Source: Tsuneonella rigui (lineage in GTDB: Bacteria > Pseudomonadota > Alphaproteobacteria > Sphingomonadales > Sphingomonadaceae). From it: a DNA stretch of 64,000 bases. The position numbers were made by a program, and so were the translations under genes. The stretch's first letter is position 1; each line of letters opens with the position of its first letter. This document shows positions 1 to 64,000 of the stretch, piece by piece. The DNA lies in NCBI RefSeq assembly GCF_003958625.1, contig NZ_RSEL01000003.1, positions 1 to 64,000 on the forward strand, given 5' to 3'. The notes below the pieces were generated by a model. That model did no database searches and was not told the origin of the DNA. It was given only the letters and a program-made list of their open reading frames with translations.

Positions 1-157
1 CAGCGGCGCGGGCGTCGGCCTGCGCACGGGCGAGCGCGGTGCGGGTCTCGTCGGCGCTGGCGTAGCTCGCGGTGCGCTGCGCTTCGACCGCTGACGCCAA
101 CACGCCCACCCCCGCGAACAGGGCGAGCAGCAGGGGAACGGCGCGGCGCGGTGTCAT
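1..157 (-). CDS. N-terminal fragment of an exported protein, probably an EnvC-like murein hydrolase activator
   Basis: Only the first 52 codons lie in the window; the gene runs off the left edge. I translated it directly. It opens with MTPRRAVPLLLALF, a basic then hydrophobic signal peptide ending near AVEAQ, followed by an Ala/Arg/Gln-rich stretch (DETRTALARAQADARAA) of the coiled-coil kind. It starts 12 bases beyond the rlmH stop on the same strand. In sphingomonads the gene after rlmH is usually a peptidase M23/EnvC-type activator of septal amidases, and a secreted protein starting with a coiled coil fits. The LytM domain that would prove it is outside the window, so the name rests on signal peptide plus gene order. 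Confidence 0.6.
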   Translation of the reverse strand, partial: MTPRRAVPLLLALFAGVGVLASAVEAQRTASYASADETRTALARAQADARAA

Positions 158-169
158 GACGGCACCCTC

Positions 170-601
170 TTAGCGCGTGTCGCCGCTGCGATGATAGGGA
201 TGACCGGCAAGGATGGTGGTCGCGCGGTAGAGCTGCTCGGCCAGCATCGCGCGGGCGAGCAGGTGCGGCCAGGTCATCGCGCCCATCGCCAGCAGCAGGT
301 CGGCCCCGCGCCGTTCGGCTTCCGAGTGCCCGTCGGCGGCGCCAAGGACGAAGCGTGCCTCGCGCACCCCGTCATCGCGCCACCGGCCGAAAATCGCGGC
401 AAGCTCTTCAGATGATAGTTGCTTGCCGCGCTCGTCGAGCAGAACGGTGCGCAGCGGAGTGACGGGCTCGGGCGCCTTGCCGCCGGTCTCGGGCAGCTCG
501 GTCAATTTGAGCGGCCAAGTGATGCGCTTCTCGTAACGCGCGACCAGTTCCGCCTCGGGCGAGCGGCCGATCTTGCCGCGGGCTACGATGTGCAGAAGCA
601 T
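170..601 (-). CDS. rlmH: 23S rRNA (pseudouridine1915-N3)-methyltransferase RlmH
   Basis: SPOUT-class methyltransferase of 143 residues that methylates pseudouridine 1915 in helix 69 of 23S rRNA, using SAM, on the assembled 70S ribosome. The N-terminus MLLHIVARGKIGRSPE, the central FVLGAADGHS loop and the C-terminal GHPYHR motif are the family landmarks; the last is the knotted SAM-binding region and is typical of RlmH. The length is normal. I start at the ATG at 601 rather than the in-frame TTG one codon earlier. It follows rsfS on the same strand, separated by a 120-base structured spacer, so rsfS, rlmH and the EnvC-like gene are probably co-transcribed. Confidence 0.96.
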   Translation of the reverse strand: MLLHIVARGKIGRSPEAELVARYEKRITWPLKLTELPETGGKAPEPVTPLRTVLLDERGKQLSSEELAAIFGRWRDDGVREARFVLGAADGHSEAERRGADLLLAMGAMTWPHLLARAMLAEQLYRATTILAGHPYHRSGDTR

Positions 602-614
602 CAAAGCTGATTAC

Positions 615-714
615 GGTCCGGGGCCAGCGGACCGCAAGGGCGAACGCCCGCCCGCAGGCGCCTCGTAGCGAAGCGGAGAGAACGCGCCGAGGACGAGCGG
701 CCGGAGGGCCGCTC
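615..714. repeat. Structured spacer between rsfS and rlmH with three short hairpins
   Basis: The 123 bases between rsfS and rlmH contain no gene but carry three inverted repeats: GGTCCG/CGGACC at 615-633, GGGCG-AA-CGCCC at 638-649, and an 8-bp perfect stem GAGCGGCC-GGAG-GGCCGCTC at 695-714. There is no T-run, so it is not a normal intrinsic terminator. The regular hairpin spacing suggests a dispersed intergenic repeat or an mRNA-processing element inside the operon. No second copy was seen in the window. Confidence 0.45.
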
Positions 715-724
715 GAAAAGCAGA

Positions 725-1144
725 CTACGCCGTTCCCCCGGCCGCGGCCTTCTCCTCGCCGAAGCCCCACATGCGCTCGAGGTTGTAGAAGCTGCGCACT
801 TCGGGGCGGAACAGGTGGACGACGACATCGCCCGCGTCGATCAGCACCCAGTCTGCCGCCGGCAAGCCTTCGATCCGGGCGTTGCCGAAGCCTTCCTGCT
901 TGATCCGCTCGCCCAGTTTCTGCGCCATCGCGGCGACCTGGCGGGTCGAGCGGCCCGAGGCGATCACCATGTGATCGGCGATGCTCGATTTGCCCGCGAG
1001 CGGGATCGACACGAGATCCTGCGCCTGGTCGTCGTCGAGCTGGCTGAGCACCAGCGCGTGGAGCCGGTCGGCGGGGGTTTCACCCGGCGACATGGAACCG
1101 CGAATTGCGCCGGCCGAGGCCGGCAAGGAATGCGCCTGATTCAT
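725..1144 (-). CDS. rsfS: Ribosome silencing factor RsfS
   Basis: Member of the RsfS/Iojap family (139 residues), which binds uL14 on the 50S subunit and blocks 30S joining when nutrients are scarce. The core from about residue 25 (LHALVLSQLDDDQAQDLVSIPLAGKSS) through DHMVIASGRSTRQVAAMA to the C-terminal DWVLIDAGDVVVHLF and RSFYNLERMWG is fully recognisable. The first 17 residues are unconserved, and Met18 is an alternative start; a possible AGGAG lies upstream of Met1 but at long spacing. It lies between nadD and rlmH, the common alphaproteobacterial order. The C-terminal tail is short and Ala/Gly-rich. Confidence 0.95.
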   Translation of the reverse strand: MNQAHSLPASAGAIRGSMSPGETPADRLHALVLSQLDDDQAQDLVSIPLAGKSSIADHMVIASGRSTRQVAAMAQKLGERIKQEGFGNARIEGLPAADWVLIDAGDVVVHLFRPEVRSFYNLERMWGFGEEKAAAGGTA

Positions 1145-1201
1145 AGGCGTTGGTCGTGCTCCTGTGGAGAAAGGCGATGGTCACGAAGGAGACAACGCGC
1201 A

Positions 1202-1852
1202 TCATCGCGCGGTTGTTTCCTCAGCCGGGATGACGGTGTGCGTAACCTCGTCGCGCAAGGCGCCTGTCGCAATCCGCAAAGCCCAGTCCGGATCGGCGCG
1301 GCGGATGGCCGTGGCCGAGATCGGATCGGGGTCATAACGCAGGTATGCCAGTGCCGGTGCGCTCCATTCGCCCGAGTGCTTCAAACCGGCTGGCGACACC
1401 GAATAGCGCCGCAGCCAGGCCGCAGCGGGGCTCGCGGCGGCCTGGCGATAATACCCCGGCCGCGCGAACACCGCAATCGGCATGGTTCGCGCGATACCCC
1501 GCCAATCTTTCCACTGGCCGAACTGGGCAAGATTATCCGCGCCCATGATCCACACGAACTGCCGCTTGGGGTAGCGGCGCTGGAGCGCGCGCAGGGTGTC
1601 GATCGTGTAGCGGGTGCCGAGCTGGCGTTCGATCGCGGTCACCCGGATCGGCGCGCGGCGAGCCATGCGCAGCGCGGAGGCGAAGCGCGCGGGGAGAGGC
1701 GCCATCCCGGCGGCGGACTTCAATGGATTGCCGGGCGAAACCAGCCACCAGACTTCGTCCAGGCCGAGCTCGGCGATCGCGGCGAGGCTGATCGCACGGT
1801 GCGCGCGGTGCGCCGGGTTGAAGCTCCCGCCCAGCAAACCGACGCGGGTCAT
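1202..1852 (-). CDS. nadD: Nicotinate-nucleotide adenylyltransferase NadD
   Basis: Transfers AMP from ATP to nicotinate mononucleotide to make deamido-NAD in NAD synthesis. The 216-residue protein shows the nucleotidyltransferase motifs: GGSFNPAHRAH at residues 8-18, GADN at 104-107 and ISATAIR at 178-184. The open frame extends about 40 codons further upstream, but that part is unrelated to the family and runs into the preceding aldo/keto reductase gene; the ATG at 1850-1852 gives the expected N-terminus. The reductase stop is only 5 bases upstream, so translation of the two is likely coupled. Confidence 0.96.
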   Translation of the reverse strand: MTRVGLLGGSFNPAHRAHRAISLAAIAELGLDEVWWLVSPGNPLKSAAGMAPLPARFASALRMARRAPIRVTAIERQLGTRYTIDTLRALQRRYPKRQFVWIMGADNLAQFGQWKDWRGIARTMPIAVFARPGYYRQAAASPAAAWLRRYSVSPAGLKHSGEWSAPALAYLRYDPDPISATAIRRADPDWALRIATGALRDEVTHTVIPAEETTAR

Positions 1853-1857
1853 CTTCG

Positions 1858-2913
1858 TTACTGGACGCTCCGCCGGGGCGAGACCTTGTCGTCGCGGTAA
1901 CTGCCCTGGAAGCCGAGCATCCAGCCGGGATACTCGCGCGGCAGGCGGCTCGCCTTGTCGAGCTGGTCCCATTCATCTTTGGTGAACTCGACCTCGCAGG
2001 CGCCGATGTTGTCGGCCAGCTGATCGGCGCGCTTGGCCCCGACGATCACGGTCGAGACCACCGGGCGGTGCAGCAGCCAGGCGAGCGCGATCTGCGCCAC
2101 CGTCTTGCCCTTGGCCTGCGCCATGCCCTGCATCACGTCGATCAGATCGTAGGCGCGGTCCATCTCGACCGGCGGGAAGTCGAACGCCGCGCGGCGGCCC
2201 TCGCCCTGGCTCTTGTCATCGTCGCCGCGGGTGTACTTGCCGCTGAGTAGCCCGCCGGCGAGCGGCGACCACACCATCAGCCCAACGCCTTCCGACTGCA
2301 GCATCGGCACGATTTCGCGTTCGAGGTCGCGCCCGGCGACGGTGTAGTAGGCTTGCAGCGAGGCGAATTTCTCGAGCCCCAGCCGCTCGGATATGCCGAG
2401 CGCCTTCATGATCTGCCACGCGGCCCAGTTGCTGACCCCGACGTAGCGCGCGCGGCCGCTGCGGACGATGTCGTCGAGCGCACGCAGCGCTTCCTCCATC
2501 GGCGTCTGCGAATCCCACCCGTGGATCTGGTAGAGATCGACGTGGTCGAGCCCCAGCCGCTCGAGGCTGGCATCGATCTGGTGCATCAGGTGGTAGCGGC
2601 TGATGCCCGCGTCGTTGGGCCCTTCACCCATCGCCCCCATTGCCTTGGTCGCGATCACCACGTCCGAGCGGGCGAGGCCCAAGTCCTTCAGCGCTTGCCC
2701 GACGAACCGCTCCGATTGGCCGCGGGTATAGACGTTGGCGGTGTCGATGAAGTTGATCCCGGCATCGAGGGCCTGCTTGACCATCGCGGTCGAGGCCGCC
2801 TGATCCATTCCCGCGACATTGGCGAAGCGGCCCGGGTCGGTCCCGAAGGTCATCGCGCCGAGGCACAGTTCCGAAACGATCAGGCCGGTCGAGCCGAGGC
2901 GGTTGTAGCGCAT
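1858..2913 (-). CDS. Aldo/keto reductase
   Basis: NAD(P)H-dependent aldo/keto reductase family protein (351 residues, TIM barrel). Visible landmarks are the N-terminal MRYNRLGSTGLIVSELCLG, the catalytic Asp/Tyr region DTANVYTRGQSE, the Lys segment VIATKAMG, the His region YQIHGWD and the cofactor phosphate loop VSTVIVGAKRADQL. It resembles the Tas/YajO-like AKR group acting on small carbonyls; the substrate cannot be read from sequence. It lies between proA and nadD, an accessory insertion in a housekeeping cluster, and ends 5 bases before nadD. The 258 bases between it and proA hold no convincing gene. Confidence 0.93.
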   Translation of the reverse strand: MRYNRLGSTGLIVSELCLGAMTFGTDPGRFANVAGMDQAASTAMVKQALDAGINFIDTANVYTRGQSERFVGQALKDLGLARSDVVIATKAMGAMGEGPNDAGISRYHLMHQIDASLERLGLDHVDLYQIHGWDSQTPMEEALRALDDIVRSGRARYVGVSNWAAWQIMKALGISERLGLEKFASLQAYYTVAGRDLEREIVPMLQSEGVGLMVWSPLAGGLLSGKYTRGDDDKSQGEGRRAAFDFPPVEMDRAYDLIDVMQGMAQAKGKTVAQIALAWLLHRPVVSTVIVGAKRADQLADNIGACEVEFTKDEWDQLDKASRLPREYPGWMLGFQGSYRDDKVSPRRSVQ

Positions 2914-3171
2914 GCGAGTCTCCTGTCAGGACGGGATGGAACAGTGCAACCTGGCACTGGGAATGTGGTGCGAAACTTCGTGACCTTCCAGCCCCGTGAG
3001 GCCGCTTAAGGCATTGATTGCAATTTCAAAACTATCGCCCTTTCGCCCTCGATCAGGCGTACCAGCCATGACCTTTGCGACTCGCAGGCCGGGGAGCGAA
3101 AGTGGGGTCATCGTTACCGCGCACCCTTGGCGCAAAGCGGCGGCGTAGGAAAACGAAACCTGCCGTGCGCT

Positions 3172-4434
3172 TCAGCCACGAACCTGGCCGGTGCCCTTTA
3201 CCAGCCACTTGTAGGTCGTCAGCCCCTCGAGCGCGACCGGCCCGCGCGCGTGGAAGCGGCCGGTGGCGATGCCGATCTCGGCGCCCAGCCCGAACTCGCC
3301 GCCGTCGGCGAATTGCGACGAGGCGTTGTGCATCACGATCGCCGAATCGACTTCGCGCAGGAAGCGCTCCGCCACGCCCGCGTCCTCGGTGACAATCGCG
3401 TCGGTGTGATGCGAGCCGTGCGCCGCGATGTGCGTCATGGCGTCAGCGGGCCCGTCGACCACCGCGACCGAGAGAATGGCGTCGAGGTATTCGGTGTCCC
3501 AATCCTCCTCTCTCGCGGGCGAAATGCGCGGGTCGATCGCCTGCGCGCGAGCATCGCCGCGCAGCTCGCAGCTGCCCTCGATCAGCGCAGCGAGCAGCGC
3601 GGGCGTATCGGGATAGGCGGCATCGACGAGCAGCGTCTCCATCGCGCCGCAGACGCCCGTCCGCCGCAGCTTGGCGTCGAGCGTGATCGCGCGCGCCTTG
3701 GCCGGATCGGCGGCCGCGTGGACGTAAGTGTGGTTGATCCCGTCGAGGTGCGCCAGAACCGGCACCCGCGCGTCGGCCTGCACCCGCGCCACCAGGCTCT
3801 TGCCCCCGCGCGGGACGATCATGTCGATCAGCCCGGCAGCCTCGAGCATCGCGCCGACCAGCGCGCGATCCTGGCTCGGCACCAGTTGCACGGCCGCGGC
3901 GGGCACGCCGTCGATCGCCAGCCCGCGCACGAACGCGGCGTGGAGCGCCCGATTGGTGCGTACCGCCTCGCTGCCGCCGCGCAGGATCGCGGCGTTGCCT
4001 GCACGCACGCACAAGGCCGCCGCGTCGACCGTGACGTTGGGGCGGCTCTCGTAGATGATGCCGATCAGGCCGATCGGGATGCGCACCCGCTCCAGCACCA
4101 GGCCGTTGGGCCGGGTGTCGTGCGAGATCACTTCGCCGACCGGACTGGGCAAGCCGGCCACGGCCTCGACCGCGTCGGCGATGGCGTCGAGACGCGCGGG
4201 ATCGAGCCGCAAGCGGTCGCGCAGCGCGGGGGCCAGGCTGCTTGCGGCGGCCATGTCTTCGGCGTTGGCGGACAGGATCGCCGCTTCGTCGCGCCGTAGT
4301 TCCCGCGCCGCCGCTCTGAGCGCCTCGGCGCGGACGCGATCATCCAAACCGGCAAGCGCGGACTGCGCCACACGTCCCTCGCGCGCCATCTGCGCGATGA
4401 CCGCAGGGGGTGCGAGCGAAGGAGCGTCGGCCAT
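3172..4434 (-). CDS. proA: Glutamate-5-semialdehyde dehydrogenase (gamma-glutamyl phosphate reductase) ProA
   Basis: NADPH-dependent reduction of gamma-glutamyl phosphate to glutamate semialdehyde, the second step of proline synthesis. The protein has 420 residues, normal for the family. It shows the cofactor region IGLIGIIYESRPNVTVDAA (about 121-139), the RGGSEA loop, and the catalytic Cys262 in RRTGVCGAMETLL, followed by the EFGLGAEIGIATGRFHARGP segment near the C-terminus. ProB is not next to it in this window. Upstream, the divergent M23 peptidase gene shares a 238-bp region rich in GANTC sites. Confidence 0.97.
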   Translation of the reverse strand: MADAPSLAPPAVIAQMAREGRVAQSALAGLDDRVRAEALRAAARELRRDEAAILSANAEDMAAASSLAPALRDRLRLDPARLDAIADAVEAVAGLPSPVGEVISHDTRPNGLVLERVRIPIGLIGIIYESRPNVTVDAAALCVRAGNAAILRGGSEAVRTNRALHAAFVRGLAIDGVPAAAVQLVPSQDRALVGAMLEAAGLIDMIVPRGGKSLVARVQADARVPVLAHLDGINHTYVHAAADPAKARAITLDAKLRRTGVCGAMETLLVDAAYPDTPALLAALIEGSCELRGDARAQAIDPRISPAREEDWDTEYLDAILSVAVVDGPADAMTHIAAHGSHHTDAIVTEDAGVAERFLREVDSAIVMHNASSQFADGGEFGLGAEIGIATGRFHARGPVALEGLTTYKWLVKGTGQVRG

Positions 4435-4505
4435 ACGCTGTCCGGCTAGCAGCGCGGCATCTGCCTGTCAGGCGACAAAACCTTGGGCGCGGCCAAACTG
4501 CCGAG

Positions 4506-4604
4506 GATTCGATTGGTTCCGGACTTGATTCAAAAATTTCGTATGAATGAGTCCGTTCATCGCACGACTCACCCGACTCGCCCCGACTCCCAGCGAGTCG
4601 ATTC
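4506..4604. promoter_or_regulatory. Cluster of eight GANTC (CcrM-type) methylation sites
   Basis: Within 99 bases there are eight GANTC sites: 4506 (GATTC), 4527 (GATTC), 4549 (GAGTC), 4566, 4575 and 4585 (GACTC, in near-direct repeats CGACTC at about 9-10 base spacing), 4595 (GAGTC) and 4600 (GATTC). In random sequence one per about 256 bases is expected. GANTC is the target of the alphaproteobacterial cell-cycle methyltransferase CcrM, and methylated sites recruit GcrA. The cluster sits in the region between divergent proA and the M23 peptidase-bactofilin operon, so methylation-dependent control of either is a reasonable inference. Confidence 0.7.
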
Positions 4605-4672
4605 GACCTTCACTGACACCTCTGTTAGCCGCCCCGCCGGGATAAGAACGGGACATAGGGGTCGTACCTCAC

Positions 4673-5824
4673 ATGAACGCAGCCGCCGGCGGACTTCTGG
4701 ACCGCCTGCGCGCCTGGTTCCCGGACCGCGAGTTCTTCATGCGGTCCCAGGGACAGGTTCGCTTTATCAAGGTTACTGCCAAGGTGCAGATGATCGCTGC
4801 GAGCGTAGTGCTCGCGGCGCTTGTCGCGTGGGGGCTGTCGATGGCGGTGATGGGCTGGCTGCAGTACCGCGCCGCCGCCGACCGCCTGTCGCTGCTCGAC
4901 CGCGAAGCCACCGTCGCCAAGGCCGAAAGCCGTGTGGGCGAATACCGCAAGGACATCGGCGCGGTCGCCGACGATCTCAAGCGGCGCCAGACCTTCATCG
5001 AGGAAATGGTCGATTCCCTGCCCGCCGATGCGCGCGACGGCGAGACCGTATCGAACTCGACGGGCGAGGGCGCCAAGACCGTCGACAAAGTCAGCGCGCT
5101 GATCCCGGAAGCCGCCGCGCTTGCCCGGATCGAAGCGCGCCAGCTCGATTTCGTCGAGAAGCTGACTCGCTACGCCGACCGCCGCTCGGAGCGCAGCGCG
5201 CGGGCGATCCGCCAGCTCGGGCTCGATCCCAACGCGATGGTCCGCGCTGCCGACCGGCAAGCGATGGGTGGTCCACTGGAGCGCCTCTCGACCGGGCACG
5301 ACGGTTCGATCGATCCGCGCTTCGAACGGCTCGGCCTCAGCCTTGCGCGGATGGAAGCGCTCGACCGCAGCCTCGCCGGCATCCCGCAATACCGCCCCGC
5401 CAACGTCGAGATGCTGACTTCCAGCTACGGCGTCCGCCGCGATCCGTTCACCGGCGCAGCTGCGATGCACTCGGGCCTCGATTTCCGTGGGCCGATCGGC
5501 GCGCCGATCTATGCCGCGGCCAAGGGCAAGGTCAGCTACGTCGGCCAGCGTTCAGGGTACGGCAACGTGGTCGAGATCAGCCACGGTAACGGCCTGGTGA
5601 CGCGTTACGCGCACATGTCCCGCTTCGCCTCGCGCGTCGGCCAGGAGGTCGCCCCGGGCGATGTCATCGGCGCGATCGGCAGCACCGGCCGCTCGACCGG
5701 CCCGCACCTCCATTTCGAGGTGCGCATCAACGGACGCGCGGTGAACCCGCGCCCCTTCCTGGAGGCAGCGCCCCATGTTCTCAAAGAAGCCCGACGAGTT
5801 CAGCCCGAGCCAGCCCGTGGCTAG
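4673..5824 (+). CDS. Membrane-anchored M23 family metallopeptidase (bactofilin-linked endopeptidase)
   Basis: Peptidoglycan endopeptidase of the M23/LytM type, 383 residues. A cytoplasmic N-terminus is followed by one membrane segment (about 40-62), a charged, partly coiled-coil region (about 70-240) and a C-terminal LytM domain. All zinc and catalytic residues are present: HSGLD with His266 and Asp270, RYAHMS with His314, and HLHFE with His345 and His347, so it should be active. It overlaps the bactofilin gene by 50 bases in another frame, implying translational coupling. M23 peptidases paired with bactofilins are known to work together in local wall remodelling and cell shape, for example in Helicobacter and Hyphomicrobiales. 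Confidence 0.93.
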   Translation: MNAAAGGLLDRLRAWFPDREFFMRSQGQVRFIKVTAKVQMIAASVVLAALVAWGLSMAVMGWLQYRAAADRLSLLDREATVAKAESRVGEYRKDIGAVADDLKRRQTFIEEMVDSLPADARDGETVSNSTGEGAKTVDKVSALIPEAAALARIEARQLDFVEKLTRYADRRSERSARAIRQLGLDPNAMVRAADRQAMGGPLERLSTGHDGSIDPRFERLGLSLARMEALDRSLAGIPQYRPANVEMLTSSYGVRRDPFTGAAAMHSGLDFRGPIGAPIYAAAKGKVSYVGQRSGYGNVVEISHGNGLVTRYAHMSRFASRVGQEVAPGDVIGAIGSTGRSTGPHLHFEVRINGRAVNPRPFLEAAPHVLKEARRVQPEPARG

Positions 5825-6221
5825 ACCGATGGGATCGGGATCGACCTTCTCCGTGATCGGCAGCGATGTCGTGATCAAGGGCGACGTCAGCGCCACCGTC
5901 GATCTCCACGTCGACGGCCGGATCGAGGGCGACATCCAGTGCGCCTCGCTGGTGCAGGGCGAAGGCAGCCACATCGAAGGCGGCATCACCGCCGAGACCG
6001 CGCGGCTGGCGGGTACCGTCTCGGGCTCGATCAACGCGCGCGAACTGGTGGTCCTGCGTTCGGCGAAGATCCACGGCGACGTGCACTACGACGCGCTGAC
6101 GATCGAGCAGGGCGCCGAAGTCGAAGGCCGCTTTGCTCACCGTGTGCCCGCCAAGGCCGCCGCGCCGGTGGCCGCACCCAAGGGCGATGACAGCGCGCCG
6201 ACGCTGACGCTGGCGAGCTGA
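5775..6221 (+). CDS. Bactofilin (polymer-forming cytoskeletal protein)
   Basis: Bactofilin family protein of 148 residues. After a disordered N-terminus (FSKKPDEFSPSQPV), the central part from about residue 25 shows the repeating beta-helix pattern: VIKGDVSATVDLHVDGRIEG, followed by rungs ending in EGGIT, VSGSI, IHGDV and VEGRF. The C-terminus is Ala/Pro/Lys-rich. Bactofilins self-assemble into nucleotide-free filaments at the membrane and position wall enzymes. A GGAGG lies 9 bases before the ATG, inside the end of the M23 gene, which supports this start despite the 50-base overlap. The partner peptidase is almost certainly the gene upstream. Confidence 0.95.
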   Translation: MFSKKPDEFSPSQPVARPMGSGSTFSVIGSDVVIKGDVSATVDLHVDGRIEGDIQCASLVQGEGSHIEGGITAETARLAGTVSGSINARELVVLRSAKIHGDVHYDALTIEQGAEVEGRFAHRVPAKAAAPVAAPKGDDSAPTLTLAS

Positions 6222-6236
6222 TCTTTCGAAGATAGC

Positions 6237-6320
6237 CGTCGTCCCAGCGAAGGCTGGGACCTCGTTGATTCATCCGTCCCGCTTGGCTGCACGAGATCCC
6301 AGCTTACGCTGGGATGACGA
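6237..6320. repeat. REP/BIME-like inverted repeat (CCCAGC type)
   Basis: Two copies of a REP-like unit face each other: CGTCGTCCCAGCGAAGGCTG at 6237 and, inverted, a copy ending in GCTGGGATGACG at 6319. The 28-base arms match at 24 positions, each arm is itself a small hairpin, and about 28 bases separate them. It lies between the convergent ends of the bactofilin and acyl-CoA synthetase genes. It belongs to the same general class (CGTC-N-TCCC ends) as the elements at 8077 and 9838, but with a different stem sequence. Confidence 0.85.
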
Positions 6321-6328
6321 ATTTGAAT

Positions 6329-8011
6329 TTACGCGCCGAGTATCTCAGCCTTGAGCGCCTTGCGGTCGAGCTTGCCGATCATTGTTTTCGGTAAGCCCTC
6401 GCGCACCACGACCGCGCTCACCCGTTCGTGCTTGCCGACGCGGGCGTTGAGCCACGCGGCCAGGTCCTCACCCGTGGCGGTGGCGCTCTCGTCGAGTGTG
6501 ACAAACGCGCGCGGCATTTCGCCGTGGTAGGGATCGGGCAAGCCGAGCACGAGCGCTTCCTTTACCGCGGGGTGCTGCAACAACACCGCCTCGACCTGGC
6601 TCGGAAAGACCTTGAACCCGCCAACCGCGATCATGTCTTTGATCCGGTCGACGATGGCGATGAAGCCATCGTCGTCGATCACCGCGACATCGCCGGTTCG
6701 GAGCCAGCGGGTGCCGTCGGCGTCGACGAACGCGTCCTTCGCCGCATCGGGCCGGTTCCAGTAGCCTTGCATCACCTGCGGTCCTGCCACTGCCAGCTCA
6801 CCGGGCTCACCTGAGGGAGCAGCGCGCGTGGCATCCTCCTTGTCGAGCAGGCGGACGCGGGTATGTGGCAGGACCTGGCCGATCGTGCCGGACTTGCGCT
6901 CGCCCTCGTACGGATTGGTCGAAACCACCCCGCTCGATTCGGTCAGGCCGTAGCCTTCGACCAGCCGCGATCCGGTTGCCGCCTCCCACTGCTCTCGCAC
7001 CGGCGCGGGGAGCGGCGCGCCGCCCGAGATGCACACTTCGAGAGAAGAGAAATTGGTCTGCACGAGGCGCGGGTGGTCGAGCAGCGCCTGATACATCGTC
7101 GGCACGCCCGGAAAGGCGGTCGCCCTGACCCGCTGGAGCGTCTTCAGCGCCTGCCCCGCCTCGAACCGCGGCAGCATCGCGATGCACCCGCCCTTGAGCA
7201 CCGTGCGGTTCAGCACGCAGGTGTTGGCGAACACGTGAAACAGCGGCAGCACGCCGAGGATCGTGTCGCGCTGGGTGAATGGATCGATCGCGTTCACCTG
7301 CTGCGCGTTGGCGGCGAGATTCCCATGCGTGAGCATCGCACCCTTGGGCCGACCGGTGGTGCCGCCGGTATATTGCAGCAGCGCGAGGTCGTTTCGATGG
7401 ATCGCCGGAAGCGCTCCCGCAGGCTCGCCGAGTATCTCATGCCAGCGCAGCACGTCCGGCCGCTGCGGGATCGCGGCGAGGCTCTTGCGGCCGAGCAGCG
7501 ACAAAGCGACCCGTTTAGGCAGCGAGAGTTGCGCGCCGAGCGAGGCGACTACCAGCGTTTCCAGCGCCGACCCGTCGAGCACCTTGAGCGCGGTCGGAAG
7601 CAGGCTCGCGACATCGACCGTCACCAGCAGGCGCGTGCCCGAGTCCGCAACCTGCGCGGCCAGCTCCTCGGCGGTGTAGAGCGGCGAGAAGTTCACCACC
7701 ACCGCGCCCGCCAGCATCGCGCCGTAGTAGGCCGACAGGTAGAGCGGCACATTCGGCAGGAACAGGCCGACCCGGTCACCTGGGGCGATCCCGTGCGCGA
7801 TCAGGCCGTGCGCGACGCGCTGCGCCTCGTCCCACACCTGCCGATAGCGGTAAGTCCGGCCGAGGAAGTCGATCGCCGGCGCATCGGGCGCCTCGCGCGC
7901 CGCACGCTCGAGCAGTTGCGGGACGGTCAGCTCGGCGAGCGGAACATCCCATGCGCACGGGTGCCGGTAATGCTCGGCGGAGGGATGGTCGGGCGCGTTG
8001 CTGACATCCAT
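6329..8011 (-). CDS. Long-chain fatty-acid--CoA ligase (AMP-dependent synthetase)
   Basis: Adenylate-forming acyl-CoA synthetase of 560 residues that activates fatty acids to acyl-CoA with ATP and CoA. Family motifs are clear: the P-loop YTGGTTGRPKGAMLTH, the GYGLTESSGV adenylate motif, the RTGD motif, and a C-terminal catalytic Lys within PKTMIGKLDRKALK. The open frame continues 70 codons further upstream, but that extension is the translated REP/BIME at 8077-8165, so I start at the ATG at 8009-8011. No clear ribosome-binding site precedes it; instead the start codon lies in a short hairpin. It is convergent with bactofilin across another REP element. Confidence 0.93.
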   Translation of the reverse strand: MDVSNAPDHPSAEHYRHPCAWDVPLAELTVPQLLERAAREAPDAPAIDFLGRTYRYRQVWDEAQRVAHGLIAHGIAPGDRVGLFLPNVPLYLSAYYGAMLAGAVVVNFSPLYTAEELAAQVADSGTRLLVTVDVASLLPTALKVLDGSALETLVVASLGAQLSLPKRVALSLLGRKSLAAIPQRPDVLRWHEILGEPAGALPAIHRNDLALLQYTGGTTGRPKGAMLTHGNLAANAQQVNAIDPFTQRDTILGVLPLFHVFANTCVLNRTVLKGGCIAMLPRFEAGQALKTLQRVRATAFPGVPTMYQALLDHPRLVQTNFSSLEVCISGGAPLPAPVREQWEAATGSRLVEGYGLTESSGVVSTNPYEGERKSGTIGQVLPHTRVRLLDKEDATRAAPSGEPGELAVAGPQVMQGYWNRPDAAKDAFVDADGTRWLRTGDVAVIDDDGFIAIVDRIKDMIAVGGFKVFPSQVEAVLLQHPAVKEALVLGLPDPYHGEMPRAFVTLDESATATGEDLAAWLNARVGKHERVSAVVVREGLPKTMIGKLDRKALKAEILGA

Positions 8012-8024
8012 GTCAGCATGGATG
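8002..8024 (-). promoter_or_regulatory. Inverted repeats over the acyl-CoA synthetase start codon
   Basis: On the minus strand the perfect 8-bp stem CATCCATG-CTGA-CATGGATG (8005-8024) places the AUG at 8009-8011 in its 3' arm. A second overlapping palindrome, TGACAT-CC-ATGTCA (8002-8015), resembles a small repressor operator. Either could reduce translation or transcription of the synthetase gene; chance cannot be excluded at this size. Confidence 0.4.
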
Positions 8025-8076
8025 CGGCATGCGCGCCCGCTTGGCAAGCCGGCCTTCCAGCCCAACCCGTACAACT

Positions 8077-8165
8077 CGTCATCCCCGCGAACGCGGGGAT
8101 CCATCTCCGGGCCTCGCGGCTGGATCGATGGCAAGAGATGGGCCCCCGCGTGCGCGGGGGTGACG
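8077..8165. repeat. REP/BIME-like inverted repeat (CCCCGCG type)
   Basis: An 89-base element whose 31-base ends are inverted copies: CGTCATCCCCGCGAACGCGG begins the left arm, and the right arm ends in GCGCGGGGGTGACG. The arms match at 27 of 31 positions, and both end inward in CATCTC/GAGATG. The 27-base centre codes for nothing evident. The same arms bound the GIY-YIG gene at 9838-10224, so this short form may be a deletion (MITE-like) derivative of that unit. Confidence 0.88.
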
Positions 8166-8195
8166 ACAAATTGAGGGGTGGTCCCGGCTGGGAGT

Positions 8196-8900
8196 CTACT
8201 CCGCTTGCGCCTCGCTCGCACGCTTGGCTTCGAGCCAGGCGGCGGCTTCGGCTTCCTGCGCGGCTTCGGCGGCGGCCTTGGCGTTGGTTTCGCGTTCGGC
8301 CCGCAGTTCCTCGATCAGCGCTTCGCGGTCGCTGCCGAAGCGCGCATCGCGGGTGCCGACGTCTTCCTCGAGGCCCGCCTTCTTGGCCGCCTTGGCGACC
8401 ATCGCGTCAAGCTCGCGCTGCGAGCACAGGCCGAGCGTGACCGGGTCCTTCGGGGTGATGTTGGCGATGTTCCAGTGGCTGCGCTCGCGGATCGCGGTGA
8501 TCGTGTTGCGGGTGGTGCCGATCAGCTTGGAGATCTGCGCGTCGGACACTTCCGGGTGGCTGCGCAGGATCCAGGCGATGCCGTCGGGCTTGTCCTGCCG
8601 CTTCGACACCGGGGTGTAGCGCGGGCCCTTGGTGCGGCTGACCGCGACCGGCGCCTTGTGCATCTTGAGGGCGTAGTTGGGGTCGCCCTGGCCCTTCTCG
8701 ATTTCCTCGTTGGTCAGCTCGCCCGCGTGCACGGGGTCCCGGCCGGTGTACTTCGAGCCGGCGAGATCATCGGCCATCGCCTGTACTTCGAGGATGTGAA
8801 GGCCGCAGAACTGGGCGATCTGTTCGAACGACAGCGCGGTGTTGTCGACCAGCCAGGTGGCGGTCGCGTGCGGCATCAGCGGAGTGGGTTGGTCGGCCAT
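8196..8900 (-). CDS. DUF1013 family protein (cell cycle transcriptional regulator TrcR type)
   Basis: Protein of 234 residues matching the alphaproteobacteria-restricted DUF1013 family, which genome annotations call cell cycle transcriptional regulator TrcR. The N-terminal half contains FEQIAQFCGLHILEVQAMAD and the very conserved DPIHAGELT-like and RYTPVSKRQDKPDGIAWI blocks; a helix-turn-helix-like segment EVSDAQISKLIGTTRNTITAIRE follows (about 123-146). The C-terminus is an acidic/alanine-rich helix. I start at the ATG at 8898-8900; the longer frame reads through a terminator hairpin. The naming relies on family memory, while the DNA- or RNA polymerase-binding role is known only by family. 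Confidence 0.88.
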   Translation of the reverse strand: MADQPTPLMPHATATWLVDNTALSFEQIAQFCGLHILEVQAMADDLAGSKYTGRDPVHAGELTNEEIEKGQGDPNYALKMHKAPVAVSRTKGPRYTPVSKRQDKPDGIAWILRSHPEVSDAQISKLIGTTRNTITAIRERSHWNIANITPKDPVTLGLCSQRELDAMVAKAAKKAGLEEDVGTRDARFGSDREALIEELRAERETNAKAAAEAAQEAEAAAWLEAKRASEAQAE

Positions 8901-8909
8901 GAAAATCGG

Positions 8910-8945
8910 TCCTGAAATAAAAGGGCCGCCCCTCGCGGGGCGGCC
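8910..8945 (-). terminator. Rho-independent terminator, minus strand
   Basis: A 9-bp perfect GC stem, GGCCGCCCC-GCGA-GGGGCGGCC on the minus strand (8924-8945), is followed by CTTTTATTT. It lies upstream of the TrcR-type gene and 43 bases beyond the stop of the 50-residue small gene at 8988-9140, so it ends that transcript and insulates the regulator gene. Confidence 0.85.
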
Positions 8946-8987
8946 ATGTGGCACCGATCTAGGCCATGCGGACACCATCCGCAAGCA

Positions 8988-9140
8988 TTAGGCGGCCTTG
9001 GGAAGTTCCTCGCTCATCCGCCGCGCCTGGATCGGCCGAAATGCGCGTACGAGGACTTGCGCGAAGGTCTCGCGCTTCGCCAGGCCCGAGATCGTCCCGG
9101 GCGTGTTACCGATCAATCCGTTTTCCCAATCCTGCAGCAC
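8988..9140 (-). CDS. Small protein of 50 residues, function unknown
   Basis: A short reading frame I found by hand translation. It starts at GTG (9138-9140), preceded by AGGAG at 7-base spacing, and reads V(M)LQDWENGLIGNTPGTISG, then a Lys/Arg-rich helix-like half containing KRETFAQVLVRAF and IQARRMSEEL, ending in PKAA. A strong intrinsic terminator follows its stop by 43 bases. It lies 57 bases after the GST stop on the same strand and in the same frame. The good ribosome-binding site, composition and terminator argue for a real gene. It resembles no family I know; a cytoplasmic basic protein, perhaps nucleic-acid- or protein-binding, is a guess. Confidence 0.6.
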   Translation of the reverse strand: MLQDWENGLIGNTPGTISGLAKRETFAQVLVRAFRPIQARRMSEELPKAA

Positions 9141-9197
9141 CGTGCATCTCCTGCGAGTGGTTGCAGGGACCGGAAGTAGCAGCCGCCGCTGACGGTT

Positions 9198-9827
9198 TTA
9201 TGACATCATCGGCGTGTAGCGCGGCAGCGCAGCGATGCGGTCGAGCCAGGCGCACACGTGCGTGCGCTCGCGCAGGCGGAAGCAGCCTGCCTCAGCGACG
9301 TGGGTGTAGGCGTAGAGCGCGATGTCGGCGAGGCTGATCGAGCTGCCGACGAACCACTCCCGGTCCGCCAGATGCTCGTCCATCAGGGTAAGGGCATCCT
9401 CGCCCGCAATCCGCTTGGCGGGGATCTGGGCGCGTTGCTGTTCGGTCAGGTGCGCCTCGCCGACGAATGCCAGCCAGAACCGCAGCGTCGCGATGTTGGG
9501 TTCGTGGTTGTACTGCTCGAAGAACATCCACCGCAGCATGTCCGCGCGATCGAACCGGTCCTCCGGGATCAGCGCGCTGCCCTCGGCGAGATACCAGCAG
9601 GCGGCGTTGCTTTCGGGTAAGAAGCGGGTGCCGTCCGCATCATCGATCTGCAGCACCGGTATGCGCCCGTTCGCATTCACGTTGGCGAGGAACTCGGGCG
9701 TCCGCGTCTCGCCCTTGCGGATATCATACTGCCGGATCGCCAGCGGCAGCCCGAGCAGCGCGGCGGTCAGCTTGATCTTGTAGCAATTGCCGCTGAGCGG
9801 ATCTTCGTGAAGGACAAATTCCGCCAT
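9198..9827 (-). CDS. Glutathione S-transferase family protein
   Basis: Soluble GST-fold protein of 209 residues. The N-terminal thioredoxin-like domain runs to about residue 85: LHEDPLSGNCYKIKLTAALLG with the candidate catalytic Ser12, then the cis-Pro segment GRIPVLQ and the ESNA glutathione-contact motif. The helical C-terminal domain contains WFVGSSISLADIALYAYT, the usual GST folding motif. It probably conjugates or reduces small electrophiles; the substrate is unknown. Just upstream (plus-strand right) is the REP-bounded GIY-YIG unit, and just downstream the 50-residue small gene, which may share its transcript. Confidence 0.92.
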   Translation of the reverse strand: MAEFVLHEDPLSGNCYKIKLTAALLGLPLAIRQYDIRKGETRTPEFLANVNANGRIPVLQIDDADGTRFLPESNAACWYLAEGSALIPEDRFDRADMLRWMFFEQYNHEPNIATLRFWLAFVGEAHLTEQQRAQIPAKRIAGEDALTLMDEHLADREWFVGSSISLADIALYAYTHVAEAGCFRLRERTHVCAWLDRIAALPRYTPMMS

Positions 9828-9837
9828 ACAATCTCTC

Positions 9838-10224
9838 CGTCATCCCCGCGAACGCGAGGACCCATCTCCCGCGGCCGCGACCGTCGCTACGAAAGTATCT
9901 CGAACCAGCGGTCGCGCCAATCCGGGTTGCCGCGCTCGATCAGCTCGATCTTCCACGCGCGTCGCCATTTCTTGACCGCTTTTTCGCGGGCGATCGCGTC
10001 TTCAATGCTGTCGTATGGTTCGAGATGGACCAACCGACTGATGCCGTGTTCGCGGCAGAACGCGCTGCCCGTGCCGTCGCGATGCTGCACCATGCGCGCG
10101 GCGATGTCGGCGGTCACGCCGGTGTAGAGGGCGCCGTTCCTGCGGTTGGCAAGAATGTACACCCAGCCACCTTTGCTCATCCCGCTGCCGCCGGAGATGG
10201 GCCCCCGCTTTCGCGGGGGTGACG
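9838..10224. mobile_element. Putative mobile unit: GIY-YIG gene bounded by inverted REP sequences
   Basis: A 387-base unit whose two ends are 31-base inverted REP copies: left 9838-9868, beginning CGTCATCCCCGCG; right 10194-10224, ending GCGGGGGTGACG. Both arms carry the same inner CATCTC/GAGATG border as the 89-base element at 8077-8165. Inside is only the GIY-YIG gene, whose stop is 18 bases from the left arm and whose start is 13 bases from the right arm. The arrangement looks like a minimal element with terminal inverted repeats and its own nuclease. That it moves is inference; the arms and gene position are seen. Confidence 0.6.
9887..10180 (-). CDS. GIY-YIG nuclease family protein (UPF0213/SLX1-like single domain)
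   Basis: Single GIY-YIG endonuclease domain of 97 residues. The signature is VYIL (residues 7-10) and LYTGVT (18-23); Arg29 and His33 follow in RMVQHRDG, and the metal-binding Glu66 in AIAREKAVKKWRRAWK, ending in NPDW. All catalytic positions look intact. Such proteins cut DNA using one metal ion; the role of the free-standing kind is mostly unknown. It is enclosed between inverted REP sequences that also occur in short form nearby, suggesting that the nuclease acts on, or spreads with, these repeats. Confidence 0.92.
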   Translation of the reverse strand: MSKGGWVYILANRRNGALYTGVTADIAARMVQHRDGTGSAFCREHGISRLVHLEPYDSIEDAIAREKAVKKWRRAWKIELIERGNPDWRDRWFEILS

Positions 10225-10231
10225 AACTTGG

Positions 10232-11245
10232 TTAGGTCTCACGAGAAACGGCAAGGACGATTTTGCCGATGTGGTCGCCCTGTTCCATGCGTCGGTGGGC
10301 CTCCGCCACTTCGTCGAGCGGGAAGGTCTGGTCCATCACCGGGCGGATGGTGCCGTCGGCGACGAGCGGCCAGGCGGTGCGGGCGATCTCGTCGGCGAGG
10401 AGCGCCTTGAATTCGTTCGAGCGTGCGCGGAGGGTCGAGCCGGTCAGCGTCAGGCGCTTTCGCATCACCAGAGCCATGTCGATCGTCGCCTTGAGACCCC
10501 CGAGCACGGCGATGGTGATGTGGCGGCCGTCCTCGGCGAGGCACTGGAGGTTGCGCGCCACGTAATCGCCCGAGACCATGTCGAGCACGACGTTGACTCC
10601 CTTGCCGCCGGTGAAATTCTTCACCTCCTCAACGAAGTCCTGCGTCTTGTAGTCGATCGCCAAGTCCGCCCCTAGCTCGCGAATGGCAGCGCATTTCTCC
10701 TCGCTGCCGGCGGTGGCGATCACCGACAGCCCGAACGCCTTGCCGAGCATGATCGCCATTGTGCCGATGCCGCTGGTGCCGCCGTGGACCAGTAGCGTCT
10801 CGCCCTCGCAGGCGTAGGCGCGCTCGAACACGTTGTGCCACACGGTGAACAGCGTTTCGGGCAGTGCCGCGGCTTCGGCCAGCGACACGCCATCGGGCAC
10901 CGGCAGGCAGTGGTCGAAGGTGGCGAGGCAGTATTCGGCGTAACCTCCGCCCGACACCAACGCGCAGACCTTCTGGCCGAGCCACTCCGTGCCGACGCCC
11001 TCGCCCGCGGCGACGATCTCGCCTGCGATCTCCAGGCCCGGGATCGGCGAAGCGCCCGGCGGCGGCGGGTAGAAGCCCTGGCGCTGGATGACATCGGGCC
11101 GGTTGACTCCGGCATACGCGACGCGGAACAGCACCTCGCCCGGCCCCGGCTGCGGCACCGGCAGTTGCTCGGACCGAAACACGTCGGGTCCGCCCGGCGC
11201 ATCATAGCCCATTGCGGTCATCTGGTCGGGTAACGCCTCGGCCAC
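10232..11245 (-). CDS. NAD(P)H-quinone oxidoreductase (zinc-free MDR family, PIG3-like)
   Basis: Medium-chain dehydrogenase/reductase of 337 residues without the structural zinc lobe, close to the TP53I3/PIG3 quinone oxidoreductase group. The N-terminal GroES-like domain includes VAYAGVNRPDVIQRQGFYPP and PGLEIAGEI; the Rossmann part has LLVHGGTSGIGTMAIMLGKA (AxxGxxG-type NADPH site) and VLDMVSGDYVARNLQCL. It reduces quinones or other enone compounds with NADPH. It starts divergently from the DUF1192 gene; this pair is common in alphaproteobacteria. The stop lies 8 bases from the right REP arm of the GIY-YIG unit. Confidence 0.93.
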   Translation of the reverse strand: MAEALPDQMTAMGYDAPGGPDVFRSEQLPVPQPGPGEVLFRVAYAGVNRPDVIQRQGFYPPPPGASPIPGLEIAGEIVAAGEGVGTEWLGQKVCALVSGGGYAEYCLATFDHCLPVPDGVSLAEAAALPETLFTVWHNVFERAYACEGETLLVHGGTSGIGTMAIMLGKAFGLSVIATAGSEEKCAAIRELGADLAIDYKTQDFVEEVKNFTGGKGVNVVLDMVSGDYVARNLQCLAEDGRHITIAVLGGLKATIDMALVMRKRLTLTGSTLRARSNEFKALLADEIARTAWPLVADGTIRPVMDQTFPLDEVAEAHRRMEQGDHIGKIVLAVSRET

Positions 11246-11349
11246 GGTCTGCCCCCTGTTGCCGGAATACGACAGCGCACTGCGCCGCGCGGGGGACTAG
11301 CGGCGCGCGGCATTGACAGCAAGCGCACCCGCGCGCGATGATTCCACCA

Positions 11350-11550
11350 ATGGACGACGACCTGCCCCGTCCGCGCGGCGATGCCGCCAGTCTCCTCGCC
11401 AAAGAGGACCTCTCCCCCTATTCGCAGGACGAGCTGACCGAGCGGATCGCGCTGCTCGAAGCCGAGATCGCGCGCATCAAGGCCCACCATGACAAGGCTG
11501 CGGCGCACCGCAGCGCGGCGGACGCGTTGTTCGGGTCTCCCAAGTCGTGA
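11350..11550 (+). CDS. DUF1192 domain-containing small protein
   Basis: Small cytoplasmic protein of 66 residues starting MDDDLPRPRGDAA, with the conserved block KEDLSPYSQDELTERIALLEAEIARIKAHHDKAAAH split across one long amphipathic helix (about 23-55). This is the alphaproteobacterial DUF1192 pattern; the function is unknown. The family usually starts MDDD, so I use the ATG at 11350 rather than the one four codons upstream (11338). Divergent from the quinone oxidoreductase gene. The 159 bases that follow, before clpA, hold no gene. Confidence 0.87.
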   Translation: MDDDLPRPRGDAASLLAKEDLSPYSQDELTERIALLEAEIARIKAHHDKAAAHRSAADALFGSPKS

Positions 11551-11709
11551 AGCCCGGCGGTCTCGCATTCCAGCGGGCCGCTTCCCATATCGGCGCCGAG
11601 CGCTTCCCCGGCGCAATCTCAGGACCAAGGCGTAAAAACGCCATTCACCCAATCCGCTTATTCTCTCTCGCAAGCCAACCCTAGCGAGTCTCACGCGAAA
11701 GACACCCGA

Positions 11710-14082
11710 ATGCCCAGTTTCGCTCAGAACCTCGAAAAGACCCTCCACGCCGCGCTTGCCGGCGCGGCCGAGCGGCATCATGAATACGCGACGCTCGAGC
11801 ACCTGCTGCTCGCGCTGATCGACGACGAGGATGCGGCGCAGGTGATGGCGGCGTGCGGGGTCGATGTCGCCGAACTGAGCGAAGTGGTCCGCCGCTACCT
11901 CGACGAGGAATACCAGAAGCTCGAGACCGCCGACGACGCCGATCCGCAGCCGACCGCCGGGTTCCAGCGGGTAATCCAGCGCGCGATCCTGCACGTCCAG
12001 TCATCGGGCAAGGACACCGTCACCGGCGCCAACGTGCTGGTCGCGTTGTTCTCCGAACGCGATAGCTACGCGGTCTATTTCCTCCAGCAGCAGGACATGA
12101 GCCGGCTGGATGCGGTGAGCTACATCAGCCACGGCATCGGCAAGGGCGGCAAGGCGATCGATTCGAAGCCGCCGCAAGGAACCGGCGAGAGCGAAGGCCA
12201 GCCGCAGGAGAAGGGCGAGGCCAAGGGCAAGGAAGGCTCCGCGCTCGACCAGTTCACCGTCAACCTCAACGAGAAGGCCAAGAACGGCAAGGTCGATCCG
12301 CTGATCGGCCGCGGGCCGGAGGTCGACCGGACGATCCAGATCCTCTGCCGCCGCAGCAAGAACAATCCGCTCTACGTGGGCGATCCCGGCGTCGGCAAGA
12401 CCGCCATCGCCGAAGGGCTCGCGCGCAAGATCGTCGAGGGCGAAGTGCCCGAGGTGCTCGAGAACGCGGTGATCTACAGCCTCGACATGGGCGCGCTGCT
12501 GGCTGGCACCCGCTACCGCGGCGACTTCGAGGAGCGGCTGAAGCAGGTCGTCAACGAGCTCGAAAAGATGCCCGACGCCGTCCTGTTCATCGACGAGATC
12601 CACACCGTGATCGGCGCCGGCGCGACCAGCGGCGGGGCGATGGATGCCTCGAACCTCTTGAAGCCGGCCCTCAGCGGCGGGACGATCCGCTGCATCGGCT
12701 CAACCACCTACAAGGAATTCCGCAACCACTTCGAAAAGGACCGCGCGCTGCTGCGCCGGTTCCAGAAGATCGACGTAAACGAGCCGACGGTCGAGGACAC
12801 GGTCAAGATCCTGAAGGGCCTGCGCACCGCGTTCGAGGAGCACCACAAGGTCACCTACACGCCCGACGCGATCAAGACCGCGGTCGAGCTGTCGGCGCGC
12901 TACATCAACGACCGCAAGCTGCCCGACAAGGCGATCGACGTGATCGACGAAGTCGGCGCGATGCAGATGCTAGTGCCGCCGTCGAAGCGAAAGAAGAAGA
13001 TCACCGCGCGCGAGATCGAGGCCGTCATCGCGACGATGGCGCGCATCCCGCCCAAGAGCGTGTCGAGCGACGACAAGCGCGCTCTCGAGCACCTAGAACG
13101 CGATTTGAAGCAGGTCGTCTACGGCCAGGATGTCGCGGTGAAGAAGCTGTCGACCGCGATGAAGCTGAGCCGCGCCGGCCTGCGCGATCCCGACAAGCCG
13201 ATCGGCTCGTTCCTGTTCTCCGGCCCTACCGGCGTCGGCAAGACCGAGGTCGCGCGCCAGCTCGCCAGCATCATGGGCATCCCTCTGCAGCGCTTCGATA
13301 TGTCGGAGTACATGGAGCGTCACTCGGTGAGCCGCCTGATCGGCGCGCCTCCGGGCTATGTCGGCTACGACCAGGGCGGCCTGCTAACCGACGCGGTCGA
13401 TCAGCAGCCGCACAGCGTCCTGTTGCTCGATGAGATCGAGAAGGCGCACCCCGACCTCTTCAACATCTTGCTGCAGGTGATGGATAACGGCCGACTGACC
13501 GATCACCACGGCAAGACGGTCGACTTCCGCAACGTTGTGCTGATCATGACCACCAATGCCGGCGCCAGCGACATGGCGCGCCAGGGCATCGGCTTCGGCG
13601 ACGTGAGCAAGGAAGACGCGCAGGAAGAGGCGGTGAAGCGGATGTTCACCCCCGAATTCCGCAACCGCCTCGATGCGATCGTGCCGTTCACCTACCTCGG
13701 CCGCGAGACCGTGGCGCGGGTGGTCGACAAGTTCATCCTGCAGCTGGAACTCCAGCTCGCCGAGCAGAACGTGCACATCCAGTTCGACAGCGATGCGCGC
13801 GGCTGGCTGGCCGACAAGGGCTACGACAAGCTCTACGGCGCGCGGCCGATGGCGCGACTGATCCAGGAGAAGATCAAGCAGCCGCTCGCCGAGGAGCTAT
13901 TGTTCGGCAAGCTCTCCAGCGGCGGCGAGGTCCACGTCAGCCTCAAAGACGGGCAACCGAGCTTCGAGCTCACTCCCGCCCCGCCCAAGGCCAAGGCCGC
14001 GAAGAAGGCCAAGCCTGCTGCGAAGAAGGGCAAGCCCGCCGCCGAGCCGAGCGACAGCGAGGAAGCGGGCGAGAACAGCTGA
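11710..14082 (+). CDS. clpA: ATP-dependent Clp protease ATP-binding subunit ClpA
   Basis: Hexameric AAA+ unfoldase that feeds substrates to ClpP; 790 residues. The N-terminal Clp-N repeats (about 1-145) are followed by AAA-1 with Walker A GDPGVGKT at 224-231 and Walker B VLFIDEIH, then AAA-2 with Walker [10 protein letters not shown] at 505-513 and [12 protein letters not shown]. The ClpP-binding loop is seen as RQGIGFGD. After the D2 domain there is a low-complexity Lys/Ala/Pro tail of about 35 residues ending in [10 protein letters not shown]. In many alphaproteobacteria clpS precedes clpA; here the 159 bases upstream contain no clpS, so the adaptor must be encoded elsewhere or be absent. 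Confidence 0.97.
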
Positions 14083-14186
14083 TGCCATGACGCCGGTCGA
14101 CGCGAGTCGGCCGGCGGACGAGCGCCATTGGAATGGGGCGCCCGATGCGGTAATCCCGCAGCCCTGACGGGTTGGGGGTCGCAATC

Positions 14187-15119
14187 ATGAGTGTTCTGAA
14201 GGTCGAGGCGCTGACCAAGCGTTTCGCCGACGTGCTGGCGGTCGACGACCTCAGCTTCTCGGTCGAGCCGGGCGAGATCTACGGCTTCCTGGGCGGTAAC
14301 GGCGCCGGCAAGACCACCACGCTGCGCATGGTGCTCGACATCATCCGGCCCACCAGCGGGCGGATCGAAGTGCTCGGCGGCGCGCCCGACCGGCGCAACA
14401 CCGCGGCAATCGGCTTCCTGCCCGAAGAGCGCGGCCTCTACGGTAACATGAGCGCGATCGACGCGATCACCTACTTCGGCCGGATGAAGCAGATGGCCGC
14501 CAGCGACGCGAAGGCCCACGGCATGGAGCTGCTTAAGCGCTTCGACCTCGGCGACCGGGCGAAGGCGAAGATCTCCGAGATGTCCAAGGGCATGGCGCAG
14601 AAAGTCCAGCTCGCCACTGCGATCGTCAACCGGCCCAGGCTGCTGATCCTCGACGAGCCGTTCTCCGGCCTCGACCCGGTCAACCAGCAGTTGCTGGAAG
14701 ACGAGATCGTGGGCGCCGCGAAGGGCGGCGCGGCGGTGGTCTTCTCGACCCACGTCATGCAGCACGCCGAGCGGCTGTGCGACCGCATTCTGCTGCTGCG
14801 CAAGGGCAAGAAGCGCTTCGAAGGCACCATCGACGAGGCGCGCGACCAGCTTCCCGCCCGCATCGATGCGGTCGCGCCGGCGGGGATCACCGGGATCGAG
14901 GGCATCGCGGCAGCCAATGCTACGGCCGATCTGGGCAACGGGTGGAGCGAGTATTCGCTGTCGCTCGACCCCGGGGTCGATGCCGGCGATGTGCTACAGC
15001 GTTGCACCGCCAGCGGGCTGCCGCTGCGCCGCTTCGAAGAGCGCCGCGCCACCTTGCACGATGTGTTCGTCCACCTGGTCGGCTCCGCACCCGACTCCAG
15101 CGGGGAGCTCGCCCGATGA
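14187..15119 (+). CDS. ABC transporter ATP-binding protein (NatA-like)
   Basis: ATPase subunit of an exporter, 310 residues. It shows Walker A GGNGAGKTTT (about 35-44), a signature of the Nat type MSKGMAQKVQ, Walker B LLILDEPFSGLDP and the switch His in STHVMQHAE. A C-terminal domain of about 90 residues after the ATPase core is typical of NatA/DUF4162-like subunits. I start at the ATG of MSVLKVEALTK (14187), five codons inside the longest frame. Its stop overlaps the permease start (ATGA), so the two form one transporter. The substrate is unknown; relatives export sodium, drugs or peptides. Confidence 0.94.
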   Translation: MSVLKVEALTKRFADVLAVDDLSFSVEPGEIYGFLGGNGAGKTTTLRMVLDIIRPTSGRIEVLGGAPDRRNTAAIGFLPEERGLYGNMSAIDAITYFGRMKQMAASDAKAHGMELLKRFDLGDRAKAKISEMSKGMAQKVQLATAIVNRPRLLILDEPFSGLDPVNQQLLEDEIVGAAKGGAAVVFSTHVMQHAERLCDRILLLRKGKKRFEGTIDEARDQLPARIDAVAPAGITGIEGIAAANATADLGNGWSEYSLSLDPGVDAGDVLQRCTASGLPLRRFEERRATLHDVFVHLVGSAPDSSGELAR

Positions 15120-16609
15120 TCCGCAACATCCTCCTCGTCGCGGGCCGCGAGTTCCGCCAGGTGGTCCAGCTCAAGAGCTTCTGGCTGACGCTGCTGCTTG
15201 TTCCGGTAGCGCTCGCGCTCGGCCCGATCCTCGGCGACAAGCTCGAGGACCGGGACCCCGCCAAGGTGGTCGTGATCGACCGCGCCGGCGGCACCACCCG
15301 CGCGGTGCTCGAACAGCGCTTCGCCTTCGAGCACGACCAGCAGGTGCTGCGGGATCTGTCGCGCTACGTCCGCCGCCACGGGCTCGAGGCCGCCGATCCG
15401 CAAGCCGCCTGGGCGCAGCACGACCGGTGGTACACTCCGGCCGATGTGCTCGCCTTCCGCCAAGCGGGCGGGATCGACGCCGCGCTGGCCAAGATCGCCA
15501 AGGTCAAGGCCAAGGACACGCCAGAGTTCGATCCGCCAAGCCAGGATTTCACCTTCGTCGCGCCCCCGCCCGATCTCGCGACCGCCGACGGCGAGGCATT
15601 GCAGGCTGGCGTCGATCGCGCACTGAAGGCCAAGGACACCGCGCCCGAGCATGCCGATCTCGTGGTGCTGATCGGGCCGAAGTATCCCGCCGACCCGACC
15701 GTGCGCCTGTGGGCCAACGAGCAGCCCAAGCAGGCCTTCGTGGGTCCGCTCAACGAAACGCTCACCGCCGACCTGCGCCAGCGGCTGCTGACCGCCAACG
15801 GCCTGTCGCCGCAATCCGCCGCGATGGTGCAGAGCGCCGCGCCGGCGCTGTCGGTCACCACCCCGCCCCCCGGCGGCGGCGGCAAGGAGGCGCTGCTGGT
15901 GCGTTCGATCGTCCCGCTCGCGCTTGCCTACATCCTGATGATGGGGCTGATGCTGTCGGGCAGCTGGATGCTGCAGGGGTCGATCGAGGAGCGTTCGAAG
16001 AAGCTGCTGGAATCGATCCTCGCCTGCATCACCCCGGAGGAGCTGATGTACGGCAAGCTCTTGGGCGCGCTGGCGATCGGACTATCGATGCTGACCGTCT
16101 GGCTCGGCACCGGCGCGGCGGTGGCGTTCGCCACCCACGGCGCGATTGCCGACCTGATCCGCCCCGCGCTCGCCCCGGTCACCTCGCCCGGCGCGATCGC
16201 GACGCTGATCTTCTTCTTCATCGCCGGCTACGTCGCGATCTCGATCATCTTCGTGGCGATCGGGGCGATGGCGGATTCGATGAGCGAGGCGCAGGGCTAC
16301 CTGATGCCAGTGCTGCTCGGCATCCTGCTGCCGGTCACCTTCCTGATGCAGGCGATCATAGCCGGCAACTCGGGGCCGATGGTGCAGGTGCTGACGTGGG
16401 TGCCGATCTGGACCCCGTTCGCGATCCTCGCCCGCCTCGGCATGGGCGTGCCCACGCTCGAGCTGGTCGGCGCGGGCGCGGTGCTGGCGGTGTTCATCGC
16501 GCTGGAGGTCATCTTCCTCGGCCGTCTGTTCCGGGCAAGCCTGCTCGCGCAGGGCCAAAAGCCGGGCCTCAAGCAGATGATCGAGCGGCTGCGGCCCGCG
16601 ACGGAGTAG
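15116..16609 (+). CDS. ABC transporter permease (NatB-like)
   Basis: Membrane subunit of 497 residues paired with the preceding ATPase through an ATGA overlap. Pattern: an N-terminal membrane helix (FWLTLLLVPVALALG, about 24-38), a large periplasmic domain (about 45-260) and then several helices in the C-terminal half, including IVPLALAYILMMGLML, the coupling-type segment IEERSKKLLESILA, a conserved pair around AIATLIFFFIAGYVAISIIF, and GYLMPVLLGILLPVTF. This is the ABC-2 family topology of NatB exporters. The true start is the ATG at 15116; the longer open frame is an out-of-frame extension into the ATPase gene. Confidence 0.93.
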   Translation: MIRNILLVAGREFRQVVQLKSFWLTLLLVPVALALGPILGDKLEDRDPAKVVVIDRAGGTTRAVLEQRFAFEHDQQVLRDLSRYVRRHGLEAADPQAAWAQHDRWYTPADVLAFRQAGGIDAALAKIAKVKAKDTPEFDPPSQDFTFVAPPPDLATADGEALQAGVDRALKAKDTAPEHADLVVLIGPKYPADPTVRLWANEQPKQAFVGPLNETLTADLRQRLLTANGLSPQSAAMVQSAAPALSVTTPPPGGGGKEALLVRSIVPLALAYILMMGLMLSGSWMLQGSIEERSKKLLESILACITPEELMYGKLLGALAIGLSMLTVWLGTGAAVAFATHGAIADLIRPALAPVTSPGAIATLIFFFIAGYVAISIIFVAIGAMADSMSEAQGYLMPVLLGILLPVTFLMQAIIAGNSGPMVQVLTWVPIWTPFAILARLGMGVPTLELVGAGAVLAVFIALEVIFLGRLFRASLLAQGQKPGLKQMIERLRPATE

Positions 16610-16650
16610 AGGTTCGGGAACGGGTTGGCGCGCGCGAGTTTGAATCGCAC

Positions 16651-17655
16651 GTGCCCCCGCCGCTATCATGGATCAGGCCCGAGCCGTGGGGCATCCACGT
16701 CGTTCCTGCCGACGCGTGGATCGATCCCTCGCGCCCGGTCGACCGCGCCCTCGTCACTCACGGCCATGCCGACCATGCGCGCGGCGGGCACGGGCAGACC
16801 GTCGCCACGCCCGAGACGCTGGCGATCATGGAACTGCGCTACTTCACCCGCGAGGGCGCGACCCCGGTCGCTTATGGCGAGACGATCGAGCTCAAGGGCG
16901 GGGTCAGTGCGACCTACATCCCCGCCGGCCACGTGCTCGGCAGCGCGCAGATCCTGCTCGAGCATGCGGGCGAGCGAGTGGTGGTGACCGGCGACTACAA
17001 GCGCCGCCCCGACCCGACCTGCCCGCCGTTCGAGGTCACCCCGTGCGACGTGTTCATCACCGAGGCGACCTTCGGCCTGCCGCTGTTCTGCCACCCGCCG
17101 ATCGCGCAGGAGATGGCGAAGCTATTGGATCGGCTCGCCGCGCATCCGGATCGCTGTGTGCTGGTCGGCGCCTATGCGCTGGGCAAGGCGCAGCGTGTGA
17201 TCGCGGAACTGCGCGCCGCGGGGCACCACGAGCCGATCTATCTCCACGGCGCGCTGGTCAACCTGTGCCGGCTCTACGAGGAATTCGGCGTCAACCTCGG
17301 CGAGCTGCGGCTGGTCAGCGAGGCGACCAAGGACGAGATGCGCGGCCGCGTGGTGATGTGCCCGCCCGGCGCGCTCAACGACCGCTGGAGCCGCCGCCTG
17401 CCCGATCCGATCACCGCGATGGCATCGGGCTGGATGCGGGTGCGCCAACGCGCGCGGCAGAAGAACGTCGAGCTGCCGCTGATCATCTCCGACCACGCCG
17501 ACTGGGGCGAGCTCACCCGCACGATCGAGGAAGTGAGCCCGCAGGAGACCTGGATCACCCACGGCCGCGAGGAAGCGCTGCTTCGCTGGCACCAGCTCCA
17601 CCAGCGCCGCGCGCGGGCGCTGGCGCTGGTGGGGTACGAGGACGAGGATGACTGA
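16651..17655 (+). CDS. Ligase-associated DNA exonuclease (metallo-beta-lactamase fold)
   Basis: Exonuclease of the MBL/beta-CASP type found with bacterial ATP-dependent DNA ligase and a large helicase; about 334 residues. Metal-binding motifs include VTHGHADHARGG (HxHxDH), IPAGHVLGSAQI, VVVTGDYKRR, and ISDHADWGELTRTI with ITHG at the C-terminus. No ATG fits; the best start is GTG at 16651, just before WIRPEPWGIHVVPADAWIDP, where the family begins. The open frame extends far upstream only as a shadow of the ABC genes. It is separated from its ligase by a small gene on the opposite strand. Confidence 0.9.
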   Translation: MPPPLSWIRPEPWGIHVVPADAWIDPSRPVDRALVTHGHADHARGGHGQTVATPETLAIMELRYFTREGATPVAYGETIELKGGVSATYIPAGHVLGSAQILLEHAGERVVVTGDYKRRPDPTCPPFEVTPCDVFITEATFGLPLFCHPPIAQEMAKLLDRLAAHPDRCVLVGAYALGKAQRVIAELRAAGHHEPIYLHGALVNLCRLYEEFGVNLGELRLVSEATKDEMRGRVVMCPPGALNDRWSRRLPDPITAMASGWMRVRQRARQKNVELPLIISDHADWGELTRTIEEVSPQETWITHGREEALLRWHQLHQRRARALALVGYEDEDD

Positions 17656-17668
17656 GCGGGCGCGGCCC

Positions 17669-17968
17669 TTACTTGATCGCCGCGAGGTCCGTTTCGGTCT
17701 TGGCGATCGCCTCGGCGGGCAGCTTGTCGGGCGCCATGCGCGAGAGCGCGCGCAAGCTGTAGGTCTTGATCATGTCGTAATGCTCGTACGTCGTCAGGCC
17801 CGGCAGGTTCGCATCGAGCACCGCCTTGCCCGCGGCATCGGCGACGATGGTCTCAACCGGAGTGTCGAGATTGAGCCGCGCGGCCGCCGTGGCAGCGGGA
17901 GCGGCATCGGCGGCGAAACCGGCGGCGGGAACGAGCGCCAACGCGGCGGCGGCGAGAAGCATGCGCAT
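17669..17968 (-). CDS. Small exported protein of unknown function
   Basis: Protein of 99 residues with a clear Sec signal peptide (MRMLLAAAALALVPAAGFAAD, cleavage near residue 20, split here only for description) and a mature part of about 79 residues: an Ala-rich linker, then NLDTPVETIVADAAGKAVLD and YDMIKTYSLRALSRMAPDKL. It has no cysteine and no known domain that I recognise. It is encoded against the exonuclease and ligase genes, with its stop 13 bases after the exonuclease stop. It looks like a sphingomonad lineage protein acting in the periplasm; nothing links it to DNA repair except position. Confidence 0.75.
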   Translation of the reverse strand: MRMLLAAAALALVPAAGFAADAAPAATAAARLNLDTPVETIVADAAGKAVLDANLPGLTTYEHYDMIKTYSLRALSRMAPDKLPAEAIAKTETDLAAIK

Positions 17969-18052
17969 GTCGGGAAACCCTCTGGAAGCGGCCTCGCACG
18001 ACGACCGGGCGAGCTTGGCGGCATTTTATCGCGCAGCAGGGCCGCTGCCTAG

Positions 18053-19645
18053 ATGGAAGAACTCGCCGCCCTGATCGACGCACTGGTCTACACCCGCAGC
18101 CGCAACGAGAAGCTGCGGCTGATCGCCGAGTACCTGCGCGCCACGCCCGATCCCGACCGCGGTTGGGCGCTAGCGGCCTTGACCGACGGGCTCGACTTCC
18201 CCGCGGTCAAGTCGAGCACGATCCGCAATCTGCTGATGGAGCGCGTCGATCCGGTGCTGTGGACCCTGAGCCGCGATTTCGTCGGGGACACGGCCGAGAC
18301 CGCCAGCCTGCTGTGGCCGGCACCCGAAACACACCCCGCGCCGCCGAGCGTGTCGGAAACGGTCGAGCTGCTCGCAGGCATGACCCGCAAGTCGGTGCTC
18401 ACCGAACTGCCGCTGCTGATGGACCGGCTTGACCCATCGGGCCGCTACGCGCTGCTCAAGCTCGCGACGGGCGCGATGCGGATCGGCATCTCCAGCCGCC
18501 TCGCCAAGGTCGCCTTCGCGCAGGCGTTCGAGGTGACGGTCGAGGAAGTGGAGGAGCACTGGCACGGCCTCACGCCGCCCTACGAGCCGCTGTTCAACTG
18601 GGCCGCGCACGGCCACGCCGCGCCCGACACGGCGAACATGCCGACCTTCCGGCCGTTCATGCTGGCGCATCCGCTGGAAGAAACGGTGGTCGACCTCGCC
18701 GACTACGCCGCCGAGTGGAAGTGGGACGGCATCCGCGTTCAGCTCGTCCGGATGGGCGGCGAGACGCGGCTCTATTCACGCGGCGGAGACGACATCTCGG
18801 GCACTTTCCCGGAGCTGCTCGACATCCTGCCGATGGACGCGGTGCTCGACGGCGAGCTGCTGGTGCGCGGCAGCCACCAGGGCGGGGAGCAGGGCGGCGC
18901 GGCGAGCTTCAACGCGCTGCAGCAGCGGCTCGGGCGCAAGGTCGTATCGAAGAAGATGCTCGCCGAGTATCCCGCGTTCGTTCGCCTCTATGACGTCTTG
19001 ATCCTCGAAGGTACCGACTTGCGCGAACGGCCGTGGAGTGAGCGGCGCAAGGTGCTCGAGGCGCTCATGCCGCGCCTGCCCGCCTCGCACTTCGACCTCT
19101 CCCAGGTGATCGAGGCGATCGACTTCGACCAGCTGACCCAGATCCGCGCCGGCGCGCGCGACGAGGCGATCGAGGGGCTGATGCTCAAGCGCCGCGATTC
19201 GCCCTACATCGCGGGCCGCAAGACCGGATTGTGGTACAAGTGGAAGCGCGATCCGCTGCTGATCGACGCGGTGCTGATGTATGCCCAGCGCGGAAGCGGG
19301 AAGCGCTCGAGCTTCTACTCCGACTACACCTTCGGCTGCTGGGACGGCGACCCCGACGCGGGCGCCGAGCTGCTGCCGGTGGGCAAGGCCTACTCGGGCT
19401 TCACCGACGAGGAACTGAAGCGGATCGACCGTCACGTGCGCACGCACACGATCAACCGCTTCGGCCCGGTGCGCGAGACCGACCGCAGCCTGGTGTTCGA
19501 ACTCGCGTTCGATTCGGTGCACGAAAGCAAGCGCCACAAGTCCGGCGTGGCGATGCGCTTCCCCCGCGTGCACCGCGTGCGCTGGGACAAGCCGCCGCAC
19601 GAGGCCGACCGGCTCGACGCGCTCAAGGCGTTGATCAAGGACTGA
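18053..19645 (+). CDS. ATP-dependent DNA ligase (Lhr/exonuclease-associated type)
   Basis: ATP-dependent DNA ligase of 530 residues. An N-terminal helical DNA-binding domain (about 1-190) precedes the nucleotidyltransferase core with the adenylated Lys223 in KWDGIR, motif III-like VLDGELL, motif IV EGLMLKRRDSPY and motif V GLWYKWKRDP; the C-terminal OB domain follows. It seals nicks during repair. In many bacteria this ligase is clustered with an MBL exonuclease, a large helicase and the PdeM phosphoesterase; here only the exonuclease is nearby, and DUF1993 and DUF1275 genes follow. Confidence 0.95.
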   Translation: MEELAALIDALVYTRSRNEKLRLIAEYLRATPDPDRGWALAALTDGLDFPAVKSSTIRNLLMERVDPVLWTLSRDFVGDTAETASLLWPAPETHPAPPSVSETVELLAGMTRKSVLTELPLLMDRLDPSGRYALLKLATGAMRIGISSRLAKVAFAQAFEVTVEEVEEHWHGLTPPYEPLFNWAAHGHAAPDTANMPTFRPFMLAHPLEETVVDLADYAAEWKWDGIRVQLVRMGGETRLYSRGGDDISGTFPELLDILPMDAVLDGELLVRGSHQGGEQGGAASFNALQQRLGRKVVSKKMLAEYPAFVRLYDVLILEGTDLRERPWSERRKVLEALMPRLPASHFDLSQVIEAIDFDQLTQIRAGARDEAIEGLMLKRRDSPYIAGRKTGLWYKWKRDPLLIDAVLMYAQRGSGKRSSFYSDYTFGCWDGDPDAGAELLPVGKAYSGFTDEELKRIDRHVRTHTINRFGPVRETDRSLVFELAFDSVHESKRHKSGVAMRFPRVHRVRWDKPPHEADRLDALKALIKD

Positions 19646-19665
19646 CCGCGGTCTAGTTCGCGGCG

Positions 19666-20178
19666 ATGCAGACCGCCGAACTCCTCCTCACCACGTATCA
19701 CAACATGCTCGGCTCGCTCGACGCCTGGCTCGCCAAGGCCGCCGAGCAGGGCGGCGACGCGTTGCTGGCGGAGAAGCTGACCGACGACATGTTTCCGCTG
19801 AGCCGGCAGATCCGCTTCTGTTGCAACCTGCCCGGCGAGGCGATGGCGGGAGCGGCCGGGGTCGCCTTCTCCTCCAGCGACGTCGACGACGAAACGCTCG
19901 CCGCCGCGCGTAGCCGGATTGCCGCGACCCGCACGATGATCGAGGGCTGGCGTGCGACGCCGTTCGGCAAGGACGATGCGCCGGTCGAGCTCAGCCTCGC
20001 CAATGGCATGACCTTCGACCTCGTCACCGACGCCTACGTCCGTGACTGGGCGCTGCCGCAGTTCTACTTTCACCTGATGACCGCCTACGCGATCCTGCGC
20101 GCCAACGGCGTGCCGCTGGGGAAGGCCGATTACGTCGGCTACATGTTCCAGTACTTGCGGGCGCCGAGCGCGGCGTGA
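19666..20178 (+). CDS. DUF1993 domain-containing protein
   Basis: Protein of 170 residues of the DUF1993 family, which has a DinB-like four-helix-bundle fold. Recognisable blocks are the N-terminal TYHNMLGSLDAWLAKA, the middle LSRQIRFCCNLPGEA and the C-terminal PQFYFHLMTAYAILRANGVPLGKADYVG, the family signature. The function is not established; some DinB-like proteins bind metal or bacillithiol-type thiols. It starts 20 bases after the DNA ligase stop on the same strand, so co-transcription is likely. Confidence 0.92.
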   Translation: MQTAELLLTTYHNMLGSLDAWLAKAAEQGGDALLAEKLTDDMFPLSRQIRFCCNLPGEAMAGAAGVAFSSSDVDDETLAAARSRIAATRTMIEGWRATPFGKDDAPVELSLANGMTFDLVTDAYVRDWALPQFYFHLMTAYAILRANGVPLGKADYVGYMFQYLRAPSAA

Positions 20179-20195
20179 CCGCCCGCCGATAGGCA

Positions 20196-20846
20196 GTGCA
20201 GCAGCTCGACCGACCCCGTCGCCGGCTCGCGATTGCGCTCGCCGCGCTCGCCGGGTTTGTCGACGCGACCGGCTTTCTGGCCGCCGGCGGGTATTTCACT
20301 TCCTTCATGTCGGGGAACACGACACGCCTCGGCGTCGACCTCATCAACGATCCGGTGCGAGCATTGCTGCCGGTGGGACTGATCGGCGGGTTCGTGGCCG
20401 GCGTCGTGATCGGCGCGCTGGTCGCCGATAGCAGCGAGGCGCGGCGCAAGTCCCGCGTACTGGCGCTGAGTACCGGTCTGCTGGTCGTGGCAGCGGCGCT
20501 CGACCAGGTGTCACGCGCGGGCTTCCTCGGCGCGTCGGTGTTGGCGATGGGAGCCCTCAACAACGTCTTTCGGCGCAACGGCGAGGTGGCAGTGGGGGTG
20601 ACCTACATGACTGGCGCGCTGGTCCGGTTCGGGCAGGGGCTCGCGACGCGGATCACGCGCGGCGATCCCTCGGGCCGGCTAGCAGCGGGGTGGCTGTGGC
20701 TTGGACTCGCAGCCGGCGCGGTGTTCGGCGGGCTTGCGTTCGAGACACTGCGAGGGGTCACGCCATGGATCGCCGCGGGAGGGGGGCTGGCATTGCTCGG
20801 CGCGGCGTGGCGCATCGAACGCGTGCCAGATCAGTCGCTGAGCTGA
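20196..20846 (+). CDS. DUF1275 (YoaK) family membrane protein
   Basis: Integral membrane protein of 216 residues with about six hydrophobic segments; LAALAGFVDATGFLAAGGYFTSFMSGNTT near the N-terminus is the DUF1275/YoaK signature. Later segments are VGLIGGFVAGVVIGALV, LLVVAAALDQV, GASVLAMGALNNVF and WLWLGLAAGAVFGGL. The function is unknown; a small-molecule transporter is often suggested. The start appears to be GTG (20196). Its 3' end overlaps the DUF167 gene on the other strand by 16 bases. Confidence 0.9.
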   Translation: MQQLDRPRRRLAIALAALAGFVDATGFLAAGGYFTSFMSGNTTRLGVDLINDPVRALLPVGLIGGFVAGVVIGALVADSSEARRKSRVLALSTGLLVVAAALDQVSRAGFLGASVLAMGALNNVFRRNGEVAVGVTYMTGALVRFGQGLATRITRGDPSGRLAAGWLWLGLAAGAVFGGLAFETLRGVTPWIAAGGGLALLGAAWRIERVPDQSLS

Positions 20847-21112
20847 ACCAGCTTCTCGCGCGAAGTTGCGCCGCGCAACAGGGTCAGCGCGGAGCGGGGC
20901 ACGCCGAGCGCCCTGGCGAGCAGCGCCAGCACCGCTTCGTTTGCGGCGCCGCCATCGGGCCTGGCGCGCACTTTTACGCAAATCCTGCCGTCTAGCAGCA
21001 AGATCGATTCCTCCCGCGCGCCGGGGGTCACGCGCAGGGCAAGACGCCTGCGCTCATCGGCGAGGGCAAGGATCGCCTCGGCTGGCGGCAGGTCAGCCTT
21101 GGGCCGCGCCAT
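20831..21112 (-). CDS. DUF167 family protein (YggU-like)
   Basis: Small protein of 93 residues of the DUF167/YggU family: LRVTPGAREESILLLDGRICVKVRARPDGGAANEAV and LGVPRSALTLLRGATSREK are the typical beta-strand and KxRxRPxxGxAN-like blocks. The function is unknown. I start at the ATG at 21110-21112 (MARPKADLPP); the longer frame overlaps the gene upstream. It overlaps the carbonic anhydrase gene by 20 bases on the same strand, suggesting translational coupling, and the end of the DUF1275 gene on the opposite strand. Confidence 0.9.
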   Translation of the reverse strand: MARPKADLPPAEAILALADERRRLALRVTPGAREESILLLDGRICVKVRARPDGGAANEAVLALLARALGVPRSALTLLRGATSREKLVQLSD

Positions 21113-21658
21113 CGATCGCCGCGGCATGCGCGCGGCCGTTCTCGACATAGTGCGCGACGCCCATGCGCATGCCGGCGACGGCCATGTCGTCGAGGTCACG
21201 CATCTTGCGCGCGGGGCGGCCGCCCCACAGCTCGCGTGTCCCCATGACCTTGCCCTCGGTCAGCATCGCGCCGGCGGCGAGCATTGCGTCCGGGCCGATC
21301 ACCGCCTTGTTCATCGCGATCGCGCCGAGTCCGACGAAGCCGCGGTTCTCGATCCGGCAGCCGTGCAACATGACCATGTGGCCGACCAGCACGTCGTCGC
21401 CGATGATGAGCGGCGAGCCGTCGGGATCGCCGGGCCGCGCCGGGTCGCAGTGGAGCACGCTGCCGTCCTGGATATTGGTCCGCTCGCCGATGACGATCCG
21501 GCTGACATCGGCGCGCAGCACGCAGTTGTACCACACGCTCGAATCCGCGCCGATGGTCACGTCGCCGATGATCGTGCAGCCCGGCGCGATGAACGCGCTG
21601 CCGTGGATCTGCGGGCTCTTGCCGTGGATCGAGACGATGCGGACGCCGGGACGATCAA

Positions 21659-21662
<4 letters not shown>
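21093..21662 (-). CDS. Gamma carbonic anhydrase family protein
   Basis: Left-handed beta-helix protein of 189 residues (PaaY/CaiE/gamma-CA group). Hexapeptide-type turns are visible: SAFIAPGCTIIGDVTIGADSSVWYNCVLRAD, RIVIGERTNIQDGSVLH and IIGDDVLVGHMVMLHGC. The metal-binding His residues are present in VLHCDP, VGHMVMLHG. The short C-terminal helix follows GRPARKMR. Family members bind Zn or Fe and some hydrate CO2; activity of this one is not certain. It overlaps both neighbours (GNAT by 4 bases, DUF167 by 20), so it lies within a tightly coupled minus-strand operon. Confidence 0.93.
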
Positions 21663-22200
<538 letters not shown>

Positions 22201-22204
<4 letters not shown>

Positions 22205-23196
22205 GCGCCGAGCAACCGCGCCGCGTGCGCCGCGTGATAGGTCAGCACGCCCGAGCAACCGGCGCGCTTGAACGCGGTGAGCGTCTCCAACACCAGCGCG
22301 TCGCGGTCACCCGCGCCCGCAGCCGCGGCGGCTTCGATCATCGCGTATTCGCCGCTCACCTGGTAGGCGAACACCGGCACCTCGAACCGCTCCTTCACCC
22401 GCCGCACGATGTCGAGGTAGGGCAGCCCCGGCTTGACCATCACGCTGTCGGCGCCCTCGGCGAGATCGAGCGCGACTTCGCGCAAGGCTTCCTCGGCGTT
22501 GCCCGGGTCCATCTGGTACGACTTCTTGTCGCCCTTGAGCAGCCCGCCCGAGCCGACCGCGTCACGGAACGGGCCGTAGAAGGCGCTCGCGTACTTGGCG
22601 GCGTAGGCCATGATCTGCACGTTGTGGTGCCCGCCCATCTCCAACGCCATGCGGATCGCGCGCACCCGGCCGTCCATCATGTCGGACGGCGCGATGATGT
22701 CTGCGCCGGCCTCGGCCTGGTTGATCGCCTGGTCGACCAGCACCGCGACGGTATCGTCGTTGGTGACGTAGCCTTGTCCGTCGATCAGTCCGTCCTGCCC
22801 GTGGCTGGTGTAGGGATCGAGCGCGACGTCGGTGAGCACGCCGATGTCGCTGCCGACCGCATCCTTGATCGCCTTGATCGCGCGGCACATCAGGTTGTCG
22901 GGGTTGAGCGCTTCGCCCCCATCGTCGCTGCGCAGCGTTCGGGGGGTGTTCGGGAACAATGCGAGGCACGGAACACCCAGATCGAGCGCTTCTTTCGCAC
23001 GCTTGGCGATCCCGTCGACCGACCAGCGCGACACCCCTGGCAGCGATCCGATCGGTTCCTCCACCCCCGAACCGTCGGTCACGAACAACGGCCAGATGAG
23101 ATCGGCGGGCGTCAGCACCGTCTCGCGATAGAGCGCGCGGCTCCACCCGGCGGAGCGCGTGCGGCGGAGGCGGAGGTTGGGATAGGCGGCAGTCAT
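22201..23196 (-). CDS. hemB: Porphobilinogen synthase (delta-aminolevulinic acid dehydratase) HemB
   Basis: Condenses two 5-aminolevulinate molecules to porphobilinogen in haem synthesis; 331 residues. The two active-site lysines are Lys201 (AAKYASAFYGPFRDA) and Lys255 (SVMVKPGLPYLD). In place of the zinc-binding cysteine triad (DVCLCEYTSHGHCG in other bacteria) it has DVALDPYTSHGQDG at 123-136, the magnesium/potassium type common in alphaproteobacteria. The start chosen is the ATG at 23194-23196 (MTAAYPNLRLRRTR); the longer frame is Arg-rich and not conserved. It is first in the run hemB-GNAT-gamma-CA-DUF167. Confidence 0.97.
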
Positions 23197-23233
23197 CGAG
23201 GCCGCTGTTGCCCCAAACCGCGCCGCCAAGCAA

Positions 23234-24868
23234 TCAGTGCGGGCGGGCGGGCTCCAGCCGGTCGATCTCGCGCGACGGCTCCAGCGCCTTGCTCTCCGCC
23301 GCGCTCGCACCGAGCGGATTGAGCGCCGCGCCGACCGGCACGGTCTTGAGCTGCGCCAACACGCTGCGGAACCGCTGGAGGCTGGCGCCAGAGAGCAGCG
23401 CGCGGGTGACGTAGGCCACGCTCGCCGGATTGATCGCCTGCCCGTTGCGATACATCTCGTAGTGAAGATGCGCGCCGGTCGAGAGGCCGGTGGTCCCGAC
23501 GTAGCCGATCACCTGTCCGCGCCGCACCTGCTGCCCGGCGCTGACCGCCATCTGGCTCATGTGGCAATAACGCGTGGCGAGGCCCGCCGCGTGCTGCAGC
23601 TTGACCGCATTACCGCACCCGCCCGCGCGGCCCGCCGACAGGACATACCCGTCGGTCACCGCGTGGATCGGTGTGCCGTACGCGGCATGGAAGTCCATTC
23701 CGGCGTGACGGCGCACGTAACCGAGGATCGGATGCCGCCGCATGCCGAAGTTCGAAGTCACGCGCCCGGGGACCGGAGCGAGGAGCCCGCTGGTCTGCTC
23801 GCCCACGCCCGAGGCTTCATAGAACACATCGCCGGTGCCCCAGCGCATGAGCTGGGTCTTGGGCTTCCCGTCGCGGTCGATGCCCGCGTAGAGCAAGTCC
23901 CCGACCTTGCGCTCTCCGGTCGCCGCGCGGCGGTATGAGACGATGAGATCGAACGTGTCGGTCGGGCGCACCCCGCTGTCGAGATCGACTTGTTGACCGA
24001 GCTGCTGGAGGTACTGCTGGACCGCGCTCGCCGGGGCGCCCGCGGCGCGCATCGACCGGTAGAGACTATTGCCCGCTAGCCCGCGAATGCGCAGCGGCGT
24101 GCTGTCGACCCGGATCGGCTGGCGTTCGACCGCGAGGCCGCCGCCGCTCCGCTCGATCTTGAGCGCGAGGTCGAACCGCGCGCGGAATGCAAGTGCGTCG
24201 AGCGGGCGCGGCTGGTCAGCGCCGGGCCGGCGGCCGAGCGTGACGTCGATCTGCGTGCCGGGAGCGATGTCGCCCAGCGAGACGTTCTGCGCGATCAGGC
24301 TCTCGACCCGCGCGGCATCGCCGGCACCGATTCCGGCGCGCTGGAGCATTCGGCCGAAGCTGTCCCCTTGCACCAGGGTCGCGACGAACTGGATGGTCGG
24401 ACGCTCGGGTGCGGCGCGCAGCGGAACCACCGACGGTGTCGCGCCCATGTGCCGCCCGCTGTCGGCACCGAGCGCCAGCGGCATGATCATCTGGCTGCGG
24501 AATTCGTCGCGTACCTCGTTGTCGACCCGGGTCGCCGGTGCCGCCTCGAGCGGGGCGAAGCCGGGCCAGAAGGCGAGGCTGAAAGCCGAGAGGCCGACGA
24601 AGGTGCCCAGCCCGCGGAACCAGCGGCGGCTGCCGATCGCCTCGGCGAGATCGGGCGCGAGGTCGGCACGGTCGAGGCGCCGCTCGGCCCGCTCGCGCCA
24701 GGCTTCCACTCGTTCGGCGAGGGATCGTGTCTGCCGGCGCCAAGCCGGTTCGCTTTCGCGGACCATCTGCGCGTGCGTGAGCGCGGCGGCGCGCCACCCG
24801 GGCACGCCGTCCGCAGGGCCGTGCCCCGAATGCTCATTGTCGCGCGACTGGAACAGCGCGGCCTCCAC
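23234..24868 (-). CDS. M23 family metallopeptidase with membrane anchor
   Basis: Peptidoglycan-directed LytM peptidase of 544 residues. A long N-terminal cytoplasmic stretch (1-85) leads to a membrane segment (about 86-106), a periplasmic region with an OapA/LysM-like part (about 160-212) and a spacer, then the C-terminal M23 domain. Metal and catalytic residues are intact: His388 and Asp392 in HAGMD, His436 in RYCHMS, and His468/His470 in AHLHYE. This architecture is the common sphingomonad DD-endopeptidase type. Divergent from the helicase gene, sharing a short AT-rich region at 24869-24990. Confidence 0.92.
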   Translation of the reverse strand: MEAALFQSRDNEHSGHGPADGVPGWRAAALTHAQMVRESEPAWRRQTRSLAERVEAWRERAERRLDRADLAPDLAEAIGSRRWFRGLGTFVGLSAFSLAFWPGFAPLEAAPATRVDNEVRDEFRSQMIMPLALGADSGRHMGATPSVVPLRAAPERPTIQFVATLVQGDSFGRMLQRAGIGAGDAARVESLIAQNVSLGDIAPGTQIDVTLGRRPGADQPRPLDALAFRARFDLALKIERSGGGLAVERQPIRVDSTPLRIRGLAGNSLYRSMRAAGAPASAVQQYLQQLGQQVDLDSGVRPTDTFDLIVSYRRAATGERKVGDLLYAGIDRDGKPKTQLMRWGTGDVFYEASGVGEQTSGLLAPVPGRVTSNFGMRRHPILGYVRRHAGMDFHAAYGTPIHAVTDGYVLSAGRAGGCGNAVKLQHAAGLATRYCHMSQMAVSAGQQVRRGQVIGYVGTTGLSTGAHLHYEMYRNGQAINPASVAYVTRALLSGASLQRFRSVLAQLKTVPVGAALNPLGASAAESKALEPSREIDRLEPARPH

Positions 24869-24990
24869 ACAGCTTGCGCGAGCGGCGATCCCGCGCCACC
24901 CGCGCCGTTTTCTCTGCCCGAACGAAGTTAATGACGGCCTAATTTTTCAGTCGGTTGCGGGCGTGCGCCCCCGGTGCCACATTGGCGCAT

Positions 24991-27462
24991 GTGACGATCA
25001 AGGCGGTCCTCGGACCCACCAACACCGGCAAGACGCACCTCGCGATCGAGCGGATGTGCGGACACTCCTCGGGCGCGATCGGCTTCCCGCTACGATTGCT
25101 GGCGCGCGAGGTCTATGACCGCGTCGTCCGTCTCAAGGGCGAGAAGGCAGCCGCCCTCATCACCGGCGAGGAGCGGATCGAGCCCAAGGACGCGCGCTAC
25201 TTCTGCTGCACGGCGGAGGCGATGCCGCGGCTCGGCGGCGGTCATGCATTCGTCGCGCTCGACGAGGCGCAGCTTTCGGCCGACCGCGAGCGCGGGCATG
25301 TGTTCACCGACCGTTTCCTCCACGCGCGCGGGCGCGAGGAGACGATGCTGCTCGGCTCCTCGACGCTGGAACCGATGGTCAAGGCGCTGATCCCCAAGGC
25401 GGAGATCGTCACCCGCCCGCGCTTCTCCACCCTGACGCATGCGGGCGCGAAAAAGCTGAGCCGCCTGCCGCCGAGGAGCGCGGTGGTCGCGTTCTCGACC
25501 GAGCAGGTGTACGCCGTGGCGGAGATGCTGCGGCGCTTTCGCGGCGGCGCGGCGGTGGTGATGGGCGGGCTCTCGCCCGAAACGCGCAACAAGCAGGTCG
25601 CGCTCTTCCAGTCGGGCGAGGTCGACTACATCGTCGCCACCGACGCGATTGGCATGGGCCTCAACCTCGACGTGACGCACGTCGCGTTCGCCGGCCTCAG
25701 CAAGTTCGACGGGGTGCGCCAGCGGCGGCTGACCCCGCCCGAGATGGCCCAGATCGCCGGGCGCGCGGGGCGGCACCAGCAGGACGGCAGCTTCGGCACG
25801 CTTTCGGGCATGGGCGGAACCAGTCCCGAGTTCACCGATGAGGAAGTCTACGCGATCGAGGAGCACCGCTTCGCGCCGCTCACCGCGCTCTACTGGCGCG
25901 AGGCGGAGCCGCGGTTCGACAGCGTCTCCGCGCTGATCGCCGATCTCGAATCCGCGCCGCCCGAGCCGGGCCTGGTGCGCGCGCCCGAGGCGGTCGATCT
26001 CGCGGTGCTCAAGCGGCTGGCAGAAGATCCGGCCGCCGCCGACGTGCGCGGCCCGGGCATGGTGCGGCGCTTGTGGGAGGCGTGCAGCCTGCCCGACTTC
26101 CGCCAGAGCGGTCCCGACACCCACGCGCGGTTCGTCGCGCGACTGTGGCAGGACTTGGCGCGCGGCCATCTCGGCGCCGACTACGTCGCCGCCCGCATCG
26201 CCGAGCTCGACCGGCCGCAGGGAGACATCGACACGCTGCAAGGGCGTATCGCCGCGATCCGATCGTGGGCATACATCGCCCAGCGCCCCGACTGGGTGCT
26301 GGCGCGCGACGAGATGGCCGCCCGCGCCCGCGCGGTCGAGGCCCGCCTGTCCGACGCGCTCCACGCGCGGCTGACCGAGCGGTTCGTCAACCGGAGGACC
26401 ACGATCCTGATGAAGAGCATCGGTAACGACGCGGCCCTGCTGCCTGTCTCGCTCGGCGAGGGTGACGTCGTGACGGTCGAGGACGAGCCGATCGGCCACC
26501 TCGACGGCTTCCGCTTCGTGGTCGATCCGCGCGCCAACCACAGCGACCGGCGCATGCTGCTGGCGGCGGCGGAGAAGGCGCTCCCGGGCCTGCTCGCCGA
26601 ACGAGCGCGGGCGGTGGCGGCCGAGCCGGCGTTCGAGCTGGTCGCGGGCGAAGTGCGCTGGCAGGGCCGCGCGCTGGCGCACCTCGAGCCGGGCCCGGCG
26701 GCCACCCGGCCACGGATCGTGCCGACGCGCGAACTAGCGGCGATCCCCGAGACCGAACGCCAGGCGCTGCTCGCTGCGATCGAGACCTGGCTCGCCGAGC
26801 GCCTCTCCCCGCTCGCGCCGTTGACCGCGCTCGAGGCCGCGACGCGCGATCCTGCCGCCGGGAGCGAAGCACGCGCGCTGCTGCTCGCGCTCATCGGCGG
26901 GCACGGCACGATCCAGCGCGACCGCGCCGGGATCGAGCACCTGCCGCGCGAACTCAGGCCGTTCCTGCGCCGTCTTGGCGTCACCTTCGGCGCGCTCGAC
27001 GTGTTCGCGCCCGCGCTGCTCAAGCCTGCGGCGCGCGGGGCGCTGCACGCGGCCGGGCTCGACCGCCGGCCACTGGCGCCGGACATGCCCTCGGTCCTCC
27101 CGGCCAGCCGTCACCTCCCCGCTGGGTACCGGTCCGCGGGGGAGCAGGCGGTACGTGTCGATGTTGCCGAGAAGCTGCTGCGCGCCGCGCATGAAGTGCG
27201 CGCCAAGGCGGGCCGCGCGCGGAACTTCACGCTCGACCCGGCGCTCGCAACCTCGACCGGGCTCAAGCCAGCGAGCTGGGTGCGGCTGCTCGGTGCGGCG
27301 GGCTTCAAGGTCCAACGCAGTCGGCCGCTTGCCGCGGGTGCGTCTGGCCCGCCGGCGCCCGACAAGTGGACCTGGCGCCCCTCCCGCCACACCGACGCGC
27401 CGCACAAGCCGCAGGTGCGCGAAGGCAGCGCGTTCGCGGCGCTGGCCGATCTGGTCCGTTGA
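24991..27462 (+). CDS. SUV3-like ATP-dependent RNA/DNA helicase
   Basis: Superfamily 2 helicase of about 823 residues, close to alphaproteobacterial homologues of mitochondrial Suv3. Motifs: Walker A LGPTNTGKTH directly after the start, Walker B-like VALDEAQL, SSTLEPM (motif III-like), ATDAIGMGLNLDVTHVAF and QIAGRAGRHQQDGSFGTL (motif VI). The C-terminal 450 residues are Arg/Ala/Glu-rich and unique to the bacterial group. I choose GTG at 24991 (VTIKAVLGPTN), immediately before the core; the open frame has a TTG 12 codons earlier. The stop overlaps the S4-domain gene. Confidence 0.92.
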   Translation: MTIKAVLGPTNTGKTHLAIERMCGHSSGAIGFPLRLLAREVYDRVVRLKGEKAAALITGEERIEPKDARYFCCTAEAMPRLGGGHAFVALDEAQLSADRERGHVFTDRFLHARGREETMLLGSSTLEPMVKALIPKAEIVTRPRFSTLTHAGAKKLSRLPPRSAVVAFSTEQVYAVAEMLRRFRGGAAVVMGGLSPETRNKQVALFQSGEVDYIVATDAIGMGLNLDVTHVAFAGLSKFDGVRQRRLTPPEMAQIAGRAGRHQQDGSFGTLSGMGGTSPEFTDEEVYAIEEHRFAPLTALYWREAEPRFDSVSALIADLESAPPEPGLVRAPEAVDLAVLKRLAEDPAAADVRGPGMVRRLWEACSLPDFRQSGPDTHARFVARLWQDLARGHLGADYVAARIAELDRPQGDIDTLQGRIAAIRSWAYIAQRPDWVLARDEMAARARAVEARLSDALHARLTERFVNRRTTILMKSIGNDAALLPVSLGEGDVVTVEDEPIGHLDGFRFVVDPRANHSDRRMLLAAAEKALPGLLAERARAVAAEPAFELVAGEVRWQGRALAHLEPGPAATRPRIVPTRELAAIPETERQALLAAIETWLAERLSPLAPLTALEAATRDPAAGSEARALLLALIGGHGTIQRDRAGIEHLPRELRPFLRRLGVTFGALDVFAPALLKPAARGALHAAGLDRRPLAPDMPSVLPASRHLPAGYRSAGEQAVRVDVAEKLLRAAHEVRAKAGRARNFTLDPALATSTGLKPASWVRLLGAAGFKVQRSRPLAAGASGPPAPDKWTWRPSRHTDAPHKPQVREGSAFAALADLVR

Positions 27463-27770
27463 GGATCGACAAATTGCTGTGGCAGCTGCGCCTGACCAAA
27501 ACCCGCGGCCTTGCGCAGGCGCTCGTCAATGAAGGTCACGTCCGCCGCAACGGCGCGCGGGTGTTGCGCGCGAGCCAGGATGTGGTGGCGGGCGACACGC
27601 TGACGGTGCCGCTCCCGGGCGGGGTCAAGGTGATCGAGCTGATCGCGCTTCCCACCAGGCGCGGACCGGCGGCCGAAGCGCAAGGCTGCTACCGCGCGCT
27701 TGACCCGCACGGCCAAAGCGCCATAGCACCGGGCGAACCGCCAACGCCTGAGAGGGGCCATCCGAAATGA
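27459..27770 (+). CDS. S4-domain RNA-binding protein (Hsp15-like)
   Basis: RNA-binding S4-domain protein of 103 residues: [34 protein letters not shown] is the S4 alpha-L motif, followed by a beta-hairpin with [21 protein letters not shown]. Hsp15 relatives rescue stalled 50S subunits with attached peptidyl-tRNA. The conserved part starts at codon TTG (27459-27461), which overlaps the helicase stop in TTGA; no ATG or GTG fits the N-terminus, so I propose this coupled TTG start. The stop overlaps the fdxA start (ATGA). Confidence 0.9.
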
Positions 27771-28105
27771 CCTACGTCGTCACCGACGCCTGCATCAAGT
27801 GCAAGTACACCGACTGCGTCGAGGTCTGCCCGGTCGATTGCTTCTACGAAGGCGAGACGATGCTGGTGATCAACCCCAGCGAATGCATCGACTGCGGCGT
27901 GTGCGAGCCCGAGTGCCCGGCCGAGGCGATCCTGCCCGACACCGAGGACAACCTCGAGCAGTGGCTGGAGCTCAACACCAAGTTCTCCGCCGAATGGCCC
28001 AACATCACCCAGAAGAAAGACCCGCCGGCCGACGCCGACGAGCACAAGGGCGAAGAGGGCAAGTACGAGAAGTTCTTCACCCCGGAGCCCGGCGAAGGCG
28101 ACTGA
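27767..28105 (+). CDS. fdxA: Ferredoxin FdxA (7Fe type)
   Basis: Seven-iron ferredoxin of 112 residues carrying [3Fe-4S] and [4Fe-4S] clusters. Cysteines are seen in [20 protein letters not shown] (residues 9, 12, 17, 21 and 25) and [14 protein letters not shown] (40, 43, 46, 50). The C-terminal extension, acidic and Lys-rich, is typical of alphaproteobacterial FdxA. It donates electrons to unknown partners. It forms the third member of the coupled helicase-S4-fdxA operon, and its stop directly abuts the stop of the SEL1 gene on the other strand. Confidence 0.96.
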
Positions 28106-28984
28106 TCAACCACCGCTGCGGAGCGAATTCAGCGCCTTTTCGAACGCGCGCCGGCGTTCGGCATCGGGTTCGTATTTCACGGCGCGCTCCAGCCACATGA
28201 CAGTCTCGGGCAGCAGGGCGCGATCGACCGTCTGCTTGCCGTCACGCGTGGTGACCATCCGGCCGAACAGTTCGCCCACGATCAGTCCGGCGGCATCCTT
28301 GCGTCCGCCGGCATAGGCGCGCTTCCACCACTCCGCCGCGGCCGTCCCGTCGACCGGCGTGCCGTCGCCCTTCCAATAGATCTGCCCGAGCACGAACTGC
28401 GCGTTGGCCTGTCCTTGCACGGCGGCGAGCGTGTACCATCGGCGCGCTTCGGCGAAATCGCGCTCGACGCCTTGCCCCATCAGAAAGAAGTTGCCGTAAT
28501 CGGTCTGCGCGTCGGGGTCGCCCGCATCGGCGGCCTTGCGGCATAGCGCGATTCCGCCGGCCACGTCCTTCGCTCCGCCCGCACCCGCGATCATCATGTT
28601 GCCGAGTGCGCAACCCGACTTCAGGTAACCCAAGCCGGCGGCCTTCGCGTACCATTCGCGCGCCTTCGCCTTGTCGAGCGCCAACCCTTCGCCGCGTTCG
28701 TAACAGCGCGCGAGATTATGCGCGGCGTCGCCGCGACGCCCGGCCGCGCGGGTGAACAGCGCGCAAGCGTTCGCGGTATCGCGCGGTAGGCCCATCCCAC
28801 CATTGATAAGCAGTTCGCCCATCAATTCGATCGCGCTGGCATCATCGCGCGCGATCAACTGCTCGATGGTAGCGAGGAAAGCTTCATTGCCGGAGGCGGC
28901 ACGGCTCTCCATCGCGGCGCTGACATCGGCGGAGAACTCGGGCGCTTGGAGCGCGGCAGCGGTGGCAAGCAGATGGGCGAGCAT
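28106..28984 (-). CDS. SEL1-like repeat protein
   Basis: Tetratricopeptide-like SEL1 repeat protein of 292 residues. Repeats of about 36 residues begin around residue 55: GDAAHNLARCYERGEGLALDKAKAREWYAKAAGLGY, then GNMMIAGAGGAKDVAGGIALCRKAADAG and GNFFLMGQGVERDFAEARRWYTLAAVQG, then VLGQIYWKGDGTPVDG. A short hydrophobic N-terminus (MLAHLLATAAALQA) could be a weak signal peptide. SEL1 proteins scaffold protein complexes; the partner is unknown. It is inserted on the minus strand between fdxA and carD, which are usually close together in the group. Confidence 0.9.
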   Translation of the reverse strand: MLAHLLATAAALQAPEFSADVSAAMESRAASGNEAFLATIEQLIARDDASAIELMGELLINGGMGLPRDTANACALFTRAAGRRGDAAHNLARCYERGEGLALDKAKAREWYAKAAGLGYLKSGCALGNMMIAGAGGAKDVAGGIALCRKAADAGDPDAQTDYGNFFLMGQGVERDFAEARRWYTLAAVQGQANAQFVLGQIYWKGDGTPVDGTAAAEWWKRAYAGGRKDAAGLIVGELFGRMVTTRDGKQTVDRALLPETVMWLERAVKYEPDAERRRAFEKALNSLRSGG

Positions 28985-29117
28985 ACCCCAGTTTGTGCCA
29001 TCGCTGTAAGAGCCGCAAGGCCTCGAACCCGTCAGAGAGAGTGCGAGGTCGCCACCGCAACCGCCTCCTCGGACGCGGGCCGCACACCGGGGTGGAAATT
29101 TTGTTGCCGTTATGCTA

Positions 29118-29123
29118 TATAAT
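29118..29123 (+). promoter_or_regulatory. Possible promoter -10 element for carD
   Basis: In the 292-base region before carD, TATAAT (29118-29123) is preceded by TGC, like an extended -10 (ATGCTATATAATG). No convincing TTGACA lies 16-18 bases upstream (GTGGAAATTTT is there). This is the most promoter-like site in the region; the downstream leader would be about 145 bases. Confidence 0.35.
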
Positions 29124-29276
29124 GCAACAAGCGCGCTGGTGACCGAGTCCCGGCGGCGACGTTCGTATCGGAAAGGCGCGGCACTCTAGCGACACGACAG
29201 TCTGCTTGCGATCGGCTTTCCAGCCGGTTGCGAAGAGCCTGACGCCTCGCGTTCGCCGCCCATGAAAGGAATTTTG

Positions 29277-29813
29277 ATGGCTAGCCAGGCCCCCACCGCC
29301 TTCGAGGTCGGCGACTACGTGGTTTATCCCAAGCACGGCGTGGGCCGTGTGGTCGAGCTGCAGAGCGAAGAGATCGCCGGCATGAAGCTCGATCTCTATG
29401 TGCTCCGGTTCGAGAAAGAGCGGATGACCCTGCGGGTGCCCGTCAACAAGATCGAATCAATCGGCATGCGCAAGCTGTCGAGCGACAAGACCCTGCGCGA
29501 GGCGATGGAGACCCTGAAGGGCAAGCCCAAGGTCAAGCGCACGATGTGGAGCCGCCGTGCGCAGGAATACGAAGCGAAGATCAACTCGGGCGACCTGGTC
29601 TCGATCGCCGAGGTGACCCGCGACCTGTTCCGCCCCGAAGACCAGCCCGAGCAGAGCTACTCCGAACGGCAGATCTTCGAAGCCGCCTCGTCGCGCCTCG
29701 CGCGTGAGCTGGCCGCGATGGAAAAGACCGACGAGCCGACCGCGCTCGGCAAGATCCTCGCCGTGCTGCGCGAGCACGCGCCGAAGTACTACGAGACCGC
29801 TGAAGAGGCGTAA
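29277..29813 (+). CDS. CarD family transcriptional regulator (CdnL)
   Basis: RNA polymerase-binding regulator of 178 residues that stabilises open promoter complexes at rRNA and other growth promoters. The N-terminal RNAP-interaction Tudor-like domain is seen in FEVGDYVVYPKHGVGRVVEL, and LYVLRFEKERMTLRVPVNKIESIGMR follows; the helical C-terminal DNA-contacting domain contains MWSRRAQEYEAKINSGDLVSIAEVTRDLFR. An AAAGGA lies 6 bases before the ATG at 29277, so the five codons upstream of it in the open frame are not translated. A strong terminator follows. Confidence 0.95.
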   Translation: MASQAPTAFEVGDYVVYPKHGVGRVVELQSEEIAGMKLDLYVLRFEKERMTLRVPVNKIESIGMRKLSSDKTLREAMETLKGKPKVKRTMWSRRAQEYEAKINSGDLVSIAEVTRDLFRPEDQPEQSYSERQIFEAASSRLARELAAMEKTDEPTALGKILAVLREHAPKYYETAEEA

Positions 29814-29835
29814 GCCTCAAGGCTGACGAAAAAAG

Positions 29836-29867
29836 GGGCGCTTCCTGTCGCGGGAGGCGCCCTTTTT
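29836..29867 (+). terminator. Rho-independent terminator after carD
   Basis: GGGCGCTTCC-TGTCGC-GGGAGGCGCCC forms an 11-bp stem with G-U pairs at 29836-29862, followed by TTTTT. It lies 22 bases after the carD stop. Confidence 0.88.
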
Positions 29868-29968
29868 CGTGCGCGCTCGACCAGCGGCCTACAACTGCCG
29901 ACGAACGGTCTGGACCGGGTAAGCAGTCCGCGCTACAAATGTAGCGTCAACTGCTGGAGTCCCCCATC

Positions 29969-30700
29969 ATGCTTCCGATCCGCTCTCTGCTTGTAGCTAC
30001 CGCGGCCGTCTCGCTCGCCGCCTCGGCGCTCGCGTTCCCCGGGCATTCGCGCAATGCGCTCGACGAGGGAAAGCCCATTCCCACCGCCTGGTCGGCGACC
30101 GGGAATTTCGACAAGGTCAACGCCGCCGGGCCCGACACCGTGCGGTTCACCACGGGCAATCGCTGGCAGGTCCGTGCCGAGGGTGATCCGAGCACGCTTG
30201 AGCGGCTGCGCTTCCTGGTCGAGGACGGCCAGCTGATCGTCGGCCGCCGCTCGGGCGACCACACCAAGCTGCCCGCCGCTACCATCTACGTCACCGCGCC
30301 GGCCATCCATGCGGCAACGCTCGCCGGTTCGGGCGCGTTCGGGGTCGACCGGCTGAGCGGCGACCAAGTCTCGGCCACCGTCGCCGGGTCGGGCGATCTC
30401 ACCGTCGGCGCGGTTGCCGCGCGCTCGCTCAACGGAACCGTTGCCGGATCGGGCGATCTGACCGTGGCCGGCCGGGCCGAGCGTGCCCGACTGACCATCG
30501 CGGGCAGCGGCACGTTCGACGGCCGGCAGTTTGCCGCCGGCGGGGCAAGCGTCACGGTCGCGGGGTCGGGCGACATGACCTTCCGTTCGAACGGCACGGT
30601 CACCGCGACCATCACCGGCAGCGGCGACATCGCGGTCCACGGCAGCGCGACCTGCAAGCAATCGCGGATCGGCTCAGGCCGCCTCACCTGCGGCGCCTGA
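29969..30700 (+). CDS. DUF2807 (GIN domain) exported protein
   Basis: Secreted protein of 243 residues with a signal peptide ending near SALAF. The mature region is the GIN/DUF2807 repeat beta-helix seen in putative auto-transporter head proteins: after VRAEGDPSTLERLRFLVEDG, successive strands repeat AGSGAF, AGSGDL, AGSGDL, AGSGTF, AGSGDM and TGSGDI, spaced about 20-25 residues, ending in IGSGRLTC. A single C-terminal pair of cysteines may form a disulphide. It is an envelope protein of unknown role. It is followed by a terminator hairpin and then a paralogue in tandem. Confidence 0.88.
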   Translation: MLPIRSLLVATAAVSLAASALAFPGHSRNALDEGKPIPTAWSATGNFDKVNAAGPDTVRFTTGNRWQVRAEGDPSTLERLRFLVEDGQLIVGRRSGDHTKLPAATIYVTAPAIHAATLAGSGAFGVDRLSGDQVSATVAGSGDLTVGAVAARSLNGTVAGSGDLTVAGRAERARLTIAGSGTFDGRQFAAGGASVTVAGSGDMTFRSNGTVTATITGSGDIAVHGSATCKQSRIGSGRLTCGA

Positions 30701-30727
30701 TCGACCACCTGCCAACCGTCATCGACT

Positions 30728-30753
30728 AAGGGCCGCTCTCTCGGGCGGCCCTT
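30728..30753 (+). terminator. Terminator-like hairpin after the first GIN gene
   Basis: AAGGGCCGC-TCTCTCGG-GCGGCCCTT is a perfect 9-bp stem with an 8-base loop, 28 bases after the stop. The T-run is weak (CTTCTC). The same stem sequence AAGGGCCGC/GCGGCCCTT recurs after the second GIN gene at 31685-31725. Confidence 0.65.
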
Positions 30754-30833
30754 CTCGCATGCGCCATTGCCGGACCGCACTTGCTGTATTATATCGGCAA
30801 TACGGACTGGATCATTGTGAGGATCGAAGGTTC

Positions 30834-31655
30834 ATGTTGCACAAGATTTTGAAAGGCGTCGCGCCGGTGTTCGCCATCGCGCTCGCGGCGGGCATCTCGG
30901 GCTGCGATAGCCATATCTCGGTCAACGGCCACGAAGGCGTGCCGCTGTCCGAGCTCGACCTCAATGGCAAGGCGCCGACCGAGCTGGTGCTCGCCGGGCC
31001 CGACAACGTCATCGTCACGCGCGGCGACAAGCTGACGATCGATGTCGGCGGCGATCCCGCGGTCGCCGAGGCGCTGCGTTTCACGCTCGACGACAAGTCA
31101 TTGGGCGTGATGCGCAAGAACGGCTGGAAGGGCGAGGGCAAGGCGACCGTGCGCGTTACCCTGCCCGATCTCGCCAAGCTGACGCTCGCGGGTTCGGGCA
31201 CGATCGACGCCGACCGCCTGACCGGCGATGTCGATGCGGTGATCGCGGGCAGCGGTACCGCGCGGGTCAAATCGGTGGAGACCGACAAGCTCGACGTGAC
31301 GATTGCCGGCTCGGGCACGCTGGAGGCGGCAGGCCGGGCCAAGGATCTCGATCTCACCGTCGCCGGTTCGGGCACCGCCAACATGGCGGGGCTCAAGGTC
31401 GACAATGCCGACGTCACGATCGCCGGCTCTGGCGATGCTAGCTTCGCCTCGGACGGCAAGGTCGACGCGACCGTGATGGGGTCGGGGAACGTGACGGTCA
31501 CCGGCAACGCCAAGTGCACCATCCAATCGATGGGCTCGGGTAAGCTGCACTGCACGGCCGGCACCACTTCGCAAGGCATGGGCGACGCGCCGCCGCCGCC
31601 CGCTGCCCCGCCGGCTCCGCCGCCGCCCCCGGGCGACACGCCGACCCCTGAGTAA
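30834..31655 (+). CDS. DUF2807 (GIN domain) lipoprotein
   Basis: Paralogue of the preceding gene, 273 residues, but lipid-anchored: the signal peptide ends in a lipobox GISGC with the modified Cys at about residue 24. The mature part has the same repeat rhythm (AGSGTI, AGSGTA, AGSGTL, AGSGTA, AGSGDA, MGSGNV), then SMGSGKLHC. The C-terminus is a Pro/Ala-rich tail (DAPPPPAAPPAPPPPPG). I start at the ATG at 30834 (MLHKILKGV); the longer frame starts before the promoter-like region. A possible -10 TATTAT lies at 30787. Outer- or inner-membrane location is unclear; after Cys comes Asp, which in enterobacteria favours inner-membrane retention. Confidence 0.87.
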   Translation: MLHKILKGVAPVFAIALAAGISGCDSHISVNGHEGVPLSELDLNGKAPTELVLAGPDNVIVTRGDKLTIDVGGDPAVAEALRFTLDDKSLGVMRKNGWKGEGKATVRVTLPDLAKLTLAGSGTIDADRLTGDVDAVIAGSGTARVKSVETDKLDVTIAGSGTLEAAGRAKDLDLTVAGSGTANMAGLKVDNADVTIAGSGDASFASDGKVDATVMGSGNVTVTGNAKCTIQSMGSGKLHCTAGTTSQGMGDAPPPPAAPPAPPPPPGDTPTPE

Positions 31656-31684
31656 ATTCATCGCCCCGCAACGCCGGGGCATGT

Positions 31685-31725
31685 AAGGGCCGCGCACCGA
31701 AAGGAATTTTCGATGCGCGGCCCTT
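31685..31725 (+). promoter_or_regulatory. Long hairpin enclosing the start region of the lipoprotein gene
   Basis: A perfect 12-bp inverted repeat, AAGGGCCGCGCA (31685-31696) and TGCGCGGCCCTT (31714-31725), continues inward after one C-A mismatch with CGAAA/TTTCG, leaving a GGAAT loop. The Shine-Dalgarno AAGGA sits in the loop and the ATG (31713-31715) lies in the stem. In mRNA this would hide the start codon. It may also act as terminator for the GIN lipoprotein gene, whose stop is 29 bases upstream, although no T-run follows. Confidence 0.75.
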
Positions 31726-32042
31726 CGCTTGTCCTGCTCGCAATTGCTTCGTTCAGCGTCTCCGGCTGTCTCGCCAAGACCGCGCTCGATGTCGCCACCG
31801 CACCGGTGCGCGTAGCGTCGAAGGCGGTCGATCTCGCGACCACCAGCCAGTCCGAGGCGGACGAGAAGCGGGGCCGCGAAATCCGCAAGCGCGAGGAGCG
31901 GCTCGGCCAGCTTCAGCGCGAGCGCGACAAGAGCGACAAGGCGTGCCTCAACGGCGATCGTCGCGCGTGCGACCGCTCTTCGGCGCTCAACGCCGAGATC
32001 CAGCTTCTGTTGCCGCAGGTCCCGGTCGAGCCGGAACGCTAG
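31713..32042 (+). CDS. Small lipoprotein, function unknown
   Basis: Lipoprotein of 109 residues with lipobox SVSGC (Cys at residue 19). The mature protein starts LAKTALDVATAPVRVASKAVDLATTSQSEADEKRG in pieces, then a charged helical region KREERLGQLQRERDK, probably coiled coil, and a Cys pair in KACLNGDRRACDRS. No family is recognised; small coiled-coil lipoproteins of this sort act in the envelope. The first five codons are in the 3' arm of a long hairpin, so translation may be controlled. It overlaps the threonylcarbamoyl-AMP synthase gene end by 4 bases (convergent). Confidence 0.82.
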   Translation: MRGPSLVLLAIASFSVSGCLAKTALDVATAPVRVASKAVDLATTSQSEADEKRGREIRKREERLGQLQRERDKSDKACLNGDRRACDRSSALNAEIQLLLPQVPVEPER

Positions 32043-32977
32043 GCCGCCGCGCGGCGCAGGCGGTCGTTGATCGCAGCGCCGATGTGGTGATCCGGGATCG
32101 GGGCGACCGCGACTTTGGGATGCGCAGACGCGGCAGCCGCGTGAAGCGCGGCGTAGAGGCGTGCGGCCGCCTCCGGCAGATCGCCCGTCGGCGACAGATT
32201 GCAGTCACCCGCGATCGCCCCGAAGCCGATCATGAACTCGTCCGCTGCCGCTTCGCTGGCGTTGAGCCGGACCGGCTTGCCGGGCGAATAGTGCTGCGCA
32301 AGTTGGCCCGGCGCCTCGATCCGCGCCGATTGCATCTCCATGGGCGCACCGAGCAGCGCGACGAGGTCCCGCTCAGGTACCGGGCCGGCGCGCAGCAGCT
32401 GCCACCCATTTTCGCGCACCGCGACGATGGTCGATTCGAGACCACGCTCGCTGGTCCCGCCGTCGAGGACGGCATCGATCCGCCCCTCCAGGCTCGCCCG
32501 CACATGCTCGGGGGCGGTAGGACTGACCGCGCCGCTGCGATTCGCCGAAGGGGCCGCAAGCGGTAGTCCGCTCGCTTTGAGCACCGCGCGCATGATCGGA
32601 TGAGCGGGACAGCGCAGCGCGATCGTGGGCAGGCCCGCGGTTACGGCGGGCGCGATGGCCGCTTCGGGCAGTAGCGGCAGCACGAGGGTCAGCGGCCCCG
32701 GCCAGAAACGCCGCACCAGCGCGAGTGCGCGCTCGTCAAATTGCGCGAGCCTTTCCGCCGCCGCGAGGTCAGGCACATGCACGATCAGCGGGTTGAAGTC
32801 GGGCCGCCCCTTGGCGCGGTACAGGGCGGCCACCGCCTCCGCCCGGTCCGCGCGCGCAGCGAGGCCGTAGACGGTCTCGGTCGGCAGCGCGACGAGTCCG
32901 CCCGCCTCGAGCAGCGCCGCGGCGCGGCCAATACCGGCTTGGTCCGCCCCCAGCTTTTCGGTGTGCTTGTCGCCCAT
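32039..32977 (-). CDS. L-threonylcarbamoyladenylate synthase (Sua5/TsaC family)
   Basis: Makes threonylcarbamoyl-AMP from threonine, bicarbonate and ATP for t6A37 of tRNA; 312 residues. The N-terminal YrdC-like domain (about 10-205) contains GLVALPTETVYGLAARAD, the KGRPDFNPLIVHV nucleotide-binding block and the SANRSG loop; the C-terminal Sua5 domain (about 235-312) makes this the long Sua5-type rather than TsaC. The normal linker HYSPGKPV is present, a segment that closes over the active site. Divergent from the acyl-CoA dehydrogenase gene. Confidence 0.94.
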   Translation of the reverse strand: MGDKHTEKLGADQAGIGRAAALLEAGGLVALPTETVYGLAARADRAEAVAALYRAKGRPDFNPLIVHVPDLAAAERLAQFDERALALVRRFWPGPLTLVLPLLPEAAIAPAVTAGLPTIALRCPAHPIMRAVLKASGLPLAAPSANRSGAVSPTAPEHVRASLEGRIDAVLDGGTSERGLESTIVAVRENGWQLLRAGPVPERDLVALLGAPMEMQSARIEAPGQLAQHYSPGKPVRLNASEAAADEFMIGFGAIAGDCNLSPTGDLPEAAARLYAALHAAAASAHPKVAVAPIPDHHIGAAINDRLRRAAA

Positions 32978-33028
32978 CGGCGCGCGCTATAAGCGCACAT
33001 CGCCGCCAGGCCCAAGGAGAACCGCCCC

Positions 33029-34762
33029 GTGTATCGCCCCGCCACCGCCGACCAGTTGCTCGCGCTCGAAGTCTGCGCCGGGATCGGCGAGCTCGCGCAG
33101 TCCGAGCGCTTCGCCGCCGCCGAGCCCGACATGGTCGCGGCGATCGTCGAGGGGATCGGGGCGTTCGCCGCGGGCGAATGGGCGCCGCTCAATCGGATTG
33201 GAGATCTCGAAGGCGCCAAGCTCGAAAACGGCGTGGTGCGGCTGCCAGCGGGCTTCAATGAAGCGTATGATCACTACGTCGAACAGGGCTGGAACACCGT
33301 CGCAGCGCCTGCCGAACACGGCGGACAGGGCCTGCCGTTTGCCTTGGGCTGCAACGTCCTCGAAAATCTCGGCACTGCGAACTTCGCGTTCAACCTGCTG
33401 CCGATGCTCACCACCGGCGCGATCGATGCGCTGGAGCAGCACGGCAGCGCAGCGCAGCAGGCGCTCTACCTGCCGAAGATGATCAGCGGCGAATGGTCGG
33501 GGACGATGAACCTAACCGAGCCGCAGGCCGGCAGTGACCTTGGCGCGCTGCGCTCCACCGCAACCCCGGTCGAAGACGGCGAGCACGCCGGCAAGTACCG
33601 GATCGCCGGGACCAAGATCTTCATCACCTGGGGCGATCACGAGTTGGCCGACAACGTCATTCACCTCGTCCTCGCGCGCCTGCCCGATGCACCCGAGGGC
33701 AGCCGCGGTATCTCGCTGTTCGTGGTGCCCAAATACCACGTCAACGCCGACGGCTCGCTCGGCGCGCGCAACGATGTCCGCGCGGTCAGCCTCGAGCACA
33801 AGCTCGGCATCCACGCCTCGCCGACCTGCGTCATGTCCTACGGCGACAACGGCGAGTGCATCGGCGAGCTGGTCGGCCAGCCCAACCGCGGGCTGATGGC
33901 CATGTTCACCATGATGAATAACGCGCGGATCAACGTCGGCAACCAGGGCGTGCAGATCGGCGAACGCGCGACCCAGGCGGCGCTCGAATACGCGCGCGAG
34001 CGCGTGCAGTCGGTCCGCGCCGGCTCCGCCGACCGCGCGCCCGTCGCGATCATCGAGCATCCCGACGTTCGGCGCATGCTGCTGCGCATGAAGGCGCTGA
34101 CCGAGGGCGCGCGGGCGCTGCTCTACTATACCGCCGGCCAGGTCGATCGCGGCACGCTGGGTGATGCCGCGGCGGCGGCGCGCGGCGAATGCCTGGTGCC
34201 GATGCTCAAGGCGTGGGGCACCGACGTCGGGGTCGAGGTCGCCAGCCTCGGCGTCCAAGTCCACGGCGGGATGGGCTTCGTCGAGGAGACCGGCGCGGCG
34301 CAGCACTATCGCGACGCCCGCATCGCGCCGATCTACGAAGGCACGAACGGCATCCAGGCGGCAGACCTCGTGACCCGCAAGCTGGGGCTGGAGGGCGGCG
34401 AGGCGCTCGACGCGCTGCTGGCTAACGCGCAGAACGGCACAACCGACTCCGCACTCGCCGAGCTTGCGGGCGAATGCCGCGAGATCGCGCGCTGGATGCG
34501 CGATGAGGCGTCGGTCGACGACAAGCTGGCGGGCAGCGTGCCGTTCACCACGATGTGCGCGGTCGCGGTCGCGGGCTGGCAACTCGCCCGTCAGGCCGAA
34601 GCGGTTGCGGCGGGGGCTGCGCCATCGCTCGCCGCGAGCAAACCGGTGACCGCGCGCTACTTCCTGGAGCAAGTCGTGCCAGAAGCGCTCGGACTCGCGG
34701 CGGCGGCGCGCGGCGGCGCTGAGGTGCTCTACGCGCTGTCGACCGAGGCGCTGACCGCATGA
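33029..34762 (+). CDS. Acyl-CoA dehydrogenase with C-terminal extension (DmdC/FadE-like)
   Basis: FAD-dependent acyl-CoA dehydrogenase of 577 residues with the long C-terminal domain (about 470-570) found in the DmdC and related subfamily. Landmarks: YVEQGWNTVAAPAEHGGQGLP, the FAD-binding MNLTEPQAGSDLG, KIFITWGDHE, and the helical GVQVHGGMGFVEETGAAQHYRDARIAPIYEGTNGIQAADL with the catalytic Glu in IYEGTNGIQ. The start is GTG (33029-33031) after AAGGAGA. The substrate chain is unknown: fatty acyl-CoA or 3-methylthiopropionyl-CoA are options. ATGA-coupled to the DUF815 ATPase. Confidence 0.93.
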   Translation: MYRPATADQLLALEVCAGIGELAQSERFAAAEPDMVAAIVEGIGAFAAGEWAPLNRIGDLEGAKLENGVVRLPAGFNEAYDHYVEQGWNTVAAPAEHGGQGLPFALGCNVLENLGTANFAFNLLPMLTTGAIDALEQHGSAAQQALYLPKMISGEWSGTMNLTEPQAGSDLGALRSTATPVEDGEHAGKYRIAGTKIFITWGDHELADNVIHLVLARLPDAPEGSRGISLFVVPKYHVNADGSLGARNDVRAVSLEHKLGIHASPTCVMSYGDNGECIGELVGQPNRGLMAMFTMMNNARINVGNQGVQIGERATQAALEYARERVQSVRAGSADRAPVAIIEHPDVRRMLLRMKALTEGARALLYYTAGQVDRGTLGDAAAAARGECLVPMLKAWGTDVGVEVASLGVQVHGGMGFVEETGAAQHYRDARIAPIYEGTNGIQAADLVTRKLGLEGGEALDALLANAQNGTTDSALAELAGECREIARWMRDEASVDDKLAGSVPFTTMCAVAVAGWQLARQAEAVAAGAAPSLAASKPVTARYFLEQVVPEALGLAAAARGGAEVLYALSTEALTA

Positions 34763-35571
34763 GCGATCCGCTCGAGCGGATAGCGGCGGCGCTCGAACGG
34801 CTGGCTCCCGCGCCTGCAGCGAACACCGATTGGACTGCCTATCCCGCCTACGTGTGGGACGGCTCCGCTGCACGCGGGATCGAGCGGATCGAAGCGCCGG
34901 CGCTTGGTCAACTGATCGGGATCGATCGGCAGAAGACGCAGGTCGCGGAGAACATCGCCCGCCTCGCGCGCGGTGCGGCGGCGCACGACATGCTGCTGTG
35001 GGGCGCGCGCGGGATGGGCAAGAGCGCGCTCGTCCGCGCCGCGACGATCGCCGCGCAAGGCCAAGGCTCGCTCGCGCTGGTGCAGGTCGCCGCCGATGCG
35101 CTGCCGAGCCTGCCCGCCTTGTTCGCCAACCTCGCCGGGCGACCGCGCAACTTCCTCGTCTATCTCGACGACCTCGGCTTCGCGGAGGGCGACTCCAGCG
35201 GCCCGCGTCACTTGCGTTCGTGGCTCGAAGGCGGGGTCGAGGCACGGCCCTGCAACGTCCGGCTCGCGGTGACCAGCAACCGCCGCGCGATCGTCCCGCG
35301 CCACGGCGCCGAGCAGGACGATCCGCTCAACCCGCGCGATGCGCTCGACGACCTGCAGGCACTCGCCGACCGCTTCGGCCTCGCGATCGGGTTCCACAAT
35401 GCGAGCCAGGACGATTACCTCGGCATCGTCGCCGCCTACGCCGACCCGCTCGGGCTCGCGTGGGACCAGGCCGACGCGCTCGAGTGGGCCAAGCGGCGCG
35501 GCGCGCGCTCGGGCCGCACCGCGTGGCAATATGTCACCGAGCTCGCCGGCCGCGCGGGACGGCAGCTCTAG
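34759..35571 (+). CDS. DUF815 family P-loop ATPase
   Basis: AAA-like ATPase of 270 residues of the DUF815 family. After a short helical N-terminus, LGQLIGIDRQKTQVAENIARLARG precedes Walker A GARGMGKSAL (about 83-92); Walker B is FLVYLDDLGF, and sensor-like SNRRAIVPRH and a basic C-terminal region RRGARSGRTAWQYVTELAGRAGRQL follow. The function is not established. It overlaps the acyl-CoA dehydrogenase by ATGA, an unexpected but clearly coupled pairing. It ends 4 bases before the convergent sorbosone dehydrogenase-like gene. Confidence 0.9.
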   Translation: MSDPLERIAAALERLAPAPAANTDWTAYPAYVWDGSAARGIERIEAPALGQLIGIDRQKTQVAENIARLARGAAAHDMLLWGARGMGKSALVRAATIAAQGQGSLALVQVAADALPSLPALFANLAGRPRNFLVYLDDLGFAEGDSSGPRHLRSWLEGGVEARPCNVRLAVTSNRRAIVPRHGAEQDDPLNPRDALDDLQALADRFGLAIGFHNASQDDYLGIVAAYADPLGLAWDQADALEWAKRRGARSGRTAWQYVTELAGRAGRQL

Positions 35572-35575
35572 CGCC

Positions 35576-37036
35576 TCACTCCGCCGTGATCTGCGCGAAG
35601 TCGTCGCCGAAGCTCGCCGCGTTGCCGCGCAGCTCGCGCTGGGGCGGCAGGCGGTCGCCGCCGAGCCGGCCGATCGCCGCCGCCGGCTTGGCCCCCGGGG
35701 CGGTCACCCGCCAGATGATGCCGGCAGTGTCGTCGGTCACCAGCAGCGCGCCGTCCTTGGCGAACGCGACCCAGGTCGGCCGGCCGCGCGTGGTCTTGCC
35801 GTCCTTCGCCAGGAAGCCGGTCAGCAGCGGCACCGGCTTGCCCGCCGGGTTGCCGCGCGCATCGAACGGCACGTAGATCACGTCATAGCCCGACTTGGGC
35901 TCGCGGTTCCACGAGCCGTGCCGCGCGATCACCGCGCCTGAGGCGAACTTGTCGCCGAGCGTTTCGCCGCCGCTGGTGAACGCAAGGCCGAGCGCCGCGA
36001 CGTGCGGTCCCAGCGCATAGCGCGGGATGCGGATGTAGGTCTGGTTGAACCCGTCGGGCTGCGGCGCCTCGACCCGCTCGTCGAAGGTGTTGCGCCACCA
36101 CACCCATGGCCATCCGTAGTCGGTGCCGATCGGCACATCGGTCAGGTAATCGGGCACCATGTCCGAGCCCAGCATGTCGCGTTCGTTGACCGTCGACCAC
36201 AGCTCGCCGCTCCAGGGGCTGAAAGCGAGGCCGTTGGGGTTGCGCATGCCGCGGGCGAACAGGCGGCCGCTCTTCTTGTCCAGGTTGTAGTTCCAGATCG
36301 CGGCGCGGCCGGTCTCGGCCTCGATCCCGTTCTCGGCGATGTTCGAAGCGGAGCCGACGGTGACGTAAAGGTCCTTGCCGTCGGGCGAGAGTGCGACGTT
36401 GCGCATCCAGTGATTGCCGCCGCCGGGCAGGTCCATCAGCTTAACCGGCTTGCCCTCGAGACTGGTCGCGCCGAGCGCGTAGGGAAACGCCAGCAGCGCA
36501 TTGTGATTGCCGACGTAAAGCGTGCCGTCCTTCCACGCCATGCCGCCGGGCGAAGAGAGCGCGGGGTTCGCCAGCAGCGTGCGCTGATCCGCGCGGCCGT
36601 CGCCGTCGGTGTCGCGCAGCAGCGCGATCTTGTTGGGCGTCGGCACGTCCGCGCCGGCTTTGCGGAAGAGGAACTTCTGCACCATCCCGGTCAGCCCGCC
36701 CGGATCGCCCGAGCCAGGCCGGTTGGTCAGCGTGACCAGCACATCGCCGTTGGGCAGCACCAGCATCACGCGTGGGTGATCGAGCCCTTCGGCGAAACGC
36801 GTGACCGTCAGCCCTTGCGCGGGCGTGGGCGCTTCGTTCGCCTTCCAACCCACCGGCTCGGCGATACCGACGGTGGGGAAGCTCTCTGCGCGCACGTCGG
36901 TCAACTGCGGATCGGTGCCGGTGACCGCGGCGAGCGCGAGCTTCGCGCGGTCGGGGGTGGCGAGATAGGCGACGACGCCGATGATCACTAGGATCGCGAC
37001 GAGGACGCCGACGAGGAACTTGCGGCCGATGCTCAT
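35576..37036 (-). CDS. Sorbosone dehydrogenase family protein (PQQ-type beta-propeller), exported
   Basis: Membrane-anchored periplasmic beta-propeller of 486 residues: an N-terminal uncleaved anchor VGVLVAILVIIGVVAYLA (about 9-26), then the L-sorbosone/soluble glucose dehydrogenase fold with repeated blade motifs such as LPNGDVLVTLTNRPGSGD, GTLYVGNHNALLAFPY, LSPDGKDLYVTVGSASNI, RGMRNPNGLAFSPWSGELW and HGSWNREPKSGYDVIYVPF. The conserved His and Arg residues of the PQQ pocket appear in NHWMRNVALS, RGMRNP and RHGSWNR. It probably oxidises a sugar or polyol with PQQ; the substrate is unknown. Convergent with DUF815. Confidence 0.9.
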   Translation of the reverse strand: MSIGRKFLVGVLVAILVIIGVVAYLATPDRAKLALAAVTGTDPQLTDVRAESFPTVGIAEPVGWKANEAPTPAQGLTVTRFAEGLDHPRVMLVLPNGDVLVTLTNRPGSGDPGGLTGMVQKFLFRKAGADVPTPNKIALLRDTDGDGRADQRTLLANPALSSPGGMAWKDGTLYVGNHNALLAFPYALGATSLEGKPVKLMDLPGGGNHWMRNVALSPDGKDLYVTVGSASNIAENGIEAETGRAAIWNYNLDKKSGRLFARGMRNPNGLAFSPWSGELWSTVNERDMLGSDMVPDYLTDVPIGTDYGWPWVWWRNTFDERVEAPQPDGFNQTYIRIPRYALGPHVAALGLAFTSGGETLGDKFASGAVIARHGSWNREPKSGYDVIYVPFDARGNPAGKPVPLLTGFLAKDGKTTRGRPTWVAFAKDGALLVTDDTAGIIWRVTAPGAKPAAAIGRLGGDRLPPQRELRGNAASFGDDFAQITAE

Positions 37037-37097
37037 GAGCCAAGCGTAGGACGCCGAGCGGCTTGCGGCAACGGCGTGCTACACTACATGCCGGCCC

Positions 37098-37580
37098 ATG
37101 TACGATTTCCGCCCCGATGCCGCGCTCGGCAAGCCCGAGCTCTACCGCCAGCTCACCGATGCCGCCGCCGCGCTGACCGAGGGCGAACGCGACGGGATCG
37201 CCAACATGGCCAATGTGGCGGCGCTGGTCTGGGAGTATCTGCCCGATCTCAACTGGGCGGGGTTCTACCGCACAGTTGGGGGGGAACTCGTACTCGGCCC
37301 GTTCGCTGGCCGGCCGGCCTGTATCCGCATCCCGTTCGGACAGGGCGTATGCGGCGCTGCGGCGGCGAGCGCAACGACCCAGCTGGTGCCCGACGTGCAT
37401 GCCTTCCCCGGTCACATCGCCTGCGACGCCGCCAGCCGCTCCGAGCTAGTGGTGCCGGTCGTGCGCGATGACGCGGTGATCGCGGTGATCGACCTCGACA
37501 GTCCGAGTCCGGCGCGCTTCGATGCCGAGGATGCAGCCGGCGTCGAAGCGCTCGCCGCGATGCTGGCCTCGCGCATTTAG
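37098..37580 (+). CDS. msrC: Free methionine-(R)-sulfoxide reductase (GAF domain, MsrC)
   Basis: Cytosolic GAF-domain enzyme of 160 residues that reduces free methionine-R-sulfoxide. The family cysteines are Cys75 and Cys85 in ACIRIPFGQGVCGAAA and Cys109 in GHIACDAASRSELVVPV, with VIDLDSPSPARFD closing the fold. The N-terminus WEYLPDLNWAGFYRTVGGELVLGPFAGRPA is also characteristic of fRMsr. It protects the methionine pool against oxidants. Divergent from the sorbosone dehydrogenase-like gene, followed by the glycine-zipper gene on the same strand. Confidence 0.94.
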   Translation: MYDFRPDAALGKPELYRQLTDAAAALTEGERDGIANMANVAALVWEYLPDLNWAGFYRTVGGELVLGPFAGRPACIRIPFGQGVCGAAAASATTQLVPDVHAFPGHIACDAASRSELVVPVVRDDAVIAVIDLDSPSPARFDAEDAAGVEALAAMLASRI

Positions 37581-37689
37581 CGACCCGTTTCGGGACGGCC
37601 GCGCGGGGCCACTTGGGCCGCCGCGTAAGGAGATGCTAAATTTTCCGTTAACGCGCGCCGACTCGGGCGCCCGCACAACGGGGAATCAC

Positions 37690-38580
37690 ATGCGTCTGCC
37701 AGTTGCTCGCCGCCTTCTCGCTATCTCCGCCGCTGCCGGCGCGCTTGCTGTGGGTGCGCCTGCGGTGGCCCAGGAGGCGGGGAGCTACGAATATGCGCAG
37801 CCCGCGCCCGCTGGCGCGGTGGTGTTCCGCAGCGACCCAATGGTTCAGGCGCTGCCCCTGCCGCCCGCTCCGCCGCCTCCGCCGGTGGCCGGAGAATGGG
37901 TCGAGGACGCGGCGGATCTGCCGCCGCCACCTCCGATGCCGCCGATGCCCCCCGTGCCGCCCGCGCCGCCCGAAGTGGTCTATGCAGCACCGCCCGCCGC
38001 GTACGCCGTGCCGCACACCTATGGCGCACCCTATCACTACCCGGGCGCCTATCCCGGTTACGCCCAAACGCTGCCGCCGCAGTTCGACCGCGACGGCTGG
38101 CTCGCCAATTGCCATGAGCGAATCCGCGGGGTCGATCGCAAGGATCGCGCGGGCGTGATCGGCGGGTTGCTCGGCGCGGTGGTGGGCGGCGTCGTCGGCA
38201 ACCGGGCGTGGGATTCCAAGCGTCTCGCCGGCACCTTGCTGGGCGCGGGCGTGGGCGGGATCGCCGGGGTCGCGATCGGCACCGCGATCGGCGCGGTCGG
38301 TGAGCGGCGGCACGAGGACGAGTGCGCGTTCTACCTCGATCGCTACATGGCGAACGGATACGGCCATCCGGGCTACGGCTACGGATACCCCGGCTACGGT
38401 TACGGGTACGGCGGCTACGCGCTGGTCCCGGTGCTGGTCGCCGTCCCGCAGCGCCAGGTCGTACGCGAGACGGTGACCGAGGAGTGGGTCGACGTGCCGG
38501 TGCGCAGCCGCTCGATTCCGCCGCGCCACCACCCGGCGCCGCGCCCGGCCAAGCCGACCAAGTACATCAAGACCCGCTGA
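37690..38580 (+). CDS. Glycine-zipper 2TM domain-containing exported protein
   Basis: Envelope protein of 296 residues. The signal peptide ends near AVAQE; a long Pro-rich region (VQALPLPPAPPPPPVAGE, then DLPPPPPMPPMPPVPPAPPE) is followed by a Tyr/Pro part and then the glycine-zipper double hairpin VIGGLLGAVVGGVVGNRAW and LAGTLLGAGVGGIAGVAIGTAIG (about 160-205). A Gly/Tyr-rich segment (GYGYGYPGYGYGYGGY) and a basic C-terminus follow. Glycine-zipper proteins insert in the outer membrane. The start is the ATG at 37690 with GGGGAA upstream. The 3' end overlaps the usher gene on the other strand by 14 bases. Confidence 0.9.
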   Translation: MRLPVARRLLAISAAAGALAVGAPAVAQEAGSYEYAQPAPAGAVVFRSDPMVQALPLPPAPPPPPVAGEWVEDAADLPPPPPMPPMPPVPPAPPEVVYAAPPAAYAVPHTYGAPYHYPGAYPGYAQTLPPQFDRDGWLANCHERIRGVDRKDRAGVIGGLLGAVVGGVVGNRAWDSKRLAGTLLGAGVGGIAGVAIGTAIGAVGERRHEDECAFYLDRYMANGYGHPGYGYGYPGYGYGYGGYALVPVLVAVPQRQVVRETVTEEWVDVPVRSRSIPPRHHPAPRPAKPTKYIKTR

Positions 38581-41053
38581 GCGCGACCGCGCGGCGCGGA
38601 GGGCGCTCGCGCTTCTTGCGATCCTTTGCGGCGATTCGCCCGGTGGTGAGCTGACCGTCGCCCGCGCCGTCATTGGCGATCGCCGCGGGTTGGCAGGCGA
38701 GCGGGTGGTCGTCTCCCCTCTCGAGCGCGACGCCCTTGAGATCCACCACGCAGAACTGCCCGGCATTGCCGACCATCAGGCGTGTATCGCCGGTGCCGGC
38801 GTTGATCTCCGCGACCCCGTCGAAACCGACGATGGTCGTCTCGCCCGACGGCAGCGCCTTGACCGGCAGGCCCGCGGGCAGTGGTTGGCCGCTGGGGTCG
38901 GTAAGCTTGCGCAGGACGGGGCGGAAGCGCAGCGTTTCGATGTCCACCAGCGCCACAGCGCGGCGCGGCACGCGGATGAAGTGGGTGGTCTCGCGCACCA
39001 GGGCGTCGGCGGGGAGCTTGTCGGCCTTGACGTCGATCTTGATCGTCGCCTGCGCGGGGATGTCCTGCACCAGCAGCAGCCCGCTCTCGTCGGTCACGCC
39101 GACATCCTGGTTCTCGCGGGTGATCGGGATCCCGCCGACCTTGCCGGTGCGCACCAGCGCATAGCTGCCGCCCGACTGGTTGCGCGCGAACACCGTCCCG
39201 CCCGCGAGCAGCAGCGTGCCGCGCGCATTGGCGCGGGCGGCGAACTTGCCGTCGACCTCCTCGATCTGGCCGTCGAGGAACACCCGCCGGTCGCGCCAGG
39301 TCAGGCCGCCGGTCAGCCGCTGGCTGGTCTCCGAGACGTTCATCTGCCCCCGATAGCCGAACTCGCCGTCGGCTTGCGCATCGTGCGCGTAGGTTGCCGA
39401 GCCAGCCAGGTTACCATCGTCGTAGCTGGCATAGGCACCCGCATTGGTTCGCCCGCCCAGGCTGAGCGAGATGCCGATGGCCGCCGAGTACGCGGTGCCG
39501 CTGTTCCCGCGCCGCATGCCGCCGCCCGCGAACAAAGTCGCGCGCTTGGAAAGCCGGGCGCGGAAGTTGGCGTTGAGCACCTCGCTATCGCGGTCACCCA
39601 GGCCCGTCGGCAACAAGCTGCGGTACTGCTGCCGGGCGTACGACAGCTGCAGCTCGCTATCGGCGCTAAAGCGGTAGAAGAACTGCGCCGCGTATTCCCG
39701 CGGGGGTGGATCGTCGCCGAGCCGGGTGGCGACATCGCGGTAGTTTGCACTCGGCAAAGTTGCGCGAATGCTTCCGCCCAACTTCGGCCCGACCGATTCG
39801 AGCGCGACATGGAGCAAAGTACCCGTTCCGGCGATGGAATCGCGGCTCATGCGCGCTTCTACGGTCGCCAGCGCGACTTTGGCGATCACGAAGTCGCCCC
39901 GGACGCCGGCATTGCCGACACCTTGCGTCCACTCGCCACTCGCCTCGAGCGTCAGATACGACGAAAGGCCCCGCCTGACATAGGCGGTGGCCGCAAGTTG
40001 TCCGTAGTCGTTGCTGACGATGCCGTATCGTCGTCGGACGAATCCGGCGTTGACCGCGAAGTCCGTGGTGTGCGGCGCGAGCAATTCGTTGGAGATGTAG
40101 AACCGCGCGGTCTGGACGACTTCGCGCCCCAGCGCGTCGCGCAGGATCACTGACGCCTCGCCCCGGCCGGGCTGGCTGGGCACGTTGCGCACGGTGAAGT
40201 CGCCTGGCGCAACTTCTCCCAGTTGGTAGCGCTGGTCGCCCGCAAGCACGTCGATCGTGGTCGGGACCGCGACGCTGCCGGCGAATTCGGGCAGCGGCAC
40301 GGTCACGAGATCGGGCCTGAGGTCGAAATCGGAGGCGATCTGCACACCGCCCATGCGTACCGCGCGCTGGCTCTGGCTGCCGGCGCTGACGAAGTCACCC
40401 ACCGAGGCGCTCCAGCCTTTCTCAGGGAACGCGAGCCGCGCAGTGGTATCGAGCCGCAACAGGGCGGGCGAGCCGAGCTGCGGATCGGTCGCCGCGCGGG
40501 CGCTGCTGTTGAGCGCGAAGTTGCCGTAGACGACTGTCGCGGAGACCAGCCCGCCGGCGCTCGAGTGCCCACGCGCGACCGTGGCGGTAAGGTCGTAGTC
40601 CACCCGCAGCGCCAGCAGCGGCGCGCTTTCGCTGGCCGCTTCCCCGCGCGCGGCGAAGTCCTTGAGGTTGTCGCCGTCGCCGTGGCGAAACAGCTTCACG
40701 CTCAGCCGCTGGCGCAGGCTGTCGTACTTCCATTCGTAGAGCTTGAGATCGGCCAACTTGATCGGCCCATCGACGCCATCGGGTACCGGCAGGCCGGCGG
40801 CGCGGGCGTCTTCGGCGTTGATCGTCAGCGCGCTGCCCGAGCCCGCGACCGTGATCATGCGCGCGCGGCTGCGGCCGTCGACGGTGATCTCCGACAGGCG
40901 CGGGCCGTCGTCGGGACGGACGGTCTGGGCGGTCAGGCCCTTGGGAAGTTCGAAAGGGTCGCTCTGCGCCGCGAGCGGGGTGCCGGCGAGTGCCGCCAGC
41001 GCCGCGATCAGGGCAGAGGAGGGCCTAGCTGCACGTCGAGCGAGGCTGGGCAT
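38567..41053 (-). CDS. Outer membrane usher protein (chaperone-usher pilus)
   Basis: Fimbrial usher of 828 residues that threads pilin-chaperone complexes through the outer membrane. Signal peptide (ends near PLAAQ), then an N-terminal domain, a large beta-barrel region (about 150-660) rich in alternating Tyr/Gly/Ser strands, and a plug-like part (GQRYQLGEVAPGDFTVRNVP); the C-terminal domain contains TDESGLLLVQDIPAQATIKID and GQFCVVDLKG. The last 30 residues are unusually basic (AAKDRKKRERPPRRAV). It resembles the archaic/sigma-type Csu ushers. It overlaps the chaperone gene by 29 bases. Confidence 0.9.
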   Translation of the reverse strand: MPSLARRAARPSSALIAALAALAGTPLAAQSDPFELPKGLTAQTVRPDDGPRLSEITVDGRSRARMITVAGSGSALTINAEDARAAGLPVPDGVDGPIKLADLKLYEWKYDSLRQRLSVKLFRHGDGDNLKDFAARGEAASESAPLLALRVDYDLTATVARGHSSAGGLVSATVVYGNFALNSSARAATDPQLGSPALLRLDTTARLAFPEKGWSASVGDFVSAGSQSQRAVRMGGVQIASDFDLRPDLVTVPLPEFAGSVAVPTTIDVLAGDQRYQLGEVAPGDFTVRNVPSQPGRGEASVILRDALGREVVQTARFYISNELLAPHTTDFAVNAGFVRRRYGIVSNDYGQLAATAYVRRGLSSYLTLEASGEWTQGVGNAGVRGDFVIAKVALATVEARMSRDSIAGTGTLLHVALESVGPKLGGSIRATLPSANYRDVATRLGDDPPPREYAAQFFYRFSADSELQLSYARQQYRSLLPTGLGDRDSEVLNANFRARLSKRATLFAGGGMRRGNSGTAYSAAIGISLSLGGRTNAGAYASYDDGNLAGSATYAHDAQADGEFGYRGQMNVSETSQRLTGGLTWRDRRVFLDGQIEEVDGKFAARANARGTLLLAGGTVFARNQSGGSYALVRTGKVGGIPITRENQDVGVTDESGLLLVQDIPAQATIKIDVKADKLPADALVRETTHFIRVPRRAVALVDIETLRFRPVLRKLTDPSGQPLPAGLPVKALPSGETTIVGFDGVAEINAGTGDTRLMVGNAGQFCVVDLKGVALERGDDHPLACQPAAIANDGAGDGQLTTGRIAAKDRKKRERPPRRAVALSGS

Positions 41054-41774
41054 CGACCGTCCGGCCGTCGATCGAGACGGTGACGGTCACCGGTCCCAAT
41101 GAACAGGCGTTCTCCACGGGCCAGGCGATGGTCGAGTTACCCAGGACATAGCGCAGCGAATTGCGCTCGACCGGCACCGATGTGCCGTTCGCTGTCTTGA
41201 CGTCCAGTTGCAGGACGCGCGCGGTCGCGCCGCCGGTGTTCGCAAGCTCGATCCCGTTCACGCCGATCCGCCAGTCGAGCTGGGCGGGGGCGGTCTTGGC
41301 GCGGTCGAGGAACATCGGCACGGCAAAGCGAATGCGCGCTTCCGCGGCGCCCGCACGGGCAGCGGCGGGATCCGGCAACTGGTCGACGACCAGCCGGTAG
41401 CGTTTCTCGCCCGGCGAGGCCGCACCCGAGCGCAGCACGCGCACGATCTGCGTCTCTCCCGGCGGGATGGAGGCAATGGACGGAGAAATCGTCAGGTCCG
41501 AGCTCGCTTCGTACACGTCCTCGCCGCCCGCCTGGCTCCAGGCGAACAGACGGGACTGCACCGGCAGGGCGCGTTCCGACGTATTGGTCAGCATGACCGT
41601 GGCACCGCGGTCGGCATCGTCGATTTCGATGCGCAGCGGGCTGATGGCGAGACCCGCGCCGAACTCGCCGGGGGCGGCCGGCGCGGGGCTCGTCAGGAGC
41701 ATTCCGGAGAGGCACGATCCGCCGATCGTCAGTGCGGCCAAGGCGCGCAGGGTATGGATACGGCGGATCATCAC
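41025..41774 (-). CDS. Periplasmic fimbrial chaperone (PapD/CsuC-like)
   Basis: Two-domain immunoglobulin-like pilus chaperone of 249 residues with a signal peptide (cleavage near APAAPG). ISPLRIEIDDADRGATVMLTNTSERALPVQSRLFAWSQ is the N-terminal chaperone domain that completes pilin folds, PPGETQIVRVLR is a conserved loop, and AEARIRFAVPMFLDRA contains the G1-donor strand region. Its stop region overlaps the usher start by 29 bases; translational coupling is likely. It is preceded by the pilin genes on the same strand. Confidence 0.92.
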   Translation of the reverse strand: MMIRRIHTLRALAALTIGGSCLSGMLLTSPAPAAPGEFGAGLAISPLRIEIDDADRGATVMLTNTSERALPVQSRLFAWSQAGGEDVYEASSDLTISPSIASIPPGETQIVRVLRSGAASPGEKRYRLVVDQLPDPAAARAGAAEARIRFAVPMFLDRAKTAPAQLDWRIGVNGIELANTGGATARVLQLDVKTANGTSVPVERNSLRYVLGNSTIAWPVENACSLGPVTVTVSIDGRTVDAQPRSTCS

Positions 41775-41794
41775 GTGTCTCTCCGGGAAAGGGC

Positions 41795-42271
41795 TCAGTA
41801 GTTGACGGTGACCGTCACGGTGTCCTTGTAGTCACCGGCGGCAACCGCGGTCTGCACCGGCACGCGGCCGTACAGGGTCATCGCCTGCTCGGTGCCGTCG
41901 CCCACGCCGGTCTTGCCCGCGGTCGGGCTCCAGGCGGCGGTGCGGCTCGAATCCGAGTAGATGTCGTAGTTCACGGTCGCCGACGAGGTGGTCGACAGCA
42001 GCTTGCGCTGGGTGGTCGCACCGGCGTTGGCACCGTAGCTGACGAACACCGTGTAGGGCGCGGTCGGGGTGCACTTCACGGTGGTGGCCGACGAGGTGTC
42101 GATGTTGGCGGCGAACGAGTTGGTCGTGCCGAAGTCGAGCGGCTGCGCGGTGACGCTGCAGGCCGAGCTGACGTTGAGCGAAACCTGGACGGTGCCGGTG
42201 GCGGTACCCGCGAGGGCCGGCGTCGAGGCGATGGCGGCAGCGGCCGCGATCCCGAAAGCAATCTTACGCAT
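41795..42271 (-). CDS. Spore coat U domain pilin 1
   Basis: Secreted structural subunit of 158 residues, spore-coat-U (SCPU) family, the pilin type of Csu-like pili. Signal peptide ends ALAG; the mature protein opens TATGTVQVSLNVSSACSVTAQPLDFG, with paired cysteines (in SACSVT and TVKCTPT) and ends in the donor strand motif YKDTVTVTVNY. The start ATG is preceded by GTTAGGGGAA at 6-base spacing, a leader shared with the second pilin. It is the more abundant shaft subunit candidate because it is nearest the chaperone; this is only a guess. Confidence 0.92.
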   Translation of the reverse strand: MRKIAFGIAAAAAIASTPALAGTATGTVQVSLNVSSACSVTAQPLDFGTTNSFAANIDTSSATTVKCTPTAPYTVFVSYGANAGATTQRKLLSTTSSATVNYDIYSDSSRTAAWSPTAGKTGVGDGTEQAMTLYGRVPVQTAVAAGDYKDTVTVTVNY

Positions 42272-42393
42272 TATGTATTCCCCTAACGATCGGCAGTAAA
42301 AGCCGCCGCCGTTGATACGGGCAATTACTTGCCAATTCGCTAATCGTATTTACGACGTTAGCGCTCCGGTATGGGAGAATACCTAGGATGTGA

Positions 42394-42421
42394 TGGTTAA
42401 TTCGGAGTAAACGCTTAACCA
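42394..42421. repeat. Inverted repeat between the two pilin genes
   Basis: TGGTTAA (42394-42400) and TTAACCA (42415-42421) form a 7-bp stem with a 14-base loop, 26 bases after the stop of the second pilin. There is no T-run. It may limit read-through from pilin 2 to pilin 1 or stabilise the 3' end; the TTAA pair is 14 bases apart, not the 7 of a CtrA site. Confidence 0.5.
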
Positions 42422-42446
42422 CGCGCACAACGATCGCGCGAATCGC

Positions 42447-42947
42447 TCAGAAATTGAGCGTGACCGTCAGCGTGTCCTTGTAGCCGCCAGCGGGAATCAG
42501 TGCGGCGATCGTCACCCTGCCGTAGACGGGAATGCTCTGCGCCGCGCCGGTGCCCGAATTGCCGGCGAAGTTCTTGCCGGCGCCCTTGCCCCACACCGCA
42601 GTCCGTGCCGCGTTGAAGTAGACATTGTACGGGATCGTCGCACCGCCGGCGCTGATCATGCGGCGCTTGTTGGTGGCCTGGGGCTGCGCGCCGTCGTCGA
42701 TGTCGATCGAGTAGTCGGTGTTGGGCGTGCACTTTACCGTCAGGTTGGTCGACGAATCGATGATCAGGCCGATGAGCGGATTGGGCGCTACGAACATCAG
42801 GTCCGACGTCTGCAGCGAACAGCCGCTCACCACGGTGACCTTGGCATCGACTGTGTTGGTCGCCTGGCCCGCGAGCGCAGGGGTGCCGGCGGCCATCAGC
42901 CCCCCGGCGATCCCTATTGCTGACATGCGGCGCAGACGCCTCGTCAC
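42447..42947 (-). CDS. Spore coat U domain pilin 2
   Basis: Second SCPU subunit, 166 residues, divergent from the first but with the same plan: signal peptide ending ALAG, Cys pair in VSGCSLQ and VKCTPNTDYS, and the terminal donor-strand YKDTLTVTLNF. The start is most likely GTG (42947) with GTTGGGGGAA 4 bases upstream, matching the leader of pilin 1; Met8 is an alternative. As first gene of the transcript it may be the shaft or the tip subunit. Composition is similar to the neighbours, with no sign of transfer. Confidence 0.9.
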   Translation of the reverse strand: MTRRLRRMSAIGIAGGLMAAGTPALAGQATNTVDAKVTVVSGCSLQTSDLMFVAPNPLIGLIIDSSTNLTVKCTPNTDYSIDIDDGAQPQATNKRRMISAGGATIPYNVYFNAARTAVWGKGAGKNFAGNSGTGAAQSIPVYGRVTIAALIPAGGYKDTLTVTLNF

Positions 42948-42977
42948 GCTCTTCCCCCAACGATCCAGAGGAGAGCA

Positions 42978-43001
42978 ATTAGGGGAATTCCGTTAGGGGA
43001 A
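42978..43001. repeat. Two direct copies of (A/G)TTAGGGGAA upstream of pilin 2
   Basis: On the plus strand ATTAGGGGAA (42978-42987) and GTTAGGGGAA (42992-43001), 14 bases apart, lie just upstream of pilin 2. The same word, on the minus strand, is the ribosome-binding region of both pilins (42278-42287; 42952-42961 with one change). Direct repeats at this place could be an operator of the pilus promoter. Confidence 0.4.
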
Positions 43002-43042
43002 GGTAAACGGCCCGGAAACCAGACGCCGCGACGCGGCCGCCG

Positions 43043-44020
43043 CTAGATGTCCCCGCCCGTAAGCCGCTGACAAATCAGGTCGAGTTGGTCGAGCGTCCGA
43101 TAGCGGATGGTCACCGCGCCCGACCGCGGATCGGCGTCGGTCTTGATCTGGACGCTGAGGCCGAGGAATTCCTCGAGGTGCCGCTGGACTGCGGCGATGT
43201 CGGCGTCCTTGGTCGGGTCGCGCGCGACGCGCGTTTGCCGGCGGGCGGCACCGCCGTCGCCACCCTTGCGCACGAGCCGCTCGATATCGCGCACCGTCAG
43301 CGCTTCGCTCACCGCGCGCTCGGCCAGTGTGGCCGCCTCCGGCTGGCCGATCAACGCGCGGGCGTGGCCCATCGATAGCGCGCCCTGCTCGACCAGGTCG
43401 AGCACCGCGTGCGGCAACTGCAGCAGCCGCTGCAAGTTCGCGACATGGCTGCGCGACTTGTCGACCAGCTTGGCGATGTCGGCCTGCGTCAGTCCCTCGT
43501 CGTCGGCGAGACGCTGGTAGGCGCGCCCCTCCTCGACCGGGTTGAGATCCTCGCGCTGCAGATTCTCGATCAGCGCCAGCGCCATGACCTCGCGCTGGTC
43601 GAGCTCGCGCACCAGCGCGGGTATCTCGTGCAGGCGCGCCTTCTGCGCCGCGCGCCAGCGGCGCTCACCGGCGACGAGGCGATAGCGGCCCTGCCCCTGC
43701 GGCGTGACGATGACCGGCTGGATCACCCCGCGCTGCGCGATCGACTGCGCGAGTTCCTCGAGCGCGGCCTCGTCGAAACGCTTGCGCGGCTGGCCGGGCA
43801 GCGGCTCGATCGCCGAGACGGCAATGTTGGCGAGGCCTTCGCGCGGATAAGTGGCTGTTTGCGCAGGAGAAGAGGGCGCGTTGAGATCGCGCACCACCAG
43901 CGGTTCCTCGCGCCGTGTCTCCCCGAGCAGCGCACCCAACCCGCGGCCGAGCTTCTTCTTCGGATCGCCCTTGGGCCGGTCGGGAACCGAAAAGCGAATC
44001 GGATCGGTCGGATTGCTCAT
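43043..44020 (-). CDS. parB: Chromosome partitioning protein ParB
   Basis: CTP-dependent DNA clamp of 325 residues that loads at parS. Order: N-terminal ParA-interacting Lys/Arg segment (KKKLGRGLGALLG, about 22-34), CTP-binding ParB/Srx domain with boxes PLPGQPRKRFDE, GVIQPVIV and RYRLVAGERRWRAAQKA, then the helix-turn-helix (LTQADIAKLVDKSRSHVANLQRLLQLP) that reads parS, and the C-terminal dimerisation region. Its start overlaps the parA stop by 4 bases. Four parS-like sites lie 0.8-4.3 kb upstream in rsmG, mnmG and the mnmE-mnmG gap. Confidence 0.97.
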   Translation of the reverse strand: MSNPTDPIRFSVPDRPKGDPKKKLGRGLGALLGETRREEPLVVRDLNAPSSPAQTATYPREGLANIAVSAIEPLPGQPRKRFDEAALEELAQSIAQRGVIQPVIVTPQGQGRYRLVAGERRWRAAQKARLHEIPALVRELDQREVMALALIENLQREDLNPVEEGRAYQRLADDEGLTQADIAKLVDKSRSHVANLQRLLQLPHAVLDLVEQGALSMGHARALIGQPEAATLAERAVSEALTVRDIERLVRKGGDGGAARRQTRVARDPTKDADIAAVQRHLEEFLGLSVQIKTDADPRSGAVTIRYRTLDQLDLICQRLTGGDI

Positions 44021-44793
44021 GCGGCCTTCCTCGTCTCGGGCAGGCGCCCGATCAGCTCGCGCGCGAGGGCAATGTAGGCGCGGCTGCCGGGGCAGTTGTG
44101 GTCATAGACCAGCGCCGGGAGCCCGTGGCTGGGCGCCTCGGACAGGCGGACGTTGCGCGGGATGACCGATTCGAACACCAGCGGGCCGAGGCACGAGCGC
44201 ACGTCGTCTGCCACCTGGTCGGTCAGCCGGTTGCGCCGGTCGAACATCGTTAGCACCACGCCGATGATGCCGAGATCGGGATTGAAACGCTGCTGCACCC
44301 GCTCGACCGTCTGCAGGAGCTGCGATAGCCCTTCGAGCGCGAAGAATTCGCACTGCAGCGGCACCAGCAGGGTATCGGCCGCACCGAGCGCGTTGAGCGT
44401 CAGCAGCCCAAGCGATGGCGGACAGTCGATGAAGGCGATCTCGTGACCCTTGTGGTCGGCGAGCGCCTTGGTCAGCCGCGCGGTGCGGTCATCGACCGAA
44501 ACGAGCTCGATTTCTGCCCCTGACAGGTCGACCGTTGCCGGCACGATATCGAGACCGGGAATGCCGGTCGGCTGGATGCACTCTTCGAGCGTCGCATCTT
44601 CGACCAACAGGTCGTAGCTTGAGCTGGCGCGTTCCTCACTGCCGACGCCCATTCCGGTCGAGGCATTTCCTTGCGGATCGAGGTCGATTAGCAAGGTTTT
44701 CCAACCGGTTGCGGCCATCGCGGTGGCGATGTTGATGGCCGTGGTGGTCTTGCCCACCCCGCCTTTCTGATTGGCGATGGCAATCGTGATCAT
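44017..44793 (-). CDS. parA: Chromosome partitioning ATPase ParA
   Basis: Walker-type ATPase of 258 residues that moves ParB-parS complexes. ANQKGGVGKTTTAINIATA holds the deviant Walker A (Lys11 and Lys16 by count from the start MITIAI), IDLDPQGNASTGMG is the A' motif, and FIDCPPSLGLLTLNAL the Walker B. I start at the ATG at 44793; the open frame runs 48 codons further but into rsmG. It overlaps rsmG and parB by 4 bases each, so rsmG-parA-parB are translationally coupled. Confidence 0.97.
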   Translation of the reverse strand: MITIAIANQKGGVGKTTTAINIATAMAATGWKTLLIDLDPQGNASTGMGVGSEERASSSYDLLVEDATLEECIQPTGIPGLDIVPATVDLSGAEIELVSVDDRTARLTKALADHKGHEIAFIDCPPSLGLLTLNALGAADTLLVPLQCEFFALEGLSQLLQTVERVQQRFNPDLGIIGVVLTMFDRRNRLTDQVADDVRSCLGPLVFESVIPRNVRLSEAPSHGLPALVYDHNCPGSRAYIALARELIGRLPETRKAA

Positions 44794-45419
44794 CGCTGCT
44801 GGCCTTCCGCAATTCGCCCCACGACTATCCCCGAATCCGCGTCCGTTGCCGATTGTTCCACGTGAAACGCTGTTTTGAGGCTTTTCGGCAATTCTGCGAC
44901 TTCCTGCGCCGCCGAGCGGCCCTTCGGCAACAACCACAGCGTGTCGCTTGTGGAAAAGCGTCGCGCAAGTTTGATCAGTTTGGGCAGCGGCGCAAAGGCG
45001 CGTGCCGAAATGACACCGACGGGTCGGGCGGCGACATCTTCCAGTCTGCGCCCTTCGATTGAGCAGGTTGACAACTCCAACGCCTCAGCGGCCTCGGTGA
45101 GCCATTCGACACGGCGACGACGCGATTCGACTAGAGTGACGTCCCATCCCGGCCGCATCGCCGCGATCACCAGGCCAGGAAAACCGGCGCCGGTTCCAAG
45201 GTCTAGCCAACTCGTTGTTTCACGTGGAACATAGTCGAGTAGCTGTGCACTGTCGGCGATGTGCCTCTGCCACACACTACTGAGCGAGGCCGCAGCGATG
45301 AGGTTCTGCCGGGTATTCTCGGCTGCCAGCATGGCCAGCAGCCGCTCGAGGCGGGCCAAAGCCGCACCGTCGCACCGCGCCGCAACAAAGGCGCGCGCTT
45401 CCTCTTCGCCTGAAATCAT
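44790..45419 (-). CDS. rsmG: 16S rRNA (guanine527-N7)-methyltransferase RsmG
   Basis: SAM-dependent methyltransferase of 209 residues that methylates G527 in 16S rRNA. The family opening [40 protein letters not shown] site [16 protein letters not shown], and [14 protein letters not shown] are all seen. The reading frame contains two parS sites (45216-45231 and 44854-44869), the second near the C-terminus, where it encodes the FHVEQ stretch. Start and stop overlap mnmG and parA by 4 bases each. Confidence 0.96.
44854..44869. promoter_or_regulatory. parS site 1 (ParB-binding centromere)
   Basis: TGTTCCACGTGAAACG, 15 of 16 positions of the consensus TGTTNCACGTGNAACA (the last base differs). It lies in the 3' part of rsmG. 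Confidence 0.85.
45216..45231. promoter_or_regulatory. parS site 2
   Basis: TGTTTCACGTGGAACA, a full match to TGTTNCACGTGNAACA, within rsmG. Confidence 0.9.
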
Positions 45420-47254
45420 GCCGCCTCTTGAACGCGGCGGGCGTGCACGAGAAGCGCAGCCAGTGCCGCCGGCGTGATTCCGGGCACCCGTCCAGCGGCC
45501 GCCAAGCTATCGGGCCGCGCCGCTTCGAGCCGCTCGACCATCTCGTTCGACAAACCGGGCACGGACCCGAACGGGAACTCGGAAGGTATGGCCAGGCTCT
45601 CGCTGGCGCGCAGGTCGCGCAACTCGGCCTCGTGCCGGGCGAGGTACGGCGCATAGGCCGCGTCCTCGGCGAGCTCGATCCCGACCTCGTCATCCGCGAA
45701 GCCTGCGGGCAGCCATTGATCGAGCGCCTCCGCATCTATTGCATCATGCGCGAGCCAGGCGCGAAGGCTCTTGGCCGGCTGATCGGCGCGTGCGCCCGCC
45801 ACTTCCCGCGCGGGAATGAAGACATCGAGCTGCTTGTTCCACGTGGCACGCTGTGCCTCGCGTTGCTCGAACCACGCGCGGCGCTGCTTGCCAACCGCGC
45901 CCAAGGCGATTGCGAGGGGCGTCAGGCGAGTGCCGGCATTGCTCGCCCGCAATCGCAGGCGATATTCCGCGCGGGCCGTGAGCATGCGGTAGGGCTCGCT
46001 CACGCCGTGGAGGGTGAGGTCGTCGACCATCACTGCGATATAGGAATTCGCGCGGTCGAGCGCCGGCGTATCGCGCTCCAACACGGCGGCAGCCGCGTGC
46101 ATGCCGGCGACGAGGCCCTGGGCGGCCGCCTCCTCGTATCCGGTCGTGCCGTTGATCTGACCCGCGCAGTAGAGCCCAGGGATGGCGCGCAACTGCAGCC
46201 CCCGATCGAGCGAGCGCGGATCAATGTGATCGTACTCGACTGCATAGCCCGGCACTGCCATCTCGACCGCGCCCAGCCCGTCCATGGTCCGCAGCATCGC
46301 AAGCTGGACGTCGGCCGGCAGCGAGGTGCTGACCCCGTTGGGATAGACCATCGTGGTGGACAGACCCTCGGGCTCGAGGAACACCTGATGCCCGTCGCGG
46401 TCGCCGAAGCGATGGACCTTGTCCTCGATCGACGGACAATAGCGCGGCCCCTGCGCGCCGATCGCCCCGCTGAACAGGGGCGAGCGATCGAAGTTCGCGC
46501 GGATCACGTCGTGCGTCTCCGCGGTAGTGCGGGTGATCGCGCACGAGAGTTGCGGATTGGCGCGCGCCCTGGTCAGCGGCGACATCGTCCAGGTCTCGGC
46601 ATCCGAGGCCTGCTCTGCAAGATACGCCCAATCAATCGTCCGCCCGTCGAGCCGCGGCGGTGTGCCGGTCTTGAGCCGGCCCATCGGCAGGCTCGCCTCG
46701 CGCATTTGCGCCGCGAGACGCTGAGCCGATTGCTCGCCGATTCGTCCGCCGGTGTAGCGCTCCTCGCCGCGAAACAGAGTTCCGCCGAGGAAAGTGCCGG
46801 TGCAGAGGATCACTGCGCGCGAGGTCAGCCGGCTTCCGTCGGCAAGTTCCAGGCCCGCAATCCGTCCGCTCTCGATGATCAGCGCGGCCGCCTCTCCGGC
46901 GATCGGCGTGAGATCGTCCTGCCCGCGCAGGATCCGCTGTACCGCAGCCTTGAACAGCACGCGGTCGGCCTGGACACGCGGACCCCACACCGCGCTCCCC
47001 TTCGAGCGGTTGAGCATCCTGTAGTGGATCGCGGCTGCATCGGCCGCGCGCGCAATCACCCCGTCGAAGGCATCGACCTCGCGGACGAGGTGCCCCTTGC
47101 CAAGTCCGCCGATCGCCGGATTGCAGCTCATGGCGCCAATGGCGTCGAGATCGAAGGTGACCAACCCCACCCGCGCGCCCATCCGCGCGGCGACTGCGGC
47201 CGCCTCGACGCCGGCGTGCCCGCCGCCGACTACCAGGATGTCGAAATGTGCCAT
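45416..47254 (-). CDS. mnmG: tRNA uridine-5-carboxymethylaminomethyl modification enzyme MnmG (GidA)
   Basis: FAD-dependent partner of MnmE, 612 residues, forming cmnm5U34 on tRNAs. The FAD-binding [10 protein letters not shown] (about 10-19) follows a short N-terminal strand; [21 protein letters not shown] is the substrate-binding conserved block, and [20 protein letters not shown] and [10 protein letters not shown] appear later. The helical C-terminal domain includes [17 protein letters not shown] weaker parS-like site lies in the gene at 45835. It starts 62 bases after mnmE's stop, a gap that contains a perfect parS site. Confidence 0.97.
45835..45850. promoter_or_regulatory. parS-like site 3 (imperfect)
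   Basis: TGTTCCACGTGGCACG matches the consensus at 14 of 16 positions, with both differences in the right half. It is in mnmG, between clearer sites, and may be a weak ParB site. Confidence 0.5.
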
Positions 47255-47300
47255 ATCAGCCGCCGATAGGTCAGCGGGGCGCCGAGGTCAAAGTCGCCGG

Positions 47301-47316
47301 TGTTCCACGTGAAACA
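47301..47316. promoter_or_regulatory. parS site 4
   Basis: TGTTCCACGTGAAACA, a full match to the consensus, directly after the mnmE stop in the 62-base mnmE-mnmG gap. Confidence 0.92.
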
Positions 47317-48579
47317 CTACTTGCCGATGCAAAACCGGCCGAACAGCGCATCGAGCATGTCCTCAGTCGAGGCACGCCCCGTAATGCGGTCGAAGGCAAC
47401 CCGCGCGGTGCGCAGGTTCTCAGCCTTAATCAACGGGTTAGATGAAATCGTGCCAAGCGAATCCCGCGCTTCCGCCAGCAACGCGTGCTGCCGCCGGTTG
47501 AGCGCCGCCGCACCAGGAGCGGCCATCGCGCTTCGCGCGTGACCGACCAGCAGGTCCTTGAGTTGCGCCACCCCAGCCCCGCTCGCGGCCGAGACTGCTG
47601 CCTTTGCGGCACGCTTGGTCTGGCCGAGGTCGCTCTTGGCCGAGATCTCCCAGGCACCATCCGGTCCCTCGCCTTCCGGACCTAGCCAGAGAACCAGATC
47701 GGCTCGCTCCAAGGCGCCCCGAGCCCGCGAAATACCCTGCACCTCGATCTCGTCGGTCGAGCTGTCTCTTAGACCCGCCGTATCGACAAAGGTGAATGGC
47801 ACCCCGCCGATCGCCACAGGGCGCTCGAGCAAATCGCGCGTGGTCCCCGGCGTCGGCGCAGTAATGGCCGCCTCATCCTCGATCAAGACATTGAAAAGGG
47901 TCGATTTTCCAGCGTTTGGCGGCCCAGCGAGCACAACCCTGAACCCCTCCCGCAGCGGCTCGACCAACGGCCTGTCGAGCCAGCCACCAATCTCGTCGGC
48001 CAAATCCTCGACCGCTGTAGCGAACTCCGGCGACAGCTCGGCGACATCATCCTCATCGCCAAAGTCGAGCACCGCCTCCACCTGCGCACCGAGCGCGAGG
48101 ACTCGCTTGCGCCAATCCTCGACCTGCCGCGACAGCACCCCGCCCGCCGCCGCCAACGCAGCGCGGCGCTGCAGCTCGGTCTCGGCGGTGAGGAGGTCGG
48201 CGAGTCCCTCGGCTTCGGCCAGGTCGATCCTGCCATTGGCGAACGCCCGCCGCGTGAATTCGCCCGCGGCCGCCCGGCGCAGGCCCGGAACCACCCCCAA
48301 CGCCGCTTCGACCGCCGCAACCACCGCCCGCCCGCCGTGGAGGTGCAGCTCGGCGACATCCTCCCCGGTCGCGGTGCCCGGCCCCGGCAGCCACAATACC
48401 AGCGCCCGGTCGAGTTCCACACCGTCGCCACCACGCAAGACAGCCGAAGTCGCGCGCCGCTCCGGGGTTACCCGGCCGGCCAGTTGCTCGAGCGCCCGAC
48501 CCGCCGCTGGACCGCTGATCCGGACGACCGCGATTCCGGCCGGCGGCGCGCCGCTCGACAGGGCGAAAATCGTATCCAT
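47317..48579 (-). CDS. mnmE: tRNA modification GTPase MnmE (TrmE)
   Basis: GTPase partner of MnmG, 420 residues. The N-terminal tetrahydrofolate-binding domain (MDTIFALSSGAPPAGIAVVRISG onwards, to about 115), a helical domain, and an inserted G domain with G1 GPPNAGKST, the G3-like DTAGLRDSS and the G4-like SAKSD are visible; the C-terminus has the potassium-stimulated GTPase tail ending CIGK, including the catalytic Cys. I start at the ATG at 48577-48579 (MDTIFAL); 11 codons upstream remain open but are not conserved. Confidence 0.96.
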   Translation of the reverse strand: MDTIFALSSGAPPAGIAVVRISGPAAGRALEQLAGRVTPERRATSAVLRGGDGVELDRALVLWLPGPGTATGEDVAELHLHGGRAVVAAVEAALGVVPGLRRAAAGEFTRRAFANGRIDLAEAEGLADLLTAETELQRRAALAAAGGVLSRQVEDWRKRVLALGAQVEAVLDFGDEDDVAELSPEFATAVEDLADEIGGWLDRPLVEPLREGFRVVLAGPPNAGKSTLFNVLIEDEAAITAPTPGTTRDLLERPVAIGGVPFTFVDTAGLRDSSTDEIEVQGISRARGALERADLVLWLGPEGEGPDGAWEISAKSDLGQTKRAAKAAVSAASGAGVAQLKDLLVGHARSAMAAPGAAALNRRQHALLAEARDSLGTISSNPLIKAENLRTARVAFDRITGRASTEDMLDALFGRFCIGK

Positions 48580-48622
48580 GGGGGCAGGTTGAATCATTTG
48601 TGCGCCGAGCAACGCCCGCGCG

Positions 48623-48880
48623 TCAGGCGTCCTTGTCGCCCTTCGCCGGCTTGCCCGCCGCGGTCGCGCCCTCGATGAAATTCTGGAAGAATTTCAAGCC
48701 GACCTGCCCCATCGGCGCCATCTGACCGGCGACTTCGTGCAGCTTGTCGATGCTGCCCACGCCCTTCATCGCCTTGGCCATCAGGTCGACATAGACCTCG
48801 TTCGCCTTGCCGACATCGGGCAGGCCCATGAAGCTGCGCGCCTCTTCGGGGGTGCAATCGATCTCGATGTGGACCTTCAT
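48623..48880 (-). CDS. DUF6489 family small protein
   Basis: Small protein of 85 residues from MKVHIEIDCTPEEARSFMG, then LPDVGKANEVYVDLMAKAMKG and MAPMGQVGLKFFQNFIEGATA, ending in a Lys/Gly tail (GKPAKGDKDA). The pattern fits the alphaproteobacterial DUF6489 family; the function is unknown. The helical core with hydrophobic FFQNF suggests an interaction surface. I take the ATG at 48880; the longer frame runs through the divergent dienelactone hydrolase promoter. It probably heads the mnmE-mnmG transcript, 43 bases upstream of mnmE. Confidence 0.85.
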   Translation of the reverse strand: MKVHIEIDCTPEEARSFMGLPDVGKANEVYVDLMAKAMKGVGSIDKLHEVAGQMAPMGQVGLKFFQNFIEGATAAGKPAKGDKDA

Positions 48881-48977
48881 GGCGGGCTCCTGCGTTGGGC
48901 CAGCGACACCTGTCACAGGGGTTTGGCAAAGTCCATCGCGGCGGGCTAGGCACGCGGCGACGACAAGGGAGACGATC

Positions 48978-49679
48978 ATGGGCGAGACGGTGCGCATCAA
49001 CAAACTGGAGGGCGACGGCACCTTCCCCGCGTACCGCGCCGATCCAGTCGGAGAAGCCAAGGCCGCGATCATCGTCATCCCGGAGATCTTCGGGGTCAAT
49101 CCGGGCATCCGTGCCAAGTGCGATGCCTGGGCCGCCGAGGGCTATCTGGCCGTCGCGCCCGACATCTTCTGGCGCTTCGCCGAGGGCGAGGAGCTCGATC
49201 CAGACGTGCCCGAGCAATTCCAGCGCGCGCTTGAAAACATGGGCAAATTCAAGGGCGACGAGTGCATCCGGGATGTCGAGGCGCTGATCCACTGGCTCAA
49301 GCGCGAGCAGGGCGTGGCGAAGGCCGGGCTGGTCGGTTTCTGCCTCGGCGGCTTCATCGCATACATCGCCGCCACCCGCACCGACATCGATGCTTCGGTC
49401 GGCTACTACGGCGTCTCGATCGACCAGCACGTCAATGAAGCGCACGCGATCGCCAACCCGCTGATGCTGCACATCGCCGGGGCCGATCACTTCGTCACCG
49501 CCGACGCCCAGGAGGCGATCCATGCCGCGCTCGATGACCATCCCAAAGTCACGCTGCACGATTATCCCGGCCTCGATCATGGCTTCGCCGCAGAGATGGG
49601 CAATCGTCGAAACGAGGAGGGCGCGAACCTTGCCGACCAGCGCACCCGCGACTTCCTCGCCGAGCATCTGACCGCATGA
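48978..49679 (+). CDS. Dienelactone hydrolase family protein
   Basis: Alpha/beta-hydrolase of 233 residues. The nucleophile is Cys in GLVGFCLGGF (about residue 122), and the catalytic His is in YPGLDHGFA (near 205) with an Asp in the preceding strand (GADHFV); the Cys-His-Asp triad is typical of dienelactone hydrolases. It opens lactones or acts on other esters; it need not take part in aromatic degradation. A GGGAG precedes the ATG at 48978. ATGA-coupled to the next gene, so both are part of a plus-strand accessory operon. Confidence 0.92.
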   Translation: MGETVRINKLEGDGTFPAYRADPVGEAKAAIIVIPEIFGVNPGIRAKCDAWAAEGYLAVAPDIFWRFAEGEELDPDVPEQFQRALENMGKFKGDECIRDVEALIHWLKREQGVAKAGLVGFCLGGFIAYIAATRTDIDASVGYYGVSIDQHVNEAHAIANPLMLHIAGADHFVTADAQEAIHAALDDHPKVTLHDYPGLDHGFAAEMGNRRNEEGANLADQRTRDFLAEHLTA

Positions 49680-51286
49680 TCAACCGCGCACGCTGGCGCT
49701 GGTCGGCCAATACGGCGACCCGCTTTGGCCTGCCGGCGGCGCTCCTCGCCCTGAGCATTGTCTTCGCGCTGTGGTGGCGCTGGGGCCTGATCCTGACGCT
49801 GCCCCTGCTTGCCATTGCGCTGTGGGACTTCTTTCAGCGCAAGCACACGCTCCGCCGCAACTATCCGCTCCTCGCGCGGGTGCGGTGGATCATGGAGGAC
49901 TTGCGGCCGTTCGCGCGCGCCTATGTGGTCGAAGGTGATCTCGACGGCCGGCCGTTCAACCACGACGAGCGCGCGCTGGTCTATGCCCGATCCAAGGGCG
50001 AACTGGACTCGCACCCGTTCGGCACCGAGCTCGACGTCTATTCGGACGAGTACCAGTGGCTCGCGCACTCCATCGTGCCCAACGAGGCCGCGCCGACCGA
50101 GTGGCGGGTCGATGTCGGCGGACCGCAGTGCGCCAAGCCCTACTCCGCCGCGCTGCTGAATATCTCGGCGATGAGCTTCGGCTCGCTCTCGGCCAACGCG
50201 ATCATGGCGCTCAACAAGGGCGCCGCGGCGGGCGGCTTCTATCACGACACCGGCGAAGGCGGGCTGTCGCGCTATCACCGCACGCACGGCGGCGACCTCG
50301 TGTGGGAGATCGGCAGCGGCTATTTCGGCTGCCGCGATGACGATGGCCGGTTCGACCAAGCGCGCTTCGCGGACACCGCGCAGATCGACCAGGTGAAGAT
50401 GGTCGAGATCAAGCTCAGCCAAGGCGCCAAGCCGGGCCATGGCGGGGTACTGCCCGGCTCGAAGGTGAGCGCCGAGATCGCCGCCGCGCGCGGGGTGCCG
50501 CAAGGCAAGGACTGTATCTCTCCCGCCGCGCATTCGACCTTCTCGACCCCTGTCGGCCTGCTCGAATGGGCCGCCAAGCTGCGCGACCTCTCTGGCGGGA
50601 AGCCAGTCGGAATCAAACTCTGCGTCGGGCGTCCGCACGAGGTATTCGCGATCATGAAGGCGATGCGCGAGACCGGCATCCGGCTCGATTACATCGTCGT
50701 CGATGGCGGCGAGGGCGGAACGGGCGCGGCGCCGGTGGAGATGTCCAACCGAGTAGGGATGCCGCTGCGCGAGGGGCTGATCCTGGTGCGCAACGCGCTG
50801 GTCGGCTGCGGCCTCAAGGGCGACATCAGGCTCGCCGCCGCGGGCAAGGTTCACTCAGGCGCCGGAATCGCGATGAACTTCGGGCTCGGCGCCGACTGGT
50901 GCAACGCGGCGCGCGCCTTCATGTTCGCACTGGGCTGCGTGCAATCGATGCGCTGTCACGAGGATACCTGTCCCACCGGGATCACCACCCAGGACGCGAC
51001 CCGTCAACGCGGACTGGTGGTGCCCGACAAGGCCGAGCGCGTCGCGCGCTTCCAGCGCCAGACGCTGCACGGCTTGCGCGAGCTGGTCGTCGCTATGGGC
51101 CTCGAAAACCCCTGGCAGATCACCGCCGCGCACATCAATGAACGCCTCGACAGCGCGCGCGCCGCGCCGATCGACGAGATCTACGGGTTCCTGAAGGAAG
51201 GAGCCCTGCTCGACGACCCCGCATCCACGCAGTATGCCAGCGTATGGGACCGGGCCCAGGCGGGGAGCTTCGCCGCGGCCAACTGA
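49676..51286 (+). CDS. FMN-binding glutamate synthase family protein, membrane-anchored
   Basis: Protein of 536 residues with two N-terminal membrane helices (FGLPAALLALSIVFALWW and LILTLPLLAIALWDFF, about 17-52) and then the GltS FMN-binding barrel: ISAMSFGSLSANAIMALNKGA, DTGEGGLSRYH, the FeS-associated MRCHEDTCPTGITTQ and VDGGEGGTGAAP. The typical N-terminal amidotransferase of glutamate synthase is absent, so it cannot hydrolyse glutamine itself; an ammonia-dependent or other FMN oxidoreductase is likely. The membrane helices suggest quinone-linked activity (inference). Confidence 0.9.
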   Translation: MINRARWRWSANTATRFGLPAALLALSIVFALWWRWGLILTLPLLAIALWDFFQRKHTLRRNYPLLARVRWIMEDLRPFARAYVVEGDLDGRPFNHDERALVYARSKGELDSHPFGTELDVYSDEYQWLAHSIVPNEAAPTEWRVDVGGPQCAKPYSAALLNISAMSFGSLSANAIMALNKGAAAGGFYHDTGEGGLSRYHRTHGGDLVWEIGSGYFGCRDDDGRFDQARFADTAQIDQVKMVEIKLSQGAKPGHGGVLPGSKVSAEIAAARGVPQGKDCISPAAHSTFSTPVGLLEWAAKLRDLSGGKPVGIKLCVGRPHEVFAIMKAMRETGIRLDYIVVDGGEGGTGAAPVEMSNRVGMPLREGLILVRNALVGCGLKGDIRLAAAGKVHSGAGIAMNFGLGADWCNAARAFMFALGCVQSMRCHEDTCPTGITTQDATRQRGLVVPDKAERVARFQRQTLHGLRELVVAMGLENPWQITAAHINERLDSARAAPIDEIYGFLKEGALLDDPASTQYASVWDRAQAGSFAAAN

Positions 51287-51297
51287 GGGGAAAGCCG

Positions 51298-51696
51298 ATG
51301 AGCGCCGAACGCGGACTGAAGAACTGGCACCGGGTGCTCGAAGGCGGCAACCAGCCCGAGGCGCTGGCCGAGATCATCCGCGAGGACGCAGTGTTCCACT
51401 CGCCGGTGGTGCACACGCCGCAGGAGGGTCGCGCCAAGGTCGTCGGCTATCTCGCCGCGGCGGGAGTCGTGCTCAACACCGACAAGTTCCGCTACGTGCG
51501 CGAGTTCGCCGACGGCGACAACGCGCTGCTCGAATTCGTCACCGAGCTCGACGGAATCCACATCAACGGCGTCGACATCATCACCTTCGACGCCGACGGC
51601 ATGATCAAGGACTTCAAGGTCATGGTCCGCCCGCTGAAGGCGATCAACAAGGTGTGGGAGTTGATGGGCGCGCAGCTTCAGCGGCAAAACGGCTGA
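51298..51696 (+). CDS. SnoaL/NTF2-like nuclear transport factor 2 family protein
   Basis: NTF2-fold protein of 132 residues. GLKNWHRVLEGGNQPEALAEIIREDAVFHSPVVHTPQEG matches the start of SnoaL-like families, and the later strands include ALLEFVTELDGIHINGVDIITFDADGMIKDFKVMVRPLKAI. Such proteins are often cyclases, isomerases or ligand-binding. The start is the ATG of MSAERGL at 51298; AGGGGAAAG precedes it. It overlaps the next gene by one base (TGATG), indicating translational coupling. Confidence 0.9.
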   Translation: MSAERGLKNWHRVLEGGNQPEALAEIIREDAVFHSPVVHTPQEGRAKVVGYLAAAGVVLNTDKFRYVREFADGDNALLEFVTELDGIHINGVDIITFDADGMIKDFKVMVRPLKAINKVWELMGAQLQRQNG

Positions 51697-52286
51697 TGGT
51701 TCCAAGAACCCTTCTCGCCGGCCTGTTCCTGGCTGGCAGCGCCCCGGCCGCCGCGCTCGAACCAGTGGTCGACATCGGCCACGATGTCGAAACCCGCCTC
51801 GATGCCGATTTCGATGGCGATGGCCGCGTGGACATCGCCTACATCACCACCGACGGCGAGACCCGCAATCTGTATGTCACACTGGCGGCAGGGGAATCCG
51901 AGTATCTTCCCCTCGATACCACTCCGCTTGGGTCCGGCGAGCTGACCTTCGCCAAAGGCGTCCTGGTGTTCGAAGACCTGACCGGCGGCACCACGGCCTA
52001 CTCGACGACCCGCCGCTACCGTTTCGACGAAGAGGCGGGCCGGATGCGCCTGATCGGCTTCGACAGCACCCTCTACAGCCGCACGTACGCGCATGACGGG
52101 TACGAGCTGAGCTGGAACCTCCTTACCGGCAAGCTGATCACCCGCGAGCTGCATCTCAACAAGAAGGGCGGCGACGCGGCCTACGATCCGATTGTCGAGA
52201 AGGCGACTATCCGCAAAAGCGGCAAGGTCTGGCTGTTCGACACGCCCGATCCCGAAGCGCTGATGGAGGAAGTGCGCGGGAACTGA
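51696..52286 (+). CDS. Exported protein with FG-GAP/VCBS-like calcium loop, function unknown
   Basis: Protein of 196 residues with a signal peptide (LLAGLFLAGSAPAAALE, cleavage about 20). Just after, ETRLDADFDGDGRVDIAYI (32-50) is a calcium-binding DxDxDG loop of FG-GAP/VCBS type. The remainder, e.g. LYVTLAAGESEYLPLDTT and KLITRELHLNKKGGDAAYDP, forms beta-rich sequence without further known domains. It may be a periplasmic or surface protein. The start ATG overlaps the preceding TGA (TGATG). It ends 9 bases before the convergent BLUF gene. Confidence 0.8.
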   Translation: MVPRTLLAGLFLAGSAPAAALEPVVDIGHDVETRLDADFDGDGRVDIAYITTDGETRNLYVTLAAGESEYLPLDTTPLGSGELTFAKGVLVFEDLTGGTTAYSTTRRYRFDEEAGRMRLIGFDSTLYSRTYAHDGYELSWNLLTGKLITRELHLNKKGGDAAYDPIVEKATIRKSGKVWLFDTPDPEALMEEVRGN

Positions 52287-52295
52287 GTCCGGCGC

Positions 52296-52685
52296 TCAAT
52301 TCAGGTAGGCGAAGTTCTGCACCAACTGGCGCGCTTCGGGCGAGATGAACGCGGGAATCTCCGCGTCGATATTCGCGCGGCGCAGCGCGACGTCGAACGG
52401 CAGGTGCATCCGGTGCATCGACCACGTGGGGCAACTGCGCTCCTCAATCGGCTCGTCGATCAGCGTCAGCATGCCCGAGTGCCGCGGATCTCGCGCCAGC
52501 GTGGCCATCAGGCTCATCAAGGCGGCCTTGGGCCCTTCGATGAGCTGGAGGAAGTTACGACCGTTGTAGAGTAGGAAACCGGTGATCTCGCGCTCGGCAT
52601 TGTTGCGCTGAGCGGACTCGACCAGACGGTCGACTTCTTCAGCGGGCAGCCCGCTGGAGGTACTGATATAGACTATGCGGCGCAT
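52296..52685 (-). CDS. BLUF domain blue-light photoreceptor protein
   Basis: Stand-alone BLUF domain of 129 residues that binds FAD and senses blue light. The key residues are all present: Tyr6 (RRIVYIS), Asn29 (RNNAEREITGFLLY), Gln47 (FLQLIEGP), and Trp88 (CPTWSMHRM). No output domain is fused, so it should act by protein contact, like PixD or short BLUF proteins. It follows rho on the same strand with a 94-base gap; whether it is in the rho transcript is not clear. Its 3' end is convergent with the accessory plus-strand operon. Confidence 0.94.
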   Translation of the reverse strand: MRRIVYISTSSGLPAEEVDRLVESAQRNNAEREITGFLLYNGRNFLQLIEGPKAALMSLMATLARDPRHSGMLTLIDEPIEERSCPTWSMHRMHLPFDVALRRANIDAEIPAFISPEARQLVQNFAYLN

Positions 52686-52779
52686 GCGACCCTCGCCTTG
52701 GTGAGGCGCGCGGGTGTGGCAGCTTTCTCACCCAAGTCAAATTTCGCCGCCGCACGGATGGCGGCGGCGAAGCTCGATC

Positions 52780-54045
52780 TTACTGGTTCATCGTCGCGAA
52801 GAAGTCTTCGTTGGTCTTGGAATCCTTCATCTTGTCGAGGAGGAATTCCATCGCGTCGACGGTGCCCATCTGCATGAGGATACGGCGCAGGACCCACATC
52901 TTCGAGAGCTTGTCCTTCTCGACCAGCAGCTCTTCCTTGCGGGTACCCGACTTGCCGACGTCGAGCGCGGGGAAGATGCGCTTGTCGGCGACCTTGCGGT
53001 CGAGGACGATTTCCGAGTTACCGGTGCCCTTGAACTCTTCGAAGATGACCTCGTCCATCCGGCTGCCGGTATCGATCAGCGCGGTGGCGATGATCGACAG
53101 CGATCCGCCTTCCTCGATGTTGCGCGCCGCGCCGAAGAAGCGCTTCGGGCGCTGCAACGCGTTGGCATCGACACCGCCGGTGAGGACCTTGCCCGAGCTC
53201 GGCACCACGGTGTTGTAGGCGCGGCCGAGACGCGTGATCGAGTCGAGCAGGATCACCACGTCCTTCTTGTGCTCGACCAGGCGCTTGGCCTTTTCGATCA
53301 CCATTTCGGCGACCTGCACGTGGCGGGTGGCCGGCTCGTCGAAGGTCGAAGAGATGACCTCGCCCTTCACCGAGCGCTGCATGTCGGTGACTTCCTCGGG
53401 CCGCTCGTCGACCAGGAGGACGATCAGGAACACCTCGGGGTGGTTGTCGGTGATCGCCTTGGCGATGTTCTGCAGCAGCACGGTCTTACCCGTACGCGGC
53501 GGGGCGACGATCAGCGCGCGCTGGCCCTTGCCCTGGGGGCTGATGATGTCGATCACCCGCGCCGACTTGTCCTTCACCGTCGGATCGGCGGTGTCGAGCA
53601 CCAGCTTCGATTCGGGATAGAGCGGGGTGAGGTTGTCGAAGTTGGTCCGGTGGCGGACCTGGTCGGGATCCTCGAAATTGACGCTCTTGAGGCCGGTCAG
53701 CGCGAAGTAGCGCTCGCCGTCCTTGGGCGCGCGGATCTCGCCTTCGACGGTGTCACCGGTGCGCAGGCCCCATTTGCGGACCTGATTGGGCGAGACGTAG
53801 ATATCGTCCGGGCCGGCGAGGTAGTTCGCCTCGGGGCTACGCAGGAAGCCGAAGCCGTCCTGCAGCACCTCGATAGTGCCGACCCCCATGATGGGCTCTT
53901 CGTATTCCTCGTCCTCGGCCAGCTCGCGCAGGATGCAGAACATCAGGTCCTGCCGGCGCATGGTGCTGGCGCCTTCGACGCCCAGTTCCTCGGCCATCTC
54001 GACGAGCTCGGCCGGGGCTTTCTTCTTCAAATCTTTGAGATGCAT
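52780..54045 (-). CDS. rho: Transcription termination factor Rho
   Basis: Hexameric RNA-dependent ATPase of 421 residues. N-terminal Rho-N domain ([21 protein letters not shown], 3-23), CSD RNA-binding domain with [17 protein letters not shown], then the RecA-like domain with the P-loop [20 protein letters not shown], and the secondary-site Q/R-loop region [26 protein letters not shown]. All standard. It is 166 bases downstream of hemJ; that leader may carry regulation of rho. Order hemE-hemJ-rho beside the putative origin is the common one for the class. Confidence 0.98.
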
Positions 54046-54211
54046 TTTGGTATTTCCGTAATGGGATGCGGCCGGCCGGTCATTGGGCTTGGAGAAAGCG
54101 GACCGGGCCTTGCGTCAGAGGTGCAAGGGCCTTGGAAGCCGGTTGGTGGCCGCGGGAATAATCTTGTGCCGGTCCGCCGTCAATCGAGCGGACGCACGGC
54201 TCGTCGCACGC

Positions 54212-54655
54212 TCAGATGGGCCGGACGATCACCAGGATGACGATCACCGCAGCGACGACGCCGGGCACCTCGTTGAGCAGCCGCAGCTGTTTGCCGGTGA
54301 GCGAGCGTTCGCCGCGCGTTAGCTTCTTTGCGTAACCCGCCATGTAGCCGTGGTAGCCCGACAGCAGCAGGACGAGGAACAGCTTGGCGTGGAGCCAGGG
54401 CTGGTCCCACAGATGCTGCGTCGTCGCGAGCAGGATGCCGAGCACCCAGACCACGATGATCGAGGGCATGAGGATGATCTTGAGCAGCTTGCGCTCGCGA
54501 TCTGCCCACACCGCTTCTTCCGGCGAACCCGGCGCGGCTTCCTGGTGGTAGACGAGGTAGCGCGGGAGCATGAACAGGCCCGCCATCCAGAAGATCATGA
54601 AGATCACGTGGCCGGCCTTGAGCCAGAGATAGGTCATCGCGAGCGCGCTTTCCAT
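54212..54655 (-). CDS. hemJ: Protoporphyrinogen oxidase HemJ
   Basis: Membrane haem-biosynthesis oxidase of 147 residues with four hydrophobic segments (YLWLKAGHVIFMIFWMAGLFMLPRYLVYH; ILMPSIIVVWVLGILLAT; HAKLFLVLLLSGYHGYMAG; VVAAVIVILVIV). The conserved His16 in KAGHVIFMI, and HAK with GYHG in the third segment, are the family-type haem ligands. It oxidises protoporphyrinogen IX to protoporphyrin IX. It lies 32 bases after hemE on the same strand, so both steps are made together. Confidence 0.95.
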   Translation of the reverse strand: MESALAMTYLWLKAGHVIFMIFWMAGLFMLPRYLVYHQEAAPGSPEEAVWADRERKLLKIILMPSIIVVWVLGILLATTQHLWDQPWLHAKLFLVLLLSGYHGYMAGYAKKLTRGERSLTGKQLRLLNEVPGVVAAVIVILVIVRPI

Positions 54656-54687
54656 GGCTGCCCTTTAGAAAAACCCCTGCGCATCTG

Positions 54688-55713
54688 TCACCCCTGCCAG
54701 TGTCGCACCGTGTCGCGCAGGAGCTCGACGTTCGCGATCGGCGTATGCTGGCCGATGCCGTGGCCGAGATTGAAGACATGTGGCCGGTCGGCGAAGGCGT
54801 GCAAGATTTGCTCGGTGCGCTCGACCAGGCGCGGTCCGCCGGCGAGCAGCAGCAGCGGGTCGAGGTTGCCCTGCACCGGCAACCCCGCCGGCAATTCGCG
54901 CGCGGCCCAAGCTGGGTCGATGGTCTCGTCGACCCCGACCGCATCGACACCGGTCTCACGAGCATAGGCCGCGAGTTTAGCGCCGGCCCCCTTGGGAAAG
55001 CCGATCACCGGCACGCCCGGACAGCGCGCCTGCACCGCTACGGCGATGCGCGCGTTGGGCGCGATCACCCAGCGCTCGAACTCGTCGGGTGCGAGTGCGC
55101 CTGCCCATGAATCGAACAACTGCACTGCCTCGGCGCCGGCCGCGATCTGACCGGCGAGATATTCGACCGTCACCGCCTCGATCGCGGCGATAATCGCACC
55201 GAAGGCACCCGGATCGCGGTAAGCCATCTCGCGCGCGGCGTGGTGGTCCTTCGACCCCTCGCCGGCGACCATGTAGGTGGCCACGGTCCACGGGCTCCCA
55301 GCAAAGCCCAGCAGCGTGGTCTCAGGGCTCAAAGCAGCGCGGACCCGAGCCACGGTCCGGTAGATGGCTTCGAGGCGCTCTGGGACGCTCTGAAGGCTCT
55401 CCAGGGCATGATCGACCAGCGGAGGAGACAGCCGCGGACCCTCGCCCGGCCCGAAGGTCAGATCCTGGCCCATCGCATGCGGTACGATCAGAATATCCGA
55501 AAACAGGATCGCGCCGTCGAACCCGAACCGGCGCACCGGCTGCAGCGTAATTTCCGCCGCGGCCTCGTCGTCGTAGACGAGCGCGAGGAACCCGCCCTTT
55601 TCGGCGCGCAGCTCGCGATATTCAGGCAGGTAGCGGCCCGCCTGCCGCATGAGCCACATCGGCACATGCTCGCCCCGATGACCGTTCAGAGTGTCGAGAA
55701 GCGCGCCAGGCAT
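54688..55713 (-). CDS. hemE: Uroporphyrinogen decarboxylase HemE
   Basis: Decarboxylates uroporphyrinogen III to coproporphyrinogen III; 341 residues. Landmarks: VPMWLMRQAGRYLPEYRELR (substrate-binding Arg), AILFSDILIVPHAMG, GFAGSPWTVATYMVAG and VQLFDSWAG, plus VPVIGFPKGAG, with NLGHGIGQHTPIANV at the end. The start chosen is the ATG at 55711-55713; the longer frame continues 98 codons through the origin region. In Caulobacter the replication origin abuts hemE, which supports the call for 55714-56029. Confidence 0.96.
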   Translation of the reverse strand: MPGALLDTLNGHRGEHVPMWLMRQAGRYLPEYRELRAEKGGFLALVYDDEAAAEITLQPVRRFGFDGAILFSDILIVPHAMGQDLTFGPGEGPRLSPPLVDHALESLQSVPERLEAIYRTVARVRAALSPETTLLGFAGSPWTVATYMVAGEGSKDHHAAREMAYRDPGAFGAIIAAIEAVTVEYLAGQIAAGAEAVQLFDSWAGALAPDEFERWVIAPNARIAVAVQARCPGVPVIGFPKGAGAKLAAYARETGVDAVGVDETIDPAWAARELPAGLPVQGNLDPLLLLAGGPRLVERTEQILHAFADRPHVFNLGHGIGQHTPIANVELLRDTVRHWQG

Positions 55714-56029
55714 GCCTCTTTTTTCCAATCCAATAAGATTCTTAAGAAGATGAAGGAGTCTGTTGGCCCTGTGGAAAGCGGGGATTGCGGCGCCCTGCCC
55801 GATTTCTCCCGGCCTGAACAGGGTTGTCGCCCATCCGAATCGCGGGATTCCCGCGTCAATCAATCGTTGTCCACGCTGTCCCCAGCCTGTCGAAAAGCTT
55901 GTCGCCATGTCCACAAGCGTCCGGGTTCTCGGCTGGCAGCGGGCATGGAATCGCGGCCCAAGCTTGTCCGCGGTTTCCTCCCGTGGTTTATGCCGGGCCT
56001 TCTCCACAGGCGCCCGGACCCCTCATTCG
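55714..56029. other. Putative chromosomal replication origin (oriC)
   Basis: The 316 bases between divergent hemE and ppsR hold no gene. DnaA-box-like 9-mers (consensus TTATCCACA) are TTCTCCACA (56000-56008, one mismatch), ATGTCCACA (55907-55915), TTGTCCACG (55867-55875) and TGTGGAAAG (55770-55778, reverse strand). An AT-rich tract (TTTTTTCCAATCCAATAAGA, then TTCTTAAGAAG) lies at 55719-55750, next to hemE, like an unwinding element. Five GANTC sites occur (55737, 55756, 55837, 55846, 55948), fitting CcrM control. The hemE neighbourhood and gene divergence match Caulobacter-type origins. Confidence 0.75.
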
Positions 56030-56875
56030 ATGCCGCGCATCCACCTCCACCTGCTGTCGGATTCGACCGGCGAGACGCTGGAGATGATCGCCAAGGCCGC
56101 GCTCGCCCAGTTCGACGAGGCCGACGTCCAGCGCCACTTCTGGCCGATGGTGCGCTCGAAGCAACACATCGACCGGATCGTGCCCGACATCGCCGCGCAC
56201 CCCGGCCTCGTGCTGTTCACACTGGTGAATCCTGAGACGAGGACGCGGCTGGAGGAACACTGCCGCGCGATTGGCCTGCCGGCGGTGCCGGTGCTCGATG
56301 CGGTGACCGAGGCTTTGGAAAGCCACCTCGGGCAGGAAGCGCACGGGCGACCGGGGCGTCAGCACTCGATGGACGCGGCGTACTTCGCGCGGGTCGACGC
56401 CATCCAGTACACCATCGCACACGACGACGGGATCGGGTGGGAGGATTGGGAGGAAGCCGACATCCTCCTCGCCGGTGTGTCGCGCAGTTCGAAGACGCCG
56501 ACCAGCATCTACCTCGCCAACCGCGGGTACAAAGTCGCCAACATCCCGCTGGTGGTGGAAAGCCCGCCGCCGCCCGCGCTTTATAGCCTGCGCAAGCCGC
56601 TGATCGTCGGCCTGACGACTGCGCCCGAGCGGCTGATCCAGATCCGCCGCAATCGGCTGCTGACGATCGCCGAGGGGCGCGAGAGCGACTACGTCGATGC
56701 CGAACGAGTGGCGGCCGAGGTCAAGTTCGCCCGCCGCCTGTTCGCCGACAACGCCTGGCCGGTGATCGATGTCACCCGCCGCTCGATCGAGGAGACGGCG
56801 GCGGCGGTCATCCGCCTGCTGACCGAGCGGGACGCGCGCGACGGGCCGGCGAGCGTTCGCACCCACCTCGCATGA
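56030..56875 (+). CDS. ppsR: Pyruvate, water dikinase / phosphate dikinase regulatory protein (PpsR, DUF299)
   Basis: Bifunctional serine/threonine kinase and phosphorylase that controls PEP synthase or PPDK, 281 residues. [24 protein letters not shown] is the family N-terminus; [10 protein letters not shown] (149-158) is the P-loop, and [12 protein letters not shown] follows. Conserved [23 protein letters not shown] is at the C-terminus. The start is the ATG at 56030; the long frame extends 89 codons through the putative origin. ATGA overlap joins it to maf. Divergent from hemE. Confidence 0.95.
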
Positions 56876-57459
56876 CGCTGATCCTCGCCTCCAAAAGCGC
56901 GTCGCGCCGGGCGATGCTCGAAGCTGCGGGCGTTCGCTTCGAAATTGCTTCTGCCTCAGTCGATGAGCGCGCTGTCGAGGGGGGTTTGGGAGATGCCACT
57001 GCGGCGGCGGTTGCCATTGCTTTGGCGGAGGCAAAGGCACTGGCGGTGCCACAGACCCATCCGAGCGACCTGATTCTAGGCAGCGACTCCCTGGTGGTGT
57101 GCAACAGCCGGCGCTTCGACAAACCCGCCGACAGGGCCGAAGCCGCGCGGCATTTGGAGTTCTTCTCCGGCAAGACGATCGAACTGCACAGCGCCGCGGC
57201 GCTCGCACAGAGCGGAGAAGTGGTCTGGCGCGGCGGCGCGGTCGCGCGGCTGGCAGTGCGGACGCTATCGCCGGGCTTCATCGAGACCTATCTCGATGCC
57301 GAGTGGCCAGCCGTGGCCGGCTGCGTCGGGGTGTTCCGCATCGAAGGGCCGGGCGTGCAACTGTTCGACGAGATCGAGGGCGACCACTTCACCGTGCTCG
57401 GCATGCCGTTGCTGCTGGTCCTGGCGGCCCTGCGCGATCTCGGGGAACTGCCAGCATGA
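56872..57459 (+). CDS. maf: Maf family nucleotide pyrophosphatase
   Basis: House-cleaning nucleotide diphosphatase of 195 residues: [19 protein letters not shown] is the N-terminal signature, followed by [26 protein letters not shown] and [20 protein letters not shown]. It probably hydrolyses non-canonical NTPs or dTTP/UTP; subfamily cannot be fixed here. It overlaps ppsR and aroE by 4 bases each, forming a tight operon ppsR-maf-aroE-coaE. Confidence 0.95.
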
Positions 57460-58307
57460 TCGCTTATGCCGAGGTGATCGGCGATCCGATCGCGCAATCG
57501 AAGTCGCCGGCCATTCACGGGTTCTGGCTCCGCCAGCTCGGGATCGAAGCGGACTATCGCGCGACACGGGTCGAGGCAGACGGTCTCGGCGATTTTCTCG
57601 CGCGGCGCCGCGTCGATCCGGAATGGCGCGGGTGCAATGTGACGATGCCGCACAAGCAGGCCATCGTCGCCCATCTCGACCGGCTCGATCCGCTGGCGGA
57701 AATGATCGGTGCGGTGAACACGGTGGTGGCGGAGAACGGCGCGTTGGTCGGCTACAACACCGATGCAGGCGGATTTCTCGAGCCGCTCGCGCGCGAACTC
57801 GCCGAGACGCATTACTTTCGCATGGCACGCGTGCTCGGCACCGGCGGGGCGGCGCGAGCGATCATCGCCGCGCTGGCGCGGGAGAAGTTCGTCATCGTGC
57901 TGGCGGGGCGCGATACGGGCAAGGCGCAGGCGCTGCTCGACGAGCTCGACCCGGCAGGTGAGCATCACGCGGTCGATCTCGCGCATTTCGCTGGGCCGAC
58001 CGACTTCGCCTTCGACGACCGCGAGGGCTGTCTCGACCTGATCGTCAACGCCAGTCCGCTCGGCATGCGCGGACAGCCGCCGCTGGCGTTCGACTGGAGC
58101 CACGCGCCGCCGGGCGCGATGGCCTACGACATCGTCACCGATCCGGTGGGCACCGCGTTCCTTGCTGGCGCGCGAGCCGCGGGCCACCACACCATCGATG
58201 GCCTGGCGATGCTGATCGGCCAGGCCGCGCTCGCATTCGAAAAGTTCTTCGGCGTCGCGCCACCGCGGCATCTCGATGCCGAATTGCGCGCGATCCTCAC
58301 CACATGA
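57456..58307 (+). CDS. aroE: Shikimate dehydrogenase AroE
   Basis: NADPH-dependent reduction of 3-dehydroshikimate to shikimate, in aromatic amino acid synthesis; 283 residues. The shikimate-binding [21 protein letters not shown] (catalytic Lys) and GAVNTVV are in the N-terminal domain; [12 protein letters not shown] and GTGGAARAI form the NADPH site, and NASPLGMRG and [15 protein letters not shown] follow. ATG at 57456 overlaps the maf stop; stop overlaps coaE start. Confidence 0.96.
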
Positions 58308-58897
58308 GCCGCCCTTTCATCCTCGGCCTGACCGGCTCGATCGGCATGGGCAAATCGACGGTCGCCGCGATGTTCGAAGCCGCCGGCGTGCCGGTGTTCG
58401 ACGCTGACGCCACAGTCCGCCGCCTGCAGGGTCCAGGCGGTCCGCTGCTGCCGGCCATAGAGGCGGCGTTTCCCGGTTCGACCGGGCCCGAAGGTGTCCT
58501 CCGCGAGGCACTCGGCGCGCAAGTCTTCGCCGACCGCGATGCGCTCGCGCGACTGGAGGGCATCGTTCACCCAGCGGTCGCCGCGGAACGCCATGCGTTC
58601 ATGATCGAACATTCCGGTGAGCCGCTGGTCGTGTTCGACATCCCTTTGCTGTTCGAAAAAGGCGGCTGGGAGAGCGTCGACGCCGTAGCGGTGGTCTCCG
58701 CATCGGCCGAGGTGCAGCGCGCCCGCGTCCTCGCGCGGCCCGGGATGACGCCCGAGAAATTCGCGCACATCCTGTCGTTACAAGTCCCCGACGCCGACAA
58801 ACGCGCGCGCGCCGATCATGTGATCGATACCGGCACCACCCTCGCCGCGACGGAGAATGCGGTGAAGGCGCTGATCGCTCGGCTCACCACGCGCTGA
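58304..58897 (+). CDS. coaE: Dephospho-CoA kinase CoaE
   Basis: Phosphorylates the 3'-hydroxyl of dephospho-CoA, the last step of CoA synthesis; 197 residues. The P-loop GLTGSIGMGKST is at residues 8-19, FDADATVRRLQG carries the substrate-binding part, and VVFDIPLLFEKGGWESVDAVAVVSA is the characteristic CoaE segment. Coupled to aroE by ATGA overlap. Confidence 0.96.
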   Translation: MSRPFILGLTGSIGMGKSTVAAMFEAAGVPVFDADATVRRLQGPGGPLLPAIEAAFPGSTGPEGVLREALGAQVFADRDALARLEGIVHPAVAAERHAFMIEHSGEPLVVFDIPLLFEKGGWESVDAVAVVSASAEVQRARVLARPGMTPEKFAHILSLQVPDADKRARADHVIDTGTTLAATENAVKALIARLTTR

Positions 58898-58938
58898 CCC
58901 CTTGCAAGCCCCCGCCGACGGGCCGATAGGATAGCCAG

Positions 58939-59625
58939 ATGCGCGAAATCGTGTTCGATACCGAAACCACCGGGCTCGATCCCAGGACGGGCGATCGGAT
59001 GGTCGAAATCGGCTGCGTCGAACTCGTCAATCGCGTGCCCACCGGCGCGACCTTCCACGCCTACTTCAATCCCGACCGCGATATGCCCGAGCAGGCCGAG
59101 GCGGTGCACGGACTGTCGGCCGCGTTCCTCGCCGACAAGCCGCGCTTCCGCGACCGGTGCGAAGAGCTGCTCGATTTCCTCGCCGATTCCCCGCTGGTCG
59201 CGCACAACGCCGGCTTCGACTTCGGCTTCCTCAACCACGAGCTGAGCCTGTGCGAGCTGGAAGCGGTGTGCCTCAGCCGGATGATCGACACCGTCGCGAT
59301 CGCCAAGCGGCGTCACCCGGGCGCCAAACTATCGCTCGACGCGCTGTGCACCCGCTACGGCGTCGACCGCAGCCACCGCGTAAAGCACGGCGCGCTGCTC
59401 GACGCCGAGTTGCTCGCGCAGGTCTATGTCGAATTGACCGGCGGGCGTCAGATCGGGCTCGAACTCGCTGGAACGGTGGTCGAGACAACCGTCATCGCCA
59501 TGCCGGGCGCCATCGTCCGCGAGCGGCCGTTCCGCGCACCGCGTCCGCACGCTGCCTCAGCCGAAGAATTGGCGCGGCATGCCGCATTCATCGGCCGGAT
59601 CGAGGGAGCGATCTGGGCCGCATAA
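58939..59625 (+). CDS. dnaQ: DNA polymerase III subunit epsilon DnaQ
   Basis: 3'-5' proofreading exonuclease of the replicase, 228 residues. DEDDh residues: Asp7 and Glu9 in FDTETTGLD, Asp in HNAGFDFGFLNHE, and His/Asp in HGALLDAELLAQVY. The C-terminal 60 residues would contact the alpha subunit; ending SAEELARHAAFIGRI. It is 41 bases after coaE. Position near the origin is usual in the class. Confidence 0.96.
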   Translation: MREIVFDTETTGLDPRTGDRMVEIGCVELVNRVPTGATFHAYFNPDRDMPEQAEAVHGLSAAFLADKPRFRDRCEELLDFLADSPLVAHNAGFDFGFLNHELSLCELEAVCLSRMIDTVAIAKRRHPGAKLSLDALCTRYGVDRSHRVKHGALLDAELLAQVYVELTGGRQIGLELAGTVVETTVIAMPGAIVRERPFRAPRPHAASAEELARHAAFIGRIEGAIWAA

Positions 59626-59672
59626 CGTTAGCGAATAGAGGGGCCGCTTTAAGCATAGGAGTTTGACCGACG

Positions 59673-60242
59673 ATGGATATTCGCGTTTCGGGCCACCAGA
59701 TCGAAACCGGCGCTGCGCTGCAGGAACACGTCAACGAGCGCCTCTCCGCAATCGTCGAAAAGTATTTCAACCGAGCGATTTCCAGCCAGGTCACCTTCGG
59801 CAAGGCGCCGGCGAACGCCTTTAGCTGCGACATCGTCACCCATGTGATGCACGGACTGATCCTCAAGGCGCATGGCGTGGCGCAGGACGCGCACCAGGCG
59901 CTCGATCAGGCGGCCGAGAAGATCGACAAGCAGCTGCGGCGCTACAAGCGGCGGTTGCAGGACCGGCACGAACAGGCCGATTTCGCCGCCGCACAGGAAG
60001 AAGCGGGCTACAGGATCCTGGCAGCACCCGATGCGAACGCCGACGAGGTCGAGGTGCTCGATTCGCCGATGATCATCGCCGAGACCACCGCCGACATTCC
60101 GGAGGCGAGCGTGGCCGATGCGGTCATGATGCTCGACTTGCGCGACACCAACGCGATGCTGTTCAAAAACGCTGGCACGGGCCGGCACAACATGGTCTAT
60201 CGCCGCACCGATGGATCGGTTGGCTGGGTCGAGCCGCGCTGA
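59673..60242 (+). CDS. hpf: Ribosome hibernation promoting factor, long form (HPF)
   Basis: Ribosome-associated factor of 189 residues that inactivates ribosomes as 100S dimers. N-terminal S30AE domain: MDIRVSGHQIETGAALQEHVNERLSA onward to about 100; basic RRYKRRLQDRHEQ follows; the C-terminal dimerisation domain is about 135-189 and ends AVMMLDLRDTNAMLFKNAGTGRHNMVYRRTDGSVGWVEP in the usual pattern. An AGGAG precedes the start. ptsN follows, but the expected rpoN upstream is not here, dnaQ being in that position. Confidence 0.95.
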   Translation: MDIRVSGHQIETGAALQEHVNERLSAIVEKYFNRAISSQVTFGKAPANAFSCDIVTHVMHGLILKAHGVAQDAHQALDQAAEKIDKQLRRYKRRLQDRHEQADFAAAQEEAGYRILAAPDANADEVEVLDSPMIIAETTADIPEASVADAVMMLDLRDTNAMLFKNAGTGRHNMVYRRTDGSVGWVEPR

Positions 60243-60340
60243 TCCGCTAAACCCGCTTGACCATTTGCCCGAACCTTCGGGCACCGTCGATTCCGCGCTG
60301 CCATTTCGGCGGCCACCTTGTGTATGAAGACCGAACGCGC

Positions 60341-60802
60341 ATGAACGCCATCTTCAAGCTCCTGCCCGAAGCCGTCTGGACCGCAGCGCCCGGCACCAAA
60401 CCGGCTGTGCTCGATGCGCTCGCCGACCGATTTGCCAAGGTTTACGCGCTCGATCGCGATGACGTGCTCGATGGGCTGCAGGAACGCGAGGCGCTCGGCA
60501 GCACCGGGTTTGGGCGAGGCGTGGCGTTGCCGCACGCGCGGATCGACGGGTTGTCGCGGCCGGTGGCGGCGCTGCTGAAGCTGGAATCGCCGATCGACTT
60601 TGCCGCGGCCGATCGGCTGCCGGTCGATCTCGTCATCGGGCTCTTGTCTCCGACCAACGCGGGGGCGACTCATCTGCACGCCCTCGCTGCCCTATCGCGG
60701 ATGGTGCGCGATGAGGACATGCACCGCGCGCTGACCGAGGCGTCCGACACCGAGACGCTCTACGCCCTGCTGACCAACGCTTCCGATCGTGACGCCGCCT
60801 GA
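60341..60802 (+). CDS. ptsN: PTS IIA-like nitrogen-regulatory protein PtsN
   Basis: IIA-Ntr protein of 153 residues, the final acceptor of the nitrogen phosphotransferase relay. The phosphorylated His is in GVALPHARIDG (about residue 67), within REALGSTGFGRGVALPHAR in the standard fold; LVIGLLSPTNAGATHLHALAALSRM follows. I start at the ATG at 60341; the open frame is 28 codons longer but unrelated. It ends with a 14-base overlap with the thioesterase gene. It regulates K+ and nitrogen metabolism by protein contacts in other bacteria. Confidence 0.93.
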   Translation: MNAIFKLLPEAVWTAAPGTKPAVLDALADRFAKVYALDRDDVLDGLQEREALGSTGFGRGVALPHARIDGLSRPVAALLKLESPIDFAAADRLPVDLVIGLLSPTNAGATHLHALAALSRMVRDEDMHRALTEASDTETLYALLTNASDRDAA

Positions 60803-61253
60803 CGGGTTGGCCGGCGCGGCGCTGCACTACCGCGCGCTCGAACGGCTCTACGTGGCGGCGCCGGTCAATCGGCTGTTCCCATCGCGGTTGGAAATCGTCG
60901 GCGAGGGGCGTTCGCGGCTGACCTTCACGGTCGAGCCGGAGGTGTTCCATGCGGCGGGCGCGGCGCACGGGACGATTTACTTCAAGATGCTCGACGATGC
61001 GGCGTTTTACGCGGCGAACACGTTGGTGACCGATCGTTTCCTGCTGACCACCTCCTTCAACCTCCACTTTACCAAGCCGGTGCGCGGGGGCGACGTCGTG
61101 GCCGAGGGTCGCTGGATCAGCGGGCGCAAGCGCGTGCTGGTGGGCGAATCGCGGCTGATCGATGCCGAAGGCGACGAGATCGGGCGCGGCACCGGCACCT
61201 TCATGCGTTCGCGCATCGCGCTGTCGAGCCTGCCTGGCTACGCCGGGACCTGA
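60789..61253 (+). CDS. PaaI-like hotdog-fold thioesterase
   Basis: Hotdog-fold protein of 154 residues of the PaaI group: HAAGAAHGTIYFKMLDDAAFYAANTLV contains the long helix with the catalytic-type Asp and Gly, and LTTSFNLHFTKPVRGGDVVAEGRWISGRKRVLVGES the sheet edge. It probably hydrolyses acyl- or aryl-CoA thioesters. The start appears to be GTG (60789-60791), 14 bases before the ptsN stop, indicating coupling. Confidence 0.9.
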   Translation: MTPPDGLAGAALHYRALERLYVAAPVNRLFPSRLEIVGEGRSRLTFTVEPEVFHAAGAAHGTIYFKMLDDAAFYAANTLVTDRFLLTTSFNLHFTKPVRGGDVVAEGRWISGRKRVLVGESRLIDAEGDEIGRGTGTFMRSRIALSSLPGYAGT

Positions 61254-61255
61254 TA

Positions 61256-61594
61256 ATGGACGCCCGCTTGCCCGCGCATCTGGAGGTCGCTGCGATCCGG
61301 CGGCTCGCCGAAGCGGGTGGTGGATTCGCCACTGTGCTCGCCACAGGGGAGCGTGACGCAGGTACGATCGCGCTGGTTATTCTTAGCCGAGGTGGTGAAA
61401 CCGTGCGTCTGTTGGAACGCCTCCCGCAAGTCGATGGGAACCGAATTTTCACAGAGACGCGTCGGCAAGATGTTGAAAATCAGAGAGATTTTTTTGCGAT
61501 TCTCGATCGGATGCGCGAGCGAGACCCCGATTTATGGTTAATTGAGGCGGACGTCCCGGATTCAGAACGGTTCATCGCAGGATTGCCGGGCTGA
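61256..61594 (+). CDS. DUF1491 family protein
   Basis: Protein of 112 residues of DUF1491, an alphaproteobacterial family: LPAHLEVAAIRRLAEAGGGFATVLATGERDAGTIALVIL and FFAILDRMRERDPDLWLIEADVPDSERFIAGLPG are its conserved beginning and end. The function is unknown. It starts 2 bases after the thioesterase stop. Base composition in its middle is less GC-rich than the neighbours (e.g. 61440-61520). The 195 bases that follow hold no recognisable gene. Confidence 0.9.
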   Translation: MDARLPAHLEVAAIRRLAEAGGGFATVLATGERDAGTIALVILSRGGETVRLLERLPQVDGNRIFTETRRQDVENQRDFFAILDRMRERDPDLWLIEADVPDSERFIAGLPG

Positions 61595-61789
61595 TTTGAC
61601 TTCGCAGGTGCAGCATCTATCTGCGCCTCACCTTTACGGACGCAGGCGGCTTGGACGACATGGGGTCGGACAGCCAGCGCGCAGACGGGGGGCGGCCGGC
61701 AGGCTGAATAATCGGACCCGTTCTGCGCATTGAACGCGGTGGGTCCTGGCCTGCGACTGAGCGCGTTCACCGCCTAAATCGACGGACCA

Positions 61790-62440
61790 ATGCAGTTTCA
61801 CCGTGCCACGCTCGCGGCGCTTGCCGCGACCGCTTTCCTTACGTTCTTTGCCGCCGAGGGTTCCGGCGCCAACGCTGAAGTCAGCGAGACCCGTGCGGCT
61901 CCCGTCGTCGCTCTGACCGACGAGACGGTGCCCGCAGCGGCCACTCCGGTCCAGTTCGTTTCCCAGGAAGTCGTCCAGCCGACCCCCGAGCGGAAGGCCG
62001 CCGACGCGCGCCTGGCCGAGGCCGGTTCGCTGAGCGAGCTCGTCGCCGCGATGCCCGAGGGCGGCACCATGTCGCGCGAGATGGAATGCCTCGCCGGCGC
62101 GATCTATTTCGAATCGCGCGGCGAACCGCTCGCCGGCCAGCTCGCGGTGGGCCAGGTGATCATCAATCGCAGCGAATCGGGCGTGTTCCCGTCCGACTAT
62201 TGCGGGGTCGTCTACCAGCCGTCGCAGTTCTCGTTCGTACGCGGCGGCACCATGCCGCGGATCGATCGCGGCTCGGCCGCGTGGCACCGCGCCACCGCCA
62301 TCGCCCGCATTGCGCATGAGGGCCTGTGGGACAGCAAGGCCGGCGACTCCCTCTACTTCCACGCGCGTTATGTGAAGCCGAGCTGGAGCCGCACGAAGAT
62401 CGCCCGCGCGACCATCGACAGCCACATCTTCTATCGGTGA
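61790..62440 (+). CDS. Cell wall hydrolase (SleB family)
   Basis: Exported peptidoglycan hydrolase of 216 residues. Signal peptide (LAATAFLTFFAAEGSGANAE, cleavage near 29), an Ala/Pro linker to about 95, then the SleB/hydrolase-2 domain: MECLAGAIYFESRGEPLAGQLAVGQVIINR with the catalytic Glu in YFESRGE, QFSFVRGG and AGDSLYFHARYVKPSW. It cleaves glycan strands or participates in remodelling. The ATG at 61790 gives a good signal peptide. Convergent with xthA. Confidence 0.92.
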   Translation: MQFHRATLAALAATAFLTFFAAEGSGANAEVSETRAAPVVALTDETVPAAATPVQFVSQEVVQPTPERKAADARLAEAGSLSELVAAMPEGGTMSREMECLAGAIYFESRGEPLAGQLAVGQVIINRSESGVFPSDYCGVVYQPSQFSFVRGGTMPRIDRGSAAWHRATAIARIAHEGLWDSKAGDSLYFHARYVKPSWSRTKIARATIDSHIFYR

Positions 62441-62442
62441 GG

Positions 62443-63222
62443 TTAGGCGGGGTCGGCTAGCTCGACCCAAACGGGAACGTGGTCGCTCGCCTTCTCGCGG
62501 CCGCGGTATTCCTTGTCGACGCCGGCGGCGACCATGCGGTCGGCGGCCTCGGGGCTCAGCAGCAGGTGATCGATGCGGAAGCCGTGATCGCGCTGCCACG
62601 CGCCCGCCTGGTAATCCCAGAAGGTCCACACCCCGCCGCGCGGATTGAGCGTGTCGAGCGCGTCGGTCCACCCGTCGCCGAGCAGCTTGGCATAGGCGTC
62701 CCGCGATTCGGGCTGCATCAGCGCATCGCTCGCCATCGCGCGCGGCGAGAACACGTCCTTGTCCTCGGGGATCACGTTGTAGTCGCCGACTACCACCACC
62801 GGCTGCTCAAGCGCCCATAGCTCGCGCATTCGCGTGCGCAGGCGCTCCATCCACGCGAGCTTGTAGTCGAACTTGGGCCCCGGCACCGGGTTGCCGTTGG
62901 GCAGGTAGAGGCACACTACCCGCACGCCGTTCACGTCGGCCTCGATGTACCGCGCGTGCTCGTCGGTCGGATCGCCAGGCAGGGTGCGCTGCGCTTCGAC
63001 CGGCTTCTGCCCATCGGCGAGGATGGCGACCCCGTTGAAGCCCTTCTGGCCGTGCCAGATCGCCTGGTAGCCGATCCTCTCGAACTCTTCGTACGGGAAG
63101 CCTTCGTCCTGGCTCTTCACTTCCTGCAGGCAGGCGACCGAGGGGCGGCGCTCCTCGAGCCACTCGATGAGACGCGGCAGGCGCGCCTTTACCCCATTGA
63201 TATTGAAGGATGCGATGCGCAT
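62443..63222 (-). CDS. xthA: Exodeoxyribonuclease III XthA
   Basis: AP endonuclease/3'-phosphatase of 259 residues that repairs abasic sites. MRIASFNINGVKARL, CLQEVKSQD with the metal-binding Glu (about 34), VVVVGDYNVIPEDKDV (Asp and Asn), FRIDHLLLS and the catalytic His in KASDHVPVWVEL are present. I start at the ATG at 63222; the Arg-rich extension is not conserved. It lies 10 bases after erpA on the same strand, a common alphaproteobacterial pair. Confidence 0.96.
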   Translation of the reverse strand: MRIASFNINGVKARLPRLIEWLEERRPSVACLQEVKSQDEGFPYEEFERIGYQAIWHGQKGFNGVAILADGQKPVEAQRTLPGDPTDEHARYIEADVNGVRVVCLYLPNGNPVPGPKFDYKLAWMERLRTRMRELWALEQPVVVVGDYNVIPEDKDVFSPRAMASDALMQPESRDAYAKLLGDGWTDALDTLNPRGGVWTFWDYQAGAWQRDHGFRIDHLLLSPEAADRMVAAGVDKEYRGREKASDHVPVWVELADPA

Positions 63223-63232
63223 CCGGGGAGCT

Positions 63233-63562
63233 TTAGATGCCGAAGCTCGAACCGCAACCGCAACCGGCGGCGGCCTGCGGATTCTCGACCTTGAACGCCG
63301 CGCCGCCGAGTGATTCGACAAAATCGACCGTGCTGCCGGCGATGAGGTCGAGACTGATCGGATCGACCACCAGCCGCACTCCGTCGGTCTCGCTGACCGA
63401 ATCGTCGTTCTCCGCGCTGTCGGCGAGATCGAACTTGTATTGAAAGCCCGAGCATCCGCCGCCCTCGACCGACAGGCGCAGGATCGCGGGCTTGCCTTGC
63501 TTGCCGGCGATCGCGGCCACCCGCTTGGCGGCGTTGGAAGTGAGTGTGAGCGGTTCGGTCAT
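63233..63562 (-). CDS. erpA: Iron-sulfur cluster insertion protein ErpA
   Basis: A-type Fe-S carrier of 109 residues. The three conserved cysteines are in EGGGCSGFQYKF (near 40) and AAGCGCGSSF (near 103 and 105), which accept and hand on clusters. NAAKRVAAIAG and VDFVESLGGAAFKVENPQA are also conserved. The start is the ATG at 63562 (MTEPLTLT). It precedes xthA on the same strand. ErpA rather than IscA is inferred from the absence of an isc operon here. Confidence 0.9.
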   Translation of the reverse strand: MTEPLTLTSNAAKRVAAIAGKQGKPAILRLSVEGGGCSGFQYKFDLADSAENDDSVSETDGVRLVVDPISLDLIAGSTVDFVESLGGAAFKVENPQAAAGCGCGSSFGI

Positions 63563-63593
63563 GCGGCCGATATGGGGAGCTAGGCGGCGCGGC

Positions 63594-64000
63594 TCAAGCG
63601 GTCTGGATGTAGACGCGCATCGCCTCGGCCTCACCTGCGATGGCATCGACTTGTGCCTTCACCAGATCGCCGATCGAAACGAAGCCGCACATCGCGCCGT
63701 TCTGAACCACCGGCAGGTGACGGATGCGGCGGCGGGTCATCATCTCGAGCGCGTCTTCGATCCGGGTCGATGGCTCGATGGTGATCGCGGGCGCGGTCAT
63801 CACCTCGCCGACCGGCTTGTTGAGGCTCGCCTCGCCTTCGCGCTCGAGACAGTAGATCACGTCGCGCTCGGAGAATATCCCCGCGACTTCTCCGTGCCGC
63901 ATGACCGGCAAGGCGCCGATGCGGCGGGTGGCCAGGATCGATAATGCCGCGCGCATCGGCATGTCCGCGTCGCAGGTAATCACCTCGGAGCTCGCGCGCC
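63594..64000 (-). CDS. CBS domain-containing protein (partial, start outside window)
   Basis: Protein with tandem CBS domains of which 129 codons plus a few upstream are visible. CBS 1: EVITCDADMPMRAALSILATRRIGALPVM followed by GEVAGIFSERDVIY; CBS 2: EVMTAPAITIEPSTRIEDALEMMTRRRIRHLPVV and GFVSIGDLVKAQVDAI. Such proteins sense adenine nucleotides. A GTG at 63983 opens the visible frame, but upstream codons (RASSE) match the usual sequence, so the real start is beyond the right edge. The C-terminus AEAMRVYIQTA is typical. Confidence 0.9.
   Translation of the reverse strand, partial: RASSEVITCDADMPMRAALSILATRRIGALPVMRHGEVAGIFSERDVIYCLEREGEASLNKPVGEVMTAPAITIEPSTRIEDALEMMTRRRIRHLPVVQNGAMCGFVSIGDLVKAQVDAIAGEAEAMRVYIQTA

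Follow-up and report, generated by a model that had tools for sequence, protein, structure and literature searches.

A GIY-YIG nuclease gene enclosed by inverted CGTC REPs: a candidate mobile unit and a candidate enzyme source for CGTC repeats

Bacterial REPs comprise the GTAG repeats, which are associated with RAYT tyrosine transposases, and the CGTC repeats (Di Nocera et al., 2013, PMC3733652). The CGTC repeats are found mainly in alpha-Proteobacteria and include the Neisseria dRS3 and Rickettsia RPE (RPE-4/6) repeats; their stems start with AT, their loops have 4-5 nt, their tails read CCA, and they mostly occur as inverted dimers (Di Nocera et al., 2013, PMC3733652). REPs favour the 3' ends of genes, and those of the CGTC type apparently lack a dedicated transposase, their mobilisation by a broad spectrum of transposases having been considered (Di Nocera et al., 2013, PMC3733652). 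At least five phyla contain CGTC REPs, whose means of spread was left open in 2013.

GIY-YIG nucleases are tied to selfish DNA in homing endonuclease genes and in Penelope elements. Slx1, another member of the fold, is a nuclease of branched DNA. According to the available passages of one family survey, the stand-alone prokaryotic GIY-YIG members belong to the Slx1 cluster and are predicted to act in repair, and those passages do not tie them to repeats (Dunin-Horkawicz, 2006, PMC1564403).

The window, i.e., the whole 64,000-nucleotide stretch of Tsuneonella rigui DNA analysed here, contains a gene of this kind between two inverted REPs, together with two gene-less REP dimers (REPINs):

9838..10225, no strand: whole unit, 388 nt, with no copy at the orthologous site in same-genus relatives
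9838..9869, plus strand: left CGTC-REP arm, CGTC tag outermost, stem partly decayed, matching the arm pattern with 1 mismatch
9887..10180, minus strand: GIY-YIG nuclease gene, 97 aa, stand-alone, intact, with all catalytic positions present
10193..10225, minus strand: right CGTC-REP arm, hairpin intact
8077..8166, no strand: gene-less REPIN of the arm family of the gene-bearing unit, two inverted arms with a spacer of about 26 nt
6238..6318, no strand: second, different REPIN, of the CCAGCG arm type

The unit resembles the REPtron/RAYT (TnpA-REP) system, in which a small nuclease gene is likewise flanked by inverted REPs, many gene-less inverted pairs lie elsewhere, and the cognate nuclease and its repeat co-vary. 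However, the REPtron enzyme is an HUH Y1 transposase (PF01797) instead of a GIY-YIG protein (PF01541), and its repeats carry GTAG tags, whereas the arms of the unit are tagged (C/T)GTC at their outer ends. The GIY-YIG unit also exists in multiple dispersed copies; tnpA-REP, by contrast, is single-copy in most cases and shows no sign of mobility (PMC8266576). With insertion sequences and MITEs, the unit shares a single gene between terminal inverted repeats and gene-less relatives with the same ends, as well as the multiple dispersed copies and empty orthologous sites of insertion sequences, but it is far smaller (~370 nt), encodes no known transposase family and shows no detected target duplication of the kind that most DDE families produce. 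Unlike homing endonuclease genes, which sit in a conserved target gene, intron or intein, and unlike Penelope elements, the unit has no intron, intein, NUMOD domain or reverse transcriptase at the loci examined; it has its own inverted ends and occupies diverse intergenic sites.

A repeat search identified the two arms as inverted copies that are 86% complementary over 42 nt, and the open reading frame is the sole gene between them, separated from the arms by 18 and 13 nt, just as the reading made from the sequence alone had described. That reading had described the arms simply as inverted copies. The right arm folds into an intact hairpin (−10.2 kcal/mol, z −3.9 against shuffles), but the left one is degenerate, with stem mismatches and a fold no better than that of shuffled sequences (−3.1 kcal/mol, z −0.2). 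Because of this decay, the window copy may no longer move despite its intact gene. By their CGTC/TGTC tag, AT-first GC stem, 4-5 nt loop, CCA tail and arrangement as inverted dimers, the arms classify as CGTC REPs; over 120 elements, the base preceding GTC is C or T in 98% of left and 95% of right arms.

The REPIN at 8077-8166 carries both arms of the gene-bearing unit at 94% identity, with the same tail (CCATCTCC) and orientation, and the whole dimer is predicted to form a strong hairpin (−37.3 kcal/mol, z −6.2). An empty element with the same arms had been noted here from the sequence alone and was taken for a MITE-like deletion derivative. The first part of that claim stands, but as the REPIN and the unit have only the arms and the CCATCTCC tail in common, it is better described as a REPIN of the same family than as a visible deletion product of this copy, and is presumed to be a trans-mobilised partner of the nuclease unit. 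The window contains 7 matches to the arm pattern, where shuffles lead one to expect 0.06, and the whole genome contains 20 arms of this first type (≤3 mismatches), mostly as inverted pairs, against 0 for a reversed control. The source genome also holds 22 REPs of the CCAGCG type; a search of this genome for a nuclease copy of the CCAGCG type found none, and these REPs are possibly relics of a lost element. A second GIY-YIG copy lies elsewhere in the same genome (G000 C26:8639-8914; L003, L186), flanked by inverted arms of a further type, CCCGGACTTGATCCGGG, with a CTTGA loop.

The 97-residue protein matches the Pfam GIY-YIG profile (PF01541, E 1e-12), and no NCBIfam model matched it in a profile search. 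In an alignment of 32 sequences, the catalytic positions Tyr19, Arg29, Glu66 and Asn85 are invariant, Tyr8 is nearly invariant and Gly21 is conserved. The relatives also share an invariant tail that marks the subfamily, K-x-W-x(3)-W-K followed by N-x-x-W-x-D. The AlphaFold2 model (pLDDT 94) is closest to the UPF0213 structures 1zg2 and 1ywl among PDB entries, followed by Slx1, and the UPF0213/Slx1-like resemblance is also evident from the sequence. The UPF0213 proteins have the same size and fold as the nuclease, but no link to REPs appears in the papers found on them, whereas the present subfamily has the REP flanks and the invariant tail. Members are currently annotated as “GIY-YIG nuclease family protein” or “excinuclease ABC subunit C”. 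A search of a phage collection returned distant matches only, mostly from Rhizobium phages.

Relatives of the nuclease came from 299 same-family genomes and from a species-level collection of genomes. Matching inverted arms within 160 nt (score ≥16) were present in 90% of the 111 flank pairs of the first set, and at 160 of the 190 relatives in the enlarged, de-duplicated set. The sequence-only reading had named, as an outcome that would speak against it, arms no more common at these genes than at others. Set against these frequencies of 84-90%, just 3 of 378 control ORFs in the same loci were flanked by arms, two of them adjoining the nuclease gene, and none of 423 random positions of equal spacing. 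The arms of one locus also fit each other: 76% reached a match score of at least 20, compared with 11% when left and right arms were swapped between loci. On the basis of the control ORFs, random positions and swapped arms, we rejected chance and a REP-rich background as the cause of the flanking. The units have a median length of 378 nt (5-95% range 356-506), and about 16% of the relatives, e.g., that of Rhizobium K1/93, have no recognisable arms. The relatives come from Gammaproteobacteria, Hydrogenophaga, a myxococcal MAG and several alphaproteobacterial orders; plasmid records contain armed copies from Sphingobium, Shinella, Sinorhizobium and Rhizobium, and a Planktothrix plasmid copy has a related GTCATTCTGAG repeat nearby.

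Individual genomes carry up to 17 homologues of the nuclease. In G140, five units, each exactly 374 nt long and ~96% identical from arm to arm, lie between different neighbours, and three of the five have in-frame stops, as expected of an element that disperses while its copies decay. The same association emerges when the search starts from the repeats. Inward-facing REP pairs in G209 are either short dimers of 65-120 nt or span 369-373 nt; the nuclease gene lies inside each of the three longer ones. In G105, a 380-nt pair (C1:347382-347761) was flagged before its content was known, and a protein search later placed a GIY-YIG gene at 347437-347697; both pairs of this length in G105 contain the gene, so that all five REP pairs spaced 365-385 nt in the two genomes do. 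At the loci examined, the insertion sites are intergenic, with many different neighbours. We also observed 13-17 homologues in G072, among them partial copies (query residues 1-36 and 37-91 apart) that are apparently degenerate or split. Copies in G112 and G140 (L168-L177) lie within another host repeat, with GCGGAC(A/G)TTC to their left and often TGTCCGC to their right, which suggests that nuclease units in these two genomes prefer palindromic targets.

The window unit has a GST gene on one side and a quinone oxidoreductase gene on the other. A second outcome named against the sequence-only reading, relatives that always have the gene without arms, is not what we found: in the same-genus genomes G300, G299 and G228, the two neighbours are adjacent across a short spacer that holds neither the gene nor a REP. 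A single gene junction in another genus (g43) gives a similar picture over more species. In about 18 of them the genes lie 16-33 nt apart, in others the spacer is longer, in most cases 70-143 nt with REPINs of several unrelated families, and three (G345, G306 and G261) carry a full GIY-YIG unit. This junction (L276-L325) is an insertion hotspot just past a stop codon, where the inverted pairs belong, depending on the species, to the CGTC REPs or to the unrelated CGTCATTGCGAG, CCGTTCGCCCTGAGC and CCCCTCCCGC types. On the Sphingobium plasmids TYG64 (L270) and TYG74 (L268), a single palindrome with CGTC at both ends (CGTCACCCCGGGTCAAGCCCGGGGTGACG) occupies the position where sister plasmids carry the unit, a possible excision or collapse footprint of the element.

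Direct repeats of 3-8 nt flanking 120 elements showed no excess over chance, a lack of target duplication that speaks against a route of the DDE kind. Outside the tags, the left flank is pyrimidine-rich and the right flank purine-rich. Comparisons within the genus, among Sphingobium plasmids, and in Sinorhizobium and Shinella yielded no clean pair of pre- and post-insertion sites at base resolution: the same-genus relatives are too diverged for base-level junctions, some Sphingobium plasmids have unrelated repeats at the site, and the Sinorhizobium and Shinella sites contain extra REPs or diverged spacers.

The arms can be classified by stem and loop as CCCGCG, CCAGCG, CCTGCG and CTTGA-loop types. 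On a maximum-likelihood tree of 126 nucleases, built from a short alignment and with many unresolved forks, the arm class changes 12 times, where the possible minimum is 5 and shuffled labels give 62.5. The arm class agrees with that of the nearest nuclease from a different genome in 89% of cases (shuffled 30%, maximum 47%). Where a genome has two arm types, the arm resembles that of the nearest foreign nuclease over that of its genome-mate in 30 of 32 comparisons, and a Mantel test gave rho 0.34 (p 0.001). Judged from these comparisons, arm type follows the lineage of the nuclease, not the host genome. Such covariation would be expected from co-inheritance as a unit and likewise from recognition of the arms by the enzyme.

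Across the 299 genomes, the nuclease is present in 189 of 211 genomes positive for CGTC-type REPs but only 34 of 88 negative ones (OR 13.6, p 5e-19), a correlation that is partly built in, since each unit itself adds two REPs; when at least four REPs are required, the OR is still 15. The corresponding association with Y1_Tnp is OR 2.1 (p 0.09). Species are not independent in these statistics, which a within-genus test corrects only partly. There, the concordance between nuclease copy number and REP number is 154 (shuffled 0.6 ± 25, maximum 75), compared with 17 ± 14 for Y1_Tnp. The association is specific to the arm type: CCAGCG REPs occur in 33 of 34 genomes with a CCAGCG-type nuclease and in 82 of 265 others (OR 74), while the OR of this nuclease type with other REPs is 2.7. 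No nuclease was detected in ten genomes with at least 10 REPs, and up to 90 (G135); several of these genomes are incomplete, others may have lost the nuclease, and their REPs could be relics. Y1_Tnp is absent from 109 of the 129 REP-rich genomes. We rejected RAYT as the mobility factor: a search for PF01797 in the source genome and in the same-genus genomes searched found none, Y1_Tnp shows no association with REPs of this type across the 299 genomes, and four RAYT loci have no CGTC arms. The proposal, already made from the sequence alone, that a GIY-YIG protein accompanies these REPs in place of a RAYT agrees with both the genus-level and the 299-genome results.

Multicopy dispersal, a uniform length of ~370 nt, arm-nuclease co-inheritance and empty orthologous sites support the suggestion of the sequence-only reading that the locus is a mobile unit, and we consider it probable that the window unit is one, with this nuclease as its cognate factor. 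We infer the mobility of the unit from such genomic comparisons, as we do the recognition of hairpins, the cleavage site, a DNA intermediate, mobilisation in trans and what host enzymes contribute. One GIY-YIG gene between two inverted CGTC REPs, tags outward, would constitute a very small mobile element, whose nuclease would recognise the REP hairpins of its own family on single-stranded or cruciform DNA and nick at or near the CGTC-tagged ends. The freed or copied segment would then enter a new intergenic site. To our knowledge, GIY-YIG enzymes neither join DNA nor hold DNA ends covalently, so a host step is needed, and host polymerase and ligase would finish the reaction. As a detailed cleavage-and-paste route, this scheme is tentative. 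Gene-less REPINs that share these arms are probably acted on in trans by the same enzyme, which would then be the missing mobility factor of CGTC REPs. We lean slightly towards the broader view that CGTC REPs, one of two large REP super-families and with Neisseria dRS3 and Rickettsia RPE among its members, have GIY-YIG nucleases as their dedicated mobility enzymes, and that the ~370-nt autonomous unit and its many trans-mobilised REPINs together represent a new class of transposable element in prokaryotes, one that moves with no DDE, HUH, serine or tyrosine transposase.

The main rival is homing into pre-existing REPINs. REPs and REPINs would spread by other means, and a GIY-YIG homing endonuclease would cut gene-less REPINs and be copied in by recombination, with the REP halves providing the homology. 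The GIY-YIG fold is a classic one for homing, the arms of units and REPINs are equal in sequence, tail and orientation, target duplications are absent, and arm-nuclease co-inheritance would follow from homing too. Homing explains the shared arms, but not the insertions at new sites or the link to abundance: unit-free orthologous sites usually lack a REPIN with the same type of arm, REP abundance follows the nuclease within genera, and REP mobility would have no explanation in the many REP-rich genomes without Y1_Tnp. Arms of ~30 nt are also short for recombination, and we regard homing as unlikely.

Still less probable, and already disfavoured, is a host repair protein of the Slx1/UPF0213 kind that resides in REP-rich spacers by chance, the REPs being terminators or hitch-hikers moved by RAYT or other transposases. 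The repair role predicted for prokaryotic Slx1-like proteins in the available passages of the family survey (Dunin-Horkawicz, 2006, PMC1564403) and the preference of REPs for gene 3' ends (PMC3733652) would suit such a passenger. It is at odds with near-identical dispersed copies, some of them broken, with the rarity of flanked control ORFs, with arms that follow the nuclease clade, with orthologous sites that lack the unit, and with RAYTs that are missing from the genus genomes searched, unassociated with these REPs and, at four loci, devoid of CGTC arms. We give least credence to movement in trans by an unrelated arm-recognising transposase, with the GIY-YIG protein only protecting or resolving REP hairpins: broad-spectrum mobilisation was considered by Di Nocera et al. 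(PMC3733652) and GIY-YIG enzymes are not known to join DNA, but DDE-type target duplications are missing, and the arm type co-varies with the GIY-YIG protein, which identifies that protein as the specificity partner.

A mobile unit with the GIY-YIG nuclease as its cognate factor is therefore the reading that we carry forward. As the unit lacks some features that define RAYT systems, insertion sequences or homing genes, yet its proposed working is REPtron-like, we rate it as a new category; a cautious reader could place it as a variant of the REPtron kind. No earlier report linking GIY-YIG to REPs was found in open-access PMC full text, where one paper containing both terms merely lists them in a pangenome table; priority for the link is uncertain. 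The widespread, multicopy unit is a concrete candidate for the enzyme source of the CGTC REP class, and a ~97-residue nuclease that co-varies with these repeats makes the question of their spread directly testable. If the proposal is true, the unit would rank with the smallest known autonomous mobile elements and would be a counterpart of the REP/RAYT systems built on an unrelated enzyme; a very common family that now has a generic annotation would also gain a function.

Two minor observations concern other repeats and records. A Neisseria gonorrhoeae record filed as a plasmid (2.17 Mb; L192) contains a GIY-YIG homologue among dRS3 repeats, and several PLSDB “plasmid” records of 2-5 Mb look like misfiled chromosomes. 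Diverged GIY-YIG homologues (L162, L164 and L166, in G296, G301 and G265) lie close to CGTCATTGCGAG-type repeats, a hint that further families of palindromic repeats may have a GIY-YIG nuclease of their own.

Follow-up and report, generated by a model that had tools for sequence, protein, structure and literature searches.

The window, that is, the whole stretch of 64,000 nucleotides analysed here, is derived from Tsuneonella rigui (contig NZ_RSEL01000003.1, positions 1 to 64,000 of the forward strand). A small lipoprotein gene in it follows the second of two genes with a head GIN domain, further downstream of carD:

29262–29813, + strand, carD (Pfam PF21095 and PF02559)
30728–30753, + strand, palindrome resembling a terminator, downstream of the first GIN gene, with 9 bp in common with the hairpin stem described below
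30834–31655, + strand, second DUF2807 (head GIN) gene (Pfam PF10988, E = 5.5e-41; open reading frame with the start codon chosen by eye)
31713–32042, + strand, lipoprotein gene of 109 amino acids with the lipobox VSGC and no Pfam family (open reading frame and profile searches)

The second GIN gene and the lipoprotein gene are co-directional; the GIN stop (31655) is located 57 nt upstream of the lipoprotein ATG and 30 nt upstream of the hairpin, and this gene is presumed to be the source of read-through. NCBIfam matches of the 109-amino-acid lipoprotein were all under the cut-off. Of 397 family genomes, 352 had an ortholog; in a sample of relatives, 47 of 98 genomes had the lipoprotein, none of them outside the family. 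No in-frame ATG, GTG or TTG occurs between 31713 and the lipobox cysteine; thus, the start codon is secure, and the possibility raised in the initial annotation that translation starts elsewhere can be set aside.

The start region of the lipoprotein gene coincides with a long hairpin, and a promoter-like element is located in and beside its 5′ arm, with a TA 27 nt after the first T of TTCATCG:

31657–31666, + strand, conserved TTCATCG element, in which TCGCCC (31661–31666) would serve as −35 hexamer at a distance of 17 nt from the −10 (putative function)
31684–31689, + strand, predicted −10 element TAAGGG of the TA-only type (from the TTCA-to-TA spacing and sigma70 promoters of N. aromaticivorans)
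31685–31696, + strand, 5′ outer arm AAGGGCCGCGCA, which overlaps the predicted −10 region (sequence and pairing)
31696, + strand, transcription start predicted from geometry, 12 nt downstream of the T in the −10
31698–31712, + strand, inner stem CGAAA/TTTCG with the loop GGAAT, holding the Shine-Dalgarno sequence AAAGGA (31700–31705)
31714–31725, + strand, 3′ outer arm TGCGCGGCCCTT, comprising U and G of the AUG, codons 2–4 and one base of codon 5 (sequence and covariation)

Positions 31685–31725 read AAGGGCCGCGCA-C-CGAAA-GGAAT-TTTCG-A-TGCGCGGCCCTT, giving the perfect 12-bp outer stem, the single C-A mismatch and the 5-bp inner stem already described in the initial annotation. Its placement of the AUG in the stem is correct for the paired U and G, whereas the A is the mismatched, unpaired base; the Shine-Dalgarno sequence, said to lie at the loop, actually spans the boundary between inner stem and loop. 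The hairpin in the window was confirmed as real and far beyond chance: the minimum free energy of 31660–31760 was −47.8 kcal/mol versus −35.3 ± 3.1 kcal/mol for shuffled sequences (z = −4.05), and none of 200 shuffles was as low. The opening energy of the start footprint (−12 to +15) amounted to 28.6 kcal/mol, a value reached by none of 60 upstream shuffles, and control gene starts had a median of 14.9 kcal/mol with a 99th percentile of 29.2 kcal/mol (n = 211, sequences containing LAKTA excluded). Among ordinary starts, than which the structure was earlier described as far stronger, the absolute opening energy is thus extreme but not unique. The distinctive feature is the gap in opening energy between the read-through transcript and the gene's own transcript, the latter retaining some structure in the window (−11.4 kcal/mol). 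The opening energy of the three AUG nucleotides was dropped as a poor measure because three bases can open with the stem intact.

The upstream regions of 142 orthologs (82 discovery and 60 test loci), mostly better-scoring matches among the 352 positive genomes rather than a random draw, were analyzed for corresponding structures. The discovery count is 82 of 84, two loci (L036 and L075) being omitted that had no start codon 42–75 nt before the lipobox cysteine; all 60 test loci were counted. A hairpin was called when no more than 1 of 60 shuffles reached the value and when this value exceeded that of the own transcript by at least 6 kcal/mol. By this definition, the start region is predicted to be base-paired in upstream-initiated transcripts of 71 of the 142 loci, under 23 genus labels (hand tally). 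The initial annotation is borne out in that the hairpin occludes the start region. A difference of at least 12 kcal/mol between read-through and own transcript was obtained for 45 of 82 loci versus 7 of 211 control starts. Most loci with a close upstream GIN gene had the coding start paired with an upstream arm; in most hairpin loci both start codon and Shine-Dalgarno sequence were at the hairpin, the latter often close to the loop. In a few loci (e.g., L026 and L070), the hairpin is kept with the chosen ATG within the loop, so that closure of the start region, and not pairing of the AUG itself, is the conserved feature.

The sequence of the upstream arm varies by genus (GGGCCGCGC, GGCTATGCCGCGC, GGCTAGGCG and ATGGACGGCTC, among others). 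Covariation in relatives, proposed earlier as a check, was evaluated in an alignment of 25 of 29 references preselected for canonical arm position and promoter call, a choice that makes the counts lean towards structure. In these 25 loci, 86.6% of the cells were paired, and both sides had changed at 9 of 14 pairs; 35 cells were changed on both sides compared with 11.5 in shuffles (none of 500 had as many) and no more than 15 when the arms were slid. As judged from the aligned sequences, the structure is conserved across the family while its sequence shifts by compensatory substitutions. The 3′ arm is coding; therefore, the noncoding arm followed its changes or both arms moved together. When 5′ regions were swapped between loci, the cognate region gave 24.2 kcal/mol versus 13.6 kcal/mol for foreign ones, ranking top in 25 of 48 cases and among the top three in 40 of 48.

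Besides the Shine-Dalgarno sequence, the words TTCATC and CTATGC were over-represented upstream of the gene. The TTCA-to-TA offset had its maximum at 27 nt, a spacing seen in 30 of 82 discovery loci (next-highest offset, 5 loci) and in 13 of 60 test loci (next-highest, 4); the promoter rule was derived from the discovery set. This arrangement is compatible with a housekeeping promoter having a −35 similar to TCGACC and a TA-only −10, separated by a spacer of 17 nt. According to PMC8407463, the T at −7 is absent from over 80% of the sigma70 promoters of N. aromaticivorans. Promoter-like spacing and position were found in 45 of the 71 hairpin loci, the median extent of the 5′ arm, counted from the predicted start, being −17 to +1. 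In only 12 of these 45 is the arm wholly upstream of that start, the rest retaining a few inner pairs in their own transcript. The assignment is sensitive to the exact position, as initiation at 31692, 4 nt upstream of 31696, already pairs the U and G of the AUG strongly. L019, L062 and L068 keep this promoter spacing, but their 5′ arm is shifted onto the TTCAT element, still ahead of the start, with the −10 in the loop. The feature that is preserved throughout seems to be a 5′ arm located largely upstream of the start. A scan of the window for consensus promoters and terminators gave no call at the hairpin locus. As a stand-alone genome-wide promoter search, TTCATCG-N20-TA was unspecific (24 sites versus 5 for the reversed control) and was rejected. 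A small second stem, GCCCCG/CGGGGC (31663–31680), is present within the promoter spacer of the window and is not evident in relatives.

The occurrence of the hairpin depended on the upstream gene. In the discovery set, it was present in 48 of 72 loci with GIN upstream and in none of 10 without. Predictions on this context were written down before the 60 further loci were fetched. The test set gave 22 of 36 hairpins with GIN at 46–115 nt, 0 of 5 within 45 nt and 0 of 2 beyond 115 nt; without GIN, the numbers were 1 of 7 with carD and 0 of 10 with another gene upstream. For both sets together, the respective values were 70 of 101, 0 of 11 and 0 of 3 with GIN, and 1 of 27 without it (carD 1 of 15, another gene 0 of 12), the 27 loci spanning 16 genus labels (hand tally). 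A Fisher test of 70 of 101 versus 1 of 41 gave p = 2e-14 with phylogeny ignored; the loci are not independent, and such p-values are inflated by their shared ancestry. At a GIN distance of 46–115 nt, the promoter call was made in 44 of 70 hairpin-positive loci (the other 26 being without it) versus 5 of 31 hairpin-negative ones, and with GIN within 45 nt in 0 of 11. The absence of hairpins at this short distance fits a gap that has no room for a promoter; these loci are probably true operons, in which silencing would be self-defeating. It also bears on the earlier proposal that upstream translation opens the hairpin: a GIN gene within 45 nt offers the easiest coupling, yet none of the 11 loci has a hairpin, and in the window the GIN stop precedes the hairpin by 30 nt. 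Translational coupling is therefore not supported.

The carD gene was located immediately 5′ of the lipoprotein gene in 15 of the 142 loci, all without a nearby GIN match. A canonical terminator after carD and no hairpin were seen in L015, L038, L073, L074, L079, L125, L141 and L164 (partly by eye); a script called terminators at 6 of the 15 carD loci (4 of 8, and 2 of 7) and at none of the 12 with a different gene upstream. Under genus label g95, L074 and L125 have a terminator and no hairpin, while L131 has a hairpin and no T-tract terminator; L131, with carD upstream, is the sole locus without GIN that has a hairpin, its arm being upstream of its predicted start. In L131, a hairpin CCTTCCTCC/GGAGGAAGG that occludes the Shine-Dalgarno sequence takes the place of the AUG hairpin, with the 5′ arm in the promoter spacer. 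The GIN locus L159 has no hairpin and a terminator-like stem instead. Loss of the stem with retention of the gene, which the initial annotation regarded as evidence against a function, does occur: it is clearest where the upstream gene is changed or within 45 nt, and 31 of the 101 loci with GIN at 46–115 nt also fail the hairpin criterion, some narrowly (L013, L057 and L069) and others clearly. As the loss tracks the upstream gene, it points to a better explanation, a silencer of read-through.

We consider it probable that the hairpin serves as a read-through silencer built around the embedded promoter of the lipoprotein gene. This reading builds on the hairpin, its compensatory evolution, the conserved promoter-like spacing, the placement of the arm with respect to the promoter-like element and the dependence on upstream context, all of them observed. 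The lipoprotein gene's own promoter would be active in the gap of around 60 nt after the GIN gene, with transcription beginning approximately at the loop-proximal end of the 5′ arm, the exact start site being that predicted from geometry. The resulting mRNA would be devoid of most of the 5′ arm, leaving the start region free for translation. A polymerase running in from the GIN gene would copy the entire 5′ arm, and the mRNA would fold shut and yield no lipoprotein. With such a start, only read-through mRNA would be blocked in translation. The dosage of the lipoprotein would in this way be independent of GIN expression, with no terminator involved. Both in this marine bacterium and in its relatives, probably only messages from the lipoprotein gene's own promoter make protein.

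A conditional translation switch within the normal mRNA, operated by a protein, an sRNA or temperature, would equally account for a start codon and Shine-Dalgarno sequence at a strongly conserved hairpin. We regard it as unlikely, since neither stem sequence nor arm position is conserved, the presence of the hairpin tracks the upstream gene, the promoter-like element is located inside the 5′ arm, and a search of 29000–34000 of the window against Rfam, with matches listed up to an E value of 5, gave none at gathering score and chance-level matches only. The structure would also be too stable to melt: its predicted energy of −29.7 kcal/mol at 37 °C is still −26.2 kcal/mol at 45 °C, and the AUG stays paired almost as before. 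RNA thermometers such as ROSE and fourU likewise have the Shine-Dalgarno sequence or AUG inside a hairpin, but the lipoprotein hairpin is far too stable, matches no thermometer family and depends on context. The thermometer suggested earlier is excluded by the predicted stability.

That the hairpin is mainly a transcription terminator of the GIN operon, overlapping the start of the next gene, appears quite unlikely. A perfect stem rich in GC and placed behind a gene would suit such a role, the first GIN gene is followed by a stem like it, carD-upstream loci without the hairpin often bear a canonical terminator instead, and a 5′ arm upstream of the start would likewise limit its action to read-through RNA. 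However, just 11 of the 71 hairpin loci had a run of at least 4 U at the stem end, the median being 3 U in 8 nt, and no terminator-like site was called at the hairpin in the window; the absent U-tract makes a terminator unlikely. The palindrome after the first GIN gene (AAGGGCCGC...GCGGCCCTT, 30728–30753) occurs at five places in the genome and looks like a generic terminator stem. It had been taken as a copy of the same outer stem, but only 9 of the 12 outer pairs recur in it. The GGGCCGC stem common to both is generic and gives way to other stems at other loci, which, together with the low U content, argues against a re-used terminator. A DNA-level palindrome acting as a regulator site, or an inverted repeat corrected by template switching, in either case without RNA function, would explain the near-perfect inverted repeats. 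Both are highly improbable: pairing persists while the sequence differs between genera, unlike in a protein-binding site, and mutational correction would not depend on an upstream gene or promoter.

One of the seven control starts above the 12-kcal/mol difference precedes what we take, from its sequence, to be an S9-family-like peptidase gene (L088:426–2456). A check within the genus showed the hairpin kept in two genomes; with the orthologs L257 and L258, the Shine-Dalgarno/start region lies in a strong hairpin, GAACCTCCTCCG...CGGGGGAGGTT, in two Tsuneonella genomes, its sequence differing between the two. This start hairpin is possibly a second case. At L104:16272–18851 (− strand), a GGGTGT/ACACCC stem touches the ATG of a presumably clpB-like gene. 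If the silencer reading is correct, bacteria insulate neighbouring genes via RNA folding rather than terminators. A promoter within the 5′ arm of a start hairpin then provides a search recipe, co-transcription need not imply co-expression, and relatives with and without the hairpin allow direct testing.

Promoters embedded in hairpins are best known from phage T4 and are also known from insertion sequences. IS10/Tn10 and IS50 are guarded from outside promoters by read-through RNA that folds over the transposase start; these are mobile elements with terminal repeats, whereas the gene studied here is a core lipoprotein gene. In yeast, long undecoded transcript isoforms (LUTIs) act via upstream ORFs and chromatin. 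They resemble the present case in that an upstream-initiated transcript contains the gene and yields none of its protein, and differ in that here an RNA hairpin over the start region would take the place of upstream ORFs and chromatin. A bacterial counterpart of LUTI control, in which GIN transcription gives an mRNA that includes the lipoprotein gene but is undecodable for it and also lowers lipoprotein expression by passing over the embedded promoter, making GIN and lipoprotein expression mutually exclusive, is a rather doubtful extension.

A literature search covering few subscription journals, and including PMC10971746, retrieved no description of a promoter within a hairpin on a bacterial chromosome. 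The closest parallel is phage T4, in which, according to PMC3014915, the genes e (lysozyme), soc, 49 and I-TevI have leader hairpins with embedded late promoters. Longer transcripts of gene e form an inhibitory structure, whereas the gene's own late promoters are situated where the 5′ strand is encoded, and their transcripts, which lack that strand, are well translated; the arrangement is kept in related phages (PMC3014915). A T4-type late promoter TATAAATA was absent between the GIN stop and the lipoprotein ATG. By analogy, the lipoprotein hairpin would work like that of gene e without being a member of the T4 set. Both share a start-region hairpin in upstream-initiated transcripts, predicted here in the 71 of 142 loci; the present case differs in being a chromosomal gene kept across a bacterial family, with a housekeeping-like promoter geometry and an arrangement that tracks the upstream neighbour.
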